DNA from: Thermoleophilaceae bacterium
GTDB lineage: Bacteria; Actinomycetota; Thermoleophilia; Solirubrobacterales; Thermoleophilaceae
Direction: 5' to 3'
Assembly: GCA_016929195.1 (NCBI GenBank)
Contig: JAFGJG010000074.1
Location: 1-64,000, forward strand
Length of the DNA: 64,000 nucleotides
The position numbers and the translations under genes are program-made. The stretch's first letter is position 1. Each line of letters begins with the position of its first letter. The notes beneath the pieces were generated by a model. It had not been told where the DNA came from, did not search any database, and saw only the letters and a program-made list of their open reading frames with translations. Positions 1-64,000 of the stretch are shown in pieces.

Positions 1-359
1 CGCAGCAGCGAGCGCGCCTCGAGGTCGGCGAGGAAGGCCGGCGCGACGAGGTCGAATCCGATCAGCGGGTGGTGGTAGAGGAAGAGCGTGTCCGCCTCGA
101 CGGCCCCGGGCTCGTGGTGGGCGCCCGCGATCGCCTTCGGATGGATCGCGTTGCCGAGGTCCGTCGTCGCCGCCCTGCGCCCCGGGATGAGCGTGTCGGC
201 GTAGGCCTGGAGCGTTCCGTCGGTCAGGCTCGGCGCGGCGGCCGCCGGCTCCGCGGCCGCGAGGATCCGCTCGGCGACCGGTAGCGAGGAGAGGACGAGC
301 CCGCCGATGCCGAGCGCGGACGCCCGCTGGAGGACCTCTCGGCGGGAGAGCGCCTCCAT
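1..359 (-). CDS. Tat-exported protein, C-terminus cut by window edge
   Basis: At least 119 residues are visible; the frame is open at the left edge, so the C-terminus is missing. The ATG at 357-359 is preceded by GAGGG and lies 4 bases after the stop of the upstream gene, so the two are probably co-transcribed. The N-terminus carries SRREVLQRAS followed by a hydrophobic stretch (GIGGLVLSSLP), a twin-arginine signal. The mature part contains LTDGTLQAYADTLIPG, a type of sequence seen in small exported subunits beside GMC-type dehydrogenases (gluconate 2-dehydrogenase subunit 3-like). That link is a weak recollection, not a demonstrated homology. The partner gene would lie outside the window. 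Confidence 0.75.
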   Translation of the reverse strand, partial: MEALSRREVLQRASALGIGGLVLSSLPVAERILAAAEPAAAAPSLTDGTLQAYADTLIPGRRAATTDLGNAIHPKAIAGAHHEPGAVEADTLFLYHHPLIGFDLVAPAFLADLEARSLL

Positions 360-363
360 GCCC

Positions 364-987
364 TCAGTAGAGGGGCGGCTGGCGGTAGACCCTCCGGGCC
401 TCCTGCGGCGTGTCGACCTTCGCCGCACACGCCGGCTCGGCCGCGCCGAGGTTCACCAGCCGCACGCCCCCGCCGCCCGGGCCGAAGTACGGCCAGAGCT
501 GCATCGGGAACCCGGGCAGGACCCGCGGATCGATCGCGACGCCGCCGAGGCGGACGTTCGACAGGTGCACTCCGCCGACGGCCTTCGCCTTGTCGAAGAA
601 GTAGCGGCCGTCCCAGTGCCAGAGCTCGGGCGGCTGCCCCTGCACGACGGAGCCGGTCCAATGGTCGGTCTGGTGGTAGAAGCACTTGAGGCTCGCGGCG
701 GCCACGCGCGCGGGCTCCTTGGAGAGGAAGTCCACGATCCCGAGGTCGGTCACGTTCTGGCTCCGCTTGTCGAACTCCACGCAGAACGGGTCGGCGCCGG
801 GGTCCGGGAAGCTCGTCCCGGTTCCGACGTTCTGGGTCTTGCAGCGGAACGGGTTCTGGCCGTCGTAGGGGGCGACCGGCGTGGCCGCCGACGCCGTGGC
901 CGCCATCAGGAGGGACAGGCAGAGCGCCGCGAGCGCTGCCGCGCCCGTGCGGATGGCCTTCCCCCCGGTCGTGCCTCGTTCCCCCAC
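364..987 (-). CDS. Secreted protein of unknown function
   Basis: 207 residues from a GTG at 985-987. This start was chosen because it gives a clean Sec signal peptide (basic KAIR, then a hydrophobic core ending TASA before ATPV). The frame stays open further upstream, but that part is low-complexity and overlaps the neighbouring small gene. The mature protein has four cysteines (in FRCKTQ, FCVEFD, LKCFYH and PACAAK) that could form two disulfides, and is rich in Trp, Tyr and Phe. GTATAT (minus strand, 1001-1006) could be a -10 about 13 bases upstream. The next gene, the Tat protein, follows after 4 bases. I do not recognise the family. Confidence 0.7.
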   Translation of the reverse strand: MGERGTTGGKAIRTGAAALAALCLSLLMAATASAATPVAPYDGQNPFRCKTQNVGTGTSFPDPGADPFCVEFDKRSQNVTDLGIVDFLSKEPARVAAASLKCFYHQTDHWTGSVVQGQPPELWHWDGRYFFDKAKAVGGVHLSNVRLGGVAIDPRVLPGFPMQLWPYFGPGGGGVRLVNLGAAEPACAAKVDTPQEARRVYRQPPLY

Positions 988-1030
988 TGAACCGAACGCG
1001 ATATACCCACCGACGCTCTCGGTGAAACGC

Positions 1031-1354
1031 TCAGTTTCCGGAACGCCTGCGCTCGGCCGCCTCGGACTCCGGCGTGGCGATGTTCTCGGGCTGGCGCCAC
1101 GGGCGCCGCGCGGGCCGTTCATCCGCCGGCCAGGTGCCGTGCTCGGCGAAGTGCTCACGCGCCCGGTCCTCCCGGTCGCGCTCCGCGTCACCGCTCACCC
1201 CGATCCGGAAGAGCGCGTTCAGGAGCAGGACCGACAGTCCTGCGCCGGTGAAGAGGGCGAACCCCTCCGCGCCCGAGCCCTCGGGCGCAGCGAACAGGCA
1301 CACGACGCCGGCGAGCACGAGGAGCGCGGGGATCCCGTATCTGACGAAGCCCAT
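1031..1354 (-). CDS. Small membrane protein
   Basis: 107 residues from an ATG at 1352-1354. Two hydrophobic segments (about residues 6-22, YGIPALLVLAGVVCLF, and 33-48, FTGAGLSVLLLNALF) form a probable helical hairpin. A hydrophilic C-terminal half follows, rich in Arg, Glu and Asp (RDREDRAREHFAEHGTWP). The architecture suggests an inner-membrane protein with a cytoplasmic tail. It is divergent from the lipoprotein gene at 1395 with only 40 bases between the starts. No known family was recognised; the coding call rests on codon bias, a clean stop and the membrane pattern. Confidence 0.6.
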   Translation of the reverse strand: MGFVRYGIPALLVLAGVVCLFAAPEGSGAEGFALFTGAGLSVLLLNALFRIGVSGDAERDREDRAREHFAEHGTWPADERPARRPWRQPENIATPESEAAERRRSGN

Positions 1355-1394
1355 CGGGTCACTGGTACCACGTCGTGCGCGAGAATCACCAGAG

Positions 1395-2315
1395 GTGAGG
1401 CCGCACCTGAATCTCACGGGCGCCGTCGCGGCTTGCGCGCTCGGGCTCTCCGCCTGCGGCGGGGGCGACGACTCGCCGGGCTCGGAGGCCCGCGCCGGCG
1501 ACGCGGCGCGCCCGGGCGCGCGGCCGGTCCTGTGCGCGGACCTGCGCATGCGGGAGACCGGCACGATCGAGACGCCGGAGGCGACCGAGCTGTCGGGCCT
1601 CGCCATCTCGCGCTCCCAGCGCGGTGTGCTCTGGACGCACAACGACTCGGGCGACGTGGCCCGGCTCTTCGCCGTGAACACCCGCGGGCGGCTGCTCTCG
1701 GAGGTCGCGGTCTCCGGAGCGGCCGCGACGGACTGGGAGGACGTGGCCGCCGGCCGGGGCGCCGTGTACGTCGCGGACATCGGGGACAACGGCGCCCAGC
1801 GTCCCGAGGTGGTCGTCTACCGCGTGCCCGAGCCGCGCGTGAAGGGGGCGCCGGCGCTCACGGTCGACGCTCGGTCGCTGGTGCTGCGCTACCCGGACGG
1901 CGCGCACGACGCCGAGGCGCTGCTCGTGTCGCCCTCGAACGGCGCCCTGCTCGTCGTCACGAAGGACTTCAGCGGCCGGGCGGGGGTCTACGCCGCGCGC
2001 CAGCGCGGGACCGGGGTGCGGACGCTCCGGCGCGTGGCGCGGATCGCGCTCGGCGGGGGAGAGGCGGTGACCGCGGGCGACATCTCCGCGGACGGGCGGA
2101 TCATCGCCGTGCGGACCTACTTCCGCGCCTACGTCTGGAAGCGGAAGCGGGGCGAGACGATCGCCGAGGCCATGCGCCGAAAGCCGTGCGCGGCCGCCGC
2201 CGACCTCTTCGACGAAGGCCAGGGCGAGGCGCTGGCGCTCACGCGGAACGGCGGCGCCTTCTACACCGTGCCCGAGGGCGGCCGGCCGCCCATCCGCCGC
2301 TATTCCCCGCGTTAG
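1395..2315 (+). CDS. Lipoprotein, beta-propeller-like
   Basis: 306 residues from a GTG at 1395. The signal peptide ends in the lipobox LSAC with the lipidated cysteine at residue 21, followed by GGGDD, so the protein is anchored outside the membrane. The mature part contains repeated strand-turn patterns (LWTHNDSGD, DWEDVAAGRGAVYVADIGDN, GEALALTRNGGAFYTV) that look like blades of a small beta-propeller. A GAGAAT hexamer at 1381-1386 ends 8 bases before the start, a possible -10 for a leaderless transcript. The FAD oxidoreductase begins 9 bases after the stop but has its own -10. Substrate and partners are unknown. Confidence 0.75.
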   Translation: MRPHLNLTGAVAACALGLSACGGGDDSPGSEARAGDAARPGARPVLCADLRMRETGTIETPEATELSGLAISRSQRGVLWTHNDSGDVARLFAVNTRGRLLSEVAVSGAAATDWEDVAAGRGAVYVADIGDNGAQRPEVVVYRVPEPRVKGAPALTVDARSLVLRYPDGAHDAEALLVSPSNGALLVVTKDFSGRAGVYAARQRGTGVRTLRRVARIALGGGEAVTAGDISADGRIIAVRTYFRAYVWKRKRGETIAEAMRRKPCAAAADLFDEGQGEALALTRNGGAFYTVPEGGRPPIRRYSPR

Positions 2316-2324
2316 GGTCTGCCG

Positions 2325-3716
2325 ATGTCCGATCAGACCGCCACCGCACGCTTCGAGCTACCCGGCTTCGAGGGTGAGCTCTTCCATCCGGACGACGAGG
2401 GCTACGACGAGGCCCGCCGCGTCTTCAACGGCATGATCGACCGGCGCCCCGCGCTGATCGCTCGCTGCGCGAGCGCCGACGACGTGGTCCTCGCCGTCGG
2501 CCTGGCCCGCGACAACGACCTGCCGCTGTCCGTATACGGCGGCGGCCACGGCGTGACCGGCTCCGCGGTCGTGGACGCGGGCATCTGCGTGGACCTGCGC
2601 GGGCTGAAGCGGATCGACGTGGACCCCGAGACGAGGACCGCGCGTGCCGAGGGCGGGCTCACCTGGCGCGAGTTCGACGCCGCCACCCAGGAGCATGGCC
2701 TCGCCGTCACCGGCGGGCGGGTGGGGGACACCGGCATCGCCGGACTTGCGCTCGGCAGCGGCAGCGGCTGGCTCGAGCGCTCGATCGGCTACACCTGCGA
2801 CAGCCTCGCGGCCGCCGAGGTCGTGACCGCCGACGGCCGCAAGGTGCGGGCCAGCGAGGACGAGAACCCCGAGCTGTTCTGGGGCCTCCGCGGGGGCGGC
2901 GGGAACTTCGGCATCGTGACCGCCTTCCACTTCCGGCTGCACGAGGTCGGGCCGATCGTGCTCGGCGGGATGCTGATGTACCCGGCGGAGCTCGCCGGCG
3001 AGCTGGTGCGCTTCTACAGGGACTTCATGCTCGCCGCTCCGAACGAGGTCGGCACCGGCCTCGCGTTCATCTCCGCCCCGCCGGCGGACTTCATCCCGGA
3101 GCCGGTCCGCGGCAAGCCGGTCGTGGGCGTGGTCGTCTGCTGCACCGGCCCCGTGGAGGAGGCGGCTGAGCTGATGCGCCCGCTGCGCGAGTTCGGCCCG
3201 CCCGCGCTCGACATCGTGCAGCCGATGCCGTACGTGGCCGTCCAGCAGCTGCTCGAGCCCGGCAACCAGAAGGGGATGCAGAACTACTGGACCGCGGACT
3301 TCCTGGACGAGCTGCCCGACGAGGCCATCGACGCCCTGGTCGCGCTCGCCACGCAGCCGGTGTCGCCGCTCGGGCAGGTGATCCTCGTGCCGGGCGGGGG
3401 CGCCATCGAGCACGTGGACGAGGACGCGATGGCGTTCGGGCAGCGCCGCGCGCCGTGGAACATCCACTTCCTGTCGATGTGGGCGGACCCCGCCGACACC
3501 GAGACCAACATCGCCTACACCCGCGAGCTGGCCGCGGCCGTGAAGCCATGGGCGAGCGGGCGCGCCTACCTGAACTTCATCGGCGACGAGGGGCTCGGAA
3601 GGGTCGAGGCGGCGTTCGGCACCGAGAAGTACCGGCGGCTCCAGGCGCTCAAGGACGAGTGGGACCCGCACAACCTGTTCCGCCACAACCAAAACATCCC
3701 GCCGACCGCGGGCTGA
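2325..3716 (+). CDS. FAD-linked oxidoreductase (berberine bridge type)
   Basis: 463 residues, a normal length for the family. The N-terminal FAD-binding domain (PCMH/FAD_binding_4 fold) runs over about residues 35-210 and includes YGGGHGVTG, whose His75 is the usual site of covalent 8-alpha-histidyl attachment of FAD. The second covalent cysteine of bicovalent members is not seen at the equivalent place (GGRVGDTGIAG), so a monocovalent flavin is expected. The C-terminus YRRLQALKDEWDPHNLFRHN is the typical BBE domain. Members oxidise alcohols, sugars or alkaloids using oxygen; the substrate here cannot be read. TAGGGT at 2313-2318 ends 6 bases before the ATG, suggesting a leaderless message. 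Confidence 0.92.
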   Translation: MSDQTATARFELPGFEGELFHPDDEGYDEARRVFNGMIDRRPALIARCASADDVVLAVGLARDNDLPLSVYGGGHGVTGSAVVDAGICVDLRGLKRIDVDPETRTARAEGGLTWREFDAATQEHGLAVTGGRVGDTGIAGLALGSGSGWLERSIGYTCDSLAAAEVVTADGRKVRASEDENPELFWGLRGGGGNFGIVTAFHFRLHEVGPIVLGGMLMYPAELAGELVRFYRDFMLAAPNEVGTGLAFISAPPADFIPEPVRGKPVVGVVVCCTGPVEEAAELMRPLREFGPPALDIVQPMPYVAVQQLLEPGNQKGMQNYWTADFLDELPDEAIDALVALATQPVSPLGQVILVPGGGAIEHVDEDAMAFGQRRAPWNIHFLSMWADPADTETNIAYTRELAAAVKPWASGRAYLNFIGDEGLGRVEAAFGTEKYRRLQALKDEWDPHNLFRHNQNIPPTAG

Positions 3717-3719
3717 CGC

Positions 3720-3744
3720 CCGGCCGGATCGTGCAATCCGCCGG
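3720..3744 (+). terminator. Hairpin after FAD oxidoreductase
   Basis: Three bases after the stop, CCGGCCGGAT (3720-3729) pairs with ATCCGCCGG (3736-3744) across a 6-base loop, giving a nine-pair stem with one bulged C. There is no T-run. Hairpins without U-tracts are common as termination or mRNA-end structures in high-GC genomes; function is inferred. Confidence 0.5.
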
Positions 3745-3785
3745 TCGCGGGCAGGTTGCGCCGCCCGCGGGGCGAACCCCGGCGC

Positions 3786-4004
3786 ATGCGCGAGCTCGCC
3801 TGCGAGCAGTGCGGGGCACACCTGCCGGTCCCGTTCTGGAAGTGGAACAGCCGCCGGCCGGAGGGAGACGGCCCGGCGGGTGCGGTGCGCTGCGGCGTCT
3901 GCGGCTGGCGCTACGAGCTGAGCCGCGGGGCGGGGGAGTGGGTGGTCATCGGGAAGCACCCACCCGCCTACGCGCCCGGGCGGCCGCGCCTCGATCGGTC
4001 CTGA
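3786..4004 (+). CDS. Small zinc-ribbon protein
   Basis: 72 residues from an ATG at 3786. Two CXXC knuckles (Cys6/Cys9 in CEQC and Cys36/Cys39 in CGVC) frame a 26-residue insert rich in Trp, Arg and Pro, giving a four-cysteine zinc ribbon. The region after the second knuckle (WRYELSRGAGEWVVIGKHPP) could complete a small beta-fold. No transmembrane segment or other domain is present. It lies between the FAD oxidoreductase and the acyltransferase with 42 bases to the latter. Such proteins may bind nucleic acid or a partner protein; nothing more can be said. A start 30 bases further upstream is possible. Confidence 0.55.
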   Translation: MRELACEQCGAHLPVPFWKWNSRRPEGDGPAGAVRCGVCGWRYELSRGAGEWVVIGKHPPAYAPGRPRLDRS

Positions 4005-4046
4005 GGCCTCAAGGAGGGCCCCGGACCGTCCGACACGAGAAGCGAG

Positions 4047-5087
4047 GTGCCATCCCGCTTCTTCGAACTTCCTGAGATCGACGCGCAGAGCGAGCAGGCG
4101 TGGCGCCGGCTTGCCGAGCGGAGCGTCGACGCGAATCCGTTCTTCGAGCCGAACTTCGTGATCCCGGCCGCCCGCCATCTCGGCGGGCGCTCCGCCGGGC
4201 TGCTCGTGCTCGAGGAGGGCGGCGAGTGGCTCGCCTGCCTGCCCGTGACCGGCCGCGGGGTCTGGCGAACGCCGTACACCTTCCTCGGAACTCCGCTGGT
4301 GGCGCCCGGAGCCGAGGCGGCGCTCCCGGGGCTGCTCCTCGAGGGGCGGCGCGGCACCATCGCCGGCGCCGCCATGCTCGACCAGCTGCCGCGAGCCAGC
4401 GCCGCATGGCGGACGCTCGAGGACGCGATCGCCCGCGGCGACCTGGTGCCGCTGCTCGAGCGCGAGTTCGACCGCGCCGCCTTCGTGCCCAACGGGCGCG
4501 GCCCCGAGCTGCCGCTCCCGTCGCGCCGGCGTGCGGATCTCAGGCGCACGCGCCGCCGGCTCGAGGAACGGCTCGGCGGGGACGTCGTCTACGCGCCGAG
4601 CCCGCCCGACGACGAGACGATCGCCCGTTTCCTCGAGCTCGAGGCCGGTGGCTGGAAGGGCGAGGCGGGCACGGCGCTGGCATCGCGGGAGAGCCACGCG
4701 GAGTTCTTCGCCGAGATGTGCCGCCGATTCGGCCGCGCGGGACGCATCGAGATCGTCTCCATGTCCTGCGCCGGCAGGGTCGTCGCGATGGCGACCATGC
4801 TGCGGTCGGGCGACTGCCGCTACGCGTTCAAGATCGCCATCGACGAGGAGTTCCGCAAGCAGGCACCGGGCGCACAGCTGATCGTCGAGCTGGCCGAGCA
4901 TCCGCCCGAGGGAGCTGCTGCCTTCATGGACTCGTGCTCGGCGCCGGACAACGAGACCATGAACCGGCTCTGGCCCGACCGGCGCGAGCTGGTGACGGTG
5001 GTCCTCGCGCGCCCGGGCGTGCGCGCGGGGGTGATGAAGCGCGCGCTCAGGGTGGCCGGCGCCGTGCGCGCCGGCGAAGCGGCCTAG
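4047..5087 (+). CDS. GNAT/FemAB-like acyltransferase
   Basis: 346 residues from a GTG at 4047 with AGCGAGG just upstream. The C-terminal half (about residues 150-310) follows the Acetyltransf_6/BioF2-like fold used by CelD- and FemAB-type proteins. Recognisable parts are the basic RADLRRTRRRLEERLGG, FLELEAGGWKGEAGTAL, HAEFFAEMCRRFGRAGRIEI and CRYAFKIAIDEEFRKQAPGAQL, the last near the acyl-CoA or aminoacyl binding site. The N-terminal half resembles the first, degenerate GNAT subdomain of this group. Relatives transfer acyl or aminoacyl groups in cell-wall or exopolysaccharide pathways. The stop overlaps that of the converging lipoprotein gene in the shared CTAG at 5084-5087. Confidence 0.8.
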   Translation: MPSRFFELPEIDAQSEQAWRRLAERSVDANPFFEPNFVIPAARHLGGRSAGLLVLEEGGEWLACLPVTGRGVWRTPYTFLGTPLVAPGAEAALPGLLLEGRRGTIAGAAMLDQLPRASAAWRTLEDAIARGDLVPLLEREFDRAAFVPNGRGPELPLPSRRRADLRRTRRRLEERLGGDVVYAPSPPDDETIARFLELEAGGWKGEAGTALASRESHAEFFAEMCRRFGRAGRIEIVSMSCAGRVVAMATMLRSGDCRYAFKIAIDEEFRKQAPGAQLIVELAEHPPEGAAAFMDSCSAPDNETMNRLWPDRRELVTVVLARPGVRAGVMKRALRVAGAVRAGEAA

Positions 5088-6448
5088 GGGTAGCTGGTCA
5101 CGGTCGCGCCGATGGGCGACGCGATCTGCGCGGCCCGCGACGCGCCGTTCGCCTTGCCCGCGCCCTCGAAGTAGAGGATGCGCGAGGCGAGCAGGCTGTT
5201 GAACGGCGAGGTGCGCGGGTCCGTGTTGGGGATGGCCTGGTTGATCCACGGGCCGCTGTTGCCGTAGGCCGTCGCGTCGCCGGTGCACTGGAACTCGGGG
5301 CCGGAGCTCGCGGGCGTGCTGTCGTCGAAGTAGTACGACGTGCTGCCGAAGCCCGAGATGTCCGTCTGGTTCGTGTGGACGATCGAGAGGCCGCCCTGGC
5401 CGCCGTCGACGCTCTCCCAGCTGAGCTGCCCGGTGGCGACCGTGTCAGGAGTGCCGTTCACGAGCACGCCGCCGGTGTTCAGGTTGTTCTTGTAGGTCAT
5501 TCCGCTCGCCGCCGGCGCGTAGTCGAAGTAGTCGAGCACGCCTGGGATCGCGTGGACGCGCAGGTAGGTGCGGATGTCCTCGCGCTGCTCGTAGAAGATG
5601 TGCTCGCGCTGGGTGAGCGGCCCGCTGTTCGCGCCGATGTACGAGCGGATCGCGCGCACGGGGCCGCTCTTGTTCGCGATGAACGCGCCCTCGGCGTCGT
5701 CGAAGGTGTCCTCCGTGCGGCCGCACACGCCCGGCCCGAACTGGGCCTTGGCGCGGTCGAGGATGTCCACGCCGCTCGCGCCCGCGGTGGTGATCCGCAG
5801 GGCGTCGTTGAGCCAGCGGTCGGAGAAGTGATCCGAGTAGAACGGGGTCGTGACCGTGGAGTTCTCGGGGTTCGGCCCGTCCTGCAGCTTGTAGGTGGTC
5901 TTGTAGTTGCCCGAGAGCAGGTTGAACTGGTAGTTGACGTACTGCTTCCCGGCGCCGGGGCTCAGGTTGCCGCTGCGCTTGAAGAGGTAGATCCAGGCGG
6001 TGCTGGTCGTCCCGCCGAGGGTGCTGTCGAGACGGACCTTCACGCCCGACCCCGCGACGGCGCCGGCCGGCGAGCCGGCGTTCGACGGCGCCTCGACCCC
6101 GGCGTCGACCGCCCGGAACGCGATCTCGTCGTCGGCGTCCACGTTGCCGTTCGAGTCGGCGCCGGTGAACGTGTTCGGGTCCGCGTACACCGTCGTGCTG
6201 AAGTTCATCGGGGTCGTGTTGTAGACCTGCCCGAAGTTCACGACCTTGCGCTCGTCCACCTGGACGGGGACCTGCTGCCACCCGTCCATCCACCTGAACG
6301 CGACGACGTCGCCGGCGGCGACGGTCGACAGCTTGGGCACGTCCGAGCCGTTCAGCACCACCGGGTCGGCGGGCCGCCCGAGCGTGCATCCGGAGACGAG
6401 CAGCGCGGCAGCCGCCGCGAGTCCGATGGCCTTTGAGCGCGCAATCAC
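5084..6448 (-). CDS. Large lipoprotein of unknown function
   Basis: 454 residues from a GTG at 6446-6448. The signal peptide ends in the lipobox VSGC (Cys21), so the protein is a surface lipoprotein. The mature chain is rich in Asn, Gly, Ser, Thr and aromatic residues, with strand-like segments such as DVVAFRWMDGWQQVPVQVDER, YVNYQFNLLSGNYKTTYKLQ and REHIFYEQREDIRTYLRVH, suggesting an extended beta-sheet domain. DADDEIAFRAVDAG is acidic and could bind calcium. TAGGGT on the minus strand (6458-6463) ends 9 bases before the start. It is divergent from the RpiR-type regulator, which may control it. I do not recognise the family. Confidence 0.78.
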   Translation of the reverse strand: MIARSKAIGLAAAAALLVSGCTLGRPADPVVLNGSDVPKLSTVAAGDVVAFRWMDGWQQVPVQVDERKVVNFGQVYNTTPMNFSTTVYADPNTFTGADSNGNVDADDEIAFRAVDAGVEAPSNAGSPAGAVAGSGVKVRLDSTLGGTTSTAWIYLFKRSGNLSPGAGKQYVNYQFNLLSGNYKTTYKLQDGPNPENSTVTTPFYSDHFSDRWLNDALRITTAGASGVDILDRAKAQFGPGVCGRTEDTFDDAEGAFIANKSGPVRAIRSYIGANSGPLTQREHIFYEQREDIRTYLRVHAIPGVLDYFDYAPAASGMTYKNNLNTGGVLVNGTPDTVATGQLSWESVDGGQGGLSIVHTNQTDISGFGSTSYYFDDSTPASSGPEFQCTGDATAYGNSGPWINQAIPNTDPRTSPFNSLLASRILYFEGAGKANGASRAAQIASPIGATVTSYP

Positions 6449-6526
6449 AAGGCGGCGACCCTAACCCCTCGGAGCTTTGGGCTGCAACCCCTGACCGAAC
6501 GGGCGGCTGAAGGAACTTCCGCGACG

Positions 6527-6545
6527 CGGGCGAAACAGTCGCCCG
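6527..6545 (+). promoter_or_regulatory. Inverted repeat against the rpiR-type start codon
   Basis: CGGGCGA (6527-6533) and TCGCCCG (6539-6545) are perfect 7-base arms around AACAG. The right arm ends on the first base of the GTG start codon of the regulator at 6545. It can act as a DNA operator, for instance for autoregulation, or as an RNA hairpin blocking the start; the sequence does not decide. Confidence 0.45.
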
Positions 6546-7396
6546 TGACCCGCTCGTCCACCACCGCCCTCAGCCTCTCCGAAGAGATCCGCCAGCGCTT
6601 CGACGAGTTCTCGCGCTCCCAGAAGGACGTCGGCCAGTACATCGTCGACCATCTCGAGGAAGCGGCGTTCCACACGGCGGAGGAGCTGGCGCGGCGCGCG
6701 AACACGTCGAGCTCGACGGTCGTCCGCTTCGCGCAGGCGCTCGGGTTCGACGGCTTCCCGGAGCTTCAGGCCGCGGCACGCGACGAGTACCGGCGCGCCC
6801 GCGACGGCGGCGAGGGCCAGCAGGAGCTGGCGGCGCCACCGCTCTTCCCCATCGATCAGACCGAGTTCGAGGCGGCGCTCGCGGCCGACCACACCAACGT
6901 CGCGGAGACCGCCCGCCGGATCGATCGCGACGAGGTCACCGCGGCGGTCGACCTGATCTCGCGCGCCGAGCGGATCGTTCTCTGCGGCACCGACCAGATG
7001 GCCTTCTTCGCCAGCTACCTGCGGCATCTCCTGATGCTGCTCGACCTGCGCGCAGAGGTGGTGGCGAGCCCGAGCCAGGAGGGCCTGGCCAAGCTCGGCA
7101 GGGTGGACGAGAGCACGGTCATGGTCGGGTTCTCGGCCGGCCGGCCGCACCCGCTCGTGGTGCGTGCCATGAAGCTGGCGCGCAACCGCCGCGCGGCGAC
7201 GATCGCGATCGCCGACGCCACGCTGTCGGAGGTGGCGAAGCTCGCGGACCACCGGCTCTACTACTCGTCGAACAGCCCCGCCTACGTGCGCTCGCACTCG
7301 GCGCTCCTGGGCGTGATCCAGGCGCTCGCCTACGGCGTGTATGCGCTGGACGAGTCCGCCTACGCGGACCGCATCAAGGCCTTCAGGCTGAAGTAG
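6545..7396 (+). CDS. MurR/RpiR family transcriptional regulator
   Basis: 283 residues from a GTG at 6545. The N-terminal HTH_6 domain (about residues 1-77) contains EEIRQRFDEFSRSQKDVGQYI and a recognition helix region SSSTVVRFAQALGFDGFPEL, the family hallmark. The C-terminal SIS phosphosugar-binding domain (about residues 115-250) includes ERIVLCGTDQMAFFASYLRHLL and VMVGFSAGRPHPLVVRAMKLA. Members sense phosphosugars and control sugar or amino-sugar catabolism. No sugar gene is adjacent; the closest candidates are the divergent lipoprotein and the downstream hydrolases. An inverted repeat sits directly on its start codon. Confidence 0.9.
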   Translation: MTRSSTTALSLSEEIRQRFDEFSRSQKDVGQYIVDHLEEAAFHTAEELARRANTSSSTVVRFAQALGFDGFPELQAAARDEYRRARDGGEGQQELAAPPLFPIDQTEFEAALAADHTNVAETARRIDRDEVTAAVDLISRAERIVLCGTDQMAFFASYLRHLLMLLDLRAEVVASPSQEGLAKLGRVDESTVMVGFSAGRPHPLVVRAMKLARNRRAATIAIADATLSEVAKLADHRLYYSSNSPAYVRSHSALLGVIQALAYGVYALDESAYADRIKAFRLK

Positions 7397-7403
7397 CACA
7401 TCG

Positions 7404-7424
7404 GCCTACCCGCATGGGTTAGGC
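7404..7424 (+). terminator. Hairpin between regulator and hydrolase genes
   Basis: GCCTACCC (7404-7411) and GGGTTAGGC (7416-7424) can pair across GCAT with one bulged T, seven bases after the regulator stop. The right arm also contains most of TAGGCT (7420-7425), the likely -10 of the next gene, so the same bases may serve both purposes. Confidence 0.4.
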
Positions 7425-7434
7425 TCGCCGCCCC

Positions 7435-9516
7435 GTGAGGAGGGGTGCTGTGACAGTCGCGCTGCTGGCGGCCCTGCTGGCGCTGGCCGCGCCCGCGCAG
7501 GCGAGCGGCCCGAGCGTCGACCTGTCGACGGCCGATCGCTGCGATCCGATCGACCCGGCCAACTGCCTGCTCCCGTGGCCGAACGACCACTTCACCGTTC
7601 CGGACCGGCACTCGTCCACCGGCCGGCGCGTGAGCCTCGACCCGGCGTCGATGCCGGCCAACGTGGGCGGCGCGCCGATCGCCGCGTCCGACTACGGGTA
7701 CTCGAACGGCTTCAGCCCCGGCTCGATCATCGTGACCAAGGTCCCCGGCCTGGACACGCCCGAGGCGTTCGCGAAGACAGACCCCGTCCCGATCACCGAC
7801 CTCGCACGCAGCTACGACCGCCGGGCGCCGGTGGTGCTCATCAACGCCCGCACGCTGCGCCGCCAGCTGATCTGGGCGGAGCTCGACTCGCAGGCGACCG
7901 GCCCGGCGGGCACGACGCTCCTGATACACCCGGCCAAGAACCTGCGCGAGGGTGACCGCTATATCGTCGCGCTGCGCAGGCTGCGCGGCGCCGACGGCAG
8001 GCTGCTCGCGCCCGACCCCGCCTTCAGGCTCTACCGCGACCGCATCAAGACCCGCTCGTGGGCCTTCGAGCGCCGGCGGCCGCACATGGAGTCGATCTTC
8101 CGCTCGCTCTGGAAGGCGGGCATCGGCCGGTACGACCTCTACCGCGCCTGGGACTTCACGGTCGCGAGCTCGTGGAACCTGTCGGGCCGGCTGCGCACGA
8201 TCCGCGACGACGCGTTCGCGAAGCTCGGCGACCGCAACCTGCGCGACCTGAAGGTGAGCGGCCGCTCGCCCGCGTTCACGCTCGACAAGGTGACCGACTT
8301 CGCCCCCTGCGGAGGCGACGGCTGCCAGACGGGCGAGGACGACGTCATCCGGCGGCGGGTCGAGGGCCACGTGACGGTCCCGTGCTATCTCGACCAGCAG
8401 GGCTGCCCGGCCGGCTCTCGCTTCCGCCTCGGGCCTGACGGCCTGCCCAGCCCGATCCCGGGCAACACCCACGAGGCCAACTTCATCTGCAACGTCCCTC
8501 GCTCGGTCGACTCGGCGCATCCCGGGCGCGTCTCGCTGTACGGACACGGGCTGTTCGGCGGCGCCGGCGAGGTCAACTCGATCAGCCGGCTCCCGATCGC
8601 CTCGGAACACCGGATCGTCCTCTGCGCCTCCGACTGGATCGGGATGTCGGGCGGCGACCTGCCGAACACCGCGACGATCCTCCAGGACCTGTCGCGCTTC
8701 CCGACGCTCGCGGATCGCCTCCAGCAGGGGATGGTCAACTTCCTCTACCTCGGCCGGGCGATGATCCATCCGCAGGGGTTCGCCGCCAACGCCGCGTTCC
8801 GCGACGCCGGCGGGTCGCTGCTCGACACGAAGCGGCTCTACTACTCGGGCGGCAGCCAGGGCGGCATCGCCGGCGGCGCGCTCACGGCCGTGGCCCCCGA
8901 CTTCACGCGCTCGGTGCTGATCGTGCCGGCCATGAACTACAGCCTGCTGCTCACACGCAGCATCGACTTCGACCCGTTCAAGGCGCTGCTCTACCCGTCC
9001 TACCCCGACGAGATCGAGCGGCCGCTGCTGCTGTCCATGATCCAGATGCTCTGGGACCGCGGCGAGCCGAACGGCTTCGCCTGGCACATGACCGACGACC
9101 CGTATCCGAACACGCCGGCGCACACGGTGCTGCTGCACATGGCGTACGGTGACCACCAGGTCGCCAACATCGGCACCGAGATCGAGGCGCGGACGATCGG
9201 TGCGAAGCTGCGCGAGCCCGCGCTCGACCCCGGCCGCAGCACGGATGTGAGCCCCTTCTACGGCATCGACCGGATCCGCCGCTTCCCGTACCGCGGCAGC
9301 GCCCTGGTGGTCTGGGACATCGGCCCGCTGCGCGGGAGCCTCGGCACCGGGCAGCCGCCGATCACGAACACGGCACCCCGCCTAGGGGTGGACCCGCACG
9401 GCGTGACGGGCCGCGAGCCGTCGGCGCAGGATCAGTTCTCGGCGTTCATCGACGGCGAGCTGATCGACGTCTGCGGAGACGAGGCCTGCCACGCCGCGGG
9501 ATGGACCGGGCCGTGA
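7435..9516 (+). CDS. Secreted alpha/beta-hydrolase, first of a tandem pair
   Basis: 693 residues with an N-terminal signal peptide (MRRGAVTVALLAALLALAAP, cleaved after AQA). The hydrolase core has an oxyanion-type SLYGHGLFGG, a nucleophile elbow GGSQGG with Ser474, and a late Asp-His pair in GDHQVAN (Asp573, His574). The opening CDPIDPANCLLPWPNDHF recalls extracellular lipase/esterase families of the Pla-1/VolA kind, but that is tentative. TAGGCT at 7420-7425 ends 9 bases before this GTG and favours a leaderless start here. A second GTG at 7450 is preceded by AGGAGG but would lose the basic n-region of the signal peptide. The GTGA overlap with the paralogue implies coupled translation. Confidence 0.85.
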   Translation: MRRGAVTVALLAALLALAAPAQASGPSVDLSTADRCDPIDPANCLLPWPNDHFTVPDRHSSTGRRVSLDPASMPANVGGAPIAASDYGYSNGFSPGSIIVTKVPGLDTPEAFAKTDPVPITDLARSYDRRAPVVLINARTLRRQLIWAELDSQATGPAGTTLLIHPAKNLREGDRYIVALRRLRGADGRLLAPDPAFRLYRDRIKTRSWAFERRRPHMESIFRSLWKAGIGRYDLYRAWDFTVASSWNLSGRLRTIRDDAFAKLGDRNLRDLKVSGRSPAFTLDKVTDFAPCGGDGCQTGEDDVIRRRVEGHVTVPCYLDQQGCPAGSRFRLGPDGLPSPIPGNTHEANFICNVPRSVDSAHPGRVSLYGHGLFGGAGEVNSISRLPIASEHRIVLCASDWIGMSGGDLPNTATILQDLSRFPTLADRLQQGMVNFLYLGRAMIHPQGFAANAAFRDAGGSLLDTKRLYYSGGSQGGIAGGALTAVAPDFTRSVLIVPAMNYSLLLTRSIDFDPFKALLYPSYPDEIERPLLLSMIQMLWDRGEPNGFAWHMTDDPYPNTPAHTVLLHMAYGDHQVANIGTEIEARTIGAKLREPALDPGRSTDVSPFYGIDRIRRFPYRGSALVVWDIGPLRGSLGTGQPPITNTAPRLGVDPHGVTGREPSAQDQFSAFIDGELIDVCGDEACHAAGWTGP

Positions 9517-11606
9517 GGGCGCTGGCCGCCGCGCTGGCCGCGCTGGCGCTGGCCGCGCCGGCGGCCTCGGCGCACCGCACGCCGCGCGTCGACGCGCCGC
9601 CGATCACCCCGGGATGCGACCCGATCGGCACCGCCGCCTGCCTCCAGCCCTGGCCCAACGACTACTTCACGAAGCCCGCCTGGTCGGCCACCGGCCGGCG
9701 GCTCAACCTGCTCCCGACCGCCACGCCGCGCAACAAGGACGGCGTGGCGATCGAGCCGTCCGACTACAACCTCTCGGACGGCTTCAGCCCCGGGCAGACG
9801 ATCGTGGTCAAGGTGCCCGGACTCGACACCCCGGCGGCGTTCGCGAAGACGAACCCCGTGCCGGTCACCGATCTCGAGCGGACGTACGACCGCCGCGCCC
9901 CGATCGTCGTGATCAACGCGCGCACGCACAGGCGGCACCTGATCTGGGCGGAGATCGACTCGAACGGCGTGACTCCGGAGACGACCGCGCTGCTGATCCA
10001 TCCGGCGGTGAACTGGCGGGAGGGCGAGCGCTACATCGTCGCCCTGCGCGGGCTGCGGGACGGCGCGGGGAAGGCGCTGGCTCCGGGCCGGGCGTTCAAG
10101 CTCTACCGCGACGGCGTGCTCACCGACTCGAAGGCGTTCGAGTCGCGCCGCGGCCACATGGAGTCGATCTTCCGGTCCCTGCGCAGGGCGGGCATCGACC
10201 GGCGCGACCTCTACCTCGCGTGGGACTTCACCGTGGCGAGCGGCAACTCGCTCTCGCGCCGGCTCGTGTCGATCCGCGACCGCGCCTTCGCCGAGCTGGG
10301 CGACCGCAACCTGCGCGACCTGAAGGTCGAGGGCGCGTCACCCGCGTTCAAGGTCGACCAGGTCATCGAGCGGACGCCCGCCGAGGAGCCGAACGTGTTC
10401 CGGCGCGTGGAGGGCACGGTCACGGTGCCGTGCTTCCTGAACGCCACGGGCTGCCCGTCCGGCTCGCGCTTCGACCTCGGGCCCGACGGCCTGCCGCGCC
10501 GCATCCCGGGCAACACCTACGACGCGCGCTACATCTGCAACATCCCGCGCTCGGCGAGCCCCGACAGGCCGGCGCGGCCGTCCCTGTACGGGCACGGACT
10601 GCTGGGCGACGCGGGCGAGGTGGGCGCCCGCAACGTCGAGGAGCTCGGCAACGAGAACGACGTGATGGTCTGCGGCGTCGACTGGATCGGGATGGCAGAG
10701 GAGGACGTGCCGAACGCCGTAGGGATCCTCCAGAACCTGTCGGGCTTCCCGTCGCTCGCCGACCGGCTCCAGCAGGGCTTCCTCGACTTCATGTTCGTCG
10801 GGCGCGCGATGATCCACAGGAACGGCTTCACGTCGAACCCGGCGTTCCAGCAGGGCGGCAGGCCGCTCGTCGACACGCGCCGGCTCTTCTATTACGGCAA
10901 CAGCCAGGGCGGGATCGCGGGCGGCGCGCTCACGGCCGTCGCGCCGGACTTCAACCGCTCGGTGCTCTACGTGGGCGCGACGAACTACAGCCTGCTGCTC
11001 AACCGCAGCGTGGACTTCGACCTGTACGGGGCGATCCTCAACCCGAGCTACCCGAGCCCGTTCGACCGCCAGCTCGCGCTCTCGATGATCCAGATCCTCT
11101 GGGACCGCGGCGAGCCGAACGGCTACGCCTGGCACATGACGAGCGACCCGCCCCCGAACACCCCGAAGCACAAGGTGCTCCAGATCCTCTCGTTCGGCGA
11201 TCACCAGGTGGCGAACGTGGCCACCGAGGTCCAGGCGCGGACGATCGGCTCGCACCTGCGCACGCCCGCCGTGGACCCGGGCAGGCACGCGGACCGCGAG
11301 CCCTACTACGGCATTCCGCGCATCCGCCGCTTCCCGTACGAGGGCGACGCCGCGCTCGTCGTCTGGGACATCGGGCCGCTGCGCCCGGCGGGGTGCGACG
11401 CGCCGGGCGCTCCCGAGTGCCTCGGCACGCTCACGCCGCCGATCGAGAACCTGCCGCCGCGCGTGGGCGTGGACCCGCACGACCTCGTGATCCAGTCCGA
11501 GCCGTCGGTGCGACGCCAGATCGCGGAGTTCCTCCGCATCGACGGCAGGGTGATCGACGTGTGCGGCAGCGCGCCGTGCCACGCGGCGGGCTGGACGGGG
11601 CCCTGA
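9513..11606 (+). CDS. Secreted alpha/beta-hydrolase, second of a tandem pair
   Basis: 697 residues. The GTG at 9513 overlaps the previous stop (GTGA) and starts a compact signal peptide (MRALAAALAALALAAP, cleaved near ASA); an ATG at 9501 in the same frame is the alternative. It aligns with the upstream protein over nearly its whole length: CDPIGTAACLQPWPNDYF, SLYGHGLLGD, nucleophile elbow GNSQGG with Ser464, and GDHQVAN with His564. The cysteine-bearing C-terminus (DVCGSAPCHAAGWTGP) is also shared. The pair therefore arose by duplication and both copies keep the catalytic residues. Probable esterase or lipase outside the cell; substrate unknown. Confidence 0.85.
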   Translation: MRALAAALAALALAAPAASAHRTPRVDAPPITPGCDPIGTAACLQPWPNDYFTKPAWSATGRRLNLLPTATPRNKDGVAIEPSDYNLSDGFSPGQTIVVKVPGLDTPAAFAKTNPVPVTDLERTYDRRAPIVVINARTHRRHLIWAEIDSNGVTPETTALLIHPAVNWREGERYIVALRGLRDGAGKALAPGRAFKLYRDGVLTDSKAFESRRGHMESIFRSLRRAGIDRRDLYLAWDFTVASGNSLSRRLVSIRDRAFAELGDRNLRDLKVEGASPAFKVDQVIERTPAEEPNVFRRVEGTVTVPCFLNATGCPSGSRFDLGPDGLPRRIPGNTYDARYICNIPRSASPDRPARPSLYGHGLLGDAGEVGARNVEELGNENDVMVCGVDWIGMAEEDVPNAVGILQNLSGFPSLADRLQQGFLDFMFVGRAMIHRNGFTSNPAFQQGGRPLVDTRRLFYYGNSQGGIAGGALTAVAPDFNRSVLYVGATNYSLLLNRSVDFDLYGAILNPSYPSPFDRQLALSMIQILWDRGEPNGYAWHMTSDPPPNTPKHKVLQILSFGDHQVANVATEVQARTIGSHLRTPAVDPGRHADREPYYGIPRIRRFPYEGDAALVVWDIGPLRPAGCDAPGAPECLGTLTPPIENLPPRVGVDPHDLVIQSEPSVRRQIAEFLRIDGRVIDVCGSAPCHAAGWTGP

Positions 11607-11677
11607 GGGCCCTGAGGTCGGGCATTCAGCGCTTGTAGGACATGGCCGCCGCTGGCCTGCTGGATAGCATCTAGACC

Positions 11678-12568
11678 ATGGAGACGGGCACCTTCCGGGT
11701 AAAGGCCGGCCTCGCCGAGATGCTCAAGGGCGGCGTGATCATGGACGTGGTCACCCCCGAGCAGGCGAAGGTCGCCGAGGAGGCCGGCGCGGCCGCGGTC
11801 ATGGCGCTGGAGCGCGTGCCTGCGGACATCCGCCGCGACGGGGGCGTCGCGCGCATGTCGGACCCCAACATGATCGAGGGGATCCAGCAGGCCGTGACCA
11901 TCCCGGTCATGGCGAAGGCTCGCATCGGCCACTTCGCCGAGGCGCAGGTGCTCCAAGCGCTCGAGGTGGACTACATCGACGAGTCCGAGGTGCTGACCCC
12001 GGCCGACGAGGCCCACCACATCGACAAGCACGCGTTCAACGTGCCGTTCGTCTGCGGCGCCACCAACCTCGGCGAGGCGCTCAGGCGCATCGCGGAGGGC
12101 GCCGCGATGATCCGCTCGAAGGGCGAGGCGGGCACCGGGAACGTCGTCGAGGCGGTCCGCCACATCCGGATGATCAAGGGCGAGCTCAGGCGGCTCGCCT
12201 CGCTGGACCCGGTCGAGCTGCCCACGGCCGCCAAGGAGCTTCAGGCCCCGCTCGAGATCGTCCGCGAGGTGGCCCAGAACGGGAAGCTCCCGGTGGTGCT
12301 CTTCTGCGCCGGCGGAATCGCGACACCCGCGGACGCCGCGCTCATGATGCAGCTCGGCGCCGAGGGGAACTTCGTGGGCTCGGGGATCTTCAAGTCCTCC
12401 GACCCGGAGCGCCGCGCCCGCGCGATCGTGGAGGCGACGACGCACTTCGAGGACCCGGAGCGCGTGGCGGCGGCGTCGCGCGAGCTCGGGGAGCCGATGG
12501 CCGGCCTCGAGATCGGCGAGCTCGACGCGCCGGGCGGCGGCGGGCTCCTCCAGAACCGCGGTTGGTGA
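11678..12568 (+). CDS. pdxS: Pyridoxal 5'-phosphate synthase subunit PdxS
   Basis: 296 residues, the usual size. PdxS is the (beta/alpha)8-barrel that builds PLP from ribose 5-phosphate, glyceraldehyde 3-phosphate and ammonia supplied by PdxT. Hallmarks are [20 protein letters not shown] with Asp23, [35 protein letters not shown] with the Schiff-base Lys80, [11 protein letters not shown], and [26 protein letters not shown] at 11665-11670 ends 7 bases before the ATG, consistent with a leaderless transcript. The last codons overlap pdxT (GTGA), so both subunits are made together. Confidence 0.98.
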
Positions 12569-13125
12569 ACCGGCCGACCGTCGGCGTCCTCGCCCTCCAG
12601 GGCGACTTCGAGGCGCACGCGAAGGCGCTCGCGGACGTCGGCGCCGAGGCGCGCACGGTCCGCACGCGCGAGCAGCTCGAGGGGATCGACGCGCTCGTGA
12701 TCCCGGGCGGCGAGTCCACCACGATGACCCTCGGCGTGGAGAGCGAGGGGCTGGCCGAGCCGCTGCGCGACTTCGTCGCGTCGGGCCGCCCGGTGCTGGG
12801 CACGTGCGCCGGGCTGATCCTGCTCGATCGCGACCACCTCGGGCTGCTCGACGTGACCGCTCGAAGGAACGCCTTCGGGCGCCAGCTCCAATCGTTCGAG
12901 GCCGACGTCGATCTGACCGGTCTGGGAACGTTGAGGGGTGTATTCATCCGTGCGCCGTGGATAGAGTCGGTCGGCGACGGGGTAGAGGTGCTGGCCGAGC
13001 TGGACGGGCACCCGATCGCCGTGCGCCAGTCGAACATCCTGGCCGTGGCCTTCCACCCCGAGCTCACCGACGACAGGCGCGTTCACCGCTGGGTCGTCAC
13101 GACCAACGGAGGACCGCCCCAATGA
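12565..13125 (+). CDS. pdxT: Pyridoxal 5'-phosphate synthase glutaminase PdxT
   Basis: 186 residues. PdxT is a class I glutamine amidotransferase that feeds ammonia to PdxS. The triad is Cys81 (GTCAGL), His164 and Glu166 (FHPELT); GVLALQGDF and PGGESTT are also diagnostic. The GTG at 12565 overlaps the pdxS stop (GTGA) and is preferred over the TTG just before it. Between residues 95 and 125 the chain reads [18 protein letters not shown], the normal PdxS-contacting part. Its own stop overlaps the next start (ATGA), extending the operon into the aminopeptidase. Confidence 0.98.
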
Positions 13126-14228
13126 GAGACCAGCGCGCCGAGGCGCTCGCCCAGATCCTCGTGCGCTACTCGACGCACGTGGAGAAGGGGGACGTCTGCG
13201 TCATCCAGTCGACGACGGCGGCCGAGGTGCTGGTGCAGGCGGTCTACGAAGAGGTGCTGCGCGCCGGCGGGCACCCGATCATGCAGCTCACGACGACCGG
13301 CATGCAGGCGGCGTTCTTCGAGCACGCATCCGACGAGCAGCTCGACTGGGTCTCGCCGATGTCGCGCTGGGCGACCGAGCAGGCCGACGTCCGGATCGCG
13401 ATCATGGCCGACGTCAACGCCCGCGAGCTCCAGGGCGCCGACCCGGCGAAGCAGGCCCGGGCGCAGAAGGCGCGCAAGCCGCTGATGGAGACGAGCATGA
13501 AGCGCGCGGCCGAGGGCGAGTACCGCTGGGCGCTCACGCTGTTCCCGACCGAGGCGTACGCGGCCGAGGCCGGGATGTCGCTGCGCGAGTACGAGGACTT
13601 CTACTACGCGGCCTGCCTGACCGACGACCCCGATCCGGTCACCGCCTGGCAGCGCCAGTCGGACCAGGTCAACCGCCTGACCGAGTGGATCAGCGGCCGC
13701 AGCGAGGTGCGCATCCAGGCCCCGGGCACCGACCTCACCCTCGGCGTCGAGGGCCGCACCTGGATCCCCTGCACCGGGCAGCACAACATGCCCGACGGCG
13801 AGTTCTTCACCGGCCCGGTCGAGGACTCGGTCAACGGCGAGGTGGCCTTCTCGTTCCCCGCCGGATACGGCGGCCGCGAGGTGGCCGGCGTTCGCTTCCG
13901 GTTCGAGGACGGCAGGGTGGTTGACGCCTCGGCCGAGCAGGGGGAGGACTTCCTGATCGAGATGCTGGACACCGACGAGGGCGCCCGCCGGCTCGGCGAG
14001 CTCGGGATCGGCACGAACTTCGGCATCTCCGACGGGACCAAGGAGATCCTGCTCGATGAGAAGATCGGCGGGACCGTCCACCTCGCGATCGGCATGTCCT
14101 ATCCCGAGACCGGCGGCGCGAACAGCTCCGCCGTCCATTGGGACATGGTCTGCGACCTCCGCGAGGGCGGCTCCCTCACAGTGGACGGCGAAGAGCTGCA
14201 GCGCGACGGGCGCTTCCTGGTCGCCTAG
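13122..14228 (+). CDS. M29 family aminopeptidase
   Basis: 368 residues from an ATG at 13122, with GGAGG upstream and an ATGA overlap with pdxT. The family (thermophilic aminopeptidase, AmpS/PepS) removes N-terminal residues using two metal ions. The C-terminal metal domain shows NMPDGEFFTGP, GTNFGI, GTVHLAIGMSYPETGG and SSAVHWDMV, which supply the expected Glu, His and Asp ligands. The N-terminal domain carries YSTHVEKGDVCVIQ. Its place behind pdxST suggests co-expression rather than a shared pathway. The gene converges on osmC and shares the CTAG at 14225-14228 as stop codon. Confidence 0.93.
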   Translation: MRDQRAEALAQILVRYSTHVEKGDVCVIQSTTAAEVLVQAVYEEVLRAGGHPIMQLTTTGMQAAFFEHASDEQLDWVSPMSRWATEQADVRIAIMADVNARELQGADPAKQARAQKARKPLMETSMKRAAEGEYRWALTLFPTEAYAAEAGMSLREYEDFYYAACLTDDPDPVTAWQRQSDQVNRLTEWISGRSEVRIQAPGTDLTLGVEGRTWIPCTGQHNMPDGEFFTGPVEDSVNGEVAFSFPAGYGGREVAGVRFRFEDGRVVDASAEQGEDFLIEMLDTDEGARRLGELGIGTNFGISDGTKEILLDEKIGGTVHLAIGMSYPETGGANSSAVHWDMVCDLREGGSLTVDGEELQRDGRFLVA

Positions 14229-14653
14229 GCCCGGCGCGCCTCCAGCTCCACCGTCTCGACGGCGGCGAGCGCCCGTGACACCGGGCAGGTCTGCTTCGTC
14301 ATCTCGGCGACCTCCTGGAACCGGTCGTCGTCGATGCCGTCCACGTCGGCCACCGTCTCGAGCCGGATCTTCGTGATCGTGAAGCCGTCGCCGTCGCGCT
14401 CGATCGAGACCTTCGCCTCGGTGTCCACTCTCGTCGGGTCGTGGCCGGCGCGGCTCAGGTTCCCGGCCAGGGCCATCGAGAAGCAGCCGGCGTGCGCGGC
14501 GCCCAGCAGCTCCTCCGGGTTCGTGCCGTCGCCCTGCTCGAAGCGGGATTTGGCCGAGTAGGCGCCCTCGTACGCGCCGCTCCCGAGCCGCATGGTCCCG
14601 TCGCCCTCGGGAAGGGTCCCTCTCCAGCTGGCGCTTGCGGTCCTGTCCGGCAT
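14225..14653 (-). CDS. OsmC family peroxiredoxin
   Basis: 142 residues from an ATG at 14651-14653 with a perfect AGGAGG 7 bases upstream, one of the few heads here with a normal ribosome site. OsmC/Ohr proteins reduce organic hydroperoxides through two cysteines, seen as Cys57 in AHAGCFSMAL and Cys123 in TKQTCPVSRAL. The N-terminal ASASWRGTLPEGDGTM and GTNPEELLGAA match OsmC more than Ohr. It is cytoplasmic, without a signal. It converges on the M29 aminopeptidase gene and is divergent from yebC. Confidence 0.93.
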   Translation of the reverse strand: MPDRTASASWRGTLPEGDGTMRLGSGAYEGAYSAKSRFEQGDGTNPEELLGAAHAGCFSMALAGNLSRAGHDPTRVDTEAKVSIERDGDGFTITKIRLETVADVDGIDDDRFQEVAEMTKQTCPVSRALAAVETVELEARRA

Positions 14654-14719
14654 CGTTCCTCCTGGTCGGTGTCCGTTCCTACATACCAATAGCTACGCGT
14701 GGGTAGTCTCTTTCGCGCA

Positions 14720-15469
14720 ATGGCCGGCCACTCCAAATGGGCATCGATCAAGCACAAGAAGAAGGCCGTTGACGCGAAGCGCGGCCAGCTCTTCACGAAG
14801 CTGACCCGGGCGATCACGGTCGCGGCGCGCGAGGGCGGCGATCCCGACGGCAACCCGGCTCTCGCCCTCGCCATCCAGAAGGCGCGCGACGCCAGCATGC
14901 CGAAAGACAACATCGAGCGCGCGGTGGCCAAGGGCACCGGCGCGGACTCCGAGGGCGAGACCTTCGAGAGCGTGGTCTACGAGGGCTACGGCCCCGGCGG
15001 GGTGGCGATCCTGGTCGAGGCGCTCACCGACAACCGCAACCGCACCGGCTCGGAGGTGCGCCACCTCTTCACCAAGTCGGGCGGCAACCTGGGCGAGCCC
15101 GGATCGGTGGCCTGGACCTTCGAGAAGAAGGGCGAGATCGTGGTCGACGGCCGTCGCTACGCCGAGGACGACCTGCTCGCCGCGATCGACGCCGGGGCCG
15201 AGGACATGACGCTCGACGGCGACCTCTGGGAGATCGTGACCGGCCCGGCCGAGCTGGCGGGCGTCCGCGCGGCGCTCGAGGCCGCCGGCGTGGAGCTCGA
15301 GTCGGCGGAGCTGGTGCAGCGCCCGACCACCCGCACCCCGGTGGACGAGGGCCAGGTCGGCTCGCTCATGCGGCTGATCGAGAACCTCGAGGACCACGAC
15401 GACGTGCAGGCGGTCCACGCCAACTTCGACGTGGACGCGGACGTGCTCGAGCGCGTCGCGGCCGTCTAG
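14720..15469 (+). CDS. yebC: YebC/PmpR family protein
   Basis: 249 residues beginning MAGHSKWASIKHKKKAVDAK, the invariant family start, which fixes the ATG at 14720. Three-domain YebC proteins act as transcription regulators or, as shown for some, as factors that relieve ribosome stalling. Other conserved parts are EGGDPDGNPALALAIQKAR, MPKDNIERAV and GYGPGGVAILVEALTDNRNRT. TAGTCT at 14704-14709 ends 10 bases upstream. Position directly before ruvCAB is conserved in Actinobacteria. Confidence 0.97.
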   Translation: MAGHSKWASIKHKKKAVDAKRGQLFTKLTRAITVAAREGGDPDGNPALALAIQKARDASMPKDNIERAVAKGTGADSEGETFESVVYEGYGPGGVAILVEALTDNRNRTGSEVRHLFTKSGGNLGEPGSVAWTFEKKGEIVVDGRRYAEDDLLAAIDAGAEDMTLDGDLWEIVTGPAELAGVRAALEAAGVELESAELVQRPTTRTPVDEGQVGSLMRLIENLEDHDDVQAVHANFDVDADVLERVAAV

Positions 15470-15472
15470 AGG

Positions 15473-15549
15473 GACATCGGTGCGCAGCCGGCTGAGCCGG
15501 CTGCTTCCTAGAAGACATCGGTGCGCAGCCGGCCGAGCCGGCTGCTTCC
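15473..15549 (+). repeat. Two tandem copies of a 36-bp hairpin unit
   Basis: Copy 1 (15473-15508) and copy 2 (15514-15549) differ at one base (CTGAG versus CCGAG) and repeat with a period of 41. Each holds GCAGCCGG and CCGGCTGC as perfect 8-base arms around a 5-base loop, followed by CTTCC-type sequence. TAGA precedes both copies and follows the second. The pair fills the yebC-ruvC gap and may end yebC transcription. Confidence 0.75.
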
Positions 15550-15586
15550 GCTAGAGGCGTCCGCCCCCGCGCGGAGAATCCACCAT

Positions 15587-16078
15587 GTGGTGGTCGTCCT
15601 CGGCATCGATCCGGGCAGCGCACACACGGGCTACGGCGTGGTGCTCTCGCGCGGGCGCACGCTCGCGGCGCTCGACGGCGGCGTGATCGAGACCCGGTCC
15701 GGCACCCCGCTCGAGCGGCGGCTCGCGGAGATCCACGCGCGCGTGTGCGAGCTGATCTCCGAGCACCGGCCGCAGGCGCTCGCGGTGGAGGAGCTCTACT
15801 TCGGGAAGAACGTGCGCACCGCGTTCGCGGTCGGGCAGGCGCGCGGCGTGGTGCTCCTCTCGGCCGGCATGGCGGGCGTCCCCTGCTTCTCGTACACGCC
15901 GCAGGCGGTCAAGCAGGCCGTCTGCGGCAGCGGCGCCGCCGAGAAGGGCCAGGTGCAGCGGATGGTCGGCTCGCTCCTGTCACTGCCCGACCCGCCCGAG
16001 CCCGACCACGCGGCCGACGCCCTCGCCGTGGCGATCTGCCACGCGAACGGGGCGCCGCTGGCGGAGGCGCTGGCGTGA
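15587..16078 (+). CDS. ruvC: Holliday junction endodeoxyribonuclease RuvC
   Basis: 163 residues. RuvC resolves Holliday junctions together with RuvAB. Catalytic acidic residues are Asp8 (LGIDPGS), Glu68 (AVEELYF) and Asp144 with His141 ([11 protein letters not shown]); the His variant is also found in Thermus RuvC. The GTG at 15587 gives the standard [19 protein letters not shown] start; GAGAAT at 15574-15579 ends 7 bases before it and GGAGAA could also serve as a weak ribosome site. The end overlaps ruvA (GTGA). Confidence 0.97.
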
Positions 16079-16656
16079 TCGCGTCGGTCTCGGGCACGGT
16101 CATCGGGCGGCGCCCCGGCGAGCTGATCGTCGAGGCCGCCGGCGTGGGCTACCGGCTGCTCGTCTCGGCGGAGACCCACCGGGGGTCCCCCGGGGTCGGC
16201 GAGCCGGCGCTCCTGCACACCCACCTGGTCATGCGCGACGACGCGATGCAGCTCTACGGCTTCGCGACCGAGGCCGAGCGCGAGCTCTTCCTGATGCTGA
16301 TCGGCGTTCAGGGGGTGGGGCCGAAGGTCGCCCTCGCCGTCCTCTCCGGCGGCCAGCCGCGCGAGCTGCTCAACGCGCTCGCGGCCGGCGACGCAGCGCG
16401 CTTCCAGGCGGTGCCCGGCATCGGCAAGCGGACCGCCGAGCGCGTGATCGTCGAGCTGCGCGAGAAGGTGGCGGGGCGCGTGAGCGAGGAGATCGTCGTC
16501 CGCCGCGGCGACGGCGGCGACGACCCGCGCGCGCTCGCGCGCGACGGCCTCATCGGCCTCGGCTTCTCGCCGCAGGAGGTCGACGGCCTGCTCGAGGACG
16601 CCGACGGCGACACGCCCGAGGATCTGATCGCCGAGGCGCTGAGGGCCGCGCGGTGA
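16075..16656 (+). CDS. ruvA: Holliday junction branch migration protein RuvA
   Basis: 193 residues from a GTG overlapping the ruvC stop. RuvA binds the four-way junction and loads RuvB. Domain I ([30 protein letters not shown]) is an OB fold. Domain II has the two helix-hairpin-helix motifs ([17 protein letters not shown] and [16 protein letters not shown]). Domain III (residues about 145-193, [22 protein letters not shown]) contacts RuvB. Its stop overlaps the ruvB start (GTGA). Confidence 0.97.
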
Positions 16657-17693
16657 ACGGGATCCGCACGCCAGGGGTCGAGCGCATCCAGGATCCGGCT
16701 CCGATCGGGCCGGAGGACGACCTCGACCGCTCGCTGCGGCCGCGCCGGCTCGAGGACTTCGTCGGCCAGGAGCGCGTGAAGGAGCAGCTGGCGGTCTTCA
16801 TCGAGGCCGCGAAGGCGCGCGGCGAGCCGCTCGACCACGTGCTGCTCGCGGGCCCGCCGGGCCTCGGGAAGACGTCGCTGGCGCAGATCGTCGCGGAGGA
16901 GCTGGGCGCCGAGTTCGTGGGCACCGCCGGACCTGCGCTCGAGCGCAAGGGCGACGTGGCCAGCTACCTGACTGCGCTCGACCCCGGCAGCGTCTTCTTC
17001 GTCGACGAGATCCACCGCCTCCCGCGCGCGCTCGAGGAGACCTTCTACCCGGCGATGGAGGACCGCCGCCTCCCGATCACGGTCGGGCAGGGGGCGGGGG
17101 CGCGGGTCGTGACGCTCGACCTCCCCGGCTTCACGATGATCGGCGCGACCACGCGCGCCGGGCTCCTGACCACGCCGCTCCGCGACCGCTTCGGCGTGAC
17201 CCACCGGCTCGAGCTCTACGAGCCCACCGACCTCGCGCGGATCGTGCGCCGGTCGGCGGGCATCCTCGACGTCGAGATCGACGCGGCGGGCGCCGAGGCG
17301 ATCGCCACGCGCTCGCGCGGGACCCCGCGCGTGGCGAACCGTCTCCTCAAGCGCACGCGCGACTTCGCCGAGGTGCGCGGCGCCGGCCGCATCGACGCCG
17401 CGGTGGCCCGCGAGGCGCTCGACCTGCTCGAGGTGGACGAGGCCGGCCTCGACCGGCTCGACCGCGAGATCCTCTCCGCCATCTGCGGGAAGTTCGGCGG
17501 CGGCCCGGTGGGCCTGTCGACGCTCGCCGTGGCCGTGGGGGAGGAGGCCGACACGATCGAGGACGTCTACGAGCCCTACCTGCTCCAGCAGGGATTCATC
17601 ATGCGGACGCCGCGCGGACGGGTCGCGACCGACGCCGCGTTCGCCCATCTGGGCCTCGAGCGGACGGGTGGGCATGGGCCGCAGCTCTTCTAA
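16653..17693 (+). CDS. ruvB: Holliday junction ATP-dependent helicase RuvB
   Basis: 346 residues from a GTG at 16653. RuvB is the AAA+ motor for branch migration. Walker A is GPPGLGKT (67-74), Walker B FVDEIH (116-121), sensor 1 GATTRAG, the arginine finger region lies in LRDRFG, and the C-terminal winged helix holds [20 protein letters not shown]. No SOS box of the GAAC-N4-GTTC type is found upstream of ruvCAB in this window, unlike dinB. It ends the ruvCAB operon; the next gene starts 36 bases later with its own -10. Confidence 0.98.
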
Positions 17694-17729
17694 CCTCCGC
17701 TTTAGGGGAGCGCCTAACCTACGACAGTC

Positions 17730-18173
17730 ATGCCCAGATTCATCTGCCCGAACTGCGGAGACCGCAGCCTCTCCACGGAGCGGACGGCCGGTTTCCAGAA
17801 TCGAGCCCGAGCCTGCAAGAAGTGCGGCTTCGGGTTTCTGTTCGAGCTGCTCGACGACTACTACCCCGCCCCGAACGCGGCGTTCTTCATCCTCGATCAG
17901 CAGGGCAGGCTGATCGGCACGGGCCGGGGCGCGCGCGAGCTGACCGGGCTGGGTGACCTCGACGTGATCGGGCGGCCCGTGACCGAGGTGCTGGGCCTGG
18001 AGTTCACGGGCGGCGACGACCACATCAGCACCGCGCTCGAGTGGGGCGTGAGGGTGCTCGACAAGCAGGTGACCGTGCATGCCGAGGGCGATCGGCCCGA
18101 GGACGCGAAGGCGGACATCTTCCCCGCCTACGACGACGACGGCGGCCTGCTGCTGGTGCTCACCCCCAGATGA
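17730..18173 (+). CDS. Zinc-ribbon/PAS-domain protein
   Basis: 147 residues. An N-terminal four-cysteine ribbon (Cys6, Cys9 in CPNC; Cys29, Cys32 in CKKC) is followed by FGFLFELLDDYYPAPNAAFFILD and a PAS-like domain over about residues 45-147 (DQQGRLIGTGRGARELTGLGD, VIGRPVTEVLGLEF, GVRVLDKQVTVHAEG, DIFPAYDDDGGLLLVLTP). No kinase, HTH or membrane segment is attached. TAACCT at 17715-17720 ends 9 bases before the ATG. The stop overlaps the secDF start (ATGA), so it is translationally coupled to the translocase genes, in the slot usually held by yajC. Function unknown; a sensory or nucleic-acid-binding role is only a guess. Confidence 0.85.
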   Translation: MPRFICPNCGDRSLSTERTAGFQNRARACKKCGFGFLFELLDDYYPAPNAAFFILDQQGRLIGTGRGARELTGLGDLDVIGRPVTEVLGLEFTGGDDHISTALEWGVRVLDKQVTVHAEGDRPEDAKADIFPAYDDDGGLLLVLTPR

Positions 18174-21100
18174 CCAACCGGAACCGGAACCTCGCGATCC
18201 TCGGGATCGTCGCGGCCCTGCTCGTGGCGGCCGCCCTCGTGATCGTCCCGGGCTCGCCGCTGTCGAAGGAGACGAAGCTCGGCCTCGACCTGCGCGGCGG
18301 CATCGAGCTCGTCTACCAGGGCCGGCCCACGCCTCAGGTGCCCACCGTGACGCCGCAGGCGGTGGACGACGCGATCGACACGATCCGCAAGCGCACCAAC
18401 TCGCTCGGCGTCTCGGAGTCCGAGATCCAGCGCTCCGGCCGCGACCAGATCTCCGTCGGCCTGCCCGACGTCCAGAACGCCCAGCGCGCGATCGAGCAGG
18501 TCGGGACCACGGCGCAGCTCCAGTTCTACGACTGGGAGCCGAACGTCCTCGGGCGCGGGCCGGACTCGCCGTACGCCGGGACGAAGGCGCTCTTCCAGGC
18601 GGCCGAGGAGGCGTCCGAGCAGAAGCCGAAGGCAGAGGCCACGGACGTCCCGTCGGGCTCGGACATGACCCCCGCGGAGGCCGACGCCGCCAACGACTCC
18701 ACGAGCCGCCCCACGTACTACCTCTTCGGCCCCGACCAGATCCCAATCGGGCCCGACGGAAAGCCGCTCCGCACGGGCGACTACGACCCGGGCAGCAGCT
18801 GCGACGAGGTCCTGTCCGACTTCGACTCGGAGCCCGGCCCCGCGCCCGAGTACGCGGAGGGCACCGCCTGCCTCGACGAGCTGAAGGCGCTCGGGTCGGG
18901 CGGGCCTCCGGCGGGCTCCAAGGTCATCGAGGTGCCGAAGGGCATCGTCATCGTCGAGGGCGAGCGGGTGCCGAACCAGCCCCCGCAGATCAAGCGCTTC
19001 TTCGTCCTCGAGGACGACACGGAGCTGAACGGCACCGACGTCAAGAACCCCAAGGCGGCCACGGACCCGCAGACCAACCAGCCCGTGGTGACGATGGAGT
19101 TCACCGACGACGGCCGCGAGGCGTTCGCGCGCGTGACCAAGCGGATCGCCGAGCGTGGCTCGAAGATCATCCCGCCCGCCGGCACGCCGCGCGACCAGAC
19201 CTTCCAGCGCTTCGCGATCACGCTCGACAACGAGATCGTCTCGCTGGCGACGATCGACTACGTCTCGAACCCCGAGGGCATCGACGGCCGCACGGGCGCG
19301 CAGATCGAGAACATCGGCAGCTTCCAGGAGACCAACGACCTGGCCGAGAGCCTCCGCATCGGCGCCCTGCCGATCGACCTCAAGCTGATCTCGAACACGC
19401 AGGTCTCGGCGACGCTCGGCCAGCAGGCGCTCGACCAGGGCCTGATCGCCGGCGCCGCGGGTCTCGCGCTCACGATCCTGTTCCTGCTCGTGTTCTACCG
19501 CGTGCTCGGCATGGTGGCCACCGCCGCGCTGCTGATCTACGCGTTCCTGTTGTTCGCGCTCGTGAAGCTGATCCCGATCACGCTCACGCTGCCGGGCATC
19601 GCGGGAATGGTGCTCACCCTGGCGGTGGCCGCCGACGCGAACATCGTCATGTACGAGCGCATCAAGGAAGAGGTGCGCGCGGGGAGATCGATCCCGGCCG
19701 CCATCTCGACCGGATACACGAAGGCGTTACGCACGATCATCGACGCCAACGTCGTGACGATCGGCGTCGCGTTCATCCTGTTCACGCTCGCCACCGCGGG
19801 GATCAAGGGCTTCGCCTTCACGCTCGGCGTCGGCACGATCGTGTCGCTGTTCACGGCCGTGCTCGCCACCTCGGCGATCCTCGGGACGATGGCGCGGAGC
19901 CGGATCCTCCGGCGCCCGAGCGCACTCGGCGTCAGCGGCAAGGAGTCGAAGGGCTGGCGCTTCGACTTCATGGGCCGCTCGCGCTGGTTCTTCTCCTTCT
20001 CGGGAGCCATCCTCGCGGCGGGCGCGATCGCGATCGCCGCGCTCGGGATCAACTTCGGCATCGACTTCGAGTCGGGCACGCGGATCACCACTCCGCTCGA
20101 GCGCCACGCCAGCGTCCAGGACGTGCGCGACACGCTCGGGCCGCTGGGGTACGCCGACGCGAAGATCCAGGAGGTCGACGACCCGGAGCTCGGCAGCAAC
20201 GTCGTGCAGATCGCCGTGCCGCAGCTGGAGCCGTCCGAGGTCTCGCAGGTCGAGCAGGCCCTCGACCGGGACTTCGGGGTCAAGAGCGACGACTTCTCGT
20301 CGAACTCGATCGGGCCGACGTTCGGGGAGCAGATCGCGCGCACCGCGATCATCGCGGTGATCGCGTCGCTGCTCCTGATCTCGATCTACATCGGGGTCCG
20401 CTTCGAGTTCAAGTTCGCGGTGCCGGTGCTGATCGCGCTCGCGCACGACCTCCTCATCACCACGGGCGTCTACGCCCTCACCGACCGGGAGGTGACGACG
20501 TCGACGGTCGCGGCGCTGCTCACCATCCTGGGCTACTCCCTCTACGACACGGTCATCGTGTTCGACCGCATCCGCGAGAACGTGCCGCGCATGCCGCGGG
20601 CGACCTTCTCCCAGATCGCGAACCGCTCGATGTCGGAGGTGTTCACACGGTCGCTCGCCACGAGCTTCGTCGTGCTCATGCCGGTTGGCTCGCTGCTGCT
20701 GTTCGGCGGCGACACCCTCAAGGACTTCGCCTTCGCGCTGCTCGTCGGCGTGATGTCGGGCGCCTACTCGTCGATCTTCATCGCAACGCCCGTGCTCGTG
20801 GAATGGAAGGAGCGCGAGGCGATCTACATGCGCCGGCGCCGCCTCGTGATGGAGGAGAACGGCGGGATCGTGCCGCCGTTCGCGTCCGAGACGATCGGGG
20901 AGGCGGACGAGGACGAGGCCGTCGCCCCGCGCGAGCGCCGCGCCGCCCGCAGGGCGCAGCGCAAGCGCACGGCGGCGCGTCCCGCCCCGGACGGCGGCGC
21001 GGCCGCCACCGCGGTGGCACCGCCACCGCCGCCACCACCCGCCCCGCCGGAGCCGGAGCCCGAGCCGGAGGCTCAGGCCAAGCCGGAGCGGGAGACGAAC

Positions 21101-21223
21101 GGGCAGCCCGAGCCCGAGCCGGCTCCGCGCCGCACGAGCTCCGTGACCAGCACGGCCGGGGGCGGGGCGCCCACGCCGAAGCCGAAGCCCAAGCGCCCCC
21201 GGAAGAAGCACGGGAGGCGCTGA
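18170..21223 (+). CDS. secDF: Fused protein-export membrane protein SecD-SecF
   Basis: 1017 residues. SecD and SecF, separate in most actinobacteria, are one chain here. The SecD half has LGLDLRGGIELVY, the periplasmic P1 domain with a long acidic insert (about residues 125-260), and the block around AVAADANIVMYERIKEE (near residues 480-500). The SecF half starts at about residue 590 (FDFMGRSRWFF) and includes INFGIDFESGT, VRFEFKFAVPVLIALAHD and SLYDTVIVFDRIREN. Twelve membrane helices are expected. After the last helix a tail of roughly 140 residues is Arg-rich, then Pro/Glu-rich, and ends in KPKPKRPRKKHGRR, unusual for SecDF. It uses proton flow to pull exported proteins out. Confidence 0.96.
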   Translation: MTNRNRNLAILGIVAALLVAAALVIVPGSPLSKETKLGLDLRGGIELVYQGRPTPQVPTVTPQAVDDAIDTIRKRTNSLGVSESEIQRSGRDQISVGLPDVQNAQRAIEQVGTTAQLQFYDWEPNVLGRGPDSPYAGTKALFQAAEEASEQKPKAEATDVPSGSDMTPAEADAANDSTSRPTYYLFGPDQIPIGPDGKPLRTGDYDPGSSCDEVLSDFDSEPGPAPEYAEGTACLDELKALGSGGPPAGSKVIEVPKGIVIVEGERVPNQPPQIKRFFVLEDDTELNGTDVKNPKAATDPQTNQPVVTMEFTDDGREAFARVTKRIAERGSKIIPPAGTPRDQTFQRFAITLDNEIVSLATIDYVSNPEGIDGRTGAQIENIGSFQETNDLAESLRIGALPIDLKLISNTQVSATLGQQALDQGLIAGAAGLALTILFLLVFYRVLGMVATAALLIYAFLLFALVKLIPITLTLPGIAGMVLTLAVAADANIVMYERIKEEVRAGRSIPAAISTGYTKALRTIIDANVVTIGVAFILFTLATAGIKGFAFTLGVGTIVSLFTAVLATSAILGTMARSRILRRPSALGVSGKESKGWRFDFMGRSRWFFSFSGAILAAGAIAIAALGINFGIDFESGTRITTPLERHASVQDVRDTLGPLGYADAKIQEVDDPELGSNVVQIAVPQLEPSEVSQVEQALDRDFGVKSDDFSSNSIGPTFGEQIARTAIIAVIASLLLISIYIGVRFEFKFAVPVLIALAHDLLITTGVYALTDREVTTSTVAALLTILGYSLYDTVIVFDRIRENVPRMPRATFSQIANRSMSEVFTRSLATSFVVLMPVGSLLLFGGDTLKDFAFALLVGVMSGAYSSIFIATPVLVEWKEREAIYMRRRRLVMEENGGIVPPFASETIGEADEDEAVAPRERRAARRAQRKRTAARPAPDGGAAATAVAPPPPPPPAPPEPEPEPEAQAKPERETNGQPEPEPAPRRTSSVTSTAGGGAPTPKPKPKRPRKKHGRR

Positions 21224-21226
21224 GCC

Positions 21227-21526
21227 ATGGCACTGGTCGTCTGGGTGATGATGGGAATCGCGGTCTGGCACTTCACCGTGTTCGTGCCCGACCGCTTCTG
21301 GGGCGGCATCGTGGGCGCGTTCCTGGCGGCCGTCGTCGGCTCCGCGCTGTTCGGCTTCCTGGTCAACGGCGCGACCGTGCCCGGCCGCCACGACACCGAG
21401 CTGATCCAGGCGCTCATCGCGATCCCCGGGGCGCTCATCGGGCTGGCCGTGTCGTACCTGTGGGGTGCGCGCACCGACCGCCTCCACGGCGTCGATCACG
21501 GCTTCACCAGGGCCGGCTCTCACTAG
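21227..21526 (+). CDS. Small membrane protein, GlsB/YeaQ/YmgE-like
   Basis: 99 residues beginning 3 bases after secDF. Three hydrophobic segments are seen: VVWVMMGIAVWHFTVFV, GGIVGAFLAAVVGSALFGFLV and ALIAIPGALIGLAVSYLWG. The glycine-rich repeats resemble the transglycosylase-associated GlsB/YeaQ/YmgE group, though without an exact signature. The close spacing makes it part of the secDF operon. It could be an accessory membrane factor or an unrelated passenger; no function is demonstrated. Confidence 0.7.
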   Translation: MALVVWVMMGIAVWHFTVFVPDRFWGGIVGAFLAAVVGSALFGFLVNGATVPGRHDTELIQALIAIPGALIGLAVSYLWGARTDRLHGVDHGFTRAGSH

Positions 21527-21561
21527 CTCCAAAACCCCGATTCCGCCCTATGGTGGAATCG

Positions 21562-22533
21562 ATGCTGGACGAGCGCGTCACGCCCCGGGCGCCGGCCATG
21601 TCGGTGGTGGTCGCAACGCACAACCGCTCGCTGCGGCTCAGGCAGCTGCTGGCGGGCCTGCGCGCCCAGACGCTTCCCCTGGACGCCTTCGAGGTGGTCG
21701 TGGTCGACGACGGCTCGTCGGACGCCACCCAGGAGGTGCTCACCGCGGAGGCGCGGCGCGGGGACCTGCGGCTCTGCATCCCGCCGCCCGTCGCGCGGGC
21801 CGGTCCCGCCGCGGCGCGCAACGCCGGCTGGCGGCTGGCGCGGGCCCCGTTCGTGGCCTTCACCGACGACGACTGCGTTCCCACGCCCGGCTGGCTCGAG
21901 ACCCTGCTCGACGCGGCGCGGCGGCGGCCTGACGCGATCGTGCGCGGCCGGACGCTGCCCAACCCGGCCGAGGCGCACGCACTCGGGTCGTTCTCGAAGA
22001 CGATCCACATCGACGGCCCGAGCGCGAACTTCGAGACCTGCAACGTGGCCTACCCGCGGACGCTGCTCGAGCGGATCGGCGGCTTCGACGAGTCCTACGG
22101 CGCCGGGATGGGCGAGGACTCGGACCTCGGCTGCCGCGCCCTCGCGGCCGGCGGCCTCCCCGCCTTCGAGCCCGGGGCGCTCGTCCACCACGCGGTCATC
22201 GCCCGCAGGCCGGCCGCCGCCCTGCGCGACGCGCTGCACGCGACGGACCACGTGCGCCTCTACAAGGAGCATCCGCGCCTGCGCCGCAACCTCTTCCTGG
22301 GCGTCTTCCACGACCGCTCGCACCCGCTTCTGCTGGCGGCCCTCGGAGCGCTGCTGGCGCGCCGCAGGCCGGAGGCGGCGCTGCTGGCAGTGCCCTACGC
22401 GCTGCACCTGGGGAAGCGGGTGAGGGCACGCGGGGCCCGCCCGCGCCATGCGGCCTTCTTCGCCCTCTTCGACGGCGTCCAGCTCCTCTCCACCCTGCGC
22501 GGCGCCCGCAAACACCGCACCTTCGTGCTCTGA
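21562..22533 (+). CDS. Family 2 glycosyltransferase
   Basis: 323 residues. GT-A fold with SVVVATHNRSLRLRQLLAGL, the nucleotide site VVVDDGSSDAT, AARNAGWRLARAPFVAFTDDDC with a DDD metal motif, and the acceptor-side GAGMGEDSDLGCRAL (ED motif). The C-terminal 90 residues (LLLAALGALLARRRPEAALLAVPYAL) are hydrophobic and may sit on the membrane. The ATG at 21562 is preferred: TATGGT at 21549-21554 ends 7 bases before it. The alternative ATG at 21550 lies inside that hexamer. It probably adds a sugar to a surface glycan; it is separated from the main glycan cluster by 14 kb. Confidence 0.9.
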   Translation: MLDERVTPRAPAMSVVVATHNRSLRLRQLLAGLRAQTLPLDAFEVVVVDDGSSDATQEVLTAEARRGDLRLCIPPPVARAGPAAARNAGWRLARAPFVAFTDDDCVPTPGWLETLLDAARRRPDAIVRGRTLPNPAEAHALGSFSKTIHIDGPSANFETCNVAYPRTLLERIGGFDESYGAGMGEDSDLGCRALAAGGLPAFEPGALVHHAVIARRPAAALRDALHATDHVRLYKEHPRLRRNLFLGVFHDRSHPLLLAALGALLARRRPEAALLAVPYALHLGKRVRARGARPRHAAFFALFDGVQLLSTLRGARKHRTFVL

Positions 22534-22575
22534 CGGGTCCCGTTCCGTCGGGGGCCGGGCGCAGAATGGCCATCG

Positions 22576-25017
22576 ATGGAGGCGCGGTCGTCGCGATGGA
22601 TCTGCTCGCCCTATGAGGTCGAGTCCGCGCTGCGCCTCGAGGCCTCGCTCGGCGTCTCGGCCACGCTGGCCGCGATCCTCGCCCGGCGCGGGCTGACGGA
22701 CCCCGAGGACGCCGCCCGCTTCATGCGCGCCGGCGAGCGCCACGACCCGGCGGGTGTGCCCGGCCTCGCGGCCGCGGTCGAGCTGATCCTGGGCCACGTG
22801 GCCAAGGGCTCGCGGATCGCGGTCCACGGCGACTACGACGTCGACGGCATCTGCTCCACCGCGATCCTGGTCCGGGCGCTGCGCGCCCTCGGCGCCGATC
22901 CGACGTGGGAGATCCCGAGCCGGTTCGACGACGGCTACGGGCTCTCGGTCGCGACCGTCGAGCGGCTCGCAGGCAGCGGGGTCGACCTGCTCGTGACGGT
23001 GGACTGCGGGATCACCTCGGTCGCCGAGGTGGCCGCCGCGCGCGCCGCGGGGATGGACGTGGTCGTGACGGACCACCACCAGCCCGGTTCCGAGCTGCCC
23101 GCCTGCCCGGTCGTGCACCCGGCCCTCGGCGACTACCCCTGTCCGGAGCTGTGCGCGGCGGGCGTGGCGCTGAAGCTCTCGGAAGGGCTGCGGGCCGCCG
23201 CGGACCGCGACCCGCGGGACGCCGACGAGGACCTGGACCTGGCGGCGCTCGCCACGGTCTGTGACGTCGTGCCGCTGCGCGACGAGAACCGGCGGATCGT
23301 CCGCGAGGGCGTGGCCGCCCTGGCGCGCACGCGCAAGCCGGGGCTGCGCGCGTTGATGGAGGTCGCCGCCGTCAACCCGGCCGACGTGGCCGAGCACGCG
23401 CTGGGCTTCCGGCTCGGCCCGCGCATCAATGCGGCGGGCCGGATGCAGCGGGCCGCCGCCGCGCTCGAGCTGCTCCTCACCGAGGACTCCGGGCGCGCAG
23501 CCGAGGTCGCGCGCGAGCTCGACCTCCTGAACCGCGACCGCCAGGAGGCCGAGACCCGGATCCTGTTCGCCGCCGAGGGCGCGTGCGCGCCGCAGGCGTC
23601 GGCCGGCGCGCTGGTCGTCGCGGGCGAGGGCTGGCACCCCGGCGTGGTGGGCATCGTCGCCTCGCGGCTCGTCGAGCGCTGGCGCCGGCCGTGCGTCGTG
23701 ATCGCACTGGACGGCGAGTCCGGCCGCGGGTCGGGCAGGAGCATCCCGGCCTACGACCTGCTCGCCGGGCTCCACGCCTGCTCGGAGCACCTGACGCGCT
23801 TCGGAGGCCACAAGATGGCGGCGGGGGTGGAGCTGCGCGCCGAGGCGGTGGAGCCCTTCCGGCGGGCGCTCGCGCAGCACGCCGGGGCCGCGCTGTCGCC
23901 TTCCGACCTGCGCCGCCGCGAGCACGTGGACGCGGTCGTGCCCGGTGGCGCGCTCACGCTCGGGCTGGCCGAGGAGCTCGAGCGGCTCGCGCCCTTCGGG
24001 TGCGCGAACCCGCAGCCGAGCCTGCTCGTGCCGGGCGCGCGGGTCGAGAACGTGGCCGGCATGGGCGACCAGCGCCAGCACGCGCGCTTCACGCTCGTCA
24101 CGGCCGGCGGCTCGCGTTCCCGCGGCGTGGCGTTCGGCACCGCCCCGTCCACGCTCGCCCCGGCCGCCAGGGCGCCGCACGACATCGTCCTGCGGCTGGA
24201 GCGCAACCGCTGGAACGGGGTGGAGGAGCCGCGCATCCTGTTGCGCGCGCTGTGCGAGTCGCTGCGCGGCCGGGTGCACGCGCTCGGGGAGGACGCGCCG
24301 TTCTGGGAGCGGCTGGCCGCAGCGGGCGCGCCCGCGCCTGCGCCGGCGGGGGCCCGCGACGTGATCGACCGGCGCGGCGAGGGCTTCGCCGGCGTCGTGG
24401 GGGAGCTGATGACGAGCGGGGAGCCCGTGCTCGTCGGCGTGGCGGACGTGTCGCGGCGCCGAGAGTCGCTCGAGACTCTGGTGGCGGGCCTCGACGACGG
24501 CGGGCTCGCGGCTGTCGCCTGGGACGTGCTGGCCGCGGATCCGGGCCTTGCCCGCGGATACAACCACCTGGTGGCGCTCGATCCGCCGCCCGGCGGGGCC
24601 GGCGACGCGCTGCTCGGCCTGGCCGGGCACGCCCATCTCGCCTGGGGGCCCGCCGACGTGGACTTCGCGCTCGCCGTCTGGCGCAACGCGCTCGAGCTGC
24701 GCCCCGTCCTGACGGAATGCTTCCGGGCGCTGCGCGAACTCGGCCCGGACCCCGCGCCGGACGCCCTCGAGGGGGCCCTCCGCGGCGGCGGGCGCCACCC
24801 GCGCCCGCCGGAGCTCTGCGCTCGCGTGGTGGCCGTGCTCGGCGAGCTCGGACTTGTCGAGTTCGGCCTCGATCCGCCCGCCTGCCGGGTCGCCGACGGG
24901 GTCCGCACGGAGCTGGAGCTGTCGCCGACGTTCCGCGAATGCGGGGAGCGCTACGCCGCCATCGAGGCGCGGCTCGCCGCGGAGCGGGGCGCGCCGGCGC
25001 GCACGGCAGCCGCCTGA
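22576..25017 (+). CDS. recJ: Single-stranded-DNA-specific exonuclease RecJ
   Basis: 813 residues, longer than the E. coli enzyme of about 580. The DHH phosphoesterase core holds AVHGDYDVDGICST (Asp86, Asp88, Asp90), TVDCGITS and VVTDHHQPG; DHHA1 has LGFRLGPRINAAGRM, WHPGVVGIVASRLVERWRRP and RFGGHKMAAGVEL. An OB-like domain follows (LAPFGCANPQPSLLVPGA). The extra C-terminal region (about residues 565-813, LVAGLDDGGLAAVAWDVLA and on) recalls the extension of Firmicutes RecJ and contains a REC-like or inactive helicase-like fold by appearance only. CAGAAT at 22562-22567 ends 8 bases upstream of the ATG. RecJ degrades single strands 5'-3' in recombination and repair. Confidence 0.95.
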   Translation: MEARSSRWICSPYEVESALRLEASLGVSATLAAILARRGLTDPEDAARFMRAGERHDPAGVPGLAAAVELILGHVAKGSRIAVHGDYDVDGICSTAILVRALRALGADPTWEIPSRFDDGYGLSVATVERLAGSGVDLLVTVDCGITSVAEVAAARAAGMDVVVTDHHQPGSELPACPVVHPALGDYPCPELCAAGVALKLSEGLRAAADRDPRDADEDLDLAALATVCDVVPLRDENRRIVREGVAALARTRKPGLRALMEVAAVNPADVAEHALGFRLGPRINAAGRMQRAAAALELLLTEDSGRAAEVARELDLLNRDRQEAETRILFAAEGACAPQASAGALVVAGEGWHPGVVGIVASRLVERWRRPCVVIALDGESGRGSGRSIPAYDLLAGLHACSEHLTRFGGHKMAAGVELRAEAVEPFRRALAQHAGAALSPSDLRRREHVDAVVPGGALTLGLAEELERLAPFGCANPQPSLLVPGARVENVAGMGDQRQHARFTLVTAGGSRSRGVAFGTAPSTLAPAARAPHDIVLRLERNRWNGVEEPRILLRALCESLRGRVHALGEDAPFWERLAAAGAPAPAPAGARDVIDRRGEGFAGVVGELMTSGEPVLVGVADVSRRRESLETLVAGLDDGGLAAVAWDVLAADPGLARGYNHLVALDPPPGGAGDALLGLAGHAHLAWGPADVDFALAVWRNALELRPVLTECFRALRELGPDPAPDALEGALRGGGRHPRPPELCARVVAVLGELGLVEFGLDPPACRVADGVRTELELSPTFRECGERYAAIEARLAAERGAPARTAAA

Positions 25018-25056
25018 GCGCGTCAGACCCGCCCGGACCGGCTCTAGAATCGAGGC

Positions 25057-27396
25057 ATGGCCAGCACCCCGGCCAAGCGCCGCACGACGAGACGCAGCAA
25101 GCGCGCCGCCAACGGCGGCAAGGCGAAGCGCGACTTCGAGCGTCACCCCGTCGACGAGCACAGCGGGCAGGCGCCCGTCGGCCCGCGCGAGCGGCTGACC
25201 GACGACCAGCGCGTCCTCCTCGGGGATCTGTTCGCCGTCGTCGAGGAGCACGCGGACGAGGCCGCCGAGACGGTCGACCGCGAGCTGGTCCAGAAGGCGT
25301 ACGTGTTCGCGTGCGAGCGGCACGCGGACCAGCGCAGGGCGAGCGGCGAGGACTTCATCGTGCACCCGGTCGGCGTGGCCAAGATCTGCGCCGGGATGCG
25401 GCTCGACACGGGGACGCTGTGCGCCGCGCTCCTGCACGACACCGTCGAGGACACGAGCGCCTCGCTCGAGGAGGTCGTGGCCGAGTTCGGCGAGGAGGTC
25501 GGCGCGCTCGTAGACGGCGTCACGAAGCTGTCCGGCGTCACCTTCCAGAGCCGCGACGACCGCCAGGCCGAGAACTACCGCAAGATGATGGTCGCGATGG
25601 CCCGGGACATCCGGGTCATCCTCATCAAGCTCGCCGACCGGCTCCACAACATGCGCACGCTCGGCTCGATGCCGAAGCAGAAGCAGCAGGAGAAGGCCAA
25701 GGAGACGCTCGAGATCTTCGCGCCACTGGCGCACCGCCTCGGCATCCACGCGATCAAGTGGGAGCTCGAGGACCTCTCGTTCTCCACGCTGCACCCGCGC
25801 AAGTACAACGAGATCAAGCAGCTCGTCAGCCAGCAGCGCACCGAGCGCGAGGCCTACGTGTCGCGCGCCGGGCAGTACCTCGAGAAGGAGCTGCTGGCCG
25901 TCGGCATCAACGCCGAGATCTCAGGGCGCGCGAAGCACTTCTACTCCATCTACTCGAAGATGACGAAGAAGGGCCGCGAGTTCAACGAGATCTACGACCT
26001 CACGGCGATGCGGGTCATCGTCGAGTCGGTCAAGGACTGCTACGGCGCCGTCGGCGTCATCCATTCGCTCTGGAAGCCGCTCCCGGGCCGCTTCAAGGAC
26101 TGGGTCGCGATGCCCAAGTTCAACATGTACCAGGCCCTGCACACGACGGTGATCGGGCCCGAGGGCCGGCCGCTCGAGATCCAGATCCGCACCGAGGACA
26201 TGCACCGCACCGCCGAGTTCGGCGTGGCGGCGCACTGGATCTACAAGAACGGGGGCGCCGGGCCGCCGGAGGAGAAGGTCGAGTGGCTCACGCACATGCT
26301 CGATTGGCAGCAGGAGACCACCGACCCGCAGGAGTTCGCGCAGACGCTGAAGGCCGACCTCTTCGAGGACGAGGTCTTCGTGTTCACGCCGAAGGGCGAG
26401 GTCAAGTCGCTCGCCTCCGGGGCCACGCCGCTCGACTTCGCCTACTCGGTCCATACCGACGTGGGTCACCGCTGCGTGGGCGCGAAGGTGAACGGCAAGA
26501 TCGTGCCGCTCCACTACGAGCTGCGCTCGGGGGACATCTGCGAGGTGCTCACCTCGAAGAAGGAGCGCGGCCCTTCGCGCGACTGGCTGATGCTCGCGAA
26601 GACCACGCGCGCCCAGTCGAAGATCCGCGCCTGGTTCACACGTGAGAAGCGCGAGGACTCCGAGCGCAGCGGCCGCGAGATCCTGCACGAGAACCTCAAG
26701 CGGTCGGGCCTGCCGTCCCAGAAGATCGTCGGCTCGCCGCTGCTCGCCGACGTGATCCGCGAGATGGGCTTCCAGAAGGCCGAGGACTTCTACATCGCGC
26801 TCGGCCAGGCCAAGATCTCGCCCAAGACCGTCACGAGCAAGCTGATGGGCCGGCTGAAGGAGGGCGAGTCGGCGATCGAGCCGCCGTCGGTGGCGGCGGA
26901 GCTGATGGAGCGCAAGGAGACCCCGAAGCGCACCGCGGCCTCGTCCACCTACGGGATCAAGGTCGACGGCGTGGACGACGTGATGCTGCGGCTGGCGAAG
27001 TGCTGCCGGCCGGTGCCCGGCGATCCGATCGTGGGCTACATCTCGCTCGGCAAGGGCATCACGATCCACCACGAGCAGTGCTCGAACGCGCGGGCGCTTA
27101 TGAAGAGCCCGGAGCGGTTCACGAAGGTGGAGTGGGAGGGGGACACCACGAGCTCCTTCCGCGTCGAGCTCCAGATCGACGCCTGGGACCGCCACCGCCT
27201 GCTCGAGGACCTCTCGCGCGCGTTCGCCGAGACCGGAATCAACATCCTCGAGGCCCGCTGCACTGTCGTGCACCCGATGGTCAAGAACCGGTTCGTGGTC
27301 GAGGTGGGGGACACCACGGCGCTGAAGACCTGCGTCACGCGGCTGCGGAACATCGAGTCGGTCTTCGACGCCTACAGGATCACGCCGACGACCTGA
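25057..27396 (+). CDS. rel: Bifunctional (p)ppGpp synthetase/hydrolase RelA/SpoT
   Basis: 779 residues with the complete RSH order. The HD hydrolase domain (about residues 75-230) has intact HDTVEDT with His127-Asp128. The synthetase domain (about 255-400) holds RAKHFYSIYSKM and YDLTAMRVIV. TGS follows (VFVFTPKGEVKSLASGATPLDFAYSVH), then a zinc-finger-type region with Cys-Cys (KCCRPVPGDPIVGYISLGKG, near residue 648) and a C-terminal ACT domain (RVELQIDAWDRHRLLEDLSRAF). Both activities look functional. A basic tail (KRRTTRRSKRAANGGKAKR) precedes the catalytic part. TAGAAT at 25045-25050 ends 6 bases before the ATG. It sets the stringent response by binding stalled ribosomes. Confidence 0.98.
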   Translation: MASTPAKRRTTRRSKRAANGGKAKRDFERHPVDEHSGQAPVGPRERLTDDQRVLLGDLFAVVEEHADEAAETVDRELVQKAYVFACERHADQRRASGEDFIVHPVGVAKICAGMRLDTGTLCAALLHDTVEDTSASLEEVVAEFGEEVGALVDGVTKLSGVTFQSRDDRQAENYRKMMVAMARDIRVILIKLADRLHNMRTLGSMPKQKQQEKAKETLEIFAPLAHRLGIHAIKWELEDLSFSTLHPRKYNEIKQLVSQQRTEREAYVSRAGQYLEKELLAVGINAEISGRAKHFYSIYSKMTKKGREFNEIYDLTAMRVIVESVKDCYGAVGVIHSLWKPLPGRFKDWVAMPKFNMYQALHTTVIGPEGRPLEIQIRTEDMHRTAEFGVAAHWIYKNGGAGPPEEKVEWLTHMLDWQQETTDPQEFAQTLKADLFEDEVFVFTPKGEVKSLASGATPLDFAYSVHTDVGHRCVGAKVNGKIVPLHYELRSGDICEVLTSKKERGPSRDWLMLAKTTRAQSKIRAWFTREKREDSERSGREILHENLKRSGLPSQKIVGSPLLADVIREMGFQKAEDFYIALGQAKISPKTVTSKLMGRLKEGESAIEPPSVAAELMERKETPKRTAASSTYGIKVDGVDDVMLRLAKCCRPVPGDPIVGYISLGKGITIHHEQCSNARALMKSPERFTKVEWEGDTTSSFRVELQIDAWDRHRLLEDLSRAFAETGINILEARCTVVHPMVKNRFVVEVGDTTALKTCVTRLRNIESVFDAYRITPTT

Positions 27397-27434
27397 GGGC
27401 TGCGAACCGGCGCCGTCCGGTGTCCTCGGTCGCT

Positions 27435-27451
27435 CGCGTGCGGAGCACGCG
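27435..27451 (+). terminator. Hairpin after rel
   Basis: CGCGTGC (27435-27441) and GCACGCG (27445-27451) are perfect 7-base arms with a GGA loop, 39 bases after the rel stop; no T-run follows. Ten bases further a perfect 12-base palindrome, CGTCCTAGGACG (27462-27473), occupies the same gap; its role is not known. Confidence 0.5.
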
Positions 27452-27541
27452 TCGCTCCCTGCGTCCTAGGACGACTCGGTTCTCGCGCTCCGCCGGCGAG
27501 CTGACGCCGACGACCCGGTTGCATTCCGGCCCGTGCCGCTG

Positions 27542-27555
27542 CGAACGTATGTTCG
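27542..27555 (+). promoter_or_regulatory. LexA-type SOS box overlapping the dinB start
   Basis: CGAACGTATGTTCG matches the Gram-positive/actinobacterial LexA operator CGAAC-N4-GTTCG exactly in both half-sites. The ATG at 27549-27551 lies in its centre-right, so bound LexA would cover the start codon region. Only copy of this pattern noticed in the window. Confidence 0.85.
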
Positions 27556-28739
27556 TGCCGCGCGAGGCCACCATCCTTCACGCCGACCTCGACTCGTTCT
27601 TCGCGTCGGTCGAGCAGCGCGACGACCGCCGGCTGCGCGGGAAGCCGGTCATCGTGGGCGGCGGGGTGGTGCTCGCGGCCAGCTACGAGGCCAAGGCCAG
27701 AGGCGTGCGCGGCGCGATGGGCGGGCGGCTCGCCAAGCGGCTGTGCCCTGACGCGATCGTGGTTCCGCCGCGCATGGAGGCCTACTCGCAGGCCAGCAAG
27801 GACGTCTTCAGGGTGTTCGAGGAGACAGCGCCCGAGGTGGAGGCGATCTCCATCGACGAGGCATTCCTCGACGTTCGCGGGCTCGAGCGCTTCAAGGGCA
27901 CGCCGGTCGAGATCGCCCGGCGGCTCCGGCACGACGTGCGGACCGAGGTGGGGCTGCCAATCACGGTCGGGATCGCGGTGACCAAGTTCCTCGCCAAGGT
28001 GGCGAGCGCCGTGGCAAAGCCCGACGGCCTGCTGCTCGTGACGCCCGGCGAGGAGCTCGAGTTCCTCCACCCGCTGCCGGTCGAGCGGCTCTGGGGCGTC
28101 GGGCCGAAGACCGCGGAGAAGCTGCACGCGCGCGGGCTCACCAAGGTATGGGAGGTGGCCCGGCTGCCGGAGGCGGTGCTCGTGGACATGCTCGGGCGCG
28201 CCTCCGGGCGGAAGCTCCACGCGCTCGCGCACAATCGCGACCCGCGCCCGGTCGTGCGCCGCAGGGGGCGCCGCTCTATGGGCTCCCAGCGGGCGCTCGG
28301 GCGCCGGCCGTGGACCCACGAGTCGCTCGACGCGGCCCTGGTCGGGCTGGTGGACCGGCTGTGCGGTCGCCTGCGCACGGCCCGGCGCGTGTGCCGGACG
28401 ATCACGCTGCGGCTCCGGTTCGACGACTTCACCCGGGCGACGCGGTCGCACACGATCGCCGAGGCCACCTCGCGCACACGGACGGTCCTCGTGATCCTGC
28501 GCGGGCTGCTCGCCGGGGCCATGCCGATGATCGAGCGCAAGGGGATCACGCTGATCGGCATCACACTCTCCGGCCTGGCGAGCGACAGCGCCGTCCAGCT
28601 CGCGCTGCCGCTCGAGCGCTCCACCGCGCTCGACCTCGTGCTCGACGACGTGCGCGAGCGCTTCGGATCGGACGCGATCACGCGCGCGGTGCTGCTCGGA
28701 CGCGACCCCGGCATCGCCATGCCGGTGCTCCCCGACTAG
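27549..28739 (+). CDS. dinB: DNA polymerase IV (Y-family)
   Basis: 396 residues. Translesion polymerase with catalytic Asp13 (ILHADLDSFFASVEQ), Asp103-Glu104 (SIDEAFLDV), the steric-gate region in SFFASVE, helix-hairpin-helix thumb (LWGVGPKTAEKLHARGLTKV) and little-finger domain (SMGSQRALGRR, RTITLRLRFDDFTRATRSHTI). A QLALPL segment near residue 350 fits a beta-clamp binding motif. The ATG at 27549 sits inside an SOS box; GTG at 27555 is an alternative start six bases on. DNA damage induction through LexA is thus expected. The stop is shared with the converging lipid kinase gene (CTAG, 28736-28739). Confidence 0.95.
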   Translation: MFVPREATILHADLDSFFASVEQRDDRRLRGKPVIVGGGVVLAASYEAKARGVRGAMGGRLAKRLCPDAIVVPPRMEAYSQASKDVFRVFEETAPEVEAISIDEAFLDVRGLERFKGTPVEIARRLRHDVRTEVGLPITVGIAVTKFLAKVASAVAKPDGLLLVTPGEELEFLHPLPVERLWGVGPKTAEKLHARGLTKVWEVARLPEAVLVDMLGRASGRKLHALAHNRDPRPVVRRRGRRSMGSQRALGRRPWTHESLDAALVGLVDRLCGRLRTARRVCRTITLRLRFDDFTRATRSHTIAEATSRTRTVLVILRGLLAGAMPMIERKGITLIGITLSGLASDSAVQLALPLERSTALDLVLDDVRERFGSDAITRAVLLGRDPGIAMPVLPD

Positions 28740-29725
28740 GAGACGGCCATCAGCCCGCGCGGCACGGCGCGGTACTCGGCCTCGTCGTGGAGGCCGATGT
28801 AGTCGCCGTCCACCTGAACGGGAAACGGCTGGTCGTCGAGCGCCTCCACGCGCACCGTGTCCAGGCCGGGCAGGCTCTCGACCTGGCGGTGGCGGGCCAC
28901 CATCCCGGGCCGCCCGGAGAGCAGGCGCGGGATCAGCGTCGGCAGCTCGAAGGGGGTGGCCTTGCGCAGCACGGCGAGGGACAGAGAGCCGGTGTCGAGG
29001 CCCGCGCCCTCGGCCACCAGGATCGGCCGCTTGCGGAAGAACGTGAACGGATCCGAGTTCTGGACGATCACCGTCACGGCCTCGAGGTCGCGGCCGCCGG
29101 CGATCACCCGCACGCGCGGCGGTCGCACGAGGTAGCGGCGGTTGAAGATCCCGACGGCGGCGTAGCTGTAGTACCAGGCGCCGAAGCGCGCCTTGCGCCG
29201 CGGGCGGGCGTCCACGCGCTCGACGACGCTCGCGTCGAGCCCCACGCCCGATGAGAACACGAAGTGGCGCCCGTTCACCCGGCCCAGGTCGACCGGCCGC
29301 GGGCGGAAGTCGTCGGCCATCCGGAGCAGGTGCTCGGTAGCGTCCACCACGTCGTTCGGGATGCCGAGCGTCCGGGCCCACACGTTCGTGGACCCGCCCG
29401 GAAGCGCGGTGAGCGGGGTGTCCGATCCAGCGAGGCCGTTCGCCGCCTCGTTGACGGTGCCGTCGCCGCCGAAGGCGACCACAACGTCGTAGCCCTCGCT
29501 GGCCGCCTCGCGGCAGATCCGGGTGGCGTGGTCGCGCTTCTCCGTGTCGATCGCCTCGACCGAGTAGCGCGACTGGAGCGCGTACACCACGAGGTTCTTG
29601 AGCCGGTCGGAGACGGTGGTCGCGTACGGGTTCACGATCACGAGCATCCGGCGCTTGGGCGAGCGGTCCGGCAGCAGGCGCTCGGCCAGGTCCTCGGCGC
29701 GCTCGAGTGCCGTCTCGGGAGGCAC
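28736..29725 (-). CDS. YegS/DAGK-type lipid kinase
   Basis: 329 residues. The diacylglycerol-kinase catalytic domain has VIVNPYATTVSDRL, FGGDGTVNEAANGLAG (GGDGT at 86-90) and LPGGSTNVWARTLGIP (GGSTN 110-114); the C-terminal beta-sandwich ends QPFPVQVDGDYIG. Members phosphorylate diacylglycerol, sphingosine or related lipids at the membrane face. The GTG at 29723-29725 is chosen because TAGGCT (minus strand, 29734-29739) ends 8 bases before it, the same arrangement as at 7420; a GTG 24 bases upstream is possible but overlaps that hexamer's upstream side. Confidence 0.9.
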   Translation of the reverse strand: MPPETALERAEDLAERLLPDRSPKRRMLVIVNPYATTVSDRLKNLVVYALQSRYSVEAIDTEKRDHATRICREAASEGYDVVVAFGGDGTVNEAANGLAGSDTPLTALPGGSTNVWARTLGIPNDVVDATEHLLRMADDFRPRPVDLGRVNGRHFVFSSGVGLDASVVERVDARPRRKARFGAWYYSYAAVGIFNRRYLVRPPRVRVIAGGRDLEAVTVIVQNSDPFTFFRKRPILVAEGAGLDTGSLSLAVLRKATPFELPTLIPRLLSGRPGMVARHRQVESLPGLDTVRVEALDDQPFPVQVDGDYIGLHDEAEYRAVPRGLMAVS

Positions 29726-29791
29726 GGTGGAGCAGCCTAACCCCGGCACCGGAGCGAGTTACGCGCCGTTTGCTTTCCAGCCCTGCGGCCT

Positions 29792-29821
29792 TAGGCTGGA
29801 ACGGCCGATGTAACGGGAGTG
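29792..29821 (+). promoter_or_regulatory. Promoter and start-stop codon pair before the large LuxR gene
   Basis: TAGGCT (29792-29797) is followed after 10 bases by ATGTAA (29808-29813), a start codon directly followed by a stop, then CGGGA and the GTG start at 29819. The ATG occupies the place where the real start sits in most other genes here. Confidence 0.4.
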
Positions 29822-32695
29822 GACTTGGAAGCGCGAGCACGCACCGGCCACGAGGCGACCGCCTCCGACGGCCTGCTCTTCGAGCGGGGCGACGCGCTTG
29901 CCCTGATCGCGGGCGCCCTCGACGGCCTGGAGGCGGGCCATGGCTCGGTGGTCGCCCTGGACGGTCCCTTCGGCAGCGGCAAGACGGCGGTGCTCGAGGC
30001 GGGCGCCGCCCTGGCGCGCGAGCGCGGCTACGAGCTTCTCTCCGCGCACGGACGCGAGCACGAGCAGGAGCTCGAGCTCGGCGTGGCGCTCCAGCTCTTC
30101 GAGTCGCGTCTCGGGCGCGCGCGCGGACCCGAGCGCGAGCGGCTGCTCGAGGGGCCGGCGCGGGCGGCGCTCCCGCTGTTCGACGCGGGCCCGTCCGCCG
30201 ACGAGACCGAGGCTGCCGGGTCGCTCGTCCACGGCCTCTACCGCCTCGTGGCCAACCTGGCCGGCGAGCGCCCCCTCGTCCTGGCGATCGACGACGTGGA
30301 CCTGGCCGACGCCGCCACGTTCCGCTTCCTGCTCTACCTGGCCAACCGGATCGAGCCGCTGCCCGTGGCGATCGTGCTCGGGCTGGGCTCCGCGCCCCGT
30401 GCGGAGGCCGCCGACCTGCTCGACGAGGTGCTGGCGCACCGGGCCACGCGCCGCTACCGGGTGGAGCCGCTGCGCCGCTCCGGGACGGCTGCGTGGCTGC
30501 GGGCGTCGTTCTTCCCGGACGCCGACGACGCGTTCTGCAGCGCCGTCCGCGAGTCCACGGGAGGGATGCCGTGGCTCGTCCGCGAGGTGGCCCGCGAGCT
30601 CGCTACCGCCGGTGTGAGGCCGCGCGCCGGCGAAGCCGCGCGGGCGCGGCACGCGGCCCCGGAGCCGGTGGCCGCCACGCTGATGCGCCGGGCTCGCGCC
30701 GTCGACCACGAGGCGGCGAGCCTGCTCGAGGCCGCCGCGGTCCTGGGCCCCGAGGCGGATCTTCATCATGCCGCGGCGCTCGCGGGGCTCGAGCGCCAGC
30801 GCGCGGCCGAGCTCATGGACCGGCTGGCGGGCGCGGGCATCCTCGCGCCGGCCGAGCGCCTGTCCTTCGCCCAGCCGGTGCTCGCGGCGGCGGTCCACGC
30901 GGCGCTCCCCGCGGGCGAGCGCTCCGAGGCCCACCTCGCGGCGGCGCGGGCGCTCATGGAGGACGAGGCTCCCGCCGAGGCGGTGGCGGGACATCTGCTG
31001 CTGTCCGGCCGGGGCGGGGGAGACTGGGTCACGCCCGTCCTCAGGACGGCCGCGGCGAGGGCGCTCGCCATCGGCACCGCCGAGCGGGCCGTGGAGCTTC
31101 TCGAGCGGGCGCGGCGCGAGCCGCCCCCGCCGGACCAGCGCGCTCATGTGCTGCTCGAGCTGGGCCGGGCGCAGGCCGTGACCGGCGCGCCCGAGGCGCT
31201 CGCGCGCCTGACCGAGGCGATCGAGCAGCTGCCCGCCTCGGAGGATCGCGCCGGGACGGCGCTGGAGACGGGCCGCATCCTGATGGCGCTCGGCCGGCTC
31301 ACGGAGGCCGGCGCGGCGTTTGACCTCGGGCTTCGCTTCGCGGACGAGGGGAAGGGCGACGCCGCGGGCCTGCTGCGCGCGGCCGGGATCACCGCGGCCC
31401 GCCTCCAGCGCGGGCGCGCCGGCAAGCCGGCGGCGCCGGGGCTGGTGGCGCCGGAGCGCGGGGACACGCCGGCCGACCGGGCGCTGCTGGCGCAGATCGC
31501 GCTGGACGCGGCGCTGCGCGGCGACCCGGCCGAGCGCGTGCGGCACTGGGCCACCGAGGCCCTCGCGCGCGGCGCCCTCCTGGAGGACGACGGGGCCGAG
31601 GGCATCGTGTACTACCTGGCGACCTCCGCGCTCACGCTGGCCGAGGACCTGCAGATGGCCGAGGTGGCGCTGGCGGCGGCCATGGACTACGCCCGCTCAC
31701 ACGGCTCGGTGCTGGGCTTCGCCACGGCGTCGCACTTCCAGAGCGTCGCCGTCCTGCGCCGCGGCCGGCTCCCTGCCGCCGCCGAGGCCGCGCGCGCGGC
31801 CATCGACGGGGCGCGCCATGGCTGGCGGTTCGCGCTCGGCTCCGCGCACGTGGTGCTGGCGGGCGCGCTGACCGAGGCCGGCGAGCTGGACGCCGCCGAG
31901 CGCGAGATCCGGCTGGCCGAGCGGATGACCAGCAAGGACGCGGCCTCGCGCGTGGCCCACCACGGCGGTCGCGCCCAGCTCCACCTGGCCCGCGGGCGGC
32001 CCGCGCAGGCGCTGGCCGACTTCCTCGAGTGCGGCGAGACGCTTGTGGGAGCCGATGCGCCCAACCCGGCGGTGCTGCCCTGGCGGTCAGGCGCCGCGCG
32101 TGCGCTGGCGGCGCTCGGGGACCGGACCGAGGCCCGCCGGTACGCGGAGGAGGAGCTGGCGCTGGCCGAGAGCTTCGGCGCTCCCGGCGCGACCGGGCGC
32201 GCGCTGCGCACTCTCGGCGCCCTCGCCGGCGGAAAGCGCTCGATCGAGGCGCTCCAGGCGGCGGTCGCCTGCCTCGAGGAGTCGCAGACCGCGCTCGAGC
32301 GCGCGCGTGCGCTGGTGGACCTCGGAAGCGCGCTCCGGCGTGCGCGGCACACCCGCGACGCGCGCGAGCCCCTGCGCCGGGGGCTCGACCTCGCCCAGCG
32401 CTGCGGCGCCGCCGAGCTGACCGAGCGAGCCATGCGCGAGGTCACGGCCGCCGGCGCGCGTCCCCGGCGGACGGCCCTCCATGGACTCGAGGCGCTCACG
32501 CCGCGTGAGCTCCAGACGGCCGAGCTGGCCGCGGCGGGGAAGTCGAACCGCGAGATCGCGGATGCCCTCGTGGTGACCGTGAAGACGGTGGAGTGGCACC
32601 TGAAGCACAGCTACGGGAAGCTCGGGATCAACTCGCGGGCCGAGCTGGCGGATGCGCTCGGCAGGCGCCCCAACGTTTCGCAGCCGCGCCCCTAG
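29819..32695 (+). CDS. Large LuxR-family (LAL-type) regulator with ATPase domain
   Basis: 958 residues from a GTG at 29819 with CGGGA upstream. The N-terminal AAA-type domain has Walker A GPFGSGKT (49-56) and a Walker B-like LVLAIDDVDLADAATF. The middle (about residues 330-860) is Ala/Leu/Arg-rich with repeated helical pairs, consistent with TPR-like sensor repeats. The C-terminal LuxR HTH (LTPRELQTAELAAAGKSNREIA, VTVKTVEWHLKHSYGKLGI) covers about residues 890-945. LAL regulators are ATP-dependent activators, often of catabolic or secondary-metabolic genes. The target is not evident; the nearest co-directional gene is the small repeat protein. An unusual start-stop ATGTAA precedes it. Confidence 0.92.
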   Translation: MDLEARARTGHEATASDGLLFERGDALALIAGALDGLEAGHGSVVALDGPFGSGKTAVLEAGAALARERGYELLSAHGREHEQELELGVALQLFESRLGRARGPERERLLEGPARAALPLFDAGPSADETEAAGSLVHGLYRLVANLAGERPLVLAIDDVDLADAATFRFLLYLANRIEPLPVAIVLGLGSAPRAEAADLLDEVLAHRATRRYRVEPLRRSGTAAWLRASFFPDADDAFCSAVRESTGGMPWLVREVARELATAGVRPRAGEAARARHAAPEPVAATLMRRARAVDHEAASLLEAAAVLGPEADLHHAAALAGLERQRAAELMDRLAGAGILAPAERLSFAQPVLAAAVHAALPAGERSEAHLAAARALMEDEAPAEAVAGHLLLSGRGGGDWVTPVLRTAAARALAIGTAERAVELLERARREPPPPDQRAHVLLELGRAQAVTGAPEALARLTEAIEQLPASEDRAGTALETGRILMALGRLTEAGAAFDLGLRFADEGKGDAAGLLRAAGITAARLQRGRAGKPAAPGLVAPERGDTPADRALLAQIALDAALRGDPAERVRHWATEALARGALLEDDGAEGIVYYLATSALTLAEDLQMAEVALAAAMDYARSHGSVLGFATASHFQSVAVLRRGRLPAAAEAARAAIDGARHGWRFALGSAHVVLAGALTEAGELDAAEREIRLAERMTSKDAASRVAHHGGRAQLHLARGRPAQALADFLECGETLVGADAPNPAVLPWRSGAARALAALGDRTEARRYAEEELALAESFGAPGATGRALRTLGALAGGKRSIEALQAAVACLEESQTALERARALVDLGSALRRARHTRDAREPLRRGLDLAQRCGAAELTERAMREVTAAGARPRRTALHGLEALTPRELQTAELAAAGKSNREIADALVVTVKTVEWHLKHSYGKLGINSRAELADALGRRPNVSQPRP

Positions 32696-32801
32696 GGCAA
32701 CAAAAGGCGGAGACGGCGGGGTCGCGCGGAAGCTATTCAAGGGCTCGTCCGTTGCGGTCGATATACCCACCAATGCCTCCCGGGGCCCGTTGGACGATGC
32801 G

Positions 32802-33173
32802 ATGAGACGCAGTCTCAAACTTGCTCTCGATGAATTCGGACGTGCCACTCTCGAAGGAGAGGCCGCTCGCTATCGCGTTTCCGCGGGCGAGCTGGTGGGC
32901 AACGCCGCCGAGTACTTCCTCGGCGACCGCGACTCCGGCCGGCCCGCGCTGAAGGTCCCGCGGTTCGCACGCGGCGGCGCGACGCCCGAGCTGGACGTCG
33001 AGGTCGACCTCGACGAGCGCACCTGGGACGAGGCCGAAGCGGAGGCCGCGCGCCAGCGCGTGCCGCTCGAGCGCCTGCTCGAGCACGCGGCGATGTATCT
33101 GATCGCCGACCTTGATTCGGGCGAGGTCGCGGCACGCATCGCGGCCGAGGCCGCGCTCGGCGACGACCGGTAG
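32802..33173 (+). CDS. Small protein with two copies of a 37-residue repeat
   Basis: 123 residues from an ATG at 32802. Residues 10-46 and 71-107 align without gaps, offset 61, with 17 identities in 37 positions; shared parts are AAR-x-RV, an L, AA-x-x-Y and D-x-DSG. Each copy would form a helix-rich unit ending in an acidic DSG turn. There is no signal peptide or membrane segment. RV-x(3)-LV-x(2)-AA-x-Y loosely recalls ribbon-helix-helix DNA-binding proteins, but this is uncertain. It follows the LuxR gene by 106 bases and converges on the ECF sigma gene with a 9-base gap. The frame remains open upstream to 32652, so the start is not certain. Confidence 0.65.
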   Translation: MRRSLKLALDEFGRATLEGEAARYRVSAGELVGNAAEYFLGDRDSGRPALKVPRFARGGATPELDVEVDLDERTWDEAEAEAARQRVPLERLLEHAAMYLIADLDSGEVAARIAAEAALGDDR

Positions 33174-33182
33174 CCCCGCGGG

Positions 33183-33779
33183 CTAGGCCGTGATGGGCGC
33201 GGCGTCGAGCTCGCGCAGCGCGGCCTTCAGCGCGCCGCGGCCACGGTGATGGAGGCCGTGGATCGAGCTCTCGGACTTGCCGAGGCGGTCGGCGATCTCG
33301 CGCGGGGACAGCCCGGCGATGTGGCGCAGCACGAGCACCTCGCGCTGGTCGAGCGGCAGCCGCCGCAGCGCCTCGCGGAGGCACTGGGAACGCTCGAAGC
33401 CGGTCTGCTCGTGTCCCTCGTCGCTCGTGCGAACCTCCTCGAAGGGGATCTGCCGGCGGGCGCGGACGTGATCGAGGGCGAGGTTGCGGGCCACGGTCGT
33501 GATCCAGGCTGCGAACGCCACGTCGCGCTCCTCGTAGCGCTGGATCGCGGTCATGAGCTTCGCGAAGACGTTCTGGGTCACGTCCTCGGCCTCGTGCCGG
33601 TCGCGGACGATGCCGCGCACGTAGGCGCAGACGTCGTCCGAGAAGCGCACATAGAGGAAGTGGAGTGCGCTCGTGTCACCGGCCTTCGCCCTGGCGACGG
33701 CGCGGCGCACGAGGTCGGTATCCGTACTTCCCTCATGCCTACGGGCAAATCTGCCTACCTGCGCCAACGAGTCCCCCAC
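33183..33779 (-). CDS. ECF RNA polymerase sigma factor
   Basis: 198 residues from a GTG at 33777-33779. Sigma region 2 (about residues 25-95) reads LVRRAVARAKAGDTSALHFLYVRF, EAEDVTQNVFAKLMTAI and AFAAWITTVARNLALDHVRARRQ; region 4 (about 130-185) reads LRRLPLDQREVLVLRHIAGLSPREIADRLGKS with the recognition helix SESSIHGLHHRGRGALK. No anti-sigma factor is adjacent in the usual downstream position; the converging small repeat protein is the only nearby candidate partner. Possible promoters lie in 33780-33954, including TAGGGT (minus strand) near 33855. Confidence 0.93.
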   Translation of the reverse strand: MGDSLAQVGRFARRHEGSTDTDLVRRAVARAKAGDTSALHFLYVRFSDDVCAYVRGIVRDRHEAEDVTQNVFAKLMTAIQRYEERDVAFAAWITTVARNLALDHVRARRQIPFEEVRTSDEGHEQTGFERSQCLREALRRLPLDQREVLVLRHIAGLSPREIADRLGKSESSIHGLHHRGRGALKAALRELDAAPITA

Positions 33780-33954
33780 GGTTGCTGACGTACGGTCCGC
33801 TCCGCGTGTACCCCCGCGGCGAAGCGAAGCAGACCAGAGAGCCGACCCTACGCCCGGGGGGTTACGGGTGCACTAGGGTCGCGCCCCCAGTCTTTTCTTC
33901 ACGAATCGGCTCTAACTCGCTATTTGCCCGCTTCCACGTACCCCATGCGGGTCC

Positions 33955-35019
33955 TTATGCGAGCGACACCTCGGCGCCGTCGCCGACGGTCACCCGCAGG
34001 GCTCGCGGGAGCCTGAACTCCCGCGAGACGCGCGCGCCGGCTCCGACCACGCTCGCCTCGAGCCGGCTCGACAGGTGCTGGATGCGGGCGCCGGGGAAGA
34101 GGATCGAGTGCTCGATCTCGGAGCCCTCGACGGTCACGTCGCGGCCGATCGAGGTGTACGGGCCCACGTAGGAGTGGGCCACCCGGGCCCCGGGGCCGAT
34201 GATTGCGGGGCCGCGGATGACGCTCGACTCCACGATCGCGCTCGGGTGGGCGACCACCGGTCCCTGGACGGTCGTGCGGGTGAGGGTCGCACCCTCGTAG
34301 TCGCCCGTGATCGCCTCGAGCGCGAAGCGGTTGCCCTCGAGCAGGGCGTCGGCATCGTGGCCCAGCCGCCACCAGTCCGCCACGCGCCGCGTGCTGACCT
34401 GGCCGCCGCCGCGCTGCAGGACGTCGGCGAGGTGCTCCAGCTCGTGCCCGGGCGCGGGGTCGACCTCACGCGCCGCGTCGGTCGCCCCGGGGCCGAGGAT
34501 CGCCACGCCGGCCGGCGCGCAGTGGTCCGCGAAGGGCGAGGACGTGCGGCGTGCGCGGATGTCGACCACGCCGCCGCCGTGGCCGGCGGTCTCCTGGACG
34601 AACAGGATCGCCTCGCCGTCTCCGAGCTGCTCGTGGCGCAACAGGGTCTCGAGCGGGTGGCGGGAGAGGCTGTCGGCCATGTGGAGGACGAACGGCTCGT
34701 CGCCGAGGAAGTCCGCGAGACCGGCCAGCGACGCGCCGACCCCGGCACCCGGCGTGCGCTCGAGCCAGGTCAGGTCGAAGCCCCACGCCGCCTTGGCGAC
34801 CGCGCGGCTCGTGTGCGCGGAGAGACCCTCGGGCGCGAGCACCGCGACCTCGTGGATCGCGCCCGTGTCGAGCCACTCGAGCGCGTGCTCGAGCAGCGGC
34901 CGGTTGGCCAGCGGGAGCAGGGGCGGGGGAGCCAGCTCGCCGCGGACGAAGGAGCGCCTGCCGGGGGTGGAGGAGTGGCGATGCCCCTGAGCCAGGATCA
35001 CCGCCTTCGACGCGATCAC
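33955..35019 (-). CDS. NDP-sugar pyrophosphorylase-like protein with degenerate active site
   Basis: 354 residues from a GTG at 35017-35019. The N-terminal nucleotidyltransferase fold is clear (KAVILAQG, PLLPLANRPLLEHALEWL, HEVAVLAPEG, FVLHMADSL), and the C-terminal third is a left-handed beta-helix of hexapeptide repeats (VVAHPSAIVESSVIRGPAIIGP). The diagnostic G-x-G-T-R-L signature is replaced by AQGHRHSSTPGRRSF and the following conserved lysine is absent, so normal catalysis is doubtful. Typical members make dTDP-glucose or related sugars for surface glycans. It may be a regulatory or acyltransferase-only relative. It is divergent from the regulator that heads the glycan operon. Confidence 0.85.
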   Translation of the reverse strand: MIASKAVILAQGHRHSSTPGRRSFVRGELAPPPLLPLANRPLLEHALEWLDTGAIHEVAVLAPEGLSAHTSRAVAKAAWGFDLTWLERTPGAGVGASLAGLADFLGDEPFVLHMADSLSRHPLETLLRHEQLGDGEAILFVQETAGHGGGVVDIRARRTSSPFADHCAPAGVAILGPGATDAAREVDPAPGHELEHLADVLQRGGGQVSTRRVADWWRLGHDADALLEGNRFALEAITGDYEGATLTRTTVQGPVVAHPSAIVESSVIRGPAIIGPGARVAHSYVGPYTSIGRDVTVEGSEIEHSILFPGARIQHLSSRLEASVVGAGARVSREFRLPRALRVTVGDGAEVSLA

Positions 35020-35358
35020 GCACGAACAACGCGCGAGCGCTCGTGAACTTCGCTCGGCGGTGCCCGCGTTCAGGCTGAGATTCGGACGAGGCCCCGCTCG
35101 CGGCGCGGTTCCACGACCCTCGGCGGCGCGGGCCTGAACCAAAGACCGGGGTCCCAGCGGCGAGGCGGAAGTAGCGTCGCATTGCAGGCAGGCGGCTCCG
35201 GCCGCACGACGGATGGACGCCGTGTCTTGGATGAGGTGACGCCCAGCTCGGGTGGCCCTGCGGCAACCCCCCGGCGTGCGGTCGGCCGTCGGCCCGCACC
35301 ACGCCACCGACCGCATTCTGCGTGAAAGGAGGGGGCCGGCAGGCCCGTTGTATCCACG
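35020..35358. other. 339-bp divergent intergenic region
   Basis: No open frame with coding character was found on either strand. It holds the 10-base palindrome CGAGCGCTCG (35034-35043) near the nucleotidyltransferase start and, from about 35231, a run of competing inverted repeats upstream of the LuxR regulator (separate entry). No clear TANNNT hexamer with the spacing seen elsewhere was found in front of 35359. Confidence 0.6.
35231..35346 (+). promoter_or_regulatory. Structured 5' leader with mutually exclusive hairpins
   Basis: GCGGTCGG (35278-35285) pairs with CCGACCGC (35307-35314). It competes with GTGCGG (35276-35281) pairing CCGCAC (35294-35299) and with GGCGTG (35273-35278) pairing CACGCC (35300-35305). 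Next come AGGAGG and a GGGCC/GGCCC hairpin (35332-35345), leaving the ribosome-site sequence 28 bases from the ATG. The CGGCAACCCC at 35260-35269 recalls parts of some riboswitches, but no known class fits well. Confidence 0.4.
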
Positions 35359-36048
35359 ATGGCCACTCCGAAGCTAGGACGCCGCCCGGCGCACTCGGGT
35401 GACGTCGCGAACAACCCTGTCCTCGCGGTGGTGGCCGTGGACCAGCTCTCGACCCGCCGCATCGCTGCCGCTCTCGGCGGCGGCGGCCTGCCCGCCGAGC
35501 TCGTCAGCAGCTCGGTCGACGATCTTCTCCGGCAGACGGCCTCCCGAAGGCTCGACGCCGTCGTTCTGGCGTGCGACCCGTCTCGGCCCGAGGGCCTGGC
35601 CGCGGTGCGCAAGCTCGCCAAGTCGCTCCACGGCTCGCGAGTGGTGGTCGTCTCCTCCGCGGTCCTCGGCGGCGGTGTCCGCTCGGCGCTCGGAGCTGGG
35701 GCCAGCGCCTTCGTGGACGAGGCCCGGGTCGAGACTGCGCTCGCCCCGGCCACGCGCGCTGCGCTCGCCGGCCAGGTGTCGCTGCCGCGCGAGCTGCACC
35801 GCTGCGCGGTCCGCCCGGCGTTCTCGCACCGCGAGAAGCAGGTGCTCGCGCTCGTCGTGCGCGGCCTCGGCAACCGCCAGATCGCGCTCCGGCTCTACCT
35901 CTCCGAGAGCACGGTCAAGAGCCACCTCGCATCCGCCTTCCAGAAGCTCGGCGTCCGCTCGCGCAAGGAGGCCGCCGCAGTTCTCCTCGACCCCGATGAG
36001 GGGCTCGGCGCGAGCATCCTCTCCGTCGACCTCGACCAGGCGAGCTAG
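35359..36048 (+). CDS. LuxR-type regulator with degenerate receiver domain
   Basis: 229 residues. The N-terminal 130 residues fold like a response-regulator receiver (VLAVVAVDQLSTRRIAAAL, LDAVVLACDPSRPEGL, SRVVVVSSAVLGGGVRSALGAGASAFVDE). However, the usual phosphorylated Asp after the third strand is displaced and the conserved acidic pair and Lys are not clear, so it probably is not controlled by phosphorylation. The C-terminal HTH is intact (FSHREKQVLALVVRGLGNRQIALRLYLSESTVKSHLASAF). Its stop directly abuts the start of the phosphoglycosyltransferase, making it a likely control gene of the glycan operon. Confidence 0.88.
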   Translation: MATPKLGRRPAHSGDVANNPVLAVVAVDQLSTRRIAAALGGGGLPAELVSSSVDDLLRQTASRRLDAVVLACDPSRPEGLAAVRKLAKSLHGSRVVVVSSAVLGGGVRSALGAGASAFVDEARVETALAPATRAALAGQVSLPRELHRCAVRPAFSHREKQVLALVVRGLGNRQIALRLYLSESTVKSHLASAFQKLGVRSRKEAAAVLLDPDEGLGASILSVDLDQAS

Positions 36049-37545
36049 GTGTCCGAGCTGCGCACGAACGAGGCCACCGTGGCGCGCGCGCCCGCCGCGC
36101 CGCCGCTCTCCGTGGTCGGGGCCACCGACGGGGAGCCCAGGAGCCTGCCGCGCGGCCGCACGTGGATCCTCATCGTGGCGGACCTCTTCGCGATCGCGAT
36201 GGCGACAGCCATCACGTACACGATCGCCGAGCTCGCGGCGTCGCCGGCCGTCATCGCCCCGACGGGGATCACCGTCGCGGTGGCCGTCGCGGCCGTGCCC
36301 ACCTGGATCGCGATCTTCACCGTCTACAACCTCTACGAGCGCCAGAACCGCAGCATCTCGCTGGCGACGTTCGACGAGGTCGGCGAGCTCTTCCATGCGC
36401 TGATCGCCGGCTCCCTGTTCTTCCTGGTTGTGAGCCAGGTGCTCTACCGCGTGGCCGACGCCGAGGTGGTCTTCCCGGTCGAGGCGGCGATGTTCCTCGC
36501 CATCGCGCTGCCGCTCGTGCTCCTGATGCGCGGCTCGGTCCGCAGCTGGCTGCTGCCGGCGATCATGGCGCCGCGCCGGACCCTGATCGTGGGCACGGGC
36601 GAGGTCGCGGAGATGGTCGAGCGCAAGATCGGCTCGCACCCCGAGTACCGGCTCGAGCTCGTCGGGTTCGTGGACGACGATCCGCATGGCCACGCCTCCG
36701 CGCCCGTCGTGGGGCGGACTGCGGACCTGCCGCGGCTCGTGGACGAGCTCGAGGTCGACTGGGTGATCCTCGCCTTCTCGAACGCGTCCTACGAGGAGAC
36801 GCTTGACCTGCTCCGCGGCGCACGGCGGCCCGACGTGCACCTGTCGATCGTGCCGCGCTTCTTCGAGGTCTTCGCCTCGAACGCGACGATCCAGGAGCTC
36901 GAGGGCATGCCCGTCGTGAACCTGCCCCCGATGCGGCTCTCGCGGGGCGTCCGCCTCACGAAGCGCATCGTGGACGTGGTCGCGTCCGGCGTCGGCCTGC
37001 TCGCGCTGTCGCCGCTGCTGGCGGTGATCGCCGTCGCGATCAAGATCGACAGCCGCGGCCCGATCTTCTTCCGCCAGGAGCGCCACGGCCGCGGGGGAAG
37101 CATCTTCCGGATCGTCAAGTTCCGCAGCATGCGTGTAGGCGCGGAGCAGGAGCGCCTCGCGCTGGCGCCCCTGAACGAGATCGAGGGCGCGCTGTTCAAG
37201 ATGAAGGAGGACCCGCGGGTCACGCGCGTCGGCCGGTTGCTGCGCCGCACGAGCCTCGACGAGCTGCCGCAGCTCTGGAACGTTCTGAAGGGCGAGATGA
37301 GCCTTGTCGGCCCGCGCCCGTTCGTCGTCCACGAGTCGTCCCAGATCACCGGCTGGGCGAGCCGCCGGCTCGACATCACCCCGGGGATCACCGGCCTCTG
37401 GCAGGTGCTCGGGCGGACGGACATCCCGTTCGACGAGATGGTCAAGCTCGACTACATCTACGTGACCAACTGGTCGCTGCTCTGGGACCTGAAGATCCTG
37501 TTCCAGACCATCCCGGTGGTCCTCTCGCGGCGGGGGGCCTACTGA
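36049..37545 (+). CDS. Polyprenyl-phosphate sugar-phosphate transferase (WcaJ/WbaP type)
   Basis: 498 residues from a GTG immediately after the upstream stop. Four N-terminal hydrophobic helices lie within about residues 38-170, followed by a CoA-binding-like Rossmann domain (TLIVGTGEVAEMVERKIGSH, residues about 180-290), a re-entrant membrane helix (KRIVDVVASGVGLLALSPLL) and the bacterial sugar-transferase domain (FFRQERHGRGGSIFRIVKFRSM, SLDELPQLWNVLKGEMSLVGPRP, GITGLWQVLGR). It starts glycan assembly by moving a sugar phosphate from a nucleotide sugar to undecaprenyl phosphate. First biosynthetic gene of a four-gene operon (36049-40682). Confidence 0.96.
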   Translation: MSELRTNEATVARAPAAPPLSVVGATDGEPRSLPRGRTWILIVADLFAIAMATAITYTIAELAASPAVIAPTGITVAVAVAAVPTWIAIFTVYNLYERQNRSISLATFDEVGELFHALIAGSLFFLVVSQVLYRVADAEVVFPVEAAMFLAIALPLVLLMRGSVRSWLLPAIMAPRRTLIVGTGEVAEMVERKIGSHPEYRLELVGFVDDDPHGHASAPVVGRTADLPRLVDELEVDWVILAFSNASYEETLDLLRGARRPDVHLSIVPRFFEVFASNATIQELEGMPVVNLPPMRLSRGVRLTKRIVDVVASGVGLLALSPLLAVIAVAIKIDSRGPIFFRQERHGRGGSIFRIVKFRSMRVGAEQERLALAPLNEIEGALFKMKEDPRVTRVGRLLRRTSLDELPQLWNVLKGEMSLVGPRPFVVHESSQITGWASRRLDITPGITGLWQVLGRTDIPFDEMVKLDYIYVTNWSLLWDLKILFQTIPVVLSRRGAY

Positions 37546-37546
37546 G

Positions 37547-38293
37547 ATGAACGTCTTCGTGGTCCCCGCCTACGACGAGGAGCTCAACCTGCCGCGCCTC
37601 CTGCACGACCTGGAGGCCCGGCCCGGGCTCTGGAGCGGCGGCCGCGTGATCGTGGTCGACGACGGCTCGAAGGACGCCACGGCCGCGGTCGCGGGCGCGC
37701 ATCCCGGCGATCTGCCCGTGGAGGTGATCAGCCTGGGGACCAACCAGGGTCCCGGCCGCGCGTTCGACCGCGGCTTCCGGCGCGCCCTCGAGGTGGCCCC
37801 GGAGGACGGGTTCGTCGTGACGCTCGAGGCCGACACCACGAGCGACCTCGACGCCCTCGGCGGGATGCTCGAGCTGGCCCGGGACGGCGCCGACGTCGTG
37901 CTCGCGTCCACCCACGCCCCCGGCGGCGGGCTCTCGAACGTCGGGTTCTTCCGGCGCGTCCTGTCGCGCTCGGCGTCGTACGCGATCCGCCGCACCAGCG
38001 GCGTGGACGCGCGCACCGTGTCGACCTTCTACCGCGTCTACCGCGTCTCGATCCTGCGCGCCGGCTACGCGCGCCACGGCGAGACGCTCGTGCGCGAGCG
38101 CGGCTTCGCCTGCAAGGCCGAGCTGCTCTTCAAGCTCGCGCGCCTCGGCGCCCGGCTCGAGGAGGTCCCGGTCGTGATCGACTGGTCCCAGCGCGAGGGC
38201 GAGAGCAAGATGCGCGTGCTGCCGACGATGGCCGCCTACATGCGGCTGATGACGCGCCAGGCGTTCGCCCGGCGCGGGGAGGAGGCGGCGTGA
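37547..38293 (+). CDS. Family 2 glycosyltransferase, polyprenyl-phosphate type
   Basis: 248 residues; the ATG overlaps nothing but follows the upstream stop by one base. VFVVPAYDEELNLPRLLHDL, VIVVDDGSKDAT, LGTNQGPGRAFDRGFRRAL and TLEADTTSDLDALGGML resemble dolichol/polyprenyl-phosphate mannosyl- and glucosyltransferases, which make lipid-linked monosaccharides used as donors outside the cell. It has no C-terminal membrane anchor. The QREGESKMRVLPTMAAYMRL end is typical of the group. GTGA overlap with the next gene. Confidence 0.9.
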   Translation: MNVFVVPAYDEELNLPRLLHDLEARPGLWSGGRVIVVDDGSKDATAAVAGAHPGDLPVEVISLGTNQGPGRAFDRGFRRALEVAPEDGFVVTLEADTTSDLDALGGMLELARDGADVVLASTHAPGGGLSNVGFFRRVLSRSASYAIRRTSGVDARTVSTFYRVYRVSILRAGYARHGETLVRERGFACKAELLFKLARLGARLEEVPVVIDWSQREGESKMRVLPTMAAYMRLMTRQAFARRGEEAA

Positions 38294-39669
38294 GCGTCGC
38301 GGCCCCGCTCCGCTCGCACGGGCCCGAGGCGCCGCGCGTGGCCGTGGTCGGCGCCGGCCTGCTCGGCCTGACCGCCGCCTACCGCCTGGCCCAGGCCGGA
38401 ATGGGCGTGACCGTCTACGAGCGCGACTCGCAGCTCGGCGGGCTCGCCGGCACCACGCCGCTGGACGGCATCCCGATCGATCGCTTCTACCACGTCACCC
38501 TGCCCACGGACGAGCGCGTGCTCGAGCTCGCCGCCGAGCTGGGCCTCGGTGACCGCTTCCGCTTCCGCCGCAGCGGCGTCGGCTTCTACCACCAGGGCCG
38601 GCTCGCCTCGATGTCCACGCCGGCCGAGCTTCTCCGCTTCCCCGGCCTCGGCCCGGTCGACCGGATGCGGCTCGTGGCTTTCGTGGCCCGCTGCCAGGTC
38701 GGCGACGACTACTCGCGCCTCGAGGAGACGCCGATCGAGGACTGGCTCGTCCGGATCTGCGGGCGCCGTACCTGGGAGGTGCTCTGGCGCCCGCTGCTCG
38801 ACTCCAAGTTCGACGGCCGCTACCAGGACCTCCCGGCAACGTACCTGTGGGCGCGCTCGCGCCGGATGTCGCGCTCCCGCGACAAGTCCTCGCAGGAGAT
38901 GATGGGCAGCCTCGACGGCGGCTACCAGACGCTCGTCGACGCCCTCGGCGCCGCCATCGAGGGGCTCGGCGGCACGATCCTGCGGAACACGCCGGTGAAG
39001 GCGATCGTCTCGAGCGCCGGCCGCGCCGTCGGCACGCTCTCGACGCGGGGCTATGAGACGCACGACCAGGTGATCTCGACGCTGCTCCCGGTGGCCACCG
39101 CGCCTTTGCTGGGGCGCGACCTGGCGAGCGCCGTCGGTCCCGACCGCAACCGCTACCTCGGGATCGTGTGCCTGGTCATGCGCCTTCGCCGCAGCCTGAG
39201 CCCCTGGTACACGCTCAACATCACCGACCGCCGCGTGCCTCTCACCGGCGTGATCGAGACGACGCATGTCGTCGACCCGGAGCGCGTGGGCGGCACCCTC
39301 GTCTACGCCCCGAAGTACGTGAACCCGGACAGCGCCGAGCTCGAGCTCACGAGCGAGGAGCTCAAGGAGGCCTACATGGGCCATGTGCGGACGATGTTCC
39401 CGGGCTTCTCGCCCCAGGACGACGTGCTCGCGAGCCAGGTGGCGCGCGCACGCGTCGCGGAGCCGGTGCACACCCTTGGAGGCGAGGGCCGCGTCCCGGA
39501 CATGTTCCCGGCGCCCGGCCTGGCCATGGCCTCGTCGGCGCACGTCTACCCCGAGATCGTCAACGGCCAGGCCGCCATCGGCGTGGCGGAGAAGCTGGTG
39601 GACGGACTGCTGCCACGGCTGCAGGACGTCTCAACGGAACTCCCTCTAGCGACAAGGAGAGCATCATGA
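38290..39669 (+). CDS. FAD/NAD(P)-binding protoporphyrinogen-oxidase-like flavoprotein
   Basis: 459 residues from a GTG overlapping the previous stop. The N-terminal dinucleotide fold AVVGAGLLGLTAAYRLAQAGMGV with downstream YERDSQLGGLAGT marks an amine-oxidase/protoporphyrinogen-oxidase-type FAD enzyme; ASSAHVYPEIVNGQAAIGVAEKLVDGLL is the C-terminal FAD contact. Relatives occur in many exopolysaccharide clusters, sometimes as UDP-galactopyranose-mutase-like or sugar-modifying proteins, though the substrate here is unknown. Coupled by ATGA to the epimerase gene that follows, so they may act on the same sugar. Confidence 0.88.
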   Translation: MSVAAPLRSHGPEAPRVAVVGAGLLGLTAAYRLAQAGMGVTVYERDSQLGGLAGTTPLDGIPIDRFYHVTLPTDERVLELAAELGLGDRFRFRRSGVGFYHQGRLASMSTPAELLRFPGLGPVDRMRLVAFVARCQVGDDYSRLEETPIEDWLVRICGRRTWEVLWRPLLDSKFDGRYQDLPATYLWARSRRMSRSRDKSSQEMMGSLDGGYQTLVDALGAAIEGLGGTILRNTPVKAIVSSAGRAVGTLSTRGYETHDQVISTLLPVATAPLLGRDLASAVGPDRNRYLGIVCLVMRLRRSLSPWYTLNITDRRVPLTGVIETTHVVDPERVGGTLVYAPKYVNPDSAELELTSEELKEAYMGHVRTMFPGFSPQDDVLASQVARARVAEPVHTLGGEGRVPDMFPAPGLAMASSAHVYPEIVNGQAAIGVAEKLVDGLLPRLQDVSTELPLATRRAS

Positions 39670-40682
39670 CCCCGAGCAAGATAGGAGTGACCGGCGGCGC
39701 CGGCTTCATCGGCTCGCACCTCTGTGAGCGCCTGCTCGCGGAGGGGCGAGAGGTCGTCGCAGTGGACGACCTCTCGCACGGCACCACGGCCAACATGGCG
39801 TCGTTCATGCAGAACCCGGGCTTCCGGTTCCACCAGATGGACTGCCGGAACGCGCGCGAGCTGCGCCGGGTGTTCGCCGGCTGCGACGCGGTCGCCCACC
39901 TCGCGGCCGAGAAGATCCCGCGCTACGGCGGTGCGCTTCAGACGCTCGAGTCGAACGTGCAGGGAGCGCACGCGGCCTGTGAGGTCGCGCTGTCGCTCGA
40001 CGCGCCCGTGATCGTCACCTCCACCTCCGACGTGTACGGCAATGCCACGCCGCCGTTCAACGAGGAGGACCACGTGGTGATCGGTCCCTCGACGACGCGC
40101 CGCTGGGCCTACGCGGTCTCGAAGCTGTACGACGAGCACATCGCGCTGGCCATGGCGGAGGAGAAGGGTCTGCGCCCGGCGATCCTGCGCCTGTTCAACG
40201 TATACGGCCCGCGCAACCACCCGACGTGGTGGGGCGGCCCGGTCACGGCGTTCGCGGAGGCCCTGCTCGACGGCGAGATCATGGAGCTCCACGGCGACGG
40301 GCGCCAGGTGCGCACGTTCACCTACGTGACCGACACGGTCGACGGGTTCGTGCGGGCGCTGGACACCCAGGACGCGGTGGGCGAGATCATCAACATCGGC
40401 GCTGACGAGCCGATCACGATGATCCGGCTGGCGACCGCGATCCAGGAGGCGCTCGAGATCCCCGGCCCGCTGCGCGCGAAGCTGGTCCCGTACGAGAAGA
40501 TCGGGGGCCGCTACCAGGACGTGCGCTGCCGCATCCCGGACACGGAGAAGGCGGCCCGCATCCTGGGCTTCGACGCCCGCGTGGGGCTGTCCGACGGCCT
40601 GGCGGAGAGCGTCGCCTGGCACGTGGAGCGCCGCCGGCTCATGGACGCCGGCAGCGCGGGCGGGAGCGTCAGCGCGGCGTAG
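39666..40682 (+). CDS. NAD-dependent nucleotide-sugar epimerase/dehydratase
   Basis: 338 residues; ATG at 39666 with AAGGAGA upstream and ATGA overlap. Extended SDR fold: GVTGGAGFIGSHLCERLLAEG binds NAD, AHLAAEKIPRYGG, STSDVYG supplies the catalytic Ser/Thr, and YAVSKLYDE the Tyr-x3-Lys pair. RLFNVYGPRNHPTWWGG and GRQVRTFTYVTDTVDG are the sugar-nucleotide side. It likely converts a UDP- or dTDP-sugar for the glycan. It ends the operon; a large symmetrical inverted repeat starts on the last base of its stop codon. Confidence 0.94.
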   Translation: MTPSKIGVTGGAGFIGSHLCERLLAEGREVVAVDDLSHGTTANMASFMQNPGFRFHQMDCRNARELRRVFAGCDAVAHLAAEKIPRYGGALQTLESNVQGAHAACEVALSLDAPVIVTSTSDVYGNATPPFNEEDHVVIGPSTTRRWAYAVSKLYDEHIALAMAEEKGLRPAILRLFNVYGPRNHPTWWGGPVTAFAEALLDGEIMELHGDGRQVRTFTYVTDTVDGFVRALDTQDAVGEIINIGADEPITMIRLATAIQEALEIPGPLRAKLVPYEKIGGRYQDVRCRIPDTEKAARILGFDARVGLSDGLAESVAWHVERRRLMDAGSAGGSVSAA

Positions 40683-40734
40683 GGGGGCTTGTCGATCTGT
40701 GCATCCCTGGGATGCATAACTCGACACACCCCCC
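40682..40734. terminator. 53-base symmetrical inverted repeat between convergent genes
   Basis: Three nested arm pairs are symmetrical about base 40708: TGCATCCC/GGGATGCA (40700-40707 and 40709-40716), GTCGA/TCGAC (40691-40695 and 40721-40725) and GGGGGG/CCCCCC (40682-40687 and 40729-40734). It lies between the epimerase stop and the converging epimerase-like gene ending at 40784, a fitting place for a bidirectional terminator; no T-run on either side. Confidence 0.65.
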
Positions 40735-40783
40735 GGGGGACGCGTAACGGGGACGTGAGCTGTGTGACGCGGCGCGCGGCCGT

Positions 40784-41989
40784 CTAGGCCAGCGCCAGGC
40801 GCGCCCGGCTGTCCGCGGAGCGGGCGGCCAGGGTGGCCGTGAGCACCTCGGCGGTGCGCTCGGCGGCGTGGCCGTCCCAGAGCGGGATGGCCGACGGCGT
40901 GGGCGGCAGCGGCGACGGCTCGATGCCCGCGATCAGCGCGGGGTTGTCGCCCAGCAGGGTGTTGGTCCCGTGCGTGAGCGTGACCGGCCGCTCGGTGTTG
41001 GGCCGGAACGTGTAGCAGCGCACCCCGAGGGCGGAGGCCTCCTCCTGCACGCCGCCCGAGTCGGTCACGATGGCGCCCGCGGCGCCCTGGAGCGACAGGA
41101 AGTCGAGGTAGCCGGCGGGCGCGATGCATCGCACGCCGGCGGCGGCCAGGCGGCGCAGGCCGTTGGCGTCGCGCAGCCTGGCGCGGGTGCGCGGGTGGAC
41201 CGGGAACACGACCGGGGTCCGGTCGCCGAGCTCGATCAGCGCCTCCACGATGGCGCTGAGCCGCACCGGGTCGTCGACGTTCGACGGCCGGTGGAGCGTC
41301 ACGAGCACGAACTCGCTGTCGTTCAGGTTCAGCTCGCTCCAGGCGGCGCGGCGGCGCGCACGGCCCTCGAGCCGGCGCAGCGAGTCGATCATCGTGTTGC
41401 CCACGTAGTGGATGCGCCCCGCGTCGATGCCCTCGCGCAGCAGGTTCGGCTCCGCCTCGGGGCTGTGGGTGAGGAGCACGTCGGACATCCGGTCCGTGAG
41501 GACGCGGTTGACCTCCTCGGGCATCGTCCAGTCGTCGGAGCGAAGGCCCGACTCCAGGTGCGCCACCGGGATGCAGAGCTTGGCCGCCGCCAGCGCGCAG
41601 GCGAGCGTGGAGTTGACGTCGCCCGCGACCACCACGAGGTCGGGGCTGCGCTCCATCAGCACCTGCTCGAAGCCCGCCAGCACCTTGCCGGTCTGGTCCC
41701 CGTGCGGCCCGGAGCCCACCTCGAGGGAGACGTCGGGGTCCGGGAAGCCGAGGTCGTCGAGGATGTCGCCGGAGAGCCTCCGGTCGTAGTGCTGGCCCGT
41801 GTGGACGATCAGCTGGCGCGTCTGCCCGCGGCGGCGCATCGCGTCCACGACCGGGGCCATCTTCACGAAGTTCGGCCGGGCGCCCACGACGTAGGCGACC
41901 AGGGGCATGCCGCCGCTCAGCGGCGCCGCTCGCGCGGCTCTCGCGCGCGTGCGCGCACGGAATCCGGACATGCTGTTGCTCGGGTCCAC
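40784..41989 (-). CDS. wecB: UDP-N-acetylglucosamine 2-epimerase
   Basis: 401 residues from a GTG at 41987-41989; GGAGG lies just upstream and TACGCT (minus strand, 42003-42008) could be the -10. The conserved core starts later, at ATG 41906-41908 (MPLVAYVVGARPNFVKMAP), so the first 27 Arg/Ala-rich residues may not be translated. Family marks: HTGQHYDRRLSGDILDDLG, VVAGDVNSTLACALAA, VAHLESGLRSDD, MPEEVNRVLTDRMSD, FPVHPRTR and VTDSGGVQEEA. It interconverts UDP-GlcNAc and UDP-ManNAc for surface glycans. Last gene of the minus-strand group that begins with the flippase at 45167. Confidence 0.95.
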   Translation of the reverse strand: MDPSNSMSGFRARTRARAARAAPLSGGMPLVAYVVGARPNFVKMAPVVDAMRRRGQTRQLIVHTGQHYDRRLSGDILDDLGFPDPDVSLEVGSGPHGDQTGKVLAGFEQVLMERSPDLVVVAGDVNSTLACALAAAKLCIPVAHLESGLRSDDWTMPEEVNRVLTDRMSDVLLTHSPEAEPNLLREGIDAGRIHYVGNTMIDSLRRLEGRARRRAAWSELNLNDSEFVLVTLHRPSNVDDPVRLSAIVEALIELGDRTPVVFPVHPRTRARLRDANGLRRLAAAGVRCIAPAGYLDFLSLQGAAGAIVTDSGGVQEEASALGVRCYTFRPNTERPVTLTHGTNTLLGDNPALIAGIEPSPLPPTPSAIPLWDGHAAERTAEVLTATLAARSADSRARLALA

Positions 41990-42092
41990 CTGCCTCCGGT
42001 CGAGCGTAGGTCCGGCCTCGCGCGCGCGAAAGCGGGCGGGCGGGAATCCCCCGCGAACGGCTAGGTGTGGACCTGACCGGAGGTTCGGCCGC

Positions 42093-43562
42093 TCAGCGGA
42101 CGCGCAGCGCGAACGCCCGCGGGGAGGCCTTGACGCCCGTGGCGCTCGTGGCCACGACCACGACGCGATACCGGCCGCGCTTCAGCCCACGGGCGCGGAT
42201 CCGGAGCGCCGGGCGCTTCCGCAGGCCGAGCTTCAGCGTGCGCACGCGCTTCCCGTGCCGCCTGCGCACCACCTTCACGATGATCCGCGAGCGCGCCGTC
42301 ACGTTCAGGCTCAGGCGCGCCGAGCGCGCACAGCCGCGGCGGCGGTGCTTGCAGATCACGCGCGGGCGCAGTCGCGCGGACCTGACGAGCCGTCGCTTGC
42401 CCGGGGAGGTGGGGCTGCCGCCGGGAGGGGCGCCACCCGGCCTGGGCGGGCCGGCTCCGAACTCGTGCGCGCCGGCGTCGGGCCGGCCGGTGCGGGCGAA
42501 CCCGTCGCGGTCCAGCGCCGGGTGGTCCGACGGGTCGGCCGCGTCGATGGCCGGCGAGCCGGGCGTGAGGCGGAAGTCGAGGCCGCCGATCCAGCCCAGC
42601 GCCGCCGGCAGCGCGGCGGTGGACGTCGCGCGCGCCACGGACCTGTCGGTGGCACCGCACTGCTTCCCGACGTTGCGGCTGTAGCGCATGCCCGACACGC
42701 ACTCCCAGCTGCCGAGGTTCCCGACCCAGCGCGAGCCGCCGGTGGCCGCGTGCTCGAGGTTCGCCGGGATCTCGAACGTGTTGTTGCGCACGACCCAGCC
42801 GTCGACCGTGCCGCCGCCGTTGGCGGTGTTCGCCACGTAGAGGCTGTAGTAGTGCCACGTGCCGTCGTCCTTGTAGGTGTGACCGAAGACGTTGTTCTCG
42901 AGCGTCACGCCCCCGTAGGCGGGCGGCAGCGGCGACCACCAGCTGCCGTAGGTGAAGAAGATGTCCATCGTCGCGCAGTTCTGGAACGTGCTCCGGCGGA
43001 CCGCCAGGCCGGGCACGCCGATTGCGTAGAGGCACTCGTTGTGCACGCTCGGGTCGGTCACGCGCACGTCGTGGAATACGACGTTGTCGAAGCTGAAGCC
43101 CGTGCCCGACACGAGCGCGCCCTTCTCGTCGGTGACGTTGCCGATGCGCCCGTTGCGGAAGCTCGAGTGGTCGCCGCTGTTGTGGAACGTGAGCGCCTTC
43201 GTGAAGGCGCCGTCGACCTCGAGGCCGTCGTAGACCACGTTGGAGGCCGCGCTGTCCAGCTGGCGAAGCTTCGCCCCGGGCACGCCGCGGAACGTCACGG
43301 GCTTCGTGCCCGCCGGGACGGTCTGAGAGGGATAGGCGCCCGCCGCCACGCGGACCACGTCGCCGGCGGCGCTCTGCCCGTACGCATAGGCCAGGCTGCG
43401 GCAGGGGGAGCTCAGGCAGCTGCCCGAGTCGTTGCCGGCCGGCGCGACCTGACGCGTGGCGGCGCCGGCCGCGGGGGAGGCGGCGAGGAGCCCGCACACT
43501 GATGCGAGCAGCGCGAGGCCGCGACGTCGAGCCGCCCGCGGCGGGGTGTCGAGAAAGAGCAC
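42093..43562 (-). CDS. Secreted right-handed beta-helix protein with basic C-terminal domain
   Basis: 489 residues from a GTG at 43560-43562, with AAGGAG nine bases upstream. The signal peptide (RRRGLALLASVCGLLAASPA, cleaved near AGA) is followed by a parallel beta-helix region (about residues 40-300) with repeated short strands such as NVVYDGLEVDGAFTKALTFHNSG and ASNVV/RNNTFE-type turns, as in pectate-lyase-like or carbohydrate-binding proteins. A Gly/Pro linker leads to a C-terminal domain very rich in Arg and Lys (RLVRSARLRPRVICKHRRRGC and RRRHGKRVRTLKLGLRK). Such a basic tail could bind an acidic glycan or wall. Catalytic residues are not evident. Confidence 0.82.
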   Translation of the reverse strand: MLFLDTPPRAARRRGLALLASVCGLLAASPAAGAATRQVAPAGNDSGSCLSSPCRSLAYAYGQSAAGDVVRVAAGAYPSQTVPAGTKPVTFRGVPGAKLRQLDSAASNVVYDGLEVDGAFTKALTFHNSGDHSSFRNGRIGNVTDEKGALVSGTGFSFDNVVFHDVRVTDPSVHNECLYAIGVPGLAVRRSTFQNCATMDIFFTYGSWWSPLPPAYGGVTLENNVFGHTYKDDGTWHYYSLYVANTANGGGTVDGWVVRNNTFEIPANLEHAATGGSRWVGNLGSWECVSGMRYSRNVGKQCGATDRSVARATSTAALPAALGWIGGLDFRLTPGSPAIDAADPSDHPALDRDGFARTGRPDAGAHEFGAGPPRPGGAPPGGSPTSPGKRRLVRSARLRPRVICKHRRRGCARSARLSLNVTARSRIIVKVVRRRHGKRVRTLKLGLRKRPALRIRARGLKRGRYRVVVVATSATGVKASPRAFALRVR

Positions 43563-43606
43563 GGCAGCTTGCTCCTTGCATTCACCGGTGCGGCACCGGC
43601 ACCGCG

Positions 43607-43628
43607 CGTGGATCGTCCCTGATCCACG
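43607..43628 (-). terminator. Hairpin between flippase and beta-helix genes
   Basis: CGTGGATC (43607-43614) and GATCCACG (43621-43628) are perfect 8-base arms with a 6-base loop, 30 bases after the flippase stop. It may end or attenuate transcription before the beta-helix gene; no T-run. Confidence 0.55.
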
Positions 43629-43658
43629 GCGATTCAGCCCGCGGAGGCTAGCGAACGC

Positions 43659-45167
43659 TCACTCGACCGCAAGTGCTGCAGGAGACGTTGCCGTCCGGGC
43701 GCGGCGACGGCCGAGCAGCGAGCGCGCCTCGCCCGCGAGCTCGGGGGCACGCCACCAGCACAGCGCGGCGTAGACGGGGACGGCCACGCCCACGCAGATC
43801 ACGAGGCGGAGCGCCTCGTGGACGCCCGCGTCGACGAGCGCCATCCGCACGCCGAGCGTGACGAGGCACATGCCGGCCGCGGCCTGGAAGACGCCCGAGA
43901 TCGCCCGGAGGAACACGAGTGGGGACACGCCCAGCGCGCGGGCGGCGAGCACCGTCTGCCACGGCTCGACCAACGTCGTCGAGATCGCGAACGCGACCGA
44001 GACGCCGACGATGCCCCAGTTGAGCCCGAGCGCGAAGGCCGCGAGGTGGCAGCCGACGATCAGCACCGTCACCCGGAAGATGGTGCGGGCCCGGTCACGG
44101 GCCATCAGGACATCGACGCTCAGGCTCTGGAGGGCCTGGACGATCCCGACCCAGGCGAGGATCTGGATGACCGGCACGGCCTTCTCCCACTGGCCGCCGA
44201 GGACGACGGGGACGAAGTCGGGCGCCACGACCGCGAGCACCGCCAGCGGCGCGATCGACACCGCCGCGAGGATGCGCACGACGCGTGCCCACGCCTGGGC
44301 GATGCGCGCGGGCTCGTCCTGGATGCGGCAGAACGCCGGCGACATCACGCGCTGGAGCGGGCCGCCGATCTTGCTGGCGGGCTGGAGGATCGTGTTGAAA
44401 GCGATCGCGTAGGCGCCGAGCGGCGCGGTTCCGAGGAAGCGCCCGATCAGGAAGCGGTCCCCGTTCGTCTGGAAGTAGTAGAGGAGCCGGTGGCCCAGCA
44501 TGTAGACGCTGAAGCCGCCGAGGTCGCGGAGGCTCGCGCCCGAGAACGCGAAGCGCGGCCTCCAGGGCGAGCGCACCCACACGAGCGCGGTCGTGACGAG
44601 CGCGGCGACCCCGTACTGGAGGATGATCGCCCAGGCGCCCGCTCCGTTGGCGGCGAGCACCACACCCGCCACCGCGCCGGCGATGGCGCCGAGCGTCGGG
44701 AGCATCTCCACGCGCCGGAAGTCCATGTCGCGGAGCATCAGCGACTGCTGTGGCGCCCCGAGCGCGTTGACCACGAAGCCGATGGAGAGCACCTGGAGGA
44801 GCGGCTTCGCGTCGGCGTCGCCGTAGAGGGACGCGAGCGGCCCCGCCAGCACGAAGCCCAGGACGGCGAAGAGGACGCCGCTGGCGAGCGTGGCCCAGAA
44901 TGCGGTGTCGCGGTCCACGGCGCTCAGCTCCTTGCGCTGGATCAGCGCGGCACCGAGCGCCAGGTCGGAGAAGACCAGGACGAGGCTCGCGAAGACGAGC
45001 GCGAGCGCCGCGAGGCCGTACTCCTCCGGCGTGAGCAGTCGCGCGATCGCGATGGCCGCGATCGCCCGCGTGATCTGCAGGCCGACCTGGGACCCGACCA
45101 CCCAGCCGAGCCCCCCGAGCACGCGCGCGCGGAGGTCCGGGACTCCCGGGCCGGAAGAAGAGGACAT
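43659..45167 (-). CDS. Wzx-type polysaccharide flippase (MOP superfamily)
   Basis: 502 residues. About 12-14 hydrophobic segments span the chain, in the arrangement of the Polysacc_synt/MOP exporters: VLGGLGWVVGSQVGLQITRAI near the start, YGLAALALVFASLVLVFSDLA, GAPQQSLMLRDMDFRRVEMLP and NGDRFLIGRFLGTAPLGAYA. Such proteins flip undecaprenyl-linked repeat units outward. The ATG at 45165-45167 is chosen over the GTG just before it, since TAACGT (minus strand, 45176-45181) ends 8 bases upstream. It heads a minus-strand group with the beta-helix protein and the 2-epimerase, and is divergent from the asparagine-synthase-like gene. Confidence 0.93.
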   Translation of the reverse strand: MSSSSGPGVPDLRARVLGGLGWVVGSQVGLQITRAIAAIAIARLLTPEEYGLAALALVFASLVLVFSDLALGAALIQRKELSAVDRDTAFWATLASGVLFAVLGFVLAGPLASLYGDADAKPLLQVLSIGFVVNALGAPQQSLMLRDMDFRRVEMLPTLGAIAGAVAGVVLAANGAGAWAIILQYGVAALVTTALVWVRSPWRPRFAFSGASLRDLGGFSVYMLGHRLLYYFQTNGDRFLIGRFLGTAPLGAYAIAFNTILQPASKIGGPLQRVMSPAFCRIQDEPARIAQAWARVVRILAAVSIAPLAVLAVVAPDFVPVVLGGQWEKAVPVIQILAWVGIVQALQSLSVDVLMARDRARTIFRVTVLIVGCHLAAFALGLNWGIVGVSVAFAISTTLVEPWQTVLAARALGVSPLVFLRAISGVFQAAAGMCLVTLGVRMALVDAGVHEALRLVICVGVAVPVYAALCWWRAPELAGEARSLLGRRRARTATSPAALAVE

Positions 45168-45253
45168 CACTGCGCACGTTAGGTCCGCGGCGGCCGGGCC
45201 ACCCTGGACGGTCGGTTAGGCTCGACGGGCTCGCAGCGGACTACGGTGGCTCC

Positions 45254-47146
45254 ATGTGCGGTATCGCGGGAGCGTTCCGGCTCGACGGCGCGAGCGCTCC
45301 GGCCCTGCCGGAGCACGTGCTGCGGGCGATGACCGACGTCATGGCCCACCGCGGGCCCGACGACGCCGGGCACGAGCACGGCGAGGGCTTCTCGCTCGGC
45401 GCGCGGCGCCTCTCGATCATCGACGTCGAGGGCGGCCACCAGCCCTTCGCTGACGAGCGCGGCCGGGTGTGGGCCGCCCAGAACGGCGAGATCTACAACC
45501 ACGACAAGCTGCGCCGCGAGTTGCGCGCTGGGGGTCACGTTCTGCGGAGCCGCTGCGACACGGAGGTGCTTCCACACCTCTACGAGGAGCACGGCGCGGC
45601 CATGGGCGAGCGCCTTCGCGGAATGTTCGCCGTAGCCGCCTGGGACCGGCAGGAGCGCCACGGCGTGCTGATCCGCGACCGGCTCGGCATCAAGCCGCTC
45701 TACTACGCGCTCGCCGGCGACCTCGTCGTCTTCGCGTCCGAGCTCAAGTGCCTGCTCGCCGGCGGACTCGTCGACGACCAGCTGGACCCCGAGGCGATCG
45801 CGGCCTACCTCACGCTCGGCTACGTGCCGGGCTCCATGACCCCGCTGCGCCAGGTGCGCAAGCTGGGGCCCGGGGAGCGCCTGGTCGTGGCGGACGGGCG
45901 CGCCACGGTCGACCGCTGGTGGAGCTACCCCGAGCCGGAGCCGGAGGAGCGACCCGCTGCCGAGTGGGCCGAGCTGCTGCTCGACAAGCTCGACGAGTCG
46001 GTGCGGCTGCGGCTGATGAGCGACGTGCCGCTCGGCGCGATGCTGAGCGGCGGGCTCGACTCGAGCCTGATCGTCGCACTCATGCGCCGCCACATGAGCG
46101 AGCCCGTGAAGACGTTCTCGGTCGGCTTCGCCGGCGAGGACTCCGAGCTCGGCGACGCCCGCCGCGTGGCCGACTGGAACGGCGCCGACCACACCGAGCT
46201 CGAGGTGACGCTCGACACCGGCGCGGAGGAGCTCCACGACCTCGTCTGGCATCTGGACGAGCCGCTCGCCGACCTCTCGGCGCTCGGCTTCCTGCCGCTC
46301 TGCAGGCTGGCGCGCGAGCAGGTCACCGTTGCGCTCTCCGGCCAGGGCGCCGACGAGCTGCTGGGCGGCTACCGCAAGCATCGCGTGGCATCGCTGGCGC
46401 AGGCGTGGGGGAGGGTCCCCGGGCCGCTCCGCGCACCGGCCGCCGCTGCGCTGCGCCACGGTCCCGGCCGCGCCGGGCGGCTCGTGGACGCGCTCCAGGC
46501 GCCCGACCCGGTGACCCGGCTGCTCGCCTCGAGCAGCCTCGTCCACGCCGACCTCCGCGGCGACCTGTTCTCGGGCGCGCTCGCGCATCACGCCGGGGCG
46601 GCAGAGGCCCAGCTGCGCGGCACGCTCAGCGGGGCCCCCGGCGCCGCCCCGCTCGAGGCCGCGCTCTACCTCGACGCCCGCCTGGGCCTGGTGGACGACA
46701 TGCTCACCTACTTCGACCGCGCCTCCATGGCCTGCTCGCTCGAGGTCCGGGTGCCCTTCCTCGACCACGAGCTCGTGGAGCTGTGCGCGCGGATCCCCGC
46801 CGCCCAGAAGGTGCGCCGGCTCCAGGGGAAGCACGTGCTGAGGCTCGCCGCCCGCGACCACGTGCCGTCCTTCGTTCTCGAGAAGCGCAAGCGCGGCTTC
46901 TTCAACGAGGCCGTGAGCTCGTGGGTCGGAGCCGGCGACGGGGCGCTGGTGGACGACCTGCTGCTCGCGCCGGGCGCCGCCTATGAGCGGGTCATCGACC
47001 GCGACGTGGTCGAGCGGGCCGTGTCCGAGTGGCGCGCGGGAAGCAGCCACTCCAACCTGCTCCTGGCGCTGATGATGCTCGAGGTATGGCTCGGCGACTA
47101 CCTGCCGCGCGCCCGCGCTGCCGGCAGCCTCCCGGTGGCCGCATGA
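45254..47146 (+). CDS. asnB: Asparagine synthase (glutamine-hydrolysing) family protein
   Basis: 630 residues. The N-terminal Ntn glutaminase domain starts with catalytic Cys2 (MCGIAGAF) and has HRGPDDAG, LSIIDVEGGHQPF and QNGEIYNH. The synthetase domain carries the ATP pyrophosphatase loop SGGLDSS (from residue 265), LSGQGADELLGGYRKH and YLDARLGLVDDMLTYFDRASM. Within glycan clusters such enzymes often amidate uronic acids rather than make asparagine, so the substrate is open. TACGGT at 45242-45247 ends 6 bases before the ATG. ATGA overlap with the following glycosyltransferase supports a glycan role. Confidence 0.93.
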   Translation: MCGIAGAFRLDGASAPALPEHVLRAMTDVMAHRGPDDAGHEHGEGFSLGARRLSIIDVEGGHQPFADERGRVWAAQNGEIYNHDKLRRELRAGGHVLRSRCDTEVLPHLYEEHGAAMGERLRGMFAVAAWDRQERHGVLIRDRLGIKPLYYALAGDLVVFASELKCLLAGGLVDDQLDPEAIAAYLTLGYVPGSMTPLRQVRKLGPGERLVVADGRATVDRWWSYPEPEPEERPAAEWAELLLDKLDESVRLRLMSDVPLGAMLSGGLDSSLIVALMRRHMSEPVKTFSVGFAGEDSELGDARRVADWNGADHTELEVTLDTGAEELHDLVWHLDEPLADLSALGFLPLCRLAREQVTVALSGQGADELLGGYRKHRVASLAQAWGRVPGPLRAPAAAALRHGPGRAGRLVDALQAPDPVTRLLASSSLVHADLRGDLFSGALAHHAGAAEAQLRGTLSGAPGAAPLEAALYLDARLGLVDDMLTYFDRASMACSLEVRVPFLDHELVELCARIPAAQKVRRLQGKHVLRLAARDHVPSFVLEKRKRGFFNEAVSSWVGAGDGALVDDLLLAPGAAYERVIDRDVVERAVSEWRAGSSHSNLLLALMMLEVWLGDYLPRARAAGSLPVAA

Positions 47147-48018
47147 GCGGGCTCAGCTATTCGGTGGTGACGCCCGCCCGCAACGAGGAGCGGAACCTCC
47201 AGCGACTGGGGCGCGCCCTCGCGGTGCAGACGCAGCGCCCGGCGGAGTGGGTGGTCGTGGAGGACGGGTCCACCGACGCCACCCCGCGCGTGTTGGCCGA
47301 CCTCGCGGCGCGGTACTGGTGGGTCCAGCCGCTGGAGCGGACCGGCGGTAACGGGCTGCTCGCCGCCGGCCGCCGCGACGCGCGCGACCTGATCGGCTTC
47401 CGGGCGGGCATCGAGAGGCTGTCCATGCCCGTGGACGTCGTCATCAAGATCGACGCCGACATCGACTTCGACTCCGACTTCTGCGAGCGCCTCGTCGCCG
47501 AGTTCGCCGCCGACGAGACGCTCGGGATCGCCAGTGGCACGTGCTACGAGCGCGAGCGCGGCGAGTGGGTCCGCCGCACGAAGATGGACACCACGGTGTG
47601 GGGCGCCACGCGCGCGTACCGCGGCGACTGCATCCCGGACCTGATGGAGCTCGAGCCCTGCATGGGCTGGGACGGGCTGGACGAGATCCGGGTGCAGCTC
47701 CGGGGACTCCGCACCCGGACGCTCGTCGACCTTCCGTTCCGCCACCACCGCCCCGAGGGCGGCCGCGAGCTCACGTCGCTCCACCACGGCGAGGCGCTGG
47801 GCCGGGCCTCCTGGTACATGGGCTATCGCCCGTCATACCTGATGATGCGCGCCCTCTACCGGCTGCCCCGGGAGCCGGCCGCGGTCGGGATGCTCTGGGG
47901 CTACGCCGCCGCCGCGGCCACCCGTGCGCCGCGCTGTCCCGACGATCGGGTCATCCGCGCGCTGCGCGAGCGCCAGCGCCTCGGGGTCGCGCTCCGGCGC
48001 GGGGCCCCGGCGTCCTAG
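47143..48018 (+). CDS. Family 2 glycosyltransferase
   Basis: 291 residues; ATGA overlap with the asparagine-synthase-like gene. GT-A features: YSVVTPARNEERNLQRL, VVVEDGSTDATPRVLADLA, DVVIKIDADIDFDSDF with the metal-binding DAD, and WDGLDEIRVQLRGLRTRTL at the acceptor side. The C-terminal part lacks a clear membrane helix. The overlap indicates co-translation with the amidotransferase, so both may act on one glycan precursor. Its stop shares the CTAG at 48015-48018 with the converging glycosyltransferase gene. Confidence 0.9.
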   Translation: MSGLSYSVVTPARNEERNLQRLGRALAVQTQRPAEWVVVEDGSTDATPRVLADLAARYWWVQPLERTGGNGLLAAGRRDARDLIGFRAGIERLSMPVDVVIKIDADIDFDSDFCERLVAEFAADETLGIASGTCYERERGEWVRRTKMDTTVWGATRAYRGDCIPDLMELEPCMGWDGLDEIRVQLRGLRTRTLVDLPFRHHRPEGGRELTSLHHGEALGRASWYMGYRPSYLMMRALYRLPREPAAVGMLWGYAAAAATRAPRCPDDRVIRALRERQRLGVALRRGAPAS

Positions 48019-48881
48019 CCCGAGCGCGCCCGGCGGCGCTCCGCCGTGGTGCCCGAGCGCGAGAAGTCGTACACGTAGTACGAGACCGTCTGCGTGAGCT
48101 CCACCAGGTGCGAGAGCTTGCGCCGCGGCGGCTCGTCTAGCCCGAGGATCGACCCCGAGTCGCGGTACAGGAGCCCCGCCGCCTCGCGGAGCGTGCGGCG
48201 CCGCGTCCGCGACTCGCCGCCTGAGATGCGGTTCACGTCGATCAGCCGCTGCGCCTGTGCGCGCGGGCTCTCGAGGTGCGAGTGGTGGACTGCCGCCGCG
48301 GGCTCGTAGACGATCGAGTGGCCGGCGGCGACCACGCCCCGCGCCCAGTCGAGGTCCTCGGCGGCGGGGAGCGTGAAGGGGCGGTCACGCCAGACGCTCC
48401 GGCGGATGCAGGACGCGGCGTTGCTGAACAGCGGCTGCTCGCCGCCGCCCGGTGCGAAGACCCGCCGCTCCCCGCCGAACTGGCGGGTGAGGCGGAGCAC
48501 CTCCCGCCAGGGCGCGTCACCCCAGGGCAGCTGGCGGGCGCTCACGCCCGCCACCTGAGGGTCTGCGAAGGGGGCAGCCATCCGCTCGACCCAGCGCAGG
48601 TCGGCCGGGACGGCGTGGGCTGACAGGATCAGCACGAGATCGCCGGCCACCCGCTCGATGCCCGCGTTGAGCGAGCTGGAATAGTCGAACTCGCCGGGGG
48701 CGAGCTCGAAGACCCTGGCGCCGTGGGAGCGGGCGATCGCGATGGTCGCGTCCTGCGAGCCGCTGTCCACCACGAGGACGTCGAGGTCGAGCGAGGTGTG
48801 CTGGCGGCTCAGCGTCTCGAGACAGGTCCCGATCAGCCGCTCCTCGTCAAGGGTGCGTATGACGACCCCGATCGCGGGCAT
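48015..48881 (-). CDS. Family 2 glycosyltransferase
   Basis: 288 residues from an ATG at 48879-48881; TAGGGT (minus strand, 48889-48894) ends 7 bases before it. A GTG 9 bases further upstream lies inside that hexamer and is unlikely. IGVVIRTLDEERLIGTCLETL, VLVVDSGSQDAT, DLVLILSAHAVPADLRWVERM and the late AAEDLDWARGVVAAGHSIVYEP follow the rhamnosyltransferase-like branch of GT2. The C-terminal YYVYDFSRSGTTAERRR is cytoplasmic. It is divergent from the next glycosyltransferase across a 22-base near-palindrome. Confidence 0.9.
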   Translation of the reverse strand: MPAIGVVIRTLDEERLIGTCLETLSRQHTSLDLDVLVVDSGSQDATIAIARSHGARVFELAPGEFDYSSSLNAGIERVAGDLVLILSAHAVPADLRWVERMAAPFADPQVAGVSARQLPWGDAPWREVLRLTRQFGGERRVFAPGGGEQPLFSNAASCIRRSVWRDRPFTLPAAEDLDWARGVVAAGHSIVYEPAAAVHHSHLESPRAQAQRLIDVNRISGGESRTRRRTLREAAGLLYRDSGSILGLDEPPRRKLSHLVELTQTVSYYVYDFSRSGTTAERRRARSG

Positions 48882-48913
48882 CCGACTCACCCTACGCCCG
48901 CCCCGGAGCGCGA

Positions 48914-48935
48914 GGACTATACGGCCGCATAGTCC
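48914..48935. promoter_or_regulatory. 22-base near-palindrome between two divergent glycosyltransferase promoters
   Basis: GGACTAT (48914-48920) and ATAGTCC (48929-48935) flank A-CGGCCG-C; only one base pair breaks the symmetry. It is 19 bases from each of the two -10 hexamers (48889-48894 on minus, 48955-48960 on plus), so its arms overlap both -35 positions. Candidate operator or shared promoter element. Confidence 0.6.
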
Positions 48936-48967
48936 CGCCGCGCGGCCCGCGGCCTAGGTTGGGCTTG

Positions 48968-49774
48968 GTGCGCCCTCCGATCACAGCCGAAGACGGCGTC
49001 GCGGTCGTCGTGCTGACGCACAACAGGGCCGATCTGCTCAAGCAGTGCGTGGAGAACGTGCTGCTGCGCACGTCGGATGCGACTCGCGAGATCGTCATCT
49101 GGGACAACGGCTCGACGGACGACACGCAGGCCTACCTCGCGACCGTCACGGACCCGCGCATCCGCGTCATCCGCAGCGAGGCGAACGTGGGCCACAACGG
49201 GTACGCACGCGCCTTCCGAGAGACCACCTCGGCGTACATGGTGGAGCTGGACGACGACGTGGTGAGCGCGCCGCCGCATTGGGACCGGATGCTCCTCGAC
49301 GCGTTCAAGCGGCTTCCCGAGGTCGGCTTCCTCGCGGCGGACATCGAGGACGACCCGCACGACGAGGCCTCGCACTGGCGCCACCACATCCGCGCGCACG
49401 AGTACTCGCCGCTGGTGCACAACGGCATCAACCTCCTCGTCGGGCCGACCGGCGGCGGCTGTGCGATGACCTCGCGCGAGGCCAACGAGCGGGCCGGCGG
49501 CTTCGTCGAGCGCGACGACGAGGTCTTCTGGCTCGAGGACGGCGTCTACATCGAGGCCCTTCAGAAGGCCGGCTACGGCGCGGCGGTGCTGGCCGACCTG
49601 GTGGTCCACCACACCGGTGGCGCCCACTACACGACCTCCTCGAAGGAGAAGGAGGAGTTCTGGCGCCGCTACTGGGCCCGCAAGGCGCGTCGCGAGGCCG
49701 TCAAGAAGGTCCTCGTCCGGGTCCCGTTCGTCCGCAGCCTGAACGCACGCTTCGGCTGGTTCGTCGCCCCCTGA
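48968..49774 (+). CDS. Family 2 glycosyltransferase
   Basis: 268 residues from a GTG at 48968; TAGGTT at 48955-48960 ends 7 bases upstream, and a TTG at 48959 lies inside it. VAVVVLTHNRADLLKQCVENVL, IVIWDNGSTDDTQAYL, RSEANVGHNGYARAF and MVELDDDVVSAPPHWDRML (DDD metal motif) are typical GT2 parts; FWLEDGVYIEALQKAGYGA is the acceptor-side motif. The C-terminal 45 residues are Lys/Arg/Glu-rich (SSKEKEEFWRRYWARKARREAVKK). The stop overlaps the start of the methyltransferase by one base (TGATG). Confidence 0.9.
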   Translation: MRPPITAEDGVAVVVLTHNRADLLKQCVENVLLRTSDATREIVIWDNGSTDDTQAYLATVTDPRIRVIRSEANVGHNGYARAFRETTSAYMVELDDDVVSAPPHWDRMLLDAFKRLPEVGFLAADIEDDPHDEASHWRHHIRAHEYSPLVHNGINLLVGPTGGGCAMTSREANERAGGFVERDDEVFWLEDGVYIEALQKAGYGAAVLADLVVHHTGGAHYTTSSKEKEEFWRRYWARKARREAVKKVLVRVPFVRSLNARFGWFVAP

Positions 49775-50532
49775 TGCTGCGCTGGGCAGCGATGCATTCC
49801 GCTCCGGCGGCGGGGCCGGTCGCGCGCGCCTGGCTGTTCCTGCTGCTGCTCGCGCTGCCGCTGAAGCGGCGCCTGGCGCCCGGCCTCCCGCTCCCGGCCC
49901 GGCTCCGGCTCGGCGACCGGGCGCGGCGGTTCTGGTTCAAGGACGTCAGCGAGCTGTTCGCGATCGAGGACATCTTCGGCTCGGGGGAGTACGCGGCGGT
50001 CGCGGGCGCCAGCCCGAGCGTGATCGTGGACCTCGGTGCCAACGCCGGCCAGGCGGCGCTGTGGTTCCGCACCCGCTTCCCCAAGGCGCGGATCGTCAGC
50101 GTCGAGCCGGACCCGCGGACCTTCGCGACGCTCAGGCGGAACCTGCGCGGCGACCCGCGCACGGAGCTGCTCAACGCCGCGGTGACCGCGGCCGACGGGC
50201 CGGTCTCGCTTCAGCGCGAGCGCGGGTCGAGCTGGGGCACGCGGGTGGGCGCGGGCGAAGGCCCGCGCGTGGCCGGGCTGTCGCTCGAGACGATCCTCGC
50301 GCGCGCCGGGATCGATCACGTCGACCTGCTCAAGGTCGACATCGAGGGCCACGAGCACGAGGCGCTCTCGCGGAGCCCCGCGCTCGCGCGGACCGCCCTG
50401 GTGGTGGGGGAGCTGCACCCGGAGCTCCTGTCCGTGCCCGCCGGCGAGGCGGTCGAGGACATGCGCCGCTGCGGCGCCTTTTCGCGCGGCGAGCTGAACG
50501 GGCACATCTTCGTGCTCGCCCGAGAGACCTGA
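49774..50532 (+). CDS. FkbM family methyltransferase
   Basis: 252 residues. The SAM-binding motif is VIVDLGANAGQAALWF followed by IVSVEPDPRTFATLRRNL; the FkbM hallmark LLKVDIEGHEHEAL is intact. An N-terminal hydrophobic stretch (ARAWLFLLLLALPL) may attach it to the membrane. FkbM enzymes O-methylate sugars or polyketides; next to glycosyltransferases a sugar hydroxyl is the likely target. An ATG at 49792 is an alternative start. Translationally coupled to the upstream glycosyltransferase. Confidence 0.92.
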   Translation: MLRWAAMHSAPAAGPVARAWLFLLLLALPLKRRLAPGLPLPARLRLGDRARRFWFKDVSELFAIEDIFGSGEYAAVAGASPSVIVDLGANAGQAALWFRTRFPKARIVSVEPDPRTFATLRRNLRGDPRTELLNAAVTAADGPVSLQRERGSSWGTRVGAGEGPRVAGLSLETILARAGIDHVDLLKVDIEGHEHEALSRSPALARTALVVGELHPELLSVPAGEAVEDMRRCGAFSRGELNGHIFVLARET

Positions 50533-50602
50533 ACGTTGGGATAGGCAGGGTCAGGCAGGTGGGGTAGGGACCGGCCGCTCCCGCCCGCCTACGCTCCGAG
50601 GA

Positions 50603-51412
50603 ATGGATCTCGCGCAGCACGCTGCTGTTCTCTGGCGCTTCCGGGCGGTTCTCGCCGCCGGGCTCGCCCTTGGCGTCCTCCTCGCCGTCCTCGCGGCCTT
50701 CCAGGTTCCCTCGTTCTCGCCGCGCGGCTCGGAGACCTGGACCAGCGAGTCCTCGCTCCTGATCACGCAGGCCGGCGGCCCGGAGTTCCGGACGCTCGCC
50801 GGCGCGCCCGACGCGGCCGCACCCTCCGGTGACACCGGCGACCTCGAGTTCGCGGACCCGGACCGGCTGTCGGCGCTGGCCAGCCTCTACGCGCAGCTCG
50901 CCACCGGCGACCGCGTGCGCCGCCAGCTGCCCGAGAAGCCCAAGCCCGCGCAGATCGAGGCCATCGCGCTCGAGGGCAACGCGAGCACGCAGCTTCCCGT
51001 GGTCAAGCTGACGACCGAGGCCGGCAGCGGCCCGGCCGCGCGCGCTCTCAACGAGCACACCGTCGACGCGCTTCAGAACGTCGTGCGCGACGAGCAGTCG
51101 CGCAACGCGATTCCCGCCGGCCAGCGCATTCGCATCGACCAGATCAACGCACCGGCGGACCCGGTGAAGACCGCCGGTCGCTCGCACACGGCCTCCATCC
51201 TCGCCTTCCTGCTGTGCGCGCTCGGCGCCGTCGCGCTCGCGCACCTGCTGGCCGCGCTGCGCGACGGGCGCGAGGACATGCAGGAGGTCGAGGGCGTCGT
51301 GGTGCCGTGGACCAGCGACCCGGAGCCGGTCCCTGCTCCCGAGCCGATGCACGCCCACGGGCCCGCGCCGGACACCATGGGCTGGCTCTCGGGCAGGCGC
51401 CAGGCACGGTGA
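50603..51412 (+). CDS. Wzz/CapA-like polysaccharide co-polymerase
   Basis: 269 residues; TACGCT at 50590-50595 ends 7 bases before the ATG, and GAGGA also precedes it. Two membrane helices (about residues 14-33 and 200-224) enclose an extracytoplasmic domain with LASLYAQLATGDRVRRQL and ALNEHTVDALQNVV, the layout of chain-length regulators. No tyrosine-kinase domain is attached. The C-terminus is a Pro/Glu-rich cytoplasmic tail (DPEPVPAPEPMHAHGPAP). GTGA overlap with the polymerase-like gene fits a shared role in chain extension. Confidence 0.82.
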   Translation: MDLAQHAAVLWRFRAVLAAGLALGVLLAVLAAFQVPSFSPRGSETWTSESSLLITQAGGPEFRTLAGAPDAAAPSGDTGDLEFADPDRLSALASLYAQLATGDRVRRQLPEKPKPAQIEAIALEGNASTQLPVVKLTTEAGSGPAARALNEHTVDALQNVVRDEQSRNAIPAGQRIRIDQINAPADPVKTAGRSHTASILAFLLCALGAVALAHLLAALRDGREDMQEVEGVVVPWTSDPEPVPAPEPMHAHGPAPDTMGWLSGRRQAR

Positions 51413-52893
51413 CCTCCCGGGCAGCCGTTCTCCCCGGACCGGGGCGGGCGGAAGCCGAGCGGACACTCTGGATCGTCGTCGGCATCGCCCTGGCGGTGGT
51501 GCTCGCCGCGGCGGTGCTGCGGGTCCAGGCCAATCCGATCCTCGCGGCGGTCGTCCTGCCGCTGGCCCTGGTGGCCTGGCAGCGGACGCTGCTCGCCTGG
51601 CCGACGCTCCTCGGGCTGACCCTCGTGGTCATCCTCTTCATCCCGATCCGGCGCTACACCGTGGGCGGCGGGCTGCCGTTCGAGCTCGAGCCCTACCGGC
51701 TCCTGCTCGGGGTGATACTCGTCGGCTGGCTCTTCGCCGTCTGTGCCGACCCGGCGGTCCGCTGGCGAGCCACGGGATTCGAGCTGCCGGCGCTCGTCGT
51801 GATCGTGGGGATCCTCGGCTCGCTCGCCCTCAACATCTCGCGCGTGAACGCGGTGAGCGGGCTGGTCGTGAAGCAGGTCACGTTCTTCCTGACGTTCTTC
51901 CTCATCGTCTACTTCGTGGCGAGCGTGATGGAGCGCGGCCCCAAGCTCGAGCGCATGATCCGCCTGCTCGTGGCCGGCGGGACGGTCCTCGCGGTGCTCT
52001 CCCTGATCGAGTGGCGGACCGGGACCAACTTCTTCAACGGGCTCCACCACGTGATCCCGTTCCTCAACTACGTGGACTTCGGCGAGCACATCGCCCGCGG
52101 GACCGGTTTCAGGGCGCTCGGGTCGGCGCAGCACCCGATCGCGCTCGGCGCAGCGCTCGCGATGCTGATCCCCCTGACGGTCTACCTGTACCGGCGTGAC
52201 GACCACGTCGTGTGGCTCGTCTGCGGCGCTCTCCTGACGCTGGGCGCGTTCGCCTCCGGTTCGCGGACCGCGGCGATCATGCTCGTGGTCCTGCTGCTCA
52301 CGTTCCTCTGGATCAAGCGCCAGGAGACGATGCGGCTGCTGCCGATGCTGATCCCGCTCGCGATCGTGATCCAGATCGTCATGCCGGGAACGCTCGGGAC
52401 CTTCAGGGCGATCCTCCAGCCGAGCTACCTCGTCCGCGAGCAGTCACAGGAGCTGGGGTCGGGCAGCGGGCGGATCGCCGACCTCGGGCCGAGTCTCAGC
52501 GAGTGGTCCCAGAAGCCGCTGCTCGGACAGGGCTTCGGGACCCGCGTCGTGTCCACCTCACTCGGCCCCGGCGACGTGGGCTCCGGCGGCACGGTCGTGG
52601 CCTCGGACGTGCAGATCCTCGACAACCAGTGGCTGACCACGCTCCTCGAGATCGGCGCGGTGGGCGTGCTCGGGCTGGTCTGGCTCTTCTGCCGGGCCGT
52701 GCGCCGCCTGGCGCAGCGGGCCCGCTCCGACCCCGGCCCGGACGGGTGGCTCGCCACTGCGCTCGCCGCGGCTCTGGCGGCGTTCGCGGTCGGCATGCTG
52801 ACCTTCGACGCGTTCGCCTTCATCCAGGTGACGTTCATCGCCTTCATCATGCTCGGCTTCACCGCCGTGCTCACGCGGCAGCCGGGGAAATGA
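51409..52893 (+). CDS. O-antigen ligase/polymerase-like membrane protein (Wzy_C type)
   Basis: 494 residues from a GTG overlapping the upstream stop. Roughly 11-12 hydrophobic helices with a large external loop (about residues 330-400) containing GSGSGRIADLGPSLSEWSQKPLLGQGFGTRV, the typical Wzy_C/O-antigen ligase loop with H-x-x-like Arg-rich ends. GSAQHPIALGAALAML and LGAFASGSRTAAIMLVV precede it. Members polymerise or ligate lipid-linked glycans at the outer membrane face. In a bacterium of this type it would act as the polymerase with the neighbouring co-polymerase. Confidence 0.9.
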   Translation: MTSRAAVLPGPGRAEAERTLWIVVGIALAVVLAAAVLRVQANPILAAVVLPLALVAWQRTLLAWPTLLGLTLVVILFIPIRRYTVGGGLPFELEPYRLLLGVILVGWLFAVCADPAVRWRATGFELPALVVIVGILGSLALNISRVNAVSGLVVKQVTFFLTFFLIVYFVASVMERGPKLERMIRLLVAGGTVLAVLSLIEWRTGTNFFNGLHHVIPFLNYVDFGEHIARGTGFRALGSAQHPIALGAALAMLIPLTVYLYRRDDHVVWLVCGALLTLGAFASGSRTAAIMLVVLLLTFLWIKRQETMRLLPMLIPLAIVIQIVMPGTLGTFRAILQPSYLVREQSQELGSGSGRIADLGPSLSEWSQKPLLGQGFGTRVVSTSLGPGDVGSGGTVVASDVQILDNQWLTTLLEIGAVGVLGLVWLFCRAVRRLAQRARSDPGPDGWLATALAAALAAFAVGMLTFDAFAFIQVTFIAFIMLGFTAVLTRQPGK

Positions 52894-54026
52894 CCGGCGC
52901 GGCCGGGCACCGGAGGATCGGAGTCGCCTTTCCGGGCGATCCGAGCCAGCCGGCCACCTGGTCCGGCACCCCCTGGGGAATCATGCGCGGGCTCGAGGGC
53001 GCGGGCGTGGAGCCGGTCCCGATCCGCGTGGAGCCGCCCGCGGTCCTGCGCGCCGCCGCTTTCAACGCCGTCGCCGCCGCACATCTGCGGCCGAGCCGCG
53101 ACGTGGTCGGGGCGATCCAGCGCAGCCGCGCCGCTGCCTGGGCGTCGCCGCAGCTCGCGGCCGTGAACTCGTGGGCCGCCCCCTGGCGGCTGCGTCAGGC
53201 GGGCCCGCTCGACGCGATCGTCCAGATCGGCACGGGCTACACGCTCGACACGCGGGTCCCGATCGCCACCTTCGAGGACATGACGGTCGCGCAGACGCGC
53301 GACCACTCCTACGTGGGCTGGGAGGACCTCTCGGCCGCCGAGTTCGTGTCGCGCATGGAGCGCCAGCGCCGTGCCTACGCCCAGGCCGTGGCGTGCTGTC
53401 TCACGACTCCCTGGGCGGCCGAGTCGGTGATCCGCGACTACGGGATCGCCCCGGGCAAGGTCCACGTCGTCGGCGTCGGCTTCAACCACGACGCGGGCGG
53501 CGGCGATCGCGACTGGTCGCGGCCGCGGTTCCTGTTCGTCGGCATGGACTGGGCGCGCAAGAACGGCGCGGGGGTGCTGCGCGCGTTCGAGCGACTGCGC
53601 GAGGAGCTGCCCTCTGCCCTCCTCGACGTCGTCGGGCGCCACCCGCGCCTGGACCAGCCGGGGGTGACCGGTCACGGGGTGCTCCACCTCAACGTGGCCG
53701 AGGAGCGCGCCCGGCTCGATCGCCTGTTCGGCTCGGCCACCTGCTTCGTGATGCCCTCCTACTCGGAGGCCGGCGCGATCTCGTACGTCGAGGCCGTGGC
53801 CGCCGGAGTGCCGAGCATCGGCACCACGGCCGGCGGGTCGGGCTACCTGATCGGGCGCGAGGGCCTGATGGTGGACCCGCGCGACGACGACTCGCTGCTG
53901 GCCGCGATGCGGCGGCTGTCCGACCCCGTGACGGCGGCCCGGCTCGGCGCCGCCGCGAAGCGGCGGGCCGTGGACTTCACCTGGACGGCCGTGGCGCAGC
54001 GCTTGCTGCGCGCCCTGGGCGACTAG
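52890..54026 (+). CDS. Family 4 glycosyltransferase
   Basis: 378 residues; ATGA overlap with the polymerase gene. GT-B fold: the C-terminal half shows PRFLFVGMDWARKNGAGVLRAF, LLDVVGRHPRLDQPGVTGHG and the GT4 E-x7-E region FVMPSYSEAGAISYVEAVAAGVPSI, followed by GLMVDPRDDDSLLAAMRRL. The N-terminal acceptor domain is less conserved (GVAFPGDPSQPATWSGTPWGIMRGL). It retains nucleotide-sugar donor chemistry with retention of configuration. Its last 50 bases overlap the 3' end of the converging gene at 53977. Confidence 0.92.
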   Translation: MTGAAGHRRIGVAFPGDPSQPATWSGTPWGIMRGLEGAGVEPVPIRVEPPAVLRAAAFNAVAAAHLRPSRDVVGAIQRSRAAAWASPQLAAVNSWAAPWRLRQAGPLDAIVQIGTGYTLDTRVPIATFEDMTVAQTRDHSYVGWEDLSAAEFVSRMERQRRAYAQAVACCLTTPWAAESVIRDYGIAPGKVHVVGVGFNHDAGGGDRDWSRPRFLFVGMDWARKNGAGVLRAFERLREELPSALLDVVGRHPRLDQPGVTGHGVLHLNVAEERARLDRLFGSATCFVMPSYSEAGAISYVEAVAAGVPSIGTTAGGSGYLIGREGLMVDPRDDDSLLAAMRRLSDPVTAARLGAAAKRRAVDFTWTAVAQRLLRALGD

Positions 54027-54891
54027 CGGCCCGCAGAGCCGCGAGGTGCCCGCGCCGTGAGGCGGGGCGGGGGAAGGTCGCGGCCGCGTGGGTGGCCTCG
54101 CCGAGCGCCACGCCCAGCGCCTGCACGCGCGCCCCGAGCGGCCCCATGTGCTTGCGCGCGTACAGCACGCGGCTCCGCGCGGCGATCGCCTGCGTCTCGC
54201 CGGCGCCCGAGGACGCGCCGCCCACGTGACGCGCCACCGCGGCGGGCTCGAAGCGGACGGCGTGCCCCGCCGACCACAGCCGGCGACAGAGGTCGGTGTC
54301 CTCGCAATACAGGAAGAAGTCCTCGTCGAAGCCGCCGACCGTCTCGAAGGCGCTGCGCCTGACGAGCATGCAGGCGCCGGACACCCAGTCGGGGGCGCCC
54401 GCCCGCCCGTACGCGGCGGGGTCGCGCACGAGCTCGTCGCTCCATGCCGCGCGCGGCCGCAGCCGGTGAAGGAAGAGCGCCTGCGCGAACGTGGAGCGCT
54501 GCCGCGGGAAGCGGCGCAGGCTCCAGGCGAGCGAGCCGTCCTCGTCCACGAGCCGTGGGGCGGCGAGCCCGGCCGCGGGAACCGACTCGAGCACGCGCAC
54601 GAGCGCCGCGAGCGACTCGGCGTCGATCCGCGCGTCGGGGTTCATGAAGAGCAGGTAGGGCGCGTCGCCACGCGCGGCGCCGAGGTTGCAGCCGTAGGAG
54701 AAGCCTCCGTTGCGGGGCGACCGGACGGTGTCCACGTCGAGGCCGGCGACCGCGTCGAGGGAGCGATCCGGCGAGGCGTTGTCCACGACGGTCACCCGGA
54801 CGTCCGGCAGCGCCGCCAGCGGCGCGACGCATCCGCGCAGCGTCGCCGCGCTCCGGTAGCTCACGATGACCGCGTCGACGTTCACCGCCAC
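53977..54891 (-). CDS. Family 2 glycosyltransferase, rhamnosyltransferase-like
   Basis: 304 residues. NVDAVIVSYRSAATLRGCV, VTVVDNASPDRSLDAVAG, PRNGGFSYGCNLGAARGD, LLFMNPDARIDAESLAALV and the acceptor-side GGFDEDFFLYCEDTDLCRRL are typical of GT2 rhamnosyltransferases. The start is a GTG at 54889-54891, with TAGCTT (minus strand, 54898-54903) 6 bases upstream; a second GTG at 54885 has GAGGGG as ribosome site. The tail of about 35 residues is Arg/Ala-rich and overlaps the 3' end of the opposite gene by 50 bases. Confidence 0.9.
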   Translation of the reverse strand: MAVNVDAVIVSYRSAATLRGCVAPLAALPDVRVTVVDNASPDRSLDAVAGLDVDTVRSPRNGGFSYGCNLGAARGDAPYLLFMNPDARIDAESLAALVRVLESVPAAGLAAPRLVDEDGSLAWSLRRFPRQRSTFAQALFLHRLRPRAAWSDELVRDPAAYGRAGAPDWVSGACMLVRRSAFETVGGFDEDFFLYCEDTDLCRRLWSAGHAVRFEPAAVARHVGGASSGAGETQAIAARSRVLYARKHMGPLGARVQALGVALGEATHAAATFPRPASRRGHLAALRAASRPGRAASAAPRPSR

Positions 54892-54975
54892 CCCTCGAAG
54901 CTAGCCCACGGGGAGGGCCCCGAGGCTAGCCTTCCGGGGGGTTGCAGCCCGGCCGCTCGCCGCGAAGATCGTGGT

Positions 54976-56127
54976 ATGCGGAAGTCCGCCCTGACGCTGC
55001 TCGTGGCCGTCGCGCTGGCGGGCGCGGCGCTGCTCTCGATGGCGGGATCGCTCGGCGATCCGGTGCGGTGGCCGCCCGACGGGCTCTTCTACCAGGCGCG
55101 CTCCCTCGAGCTGCGCGGGGAGAGCAGCGAGGCGGCGCTCCGCGAGACCTTCGGGGGCCCGCTGGGCGCGGAGCTCCGCCGGCGCGATCCCGCCCGCTCC
55201 GGCGACATGGACTGGGTCCGCTACAACACCCAGTTCTACGAGCGCAGGGTGGCGCTGCCCGCCGCGGCCGCCGCCCTCGACCCGCTGGCGGGCGACCGCG
55301 CCCTCCTCGACCTCTCGGTCGCGGGCTACGTGGCCGCCGTGCTCGCCATCTTCGGGCTGCTGCTGCTCCGCTTCAGGCTGCCCATAGCCGCGGCGGTCAC
55401 GCTGGCGACGCTGCTCCTGCCGGCGCTCACGGACCATTCCGCCTATCCGCTGACCGACAGCTGGGGGCTCGCCCTCGAGACGGCTGCGCTCGCCTCCGGG
55501 CTTCTCGTCCTGGACCGCGGACCGCGCTGGCTCGTGCCGTGGGTGGCGTCGATCTTCGTCCTCTCGCTCACGCGGGACAGCATGTGGATCCCCATAGCCG
55601 GGGCGGCATTTCTAACCCTCAGGTACAGGTCTAGGCTAAGCGCCTACCTGCTCGGCTCCGGGATCGCCGCGGCGATCCCGGTGACGCTCGCCTTCTCCGC
55701 GCCGATGAAGGAGCTCATGGCGATGATGCTGAACGACGGCATCCAGCCGGTCCGCGACCCGTCGTGGGGCTTCGTCGCCGAGCGCTGGCCGGGCGCCGTG
55801 GTGGACCTGCTCCAGGCGGACGGCGGCTACGTCCGCGACGGGGCCTGGTACTCGGCCGGATACCTGATCGTGGGCCTCGTGCTGCTGTTCGCGCTCGGCC
55901 GCTCCGAGCGCTCTCGGCAGTGGCTCACGTTCCTACGGGCAGCCGCCGTGGCCGGCGCCCTCTCGGTGCTCGTGGTGCCGATCTTCAGCGCCTTCAGGCT
56001 GGACCTGGTGTGCGTGCCGATGGCCGCCTTCGGGCTCGGCCTGGGGGTGGAGCGCGTGGCCGCCGCGGCCGGCCGGCTGGCGTGGCCGCGCGTGCCCGTG
56101 GCGCTGCCCGGCAGGTCCCGTACCTAG
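54976..56127 (+). CDS. Multi-pass membrane protein of unknown function
   Basis: 383 residues. After the first helix (SALTLLVAVALAGAALLSM) comes an external loop with DPVRWPPDGLFYQARSLELRG, then eight or so further helices (VAAVLAIFGLLLL, PIAAAVTLATLLLPAL, LVPWVASIFVLSL, LLGSGIAAAIPVTLAF, GYLIVGLVLLFAL and others). This shape resembles GT-C glycosyltransferases or polymer-handling proteins, but no signature residue is certain. GAAGAT at 54964-54969 ends 6 bases before the ATG. It lies between the glycan genes and the giant secreted protein, 89 bases before the latter. Confidence 0.78.
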   Translation: MRKSALTLLVAVALAGAALLSMAGSLGDPVRWPPDGLFYQARSLELRGESSEAALRETFGGPLGAELRRRDPARSGDMDWVRYNTQFYERRVALPAAAAALDPLAGDRALLDLSVAGYVAAVLAIFGLLLLRFRLPIAAAVTLATLLLPALTDHSAYPLTDSWGLALETAALASGLLVLDRGPRWLVPWVASIFVLSLTRDSMWIPIAGAAFLTLRYRSRLSAYLLGSGIAAAIPVTLAFSAPMKELMAMMLNDGIQPVRDPSWGFVAERWPGAVVDLLQADGGYVRDGAWYSAGYLIVGLVLLFALGRSERSRQWLTFLRAAAVAGALSVLVVPIFSAFRLDLVCVPMAAFGLGLGVERVAAAAGRLAWPRVPVALPGRSRT

Positions 56128-56216
56128 CCGAAGGTCCTGCCGCGCACGTTCCTAAGGCCTGAATTCGTTGGATATACGTGCGCGCCCGAGAGCCCTGTCT
56201 TAGCGTCGGAAGCGCG

Positions 56217-59200
56217 ATGCGTGCCGCCCGCCCGCTCTTCCTTCTTGCTGCCCTGATACTGGCGCTCGCCGCGCCCGGGGCCGCGCGCGCCCAGTCGGCA
56301 GTCTGCCCGTGCAACGTCTTCGGGCCGGCGGACGCCCCGCTCGGGGACGCCCTGGAGGACGCGCCGATCGAGGTCGGCATGAAGTTCCGCTCCGACGAGG
56401 ACGGCTTTGTCACCGCGCTGCGCTTCTACAAGCAGGCCAACAACACCGGCACGCACGTCGGGCACCTGTGGACGAGCGCCGGGCAGCAGCTCGCCGAGGT
56501 GACCTTCACGAACGAGACCGCCACCGGCTGGCAGGAGGCAACGCTGCCGGTCCCGGTCGCGATCCAGAGGGACGCCACCTACATCACGTCCTACCACTCG
56601 AGCCAGGGCCGGTTCGGCTTCAACCCGACGTACTTCGTGAGCGGCATCGACCGGGCCCCCCTGCATGCGCCCGCGGACGCGCTCGCCGGCGGCAACGGCG
56701 TGTATCGCTACGGAGCAAGCGGCTTCCCCGACCAGACGTGGAACGCGACCAACTACTGGGTCGACGTCACCTTCGAGCAGGCGAGCCCGGTCGACACGCG
56801 CGCGCCGCTCGTCACATCGACGACCCCGGCGCAGGGCGCGACCGGGGTCCCGCCCTCGGCCAGCGTGACGGCGGACTTCGACGAGGCGCTGGAGCCGACG
56901 ACGGTGAACGCCGGTGCGTTCACCCTCACGGACGACACCGGGGCGACCGTCGTCGCGAACGTGACGTGGGACGCGGCGAACAAGCGCGTGACCCTCGACC
57001 CGCAGTCGAGCCTTGCTCTCGGCAAGACGTACACGGCGACGCTCAAGTCGGGCACGGCCGGAGTCACCGACCTCGCCGGCAACCCCCTGGCGGCGGAGCG
57101 GTCCTGGACCTTCAGCACCGCCTCGGCCTGCCCGTGCACGGTGTTCGGAGCCGGCGACGCGCCCACCGGCGACGCCGTGAGCGACCAGCCGGTCGAGGTC
57201 GGGATGAAGTTCCGCTCGGACGAGGACGGCTACATCACGGCGCTGCGCTTCTACAAGCAGGCGAACAACACGGGCACGCACGTCGGCCACCTGTGGTCGG
57301 CGACCGGCCAGCTGCTGGCGTCGGCGACCTACACGAACGAGACGGCCTCGGGGTGGCAGCAGGTGGACCTGCCGAATCCGGTAGCCGTCACGAAGGACAC
57401 GACCTACGTCACCTCGTACTACGCGAGCGCGGGCCGCTACGCGTTCAGCCCGGGCTTCTTCAACCAGGGCGTGGACCGCGCGCCGCTCCACGCGCCGGCA
57501 TCGACGCCTGCGGACGGCAACGGCGTCTTCCGCTACGGAGCCAGCGGGTTCCCCGACCAGAGCTTCAACGCGACGAGCTACTGGGTCGACGCGAGCTTCG
57601 ACCGCACGATCCCGCCGGACACGCGCGGCCCGGTGGTGACCGGCCAGACGCCGGCGTCCGGCGCCACCGACGTGTCGGCGACCATCGAGGTGAGCGCCAC
57701 GTTCGACGAGCAGCTCGCCGCGGCCTCGGTCTCCGGGTCCACCTTCACGCTGCGCGACGAGAACGGGAACCTGGTGCCGGCGGACGTGTCGTACGACGCC
57801 CAGTCGCGCACGGCGAAGCTGAAGCCGCAGTCGGCGCTGGCCAACTCGGAGACCTATCTCGTCCGGATCCAGGGCGGGCCGACCGGCGTGACCGACGCGG
57901 TCGGCAACGGGCTGACTGCCGACAGGACCTGGACGTTCACGACCGAGGCGCAGTCGCCCGGCGTGGGCCCGGGCGGCCCCATCCAGGTGATCACCGACGC
58001 CGGTGACCCGTTCGGCCGCTACTACGCCGAGATCCTGCGCGCCGAGGGCCTCAACGAGTTCTCGGTGGACGACGGGCCCGTGACCGCCGCCAAGCTGGCC
58101 GGTCACGACACGGTGATCCTGGCCCAGGGCGCCGCCACGGACGCCGAGGTCGCGGTGCTCACGAGCTGGGTGCAGGGCGGCGGCAACCTGATCGCGATGC
58201 GCCCGGACAAGAAGCTGGCCGGTCTGCTCGGGCTGACCGACGCGGGCGGCACGCGCGCGAACCAGTACCTGAGGGTGGACCAGGGCACCGCGGCGGGCGC
58301 GGGCATCTTCGGCGAGACGATGCAGTTCCACGGAACCGCCGACCGCTACGGCCTGAGCGGCGCCTCGGCGGTGGCGACGCTCTACTCGGACGCCGCGACC
58401 GCCACCTCCGATCCGGCGGTGACGCTGCGCGACGTGGGGACCGGCGGCGGGCAGGCCGCGGCCTTCACGTACGACCTCGCGCGCTCGGTCGTCCAGACGC
58501 GCCAGGGCAACCCGGCCTGGGCGGGCCAGAAGCGCGACGGCACCCCCAACGGCATCCGGGCGAACGACCTGTTCTACCCCGACTGGGTCGACATGAGCAA
58601 GATCGACGTGCCGCAGGCCGACGAGCAGCAGCGCCTGCTGGCGAACCTGATCACGGAGCTGAACCGCGACAAGGCGCCGCTCCCGCGCTTCTGGTACCTG
58701 CCGCGCGGCGAGAAGGCGACCGTCGTCGAGACCGGCGACGACCACGCCCGCGGCGGCACGCCGGCCTTCTTCGACCGCATGAAGAGCTCGAGCCCGGCCG
58801 GCTGCTCGGTGGCCGACTGGGAGTGCGTGCGCGGGACCTCGTACGTCTACCCGGACACGCCGATGACGGACACGCAGGTGGCGGGCTACGAGGCGGACGG
58901 CTTCGAGGTGGCGCTCCACCTGGTGACGGGATCGGGCTGCCAGGACTTCACGCCCGCGTCGCTCGAGGACGACCTCTCCACTCAGCTCGCGCGCTTCGAG
59001 GCCGCGTGGCCGAACGCGAACAAGCCGGTGACCAACCGCACGCACTGCATCGTCTGGAGCGACTGGGCGACGGAGCCGAAGCTCGAGAAGGCCCACGGCA
59101 TCCGCTTCGACACCAACTACTACTACAACGGCCCGCCCGGCTGGCTGACGGGCCCGGGCCTCCTGACGGGCTCGGGCTTCCCGCAGCGCTTCGCTGACGC

Positions 59201-62200
59201 CGACGGCTCGCTGATCGACGTCTACCAGGCGATGACGCAGGTGACGGACGAGTCCGAGATGCCGATGCCGCGCCAGGTCGACACGCTGCTCGACAACGCG
59301 CTCGGGTCGAAGGCGTTCTACGGCGTCATCACGGTCCTGAACCACTCGGACCACGGCGACCACGCGAACCTCAACGACATCGTGGCGTCCGCGCAGGACC
59401 GCGGCGTCCCGATCGTGTCCTCCGCACAGATGCTCGACTGGCTCGACGGCCGCAACGCCTCCTCGTTCGACGACGTGGCCTACAGCGGCGGCCGCCTGAC
59501 CTTCTCCGTGGTCACGAACCCCAAGGCGCGCGGCATCGAGGCGATGCTCCCGGCGCAGTCCGCATCCGGCCCGCTCTCGGGCCTCACGCGCGCCGGCCAG
59601 CCGGTCGCGCACGAGAAGCGGACGGTGAAGGGCGTCGAGTACTACGCCTTCAAGGCGGCCTCGGGCGACTACACCGCCACCTACGCGAACGACGCCTCGG
59701 CACCGGCCATCGCGCAGGTCGCCGCGACCGCTGACGCAGGCGGCCACGCGACGGTCACCTGGGAGACGGACGAGCCGGCGAGCTCGCGCGTGGACTACGG
59801 TCGCACGACCTCGCTCGGCACTCGCGTGGACGACACCGCCCGGGTCACGAAGCACAGCGTCGAGCTCACGGGCCTGAGCCCGAACACGACCTACCGGTAC
59901 CGCGTCACCTCCGTGGACGCGGCCGGCAACTCGGCCGGCTCGCCCGCCGGGAGCCCCGCGTCCTTCGCGACTCCGCCGGGCGCGCTCGTGGACGACCTGG
60001 CCTCAGAGTTCCGCTCCGGCGCCCAGTCCGCGACCTATGCCGGGCAGACCGCGGCGGACGCGGACGGCGAGGTTCAGCTCCAGCCGGAGACCGGCGAGGA
60101 GTTCGAGGGCGGCTCGCTGCCCGCCGGGTGGAACGTCCTGTCCTGGGGCCCGGGCGGCTCCGCCGTCACGAGCGGCGGCTCGCTCGTCGCGAACGGCGCC
60201 TCCGCGTACGCGCCCAGCCTCCATGAGGGCCCGCGCGTCATCGAGTTCAGCGCCACCTTCAGGCCGGTGAACGACCAGGCGGTCGGGTTCGGCAACGACC
60301 TCAGCGACGTCCCCTTCGCGGTCTTCGGAACCGGCCCGAGCGGGTCGGCCTTCCAGATGTACGCGCAGAGCGCGGGCGACCCCGGCACCGAGCAGGCGAC
60401 CCCACTGCCGGCCGTCACCCTCAATGCTCCGCACCGCTTCCGGATCGAGTGGAACGCGGCCGACGTCCGCTTCTTCGTCGACGGTGATCTCGTGGCGACC
60501 CACCCGGTCGCGATCACGCGGCTGATGCGGCCCGCCGCCAGCGACTACGGCCTCTTCGGCGCCGGCGTCCAGGTCCACTGGCTGCGCCAGGGCGGCTACC
60601 CCGGCACCGGCACGTTCACGTCGCGGACCCTCGACTCGGGCCCGGGCGCCTCCCAGTGGAGCTCGCTCACCGCGCAGACGGACCTCCCGAGCGGCACCCA
60701 GATCGCCTTCGACACGCGCACCGGCGGCACGCGCGAGCCCGACGCCAGCTGGTCTGCCTGGCAGCCGGTCGGCGCCGGCGGCGCGATCGCGAGCCCGGCG
60801 GCCCGCTACATCCAGTACCGCGCCCGCTTGGCCTCGGCCACGGGAGTCGCGACGCCGACGCTCGAGCGCGTCCAGATTGGCTTCGGCGCGGGCACCGACC
60901 GAGCGCCGGTGCCCGGCACCGTGACGGTCGCGCCCGCCTCTCCGACCAGCGGCCAGACGGTGACGGCCACCCCGTCCGGCTTCAGCGACCCCGACGGGGA
61001 CCCGCTGACCTACCACTACCGCTGGCTCAAGAACGGAGCACCCATCCCCGGCGCCACCACCGCCTCGCTCAACCTCTCGCTGGCGGGCAACGGCGACCAT
61101 GGCGACGAGCTTCGCGCCGAGGTGTACGCGACGGACGGCAGGGGTGCGGCGAGCGACCCCGCGTTCGCGGACGTGACCGTCGCGAACACCGCGCCGACGG
61201 CGGGCAGCGTGACGGTCAAGCCGACCGCGCCGGCCACAAACGACGTCGTCAAGGCGGTCCCGAGCGGTTTCGCCGACGCCGACGGCGACCAGCTCAGCTT
61301 CCGCTATCAGTGGCTCCGCAACGGGACGCCCATCAGCGGCGCGACCGCGGCGAGCCTCGACCTCGCGCAGGCCGGCAACGGCGACAACGGCGACACGGTC
61401 GCGGTGGACGTGACCGCGGTCGACGGGAACGGCGGAACGAGCCCGGCGGCTCGCGGCAGCCAGGCCGTGACCGGCACGAACGCGACACCGGTTGAGGGCA
61501 CGGCCACCATCACGCCCGCAGCGCCGAAGACGAGCGACGTGCTGACGGCGGCCCAGAGCGGCTTCCGCGATCCCGACGGCGACATCCTCAGCTACGGCTA
61601 CCGGTGGCTCCGCAACGGCACCGTCATCGCCGGCGCCACCGCCGCGACGCTCGACCTCGCGCAGGCGGGCAACGGCGACCGCGGTGACGTGATCCGGCTC
61701 GAGGTGACCGCCTCGGATCCGGGCGGACGCACGAGCGACGCGGCGGTGGCCACCGCCACCGTGGCGAACACCGCTCCCGTGGCCGGGTCGGTGGCGGTCA
61801 AGCCGAGCAGCCCGTCCAGCGACGACATCGCGTCGGCCGCACCGGCCGGCTTCGCGGACGCCGACAGCGACGCCGTCACCTACACGTACCAGTGGTTCCG
61901 CAACGGAACCGCGATCGGCGGCGCGACCGGGCGCACGCTCGACCTGTCCGAGGCCGGCAACGGCGACGCGGGCGACACGGTCGCGGTCGACGTCAAGGCG
62001 CTCGACGGCAGCGGCGGCTCGAGCGCGACCGTGCGTGGCAGCCAGACGATCGGCAGCGGGGCCTCGCACCCGGTCGCCTCGTACGGCTTCGAGGAGGCGA
62101 CCGGCACCGCGATCGCCGACGAGAGCGGCAACAGCGACGGCGGCATCGGAACCGCCACGCGCGCGAACCTCGGTCGCTTCGGCCGCGCCCTGAGCTTCGA

Positions 62201-64000
62201 CGGCGAGGACGACAAGGCGACCGTGCCGGACAACGCGCCACTCGACCTCGCGACCGGGATGACGCTCGAGGCATGGGTCAAGCCGCGCTCGGCCACCGAC
62301 TGGCGCACCGTGATCTTCAAGGAGTCGGCGCAGGGCGTGGACTACGCGCTCTACTCCAGCAGCGACACCGACGTGCCGAGCGTGAACCTCGGCGGCGACC
62401 CGGGCGCGCGCGGCGCCGGCGATCTCGACCCGGGCAAGTGGTCGCACCTCGCGGCGACGTACGACAACAACATCCTGCGGCTGTTCGTGAACGGCGCCGA
62501 GGTCGGGACGCGCACGCTCCCCGAGGCCCTGGACGGCAGCTTCGGCGGCCCGCTCAGCTTCGGCGGCAACTACGTCTGGGGCGAGCACTTCGACGGCCTG
62601 ATCGACGAGGTCCGCATCTACAACCGCGCCCTGAGCGGAGCGGAGATCGGCGCCGACATGGGCGCGCCGGTCGTGCCGGGGACCCCCGCACCGCCGGCCG
62701 ACCCCGGCCCCGACGCGATCGGCAGCTTCTCCGCGCCGCGGGCGTGGCCGATCGTGCCCGTGCACATGGCCCTGACCTCGAACGGCCAGGTCGCGTCCTG
62801 GGACGGCTTCGAGGCGGCGCTCGACTCGGAGAAGCTCTGGAACCCGGCGACCGACACGTTCCTCGGCATCCCGACGGGGCGCAACCTCTTCTGCGCCGGC
62901 CAGGTGACGATCGGCGACGGGCGCCTCGCGGTCTTCGGCGGGCACATCAACGCCTACGAGGGCACGAAGGACACGAACCTCTACAACCCGCAGACGGGTA
63001 CCTGGCAGCGCGGCGCCGACATGAGCGTGGCGCGCTGGTACCCGACGACGACGGTGCTCCCCGACGGCCGCGTGTTCGTGATCTCCGGCGACGGCGTGAC
63101 CCTGAAGGAGCCAGGCCAGAGCGTGCCGCTGACGGACGCATCGAACACCCTCCCGTCGATCTACGACCCGAAGGCGGACAGCTGGACCGACCTGCCGGAG
63201 GCATCGCGCCGCATCCCGCTCTACCCGTTCATCTTCGTCCTGCCGAACGGCAAGCTCTTCGACGCGGGCCCCGACACGACCACGCGCACATTCGACCTCG
63301 ACACGAAGCAGTGGACGACCGTCGGCACGAGCCCCGTCGACGGCCAGAGCGCCGTCATGTACCGCCCGGGGAAGATCATGAAGTCGGGCACCTGGTCCGA
63401 TCCGGAGTTCCCCGGCCGGGCCGTGACGAACAGGGCCGCCGCGATCGACATGACCGCCGCCAACCCGGCCTGGCACGAGGTCGCGCCCATGAACTACAAG
63501 CGCGCGTACCACACGCTCACCGTCCTCCCCGACGGCAAGGTGCTGGCCACGGGCGGCGAGAACGGCACCGACGGCGTGGACGAGACGAAGGGCGTGCTCG
63601 GGACCGAGATCTGGGATCCGGACAGCGACACCTGGACGCCCACCGCCTTCCACCGCCGGCCGCGGCTCTACCACTCGAGCGCCCTGCTGCTGCCGGACGG
63701 CCGCGTGCTGCTCGCGGGCGGCGGCGCATTCGGCAACGCCAAGAACGAGAAGTCCTCTGAGATCTACTCGCCGCCGTACCTCTTCAAGGGCCCGCGGCCG
63801 ACGATCAGCGCCGCCCCGTCCGCGCTCAACTACGGCACCCAGTTCACCGTCGACACCCCGGATGCCGCGCGCATCGCGTCCGTGTCGCTCGTCCGAATGG
63901 GCTCCGTGACGCACAACATCGACATGGACCAGCGCTTCATCCCGCTCGCGAAGCAGACGCAGGCCGGCGGCGTGCGGGTGGACGGGCCGGCGAACGCCAA
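56217..64000 (+). CDS. Giant secreted multidomain protein ending in a copper radical oxidase module, C-terminus cut by window edge
   Basis: A single open frame of at least 2594 codons. Order: signal peptide (1-26, RPLFLLAALILALAAPG); DUF4082-like domain (about 30-190) plus Big_5-like Ig domain (195-300), the pair repeated at 302-580 with a 275-residue period; a region of about 582-1160 with GATase-like and polysaccharide-deacetylase-like parts (ETGDDHARGG, Asp841-Asp842-His843); a fibronectin-like domain (1163-1250); a jelly-roll-like segment; four Ig-like repeats (about 1563-1942); a LamG-type lectin domain (1945-2145); then a galactose-oxidase-like kelch propeller with Cys2226, Tyr2275, Tyr2485-His2486 and His2566. 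These match the radical-cofactor and copper ligands of AA5 oxidases. TAGCGT at 56201-56206 ends 10 bases before the ATG. It probably modifies or binds extracellular glycan. Confidence 0.93.
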   Translation, partial: MRAARPLFLLAALILALAAPGAARAQSAVCPCNVFGPADAPLGDALEDAPIEVGMKFRSDEDGFVTALRFYKQANNTGTHVGHLWTSAGQQLAEVTFTNETATGWQEATLPVPVAIQRDATYITSYHSSQGRFGFNPTYFVSGIDRAPLHAPADALAGGNGVYRYGASGFPDQTWNATNYWVDVTFEQASPVDTRAPLVTSTTPAQGATGVPPSASVTADFDEALEPTTVNAGAFTLTDDTGATVVANVTWDAANKRVTLDPQSSLALGKTYTATLKSGTAGVTDLAGNPLAAERSWTFSTASACPCTVFGAGDAPTGDAVSDQPVEVGMKFRSDEDGYITALRFYKQANNTGTHVGHLWSATGQLLASATYTNETASGWQQVDLPNPVAVTKDTTYVTSYYASAGRYAFSPGFFNQGVDRAPLHAPASTPADGNGVFRYGASGFPDQSFNATSYWVDASFDRTIPPDTRGPVVTGQTPASGATDVSATIEVSATFDEQLAAASVSGSTFTLRDENGNLVPADVSYDAQSRTAKLKPQSALANSETYLVRIQGGPTGVTDAVGNGLTADRTWTFTTEAQSPGVGPGGPIQVITDAGDPFGRYYAEILRAEGLNEFSVDDGPVTAAKLAGHDTVILAQGAATDAEVAVLTSWVQGGGNLIAMRPDKKLAGLLGLTDAGGTRANQYLRVDQGTAAGAGIFGETMQFHGTADRYGLSGASAVATLYSDAATATSDPAVTLRDVGTGGGQAAAFTYDLARSVVQTRQGNPAWAGQKRDGTPNGIRANDLFYPDWVDMSKIDVPQADEQQRLLANLITELNRDKAPLPRFWYLPRGEKATVVETGDDHARGGTPAFFDRMKSSSPAGCSVADWECVRGTSYVYPDTPMTDTQVAGYEADGFEVALHLVTGSGCQDFTPASLEDDLSTQLARFEAAWPNANKPVTNRTHCIVWSDWATEPKLEKAHGIRFDTNYYYNGPPGWLTGPGLLTGSGFPQRFADADGSLIDVYQAMTQVTDESEMPMPRQVDTLLDNALGSKAFYGVITVLNHSDHGDHANLNDIVASAQDRGVPIVSSAQMLDWLDGRNASSFDDVAYSGGRLTFSVVTNPKARGIEAMLPAQSASGPLSGLTRAGQPVAHEKRTVKGVEYYAFKAASGDYTATYANDASAPAIAQVAATADAGGHATVTWETDEPASSRVDYGRTTSLGTRVDDTARVTKHSVELTGLSPNTTYRYRVTSVDAAGNSAGSPAGSPASFATPPGALVDDLASEFRSGAQSATYAGQTAADADGEVQLQPETGEEFEGGSLPAGWNVLSWGPGGSAVTSGGSLVANGASAYAPSLHEGPRVIEFSATFRPVNDQAVGFGNDLSDVPFAVFGTGPSGSAFQMYAQSAGDPGTEQATPLPAVTLNAPHRFRIEWNAADVRFFVDGDLVATHPVAITRLMRPAASDYGLFGAGVQVHWLRQGGYPGTGTFTSRTLDSGPGASQWSSLTAQTDLPSGTQIAFDTRTGGTREPDASWSAWQPVGAGGAIASPAARYIQYRARLASATGVATPTLERVQIGFGAGTDRAPVPGTVTVAPASPTSGQTVTATPSGFSDPDGDPLTYHYRWLKNGAPIPGATTASLNLSLAGNGDHGDELRAEVYATDGRGAASDPAFADVTVANTAPTAGSVTVKPTAPATNDVVKAVPSGFADADGDQLSFRYQWLRNGTPISGATAASLDLAQAGNGDNGDTVAVDVTAVDGNGGTSPAARGSQAVTGTNATPVEGTATITPAAPKTSDVLTAAQSGFRDPDGDILSYGYRWLRNGTVIAGATAATLDLAQAGNGDRGDVIRLEVTASDPGGRTSDAAVATATVANTAPVAGSVAVKPSSPSSDDIASAAPAGFADADSDAVTYTYQWFRNGTAIGGATGRTLDLSEAGNGDAGDTVAVDVKALDGSGGSSATVRGSQTIGSGASHPVASYGFEEATGTAIADESGNSDGGIGTATRANLGRFGRALSFDGEDDKATVPDNAPLDLATGMTLEAWVKPRSATDWRTVIFKESAQGVDYALYSSSDTDVPSVNLGGDPGARGAGDLDPGKWSHLAATYDNNILRLFVNGAEVGTRTLPEALDGSFGGPLSFGGNYVWGEHFDGLIDEVRIYNRALSGAEIGADMGAPVVPGTPAPPADPGPDAIGSFSAPRAWPIVPVHMALTSNGQVASWDGFEAALDSEKLWNPATDTFLGIPTGRNLFCAGQVTIGDGRLAVFGGHINAYEGTKDTNLYNPQTGTWQRGADMSVARWYPTTTVLPDGRVFVISGDGVTLKEPGQSVPLTDASNTLPSIYDPKADSWTDLPEASRRIPLYPFIFVLPNGKLFDAGPDTTTRTFDLDTKQWTTVGTSPVDGQSAVMYRPGKIMKSGTWSDPEFPGRAVTNRAAAIDMTAANPAWHEVAPMNYKRAYHTLTVLPDGKVLATGGENGTDGVDETKGVLGTEIWDPDSDTWTPTAFHRRPRLYHSSALLLPDGRVLLAGGGAFGNAKNEKSSEIYSPPYLFKGPRPTISAAPSALNYGTQFTVDTPDAARIASVSLVRMGSVTHNIDMDQRFIPLAKQTQAGGVRVDGPANA

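Follow-up and report, generated by a model that had tools for sequence, protein, structure and literature searches.

The exopolysaccharide deacetylases PelA (CE21), PelA-DA (CE26) and Agd3 (CE18) share a domain order consisting of an alpha/beta domain (ThuA-like in PelA), a CE domain and a beta domain, and CE4, CE18 and PelA enzymes are metal-dependent and deacetylate amino sugars. In PelA, the ThuA-like domain precedes the deacetylase domain (PMC12022489). Among copper radical oxidases, the extracellular, glycan-linked GlxA of Streptomyces lividans (4unm; NF052501) acts in glycan synthesis together with CslA (PMC11022532). A fungal aldehyde/glyoxal oxidase, like GlxA, carries a Trp directly before the radical Tyr, whereas in galactose oxidase the stacking Trp comes from another loop (PMC13094651), and the W290/R330 pair marks galactose oxidases (PMC11267884). 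Bacterial AA5 proteins with appended discoidin, ricin or LamG domains, in which an oxidase is joined to binding modules, have also been found. Here we describe a giant gene that joins a deacetylase-like core to an AA5 oxidase; the kinds of components are known, and their combination is new within the samples searched.

The window analyzed (64,000 nucleotides) comprises positions 1-64000 of contig C86 (76,357 bases) in a genome of 3.46 Mb and 193 contigs, whose gene content and GC suggest a soil-type actinobacterium; features are summarized in Table 1. As the sequence-only reading had described, the frame of the giant gene is open from 56178/56217 through 64000 and runs off the window; it extends a further 2,683 bases, uninterrupted, to contig position 66683 (L004:10684), and encodes 3,488 aa from the ATG at 56217. 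That reading had named a stop or frame error, revealed by resequencing and splitting the gene, as grounds against it; the assembled sequence contains neither a stop nor a frame break along the gene and no near-identical repeat, the best internal repeat having 81% DNA identity and GC being even throughout. Because the N-terminal secretion signal is clear and neither an LPXTG motif nor another anchor was seen when the C-terminal end was inspected, the protein is predicted to be secreted, and the surface attachment implied by its earlier description as a surface machine is not borne out.

Table 1. Features of the giant gene, its surroundings and the related Sinorhizobium loci. Coordinates are window positions unless a locus (L) or contig (C86) is given; aa positions refer to the giant protein.
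Feature	Coordinates	Strand	Remark
Bacterial sugar transferase (priming glycosyltransferase)	36049..37545	+	
UDP-GlcNAc 2-epimerase	40784..41989	-	
Wzx-like flippase (Polysacc_synt_3)	43659..45170	-	
Wzy/O-antigen-ligase-like protein	51214..52893	+	
Family 2 glycosyltransferase	53977..54891	-	just upstream of giant gene
Giant gene, portion inside the window (aa 1-2594 of 3,488)	56217..64000	+	frame reaches contig position 66683
Sec-type signal peptide (MRAARPLFLLAALILALAAPGAARAQ)	56217..56294	+	read from sequence
DUF4082 + Big_5 unit 1 (aa 30-301)	56304..57119	+	Pfam
DUF4082 + Big_5 unit 2 (aa 303-577)	57123..57947	+	Pfam
Unnamed conserved core (aa 588-1156)	57978..59684	+	ThuA-like alpha/beta domain, CE4-like domain, then beta domain
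fn3/purple-acid-phosphatase-N-like domain (aa 1165-1245)	59709..59951	+	Pfam
ConA/GH16-like jelly-roll region (aa 1255-1580)	59979..60956	+	weak, partial Pfam GH16
Four Ig-like repeats, ~97 aa each (aa 1582-1985)	60960..62171	+	4 DNA copies, spacing 288-294
LamG-like lectin domain 1 (aa 1990-2150)	62184..62666	+	Pfam E=4.8e-35
AA5-type copper radical oxidase module (aa 2166-2625)	62712..64000, ends contig 64091	+	Cys2226, Trp2274, Tyr2275, Tyr2485, His2486, His2566
Secreted protein, TSP3 repeats + C-terminal beta-helix region	L006:6152-8182		downstream of core paralogue
Giant secreted protein: glucose/sorbosone-dehydrogenase-like + PKD + LamG + BACON repeats	L006:8211-12356 (C86 72210-76355)		runs off contig end
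Sinorhizobium megaplasmid exopolysaccharide loci	L105:13584-15761, L106:8524-10740		short core homologue, annotated only 'Ig-like domain-containing protein'

Pfam identified two DUF4082 + Big_5 units, Laminin_G_3, Kelch, Glyoxal_oxid_N and GO-like_E_set in the giant protein, in agreement with the duplicated DUF4082/Ig units and lectin domain proposed earlier; the DNA of unit 2 is 77% identical to that of unit 1 over 300 nt. GH16 activity of the jelly-roll region was rejected because Pfam gives it only a weak, partial match and an E-x-D-x-x-E motif could not be spotted by eye, and the region probably serves in binding only. The oxidase had been taken for the C-terminal module, but 863 further residues follow it, read from the translation as an array of Ig/fn3 domains with another LamG domain, the latter assignment being backed by similarity between the two LamG domains. 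The terminal position of the gene in a glycan cluster was supported: genes for a priming sugar transferase, a UDP-GlcNAc 2-epimerase, a flippase, glycosyltransferases and a Wzy-like ligase/polymerase lie upstream, together with one for an asparagine-synthase-like protein.

By every sequence test available, residues 2166-2625 are predicted to form a copper radical oxidase with a confidently modelled AA5 fold and a GlxA-like second shell. Structure prediction, which had been suggested as a check, yielded an AF2 model from an 18-sequence alignment (pLDDT 89, pTM 0.91) with the seven-bladed kelch + E-set fold, whose top Foldseek matches were galactose oxidase (E~5e-39, TM 0.87) and Streptomyces GlxA (4unm, TM ~0.87), and which superposes on both with the five named residues on theirs. 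Cys2226, Tyr2275, Tyr2485, His2486 and His2566 all occur at the positions first reported, and align with C228, Y272, Y495, H496 and H581 of galactose oxidase (2eid/1gof) and, in the same order, with C121, Y289, Y501, H502 and H589 of GlxA (4unm; residue numbers are chain index + 30). Among 18 relatives, the Tyr and His ligands are invariant, and Cys is present in 16.

The stacking tryptophan, Trp2274, immediately precedes the radical Tyr2275; this pair is invariant in the 18 relatives and equals W288-Y289 of GlxA, being consecutive as in glyoxal/aldehyde oxidases. Fungal and bacterial galactose 6-oxidases (AA5_2; 1gof, 9g8h) share with the module the fold, the five first-shell residues and an Arg at the R330 position (R2332), but the W290/R330 pair is incomplete, with Gly at the W290 position, and the Q326, Y329, Q406 and F464 positions differ. 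Galactose-oxidase-like sugar oxidation was rejected as the default activity, given that the Trp2274 arrangement is of the GlxA (glyoxal/aldehyde-oxidase) type. The module resembles GlxA in its kelch + E-set fold, Cys-Tyr/Tyr-His/His copper site and consecutive Trp-Tyr; GlxA, however, is a stand-alone protein paired with CslA, whereas the module is embedded in 3,488 aa, and it scores 239 bits against the GlxA equivalog NF052501, below the curated cut-off of 800 bits.

The description of residues 588-1156 as deacetylase-like stands in part: it is plausible from weak profile similarity to CE4, while Pfam and PDB searches gave no significant match and no Pfam deacetylase. In relatives, Pfam recognizes a ThuA-like domain (E=0.0016) at the beginning of the core. 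Comparison with a CE4 profile of 25 sequences gave P=0.0014, against P=0.17-0.62 for reversed, column-shuffled and unrelated control profiles and 0.0003 for a true CE18 positive control, and paired H901 with the first His of CE4 motif 2 (MT2). The CE4-like domain of the giant protein contains D841, D842, H901, R941, H943, H1043 and D1045, all of which except D842 are invariant in nine core proteins, down to 36% identity. An Asp-Asp (base + metal) motif is present as D841-D842, with the metal Asp replaced in some relatives (N, G), and the HxxxH metal pair, a defining feature of these deacetylases, is incomplete, as H901 is followed at +4 by Gly (HxxxG) and the second His of the CE4/CE18/PelA triad is missing.

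Direct Agd3/CE18 homology was not found, no profile match being obtained to the two CE18 proteins (bacterial Agd3_CE) tested, and the AF2 model of the core was too poor (pLDDT 43) to judge the (beta/alpha)7 fold of the deacetylase superfamily. The core resembles PelA, PelA-DA and Agd3 in domain order, in having an Asp-Asp motif and a catalytic-type His, and in occurring in exopolysaccharide loci, and differs from them in lacking a kept HxxxH, a significant CE18 match and a detectable GH114 domain. A deacetylase is the best reading of the core; since the CE4 similarity is weak though above controls and the second metal His is absent, deacetylation is plausible but putative.

The core belongs to a conserved, unnamed and uncharacterized family, with approximately 10 distinct core-carrying proteins among all loci examined, in which Big_5/DUF4082, a ThuA-like domain and a CE4-like domain follow one another in that order. 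Copies were found in six genomes (G035, G664, G752, G837, G843 and G686), on Sinorhizobium megaplasmids, and in the next gene on contig C86. The G035 relative (L052:2740-11784; 3,014 aa) combines DMFA2_C (N,N-dimethylformamidase-like), DUF4082 and Big_5 with the core and jelly-rolls, and the G664 relative has three DUF4082 + Big_5 units ahead of the core; given its occurrence in several relatives, DUF4082/Big_5 followed by the core is a recurring unit. The tandem core paralogue (L006:2786-6085; C86 66785-70084) is 68% identical, 1,099 aa long, and carries an apparent lipoprotein-type N-terminus and, after the core, fn3 + jelly-roll domains as in the giant protein, without an oxidase.

In S. 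meliloti and S. sojae, the core occurs in exopolysaccharide loci with rfb genes, a sugar transferase, Wzz-like and CpsD-like proteins, and glycosyltransferases. The Sinorhizobium protein (QND35916.1) is ~45% identical to the core over 97%, with Big_5 ahead of the core in S. sojae, but is only ~740 aa long and lacks DUF4082, LamG and oxidase domains. A beta-helix protein is encoded nearby in the S. meliloti locus (L105:23215-24639). The G664 core adjoins a glycosyltransferase and a sugar dehydratase, and around the G035 and G686 cores no glycan cluster is obvious, their neighbours being Aldedh, MFS and MerR genes. The core was absent from the 30 other genomes of the host family and was therefore probably acquired by the host.

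An AA5-type E-set domain was present in 36 of the 299 genomes of the host class, among which the frame of the giant gene (3,506 aa, stop to stop) is the longest by far, the next being 1,702. Oxidase-like similarity was detected in 87 open frames among all loci examined, a count that includes duplicates between loci and some merely kelch-like frames; when these were compared with the approximately 10 core proteins, the giant gene alone had core and oxidase in one protein. An oxidase scan of genome contigs matched only distant Nitrosomonas and Poribacteria proteins, and no deacetylase-like core was found in the bacterial AA5 proteins with binding domains. The fusion was found in no other genome searched and in none of the literature searched; these searches are samples, and across them the original statement that no described system has such a combination holds.

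Post-export tailoring is the mechanism that accounts for these findings most economically: we consider it on balance probable, with modest confidence, that this single secreted protein acts on the cell's own exopolysaccharide, the product of the neighbouring Wzx/Wzy-type cluster, and modifies it once exported. The polymer would be held by DUF4082, Ig and LamG-type domains and its amino sugars deacetylated by the core in a metal-dependent reaction, and the GlxA-type oxidase, consuming O2 and releasing H2O2, would oxidize alcohols or, with higher probability, aldehydes along the chain or at its ends. In favour of this explanation are the location of core relatives in exopolysaccharide loci and the role of GlxA in glycan synthesis. 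The substrate, deacetylation and the action of both domains on one polymer are, like the activity steps in general, parts of this best explanation that we infer; as counterpoints, the core has an incomplete metal triad, its G035 and G686 relatives show no obvious glycan cluster around them, and the fusion, occurring in one genome, could be incidental. A stronger version, which we regard as unlikely, is that one polypeptide de-N-acetylates and oxidizes the same surface glycan, so that the polymer crosslinks or gains charge in place, making the protein a bifunctional glycan-curing enzyme and the core a new deacetylase family; if true, free amines and carbonyl/carboxyl groups would be made on the same chain. 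Slightly less doubtful is an active oxidase carried on an extended binding scaffold, the core having lost its deacetylase function and acting in carbohydrate binding or as a structural module. This would fit the missing second metal His, the variable metal Asp, and the binding role, towards carbohydrate or a partner protein, proposed for PelA's ThuA-like domain (PMC12022489), but the invariance of six core residues across nine divergent proteins suggests a working site.

That the protein is instead a scavenging enzyme that binds and attacks glycans from plant debris or from other organisms, its position beside the glycan cluster being incidental, appears improbable: the large secreted proteins encoded downstream (beta-helix; glucose/sorbosone dehydrogenase with LamG + BACON) would suit degradation, but core relatives occupy exopolysaccharide biosynthesis loci in Sinorhizobium, and neither a glycoside hydrolase nor a lyase turned up in the neighbours that were searched. 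An assembly artefact or binning error is conceivable in a fragmented metagenome-type assembly (193 contigs, 3.2% contamination), the more so as other family genomes lack the core. However, no near-identical repeat able to mis-join was found, GC is even, the tandem paralogue comes next on the contig, and contig C86 carries relA/spoT, ruvB and recJ; as its RelA is 75-84% identical to those of most family members, the contig is assigned to the host lineage. Misassembly was accordingly judged very unlikely from repeats, composition and these housekeeping genes.

Bacterial copper radical oxidases have been tied to glycan deposition through GlxA. The natural fusion of such an oxidase to a putative glycan-modifying core known from exopolysaccharide loci suggests that the substrate is a polymer, which is directly testable. 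The presence of the core in Sinorhizobium meliloti, a tractable laboratory organism, offers a model for an uncharacterized family. The host genome also encodes a second AA5-type oxidase on another contig (C64, L005:11535-14000), a stand-alone protein of 821 aa.
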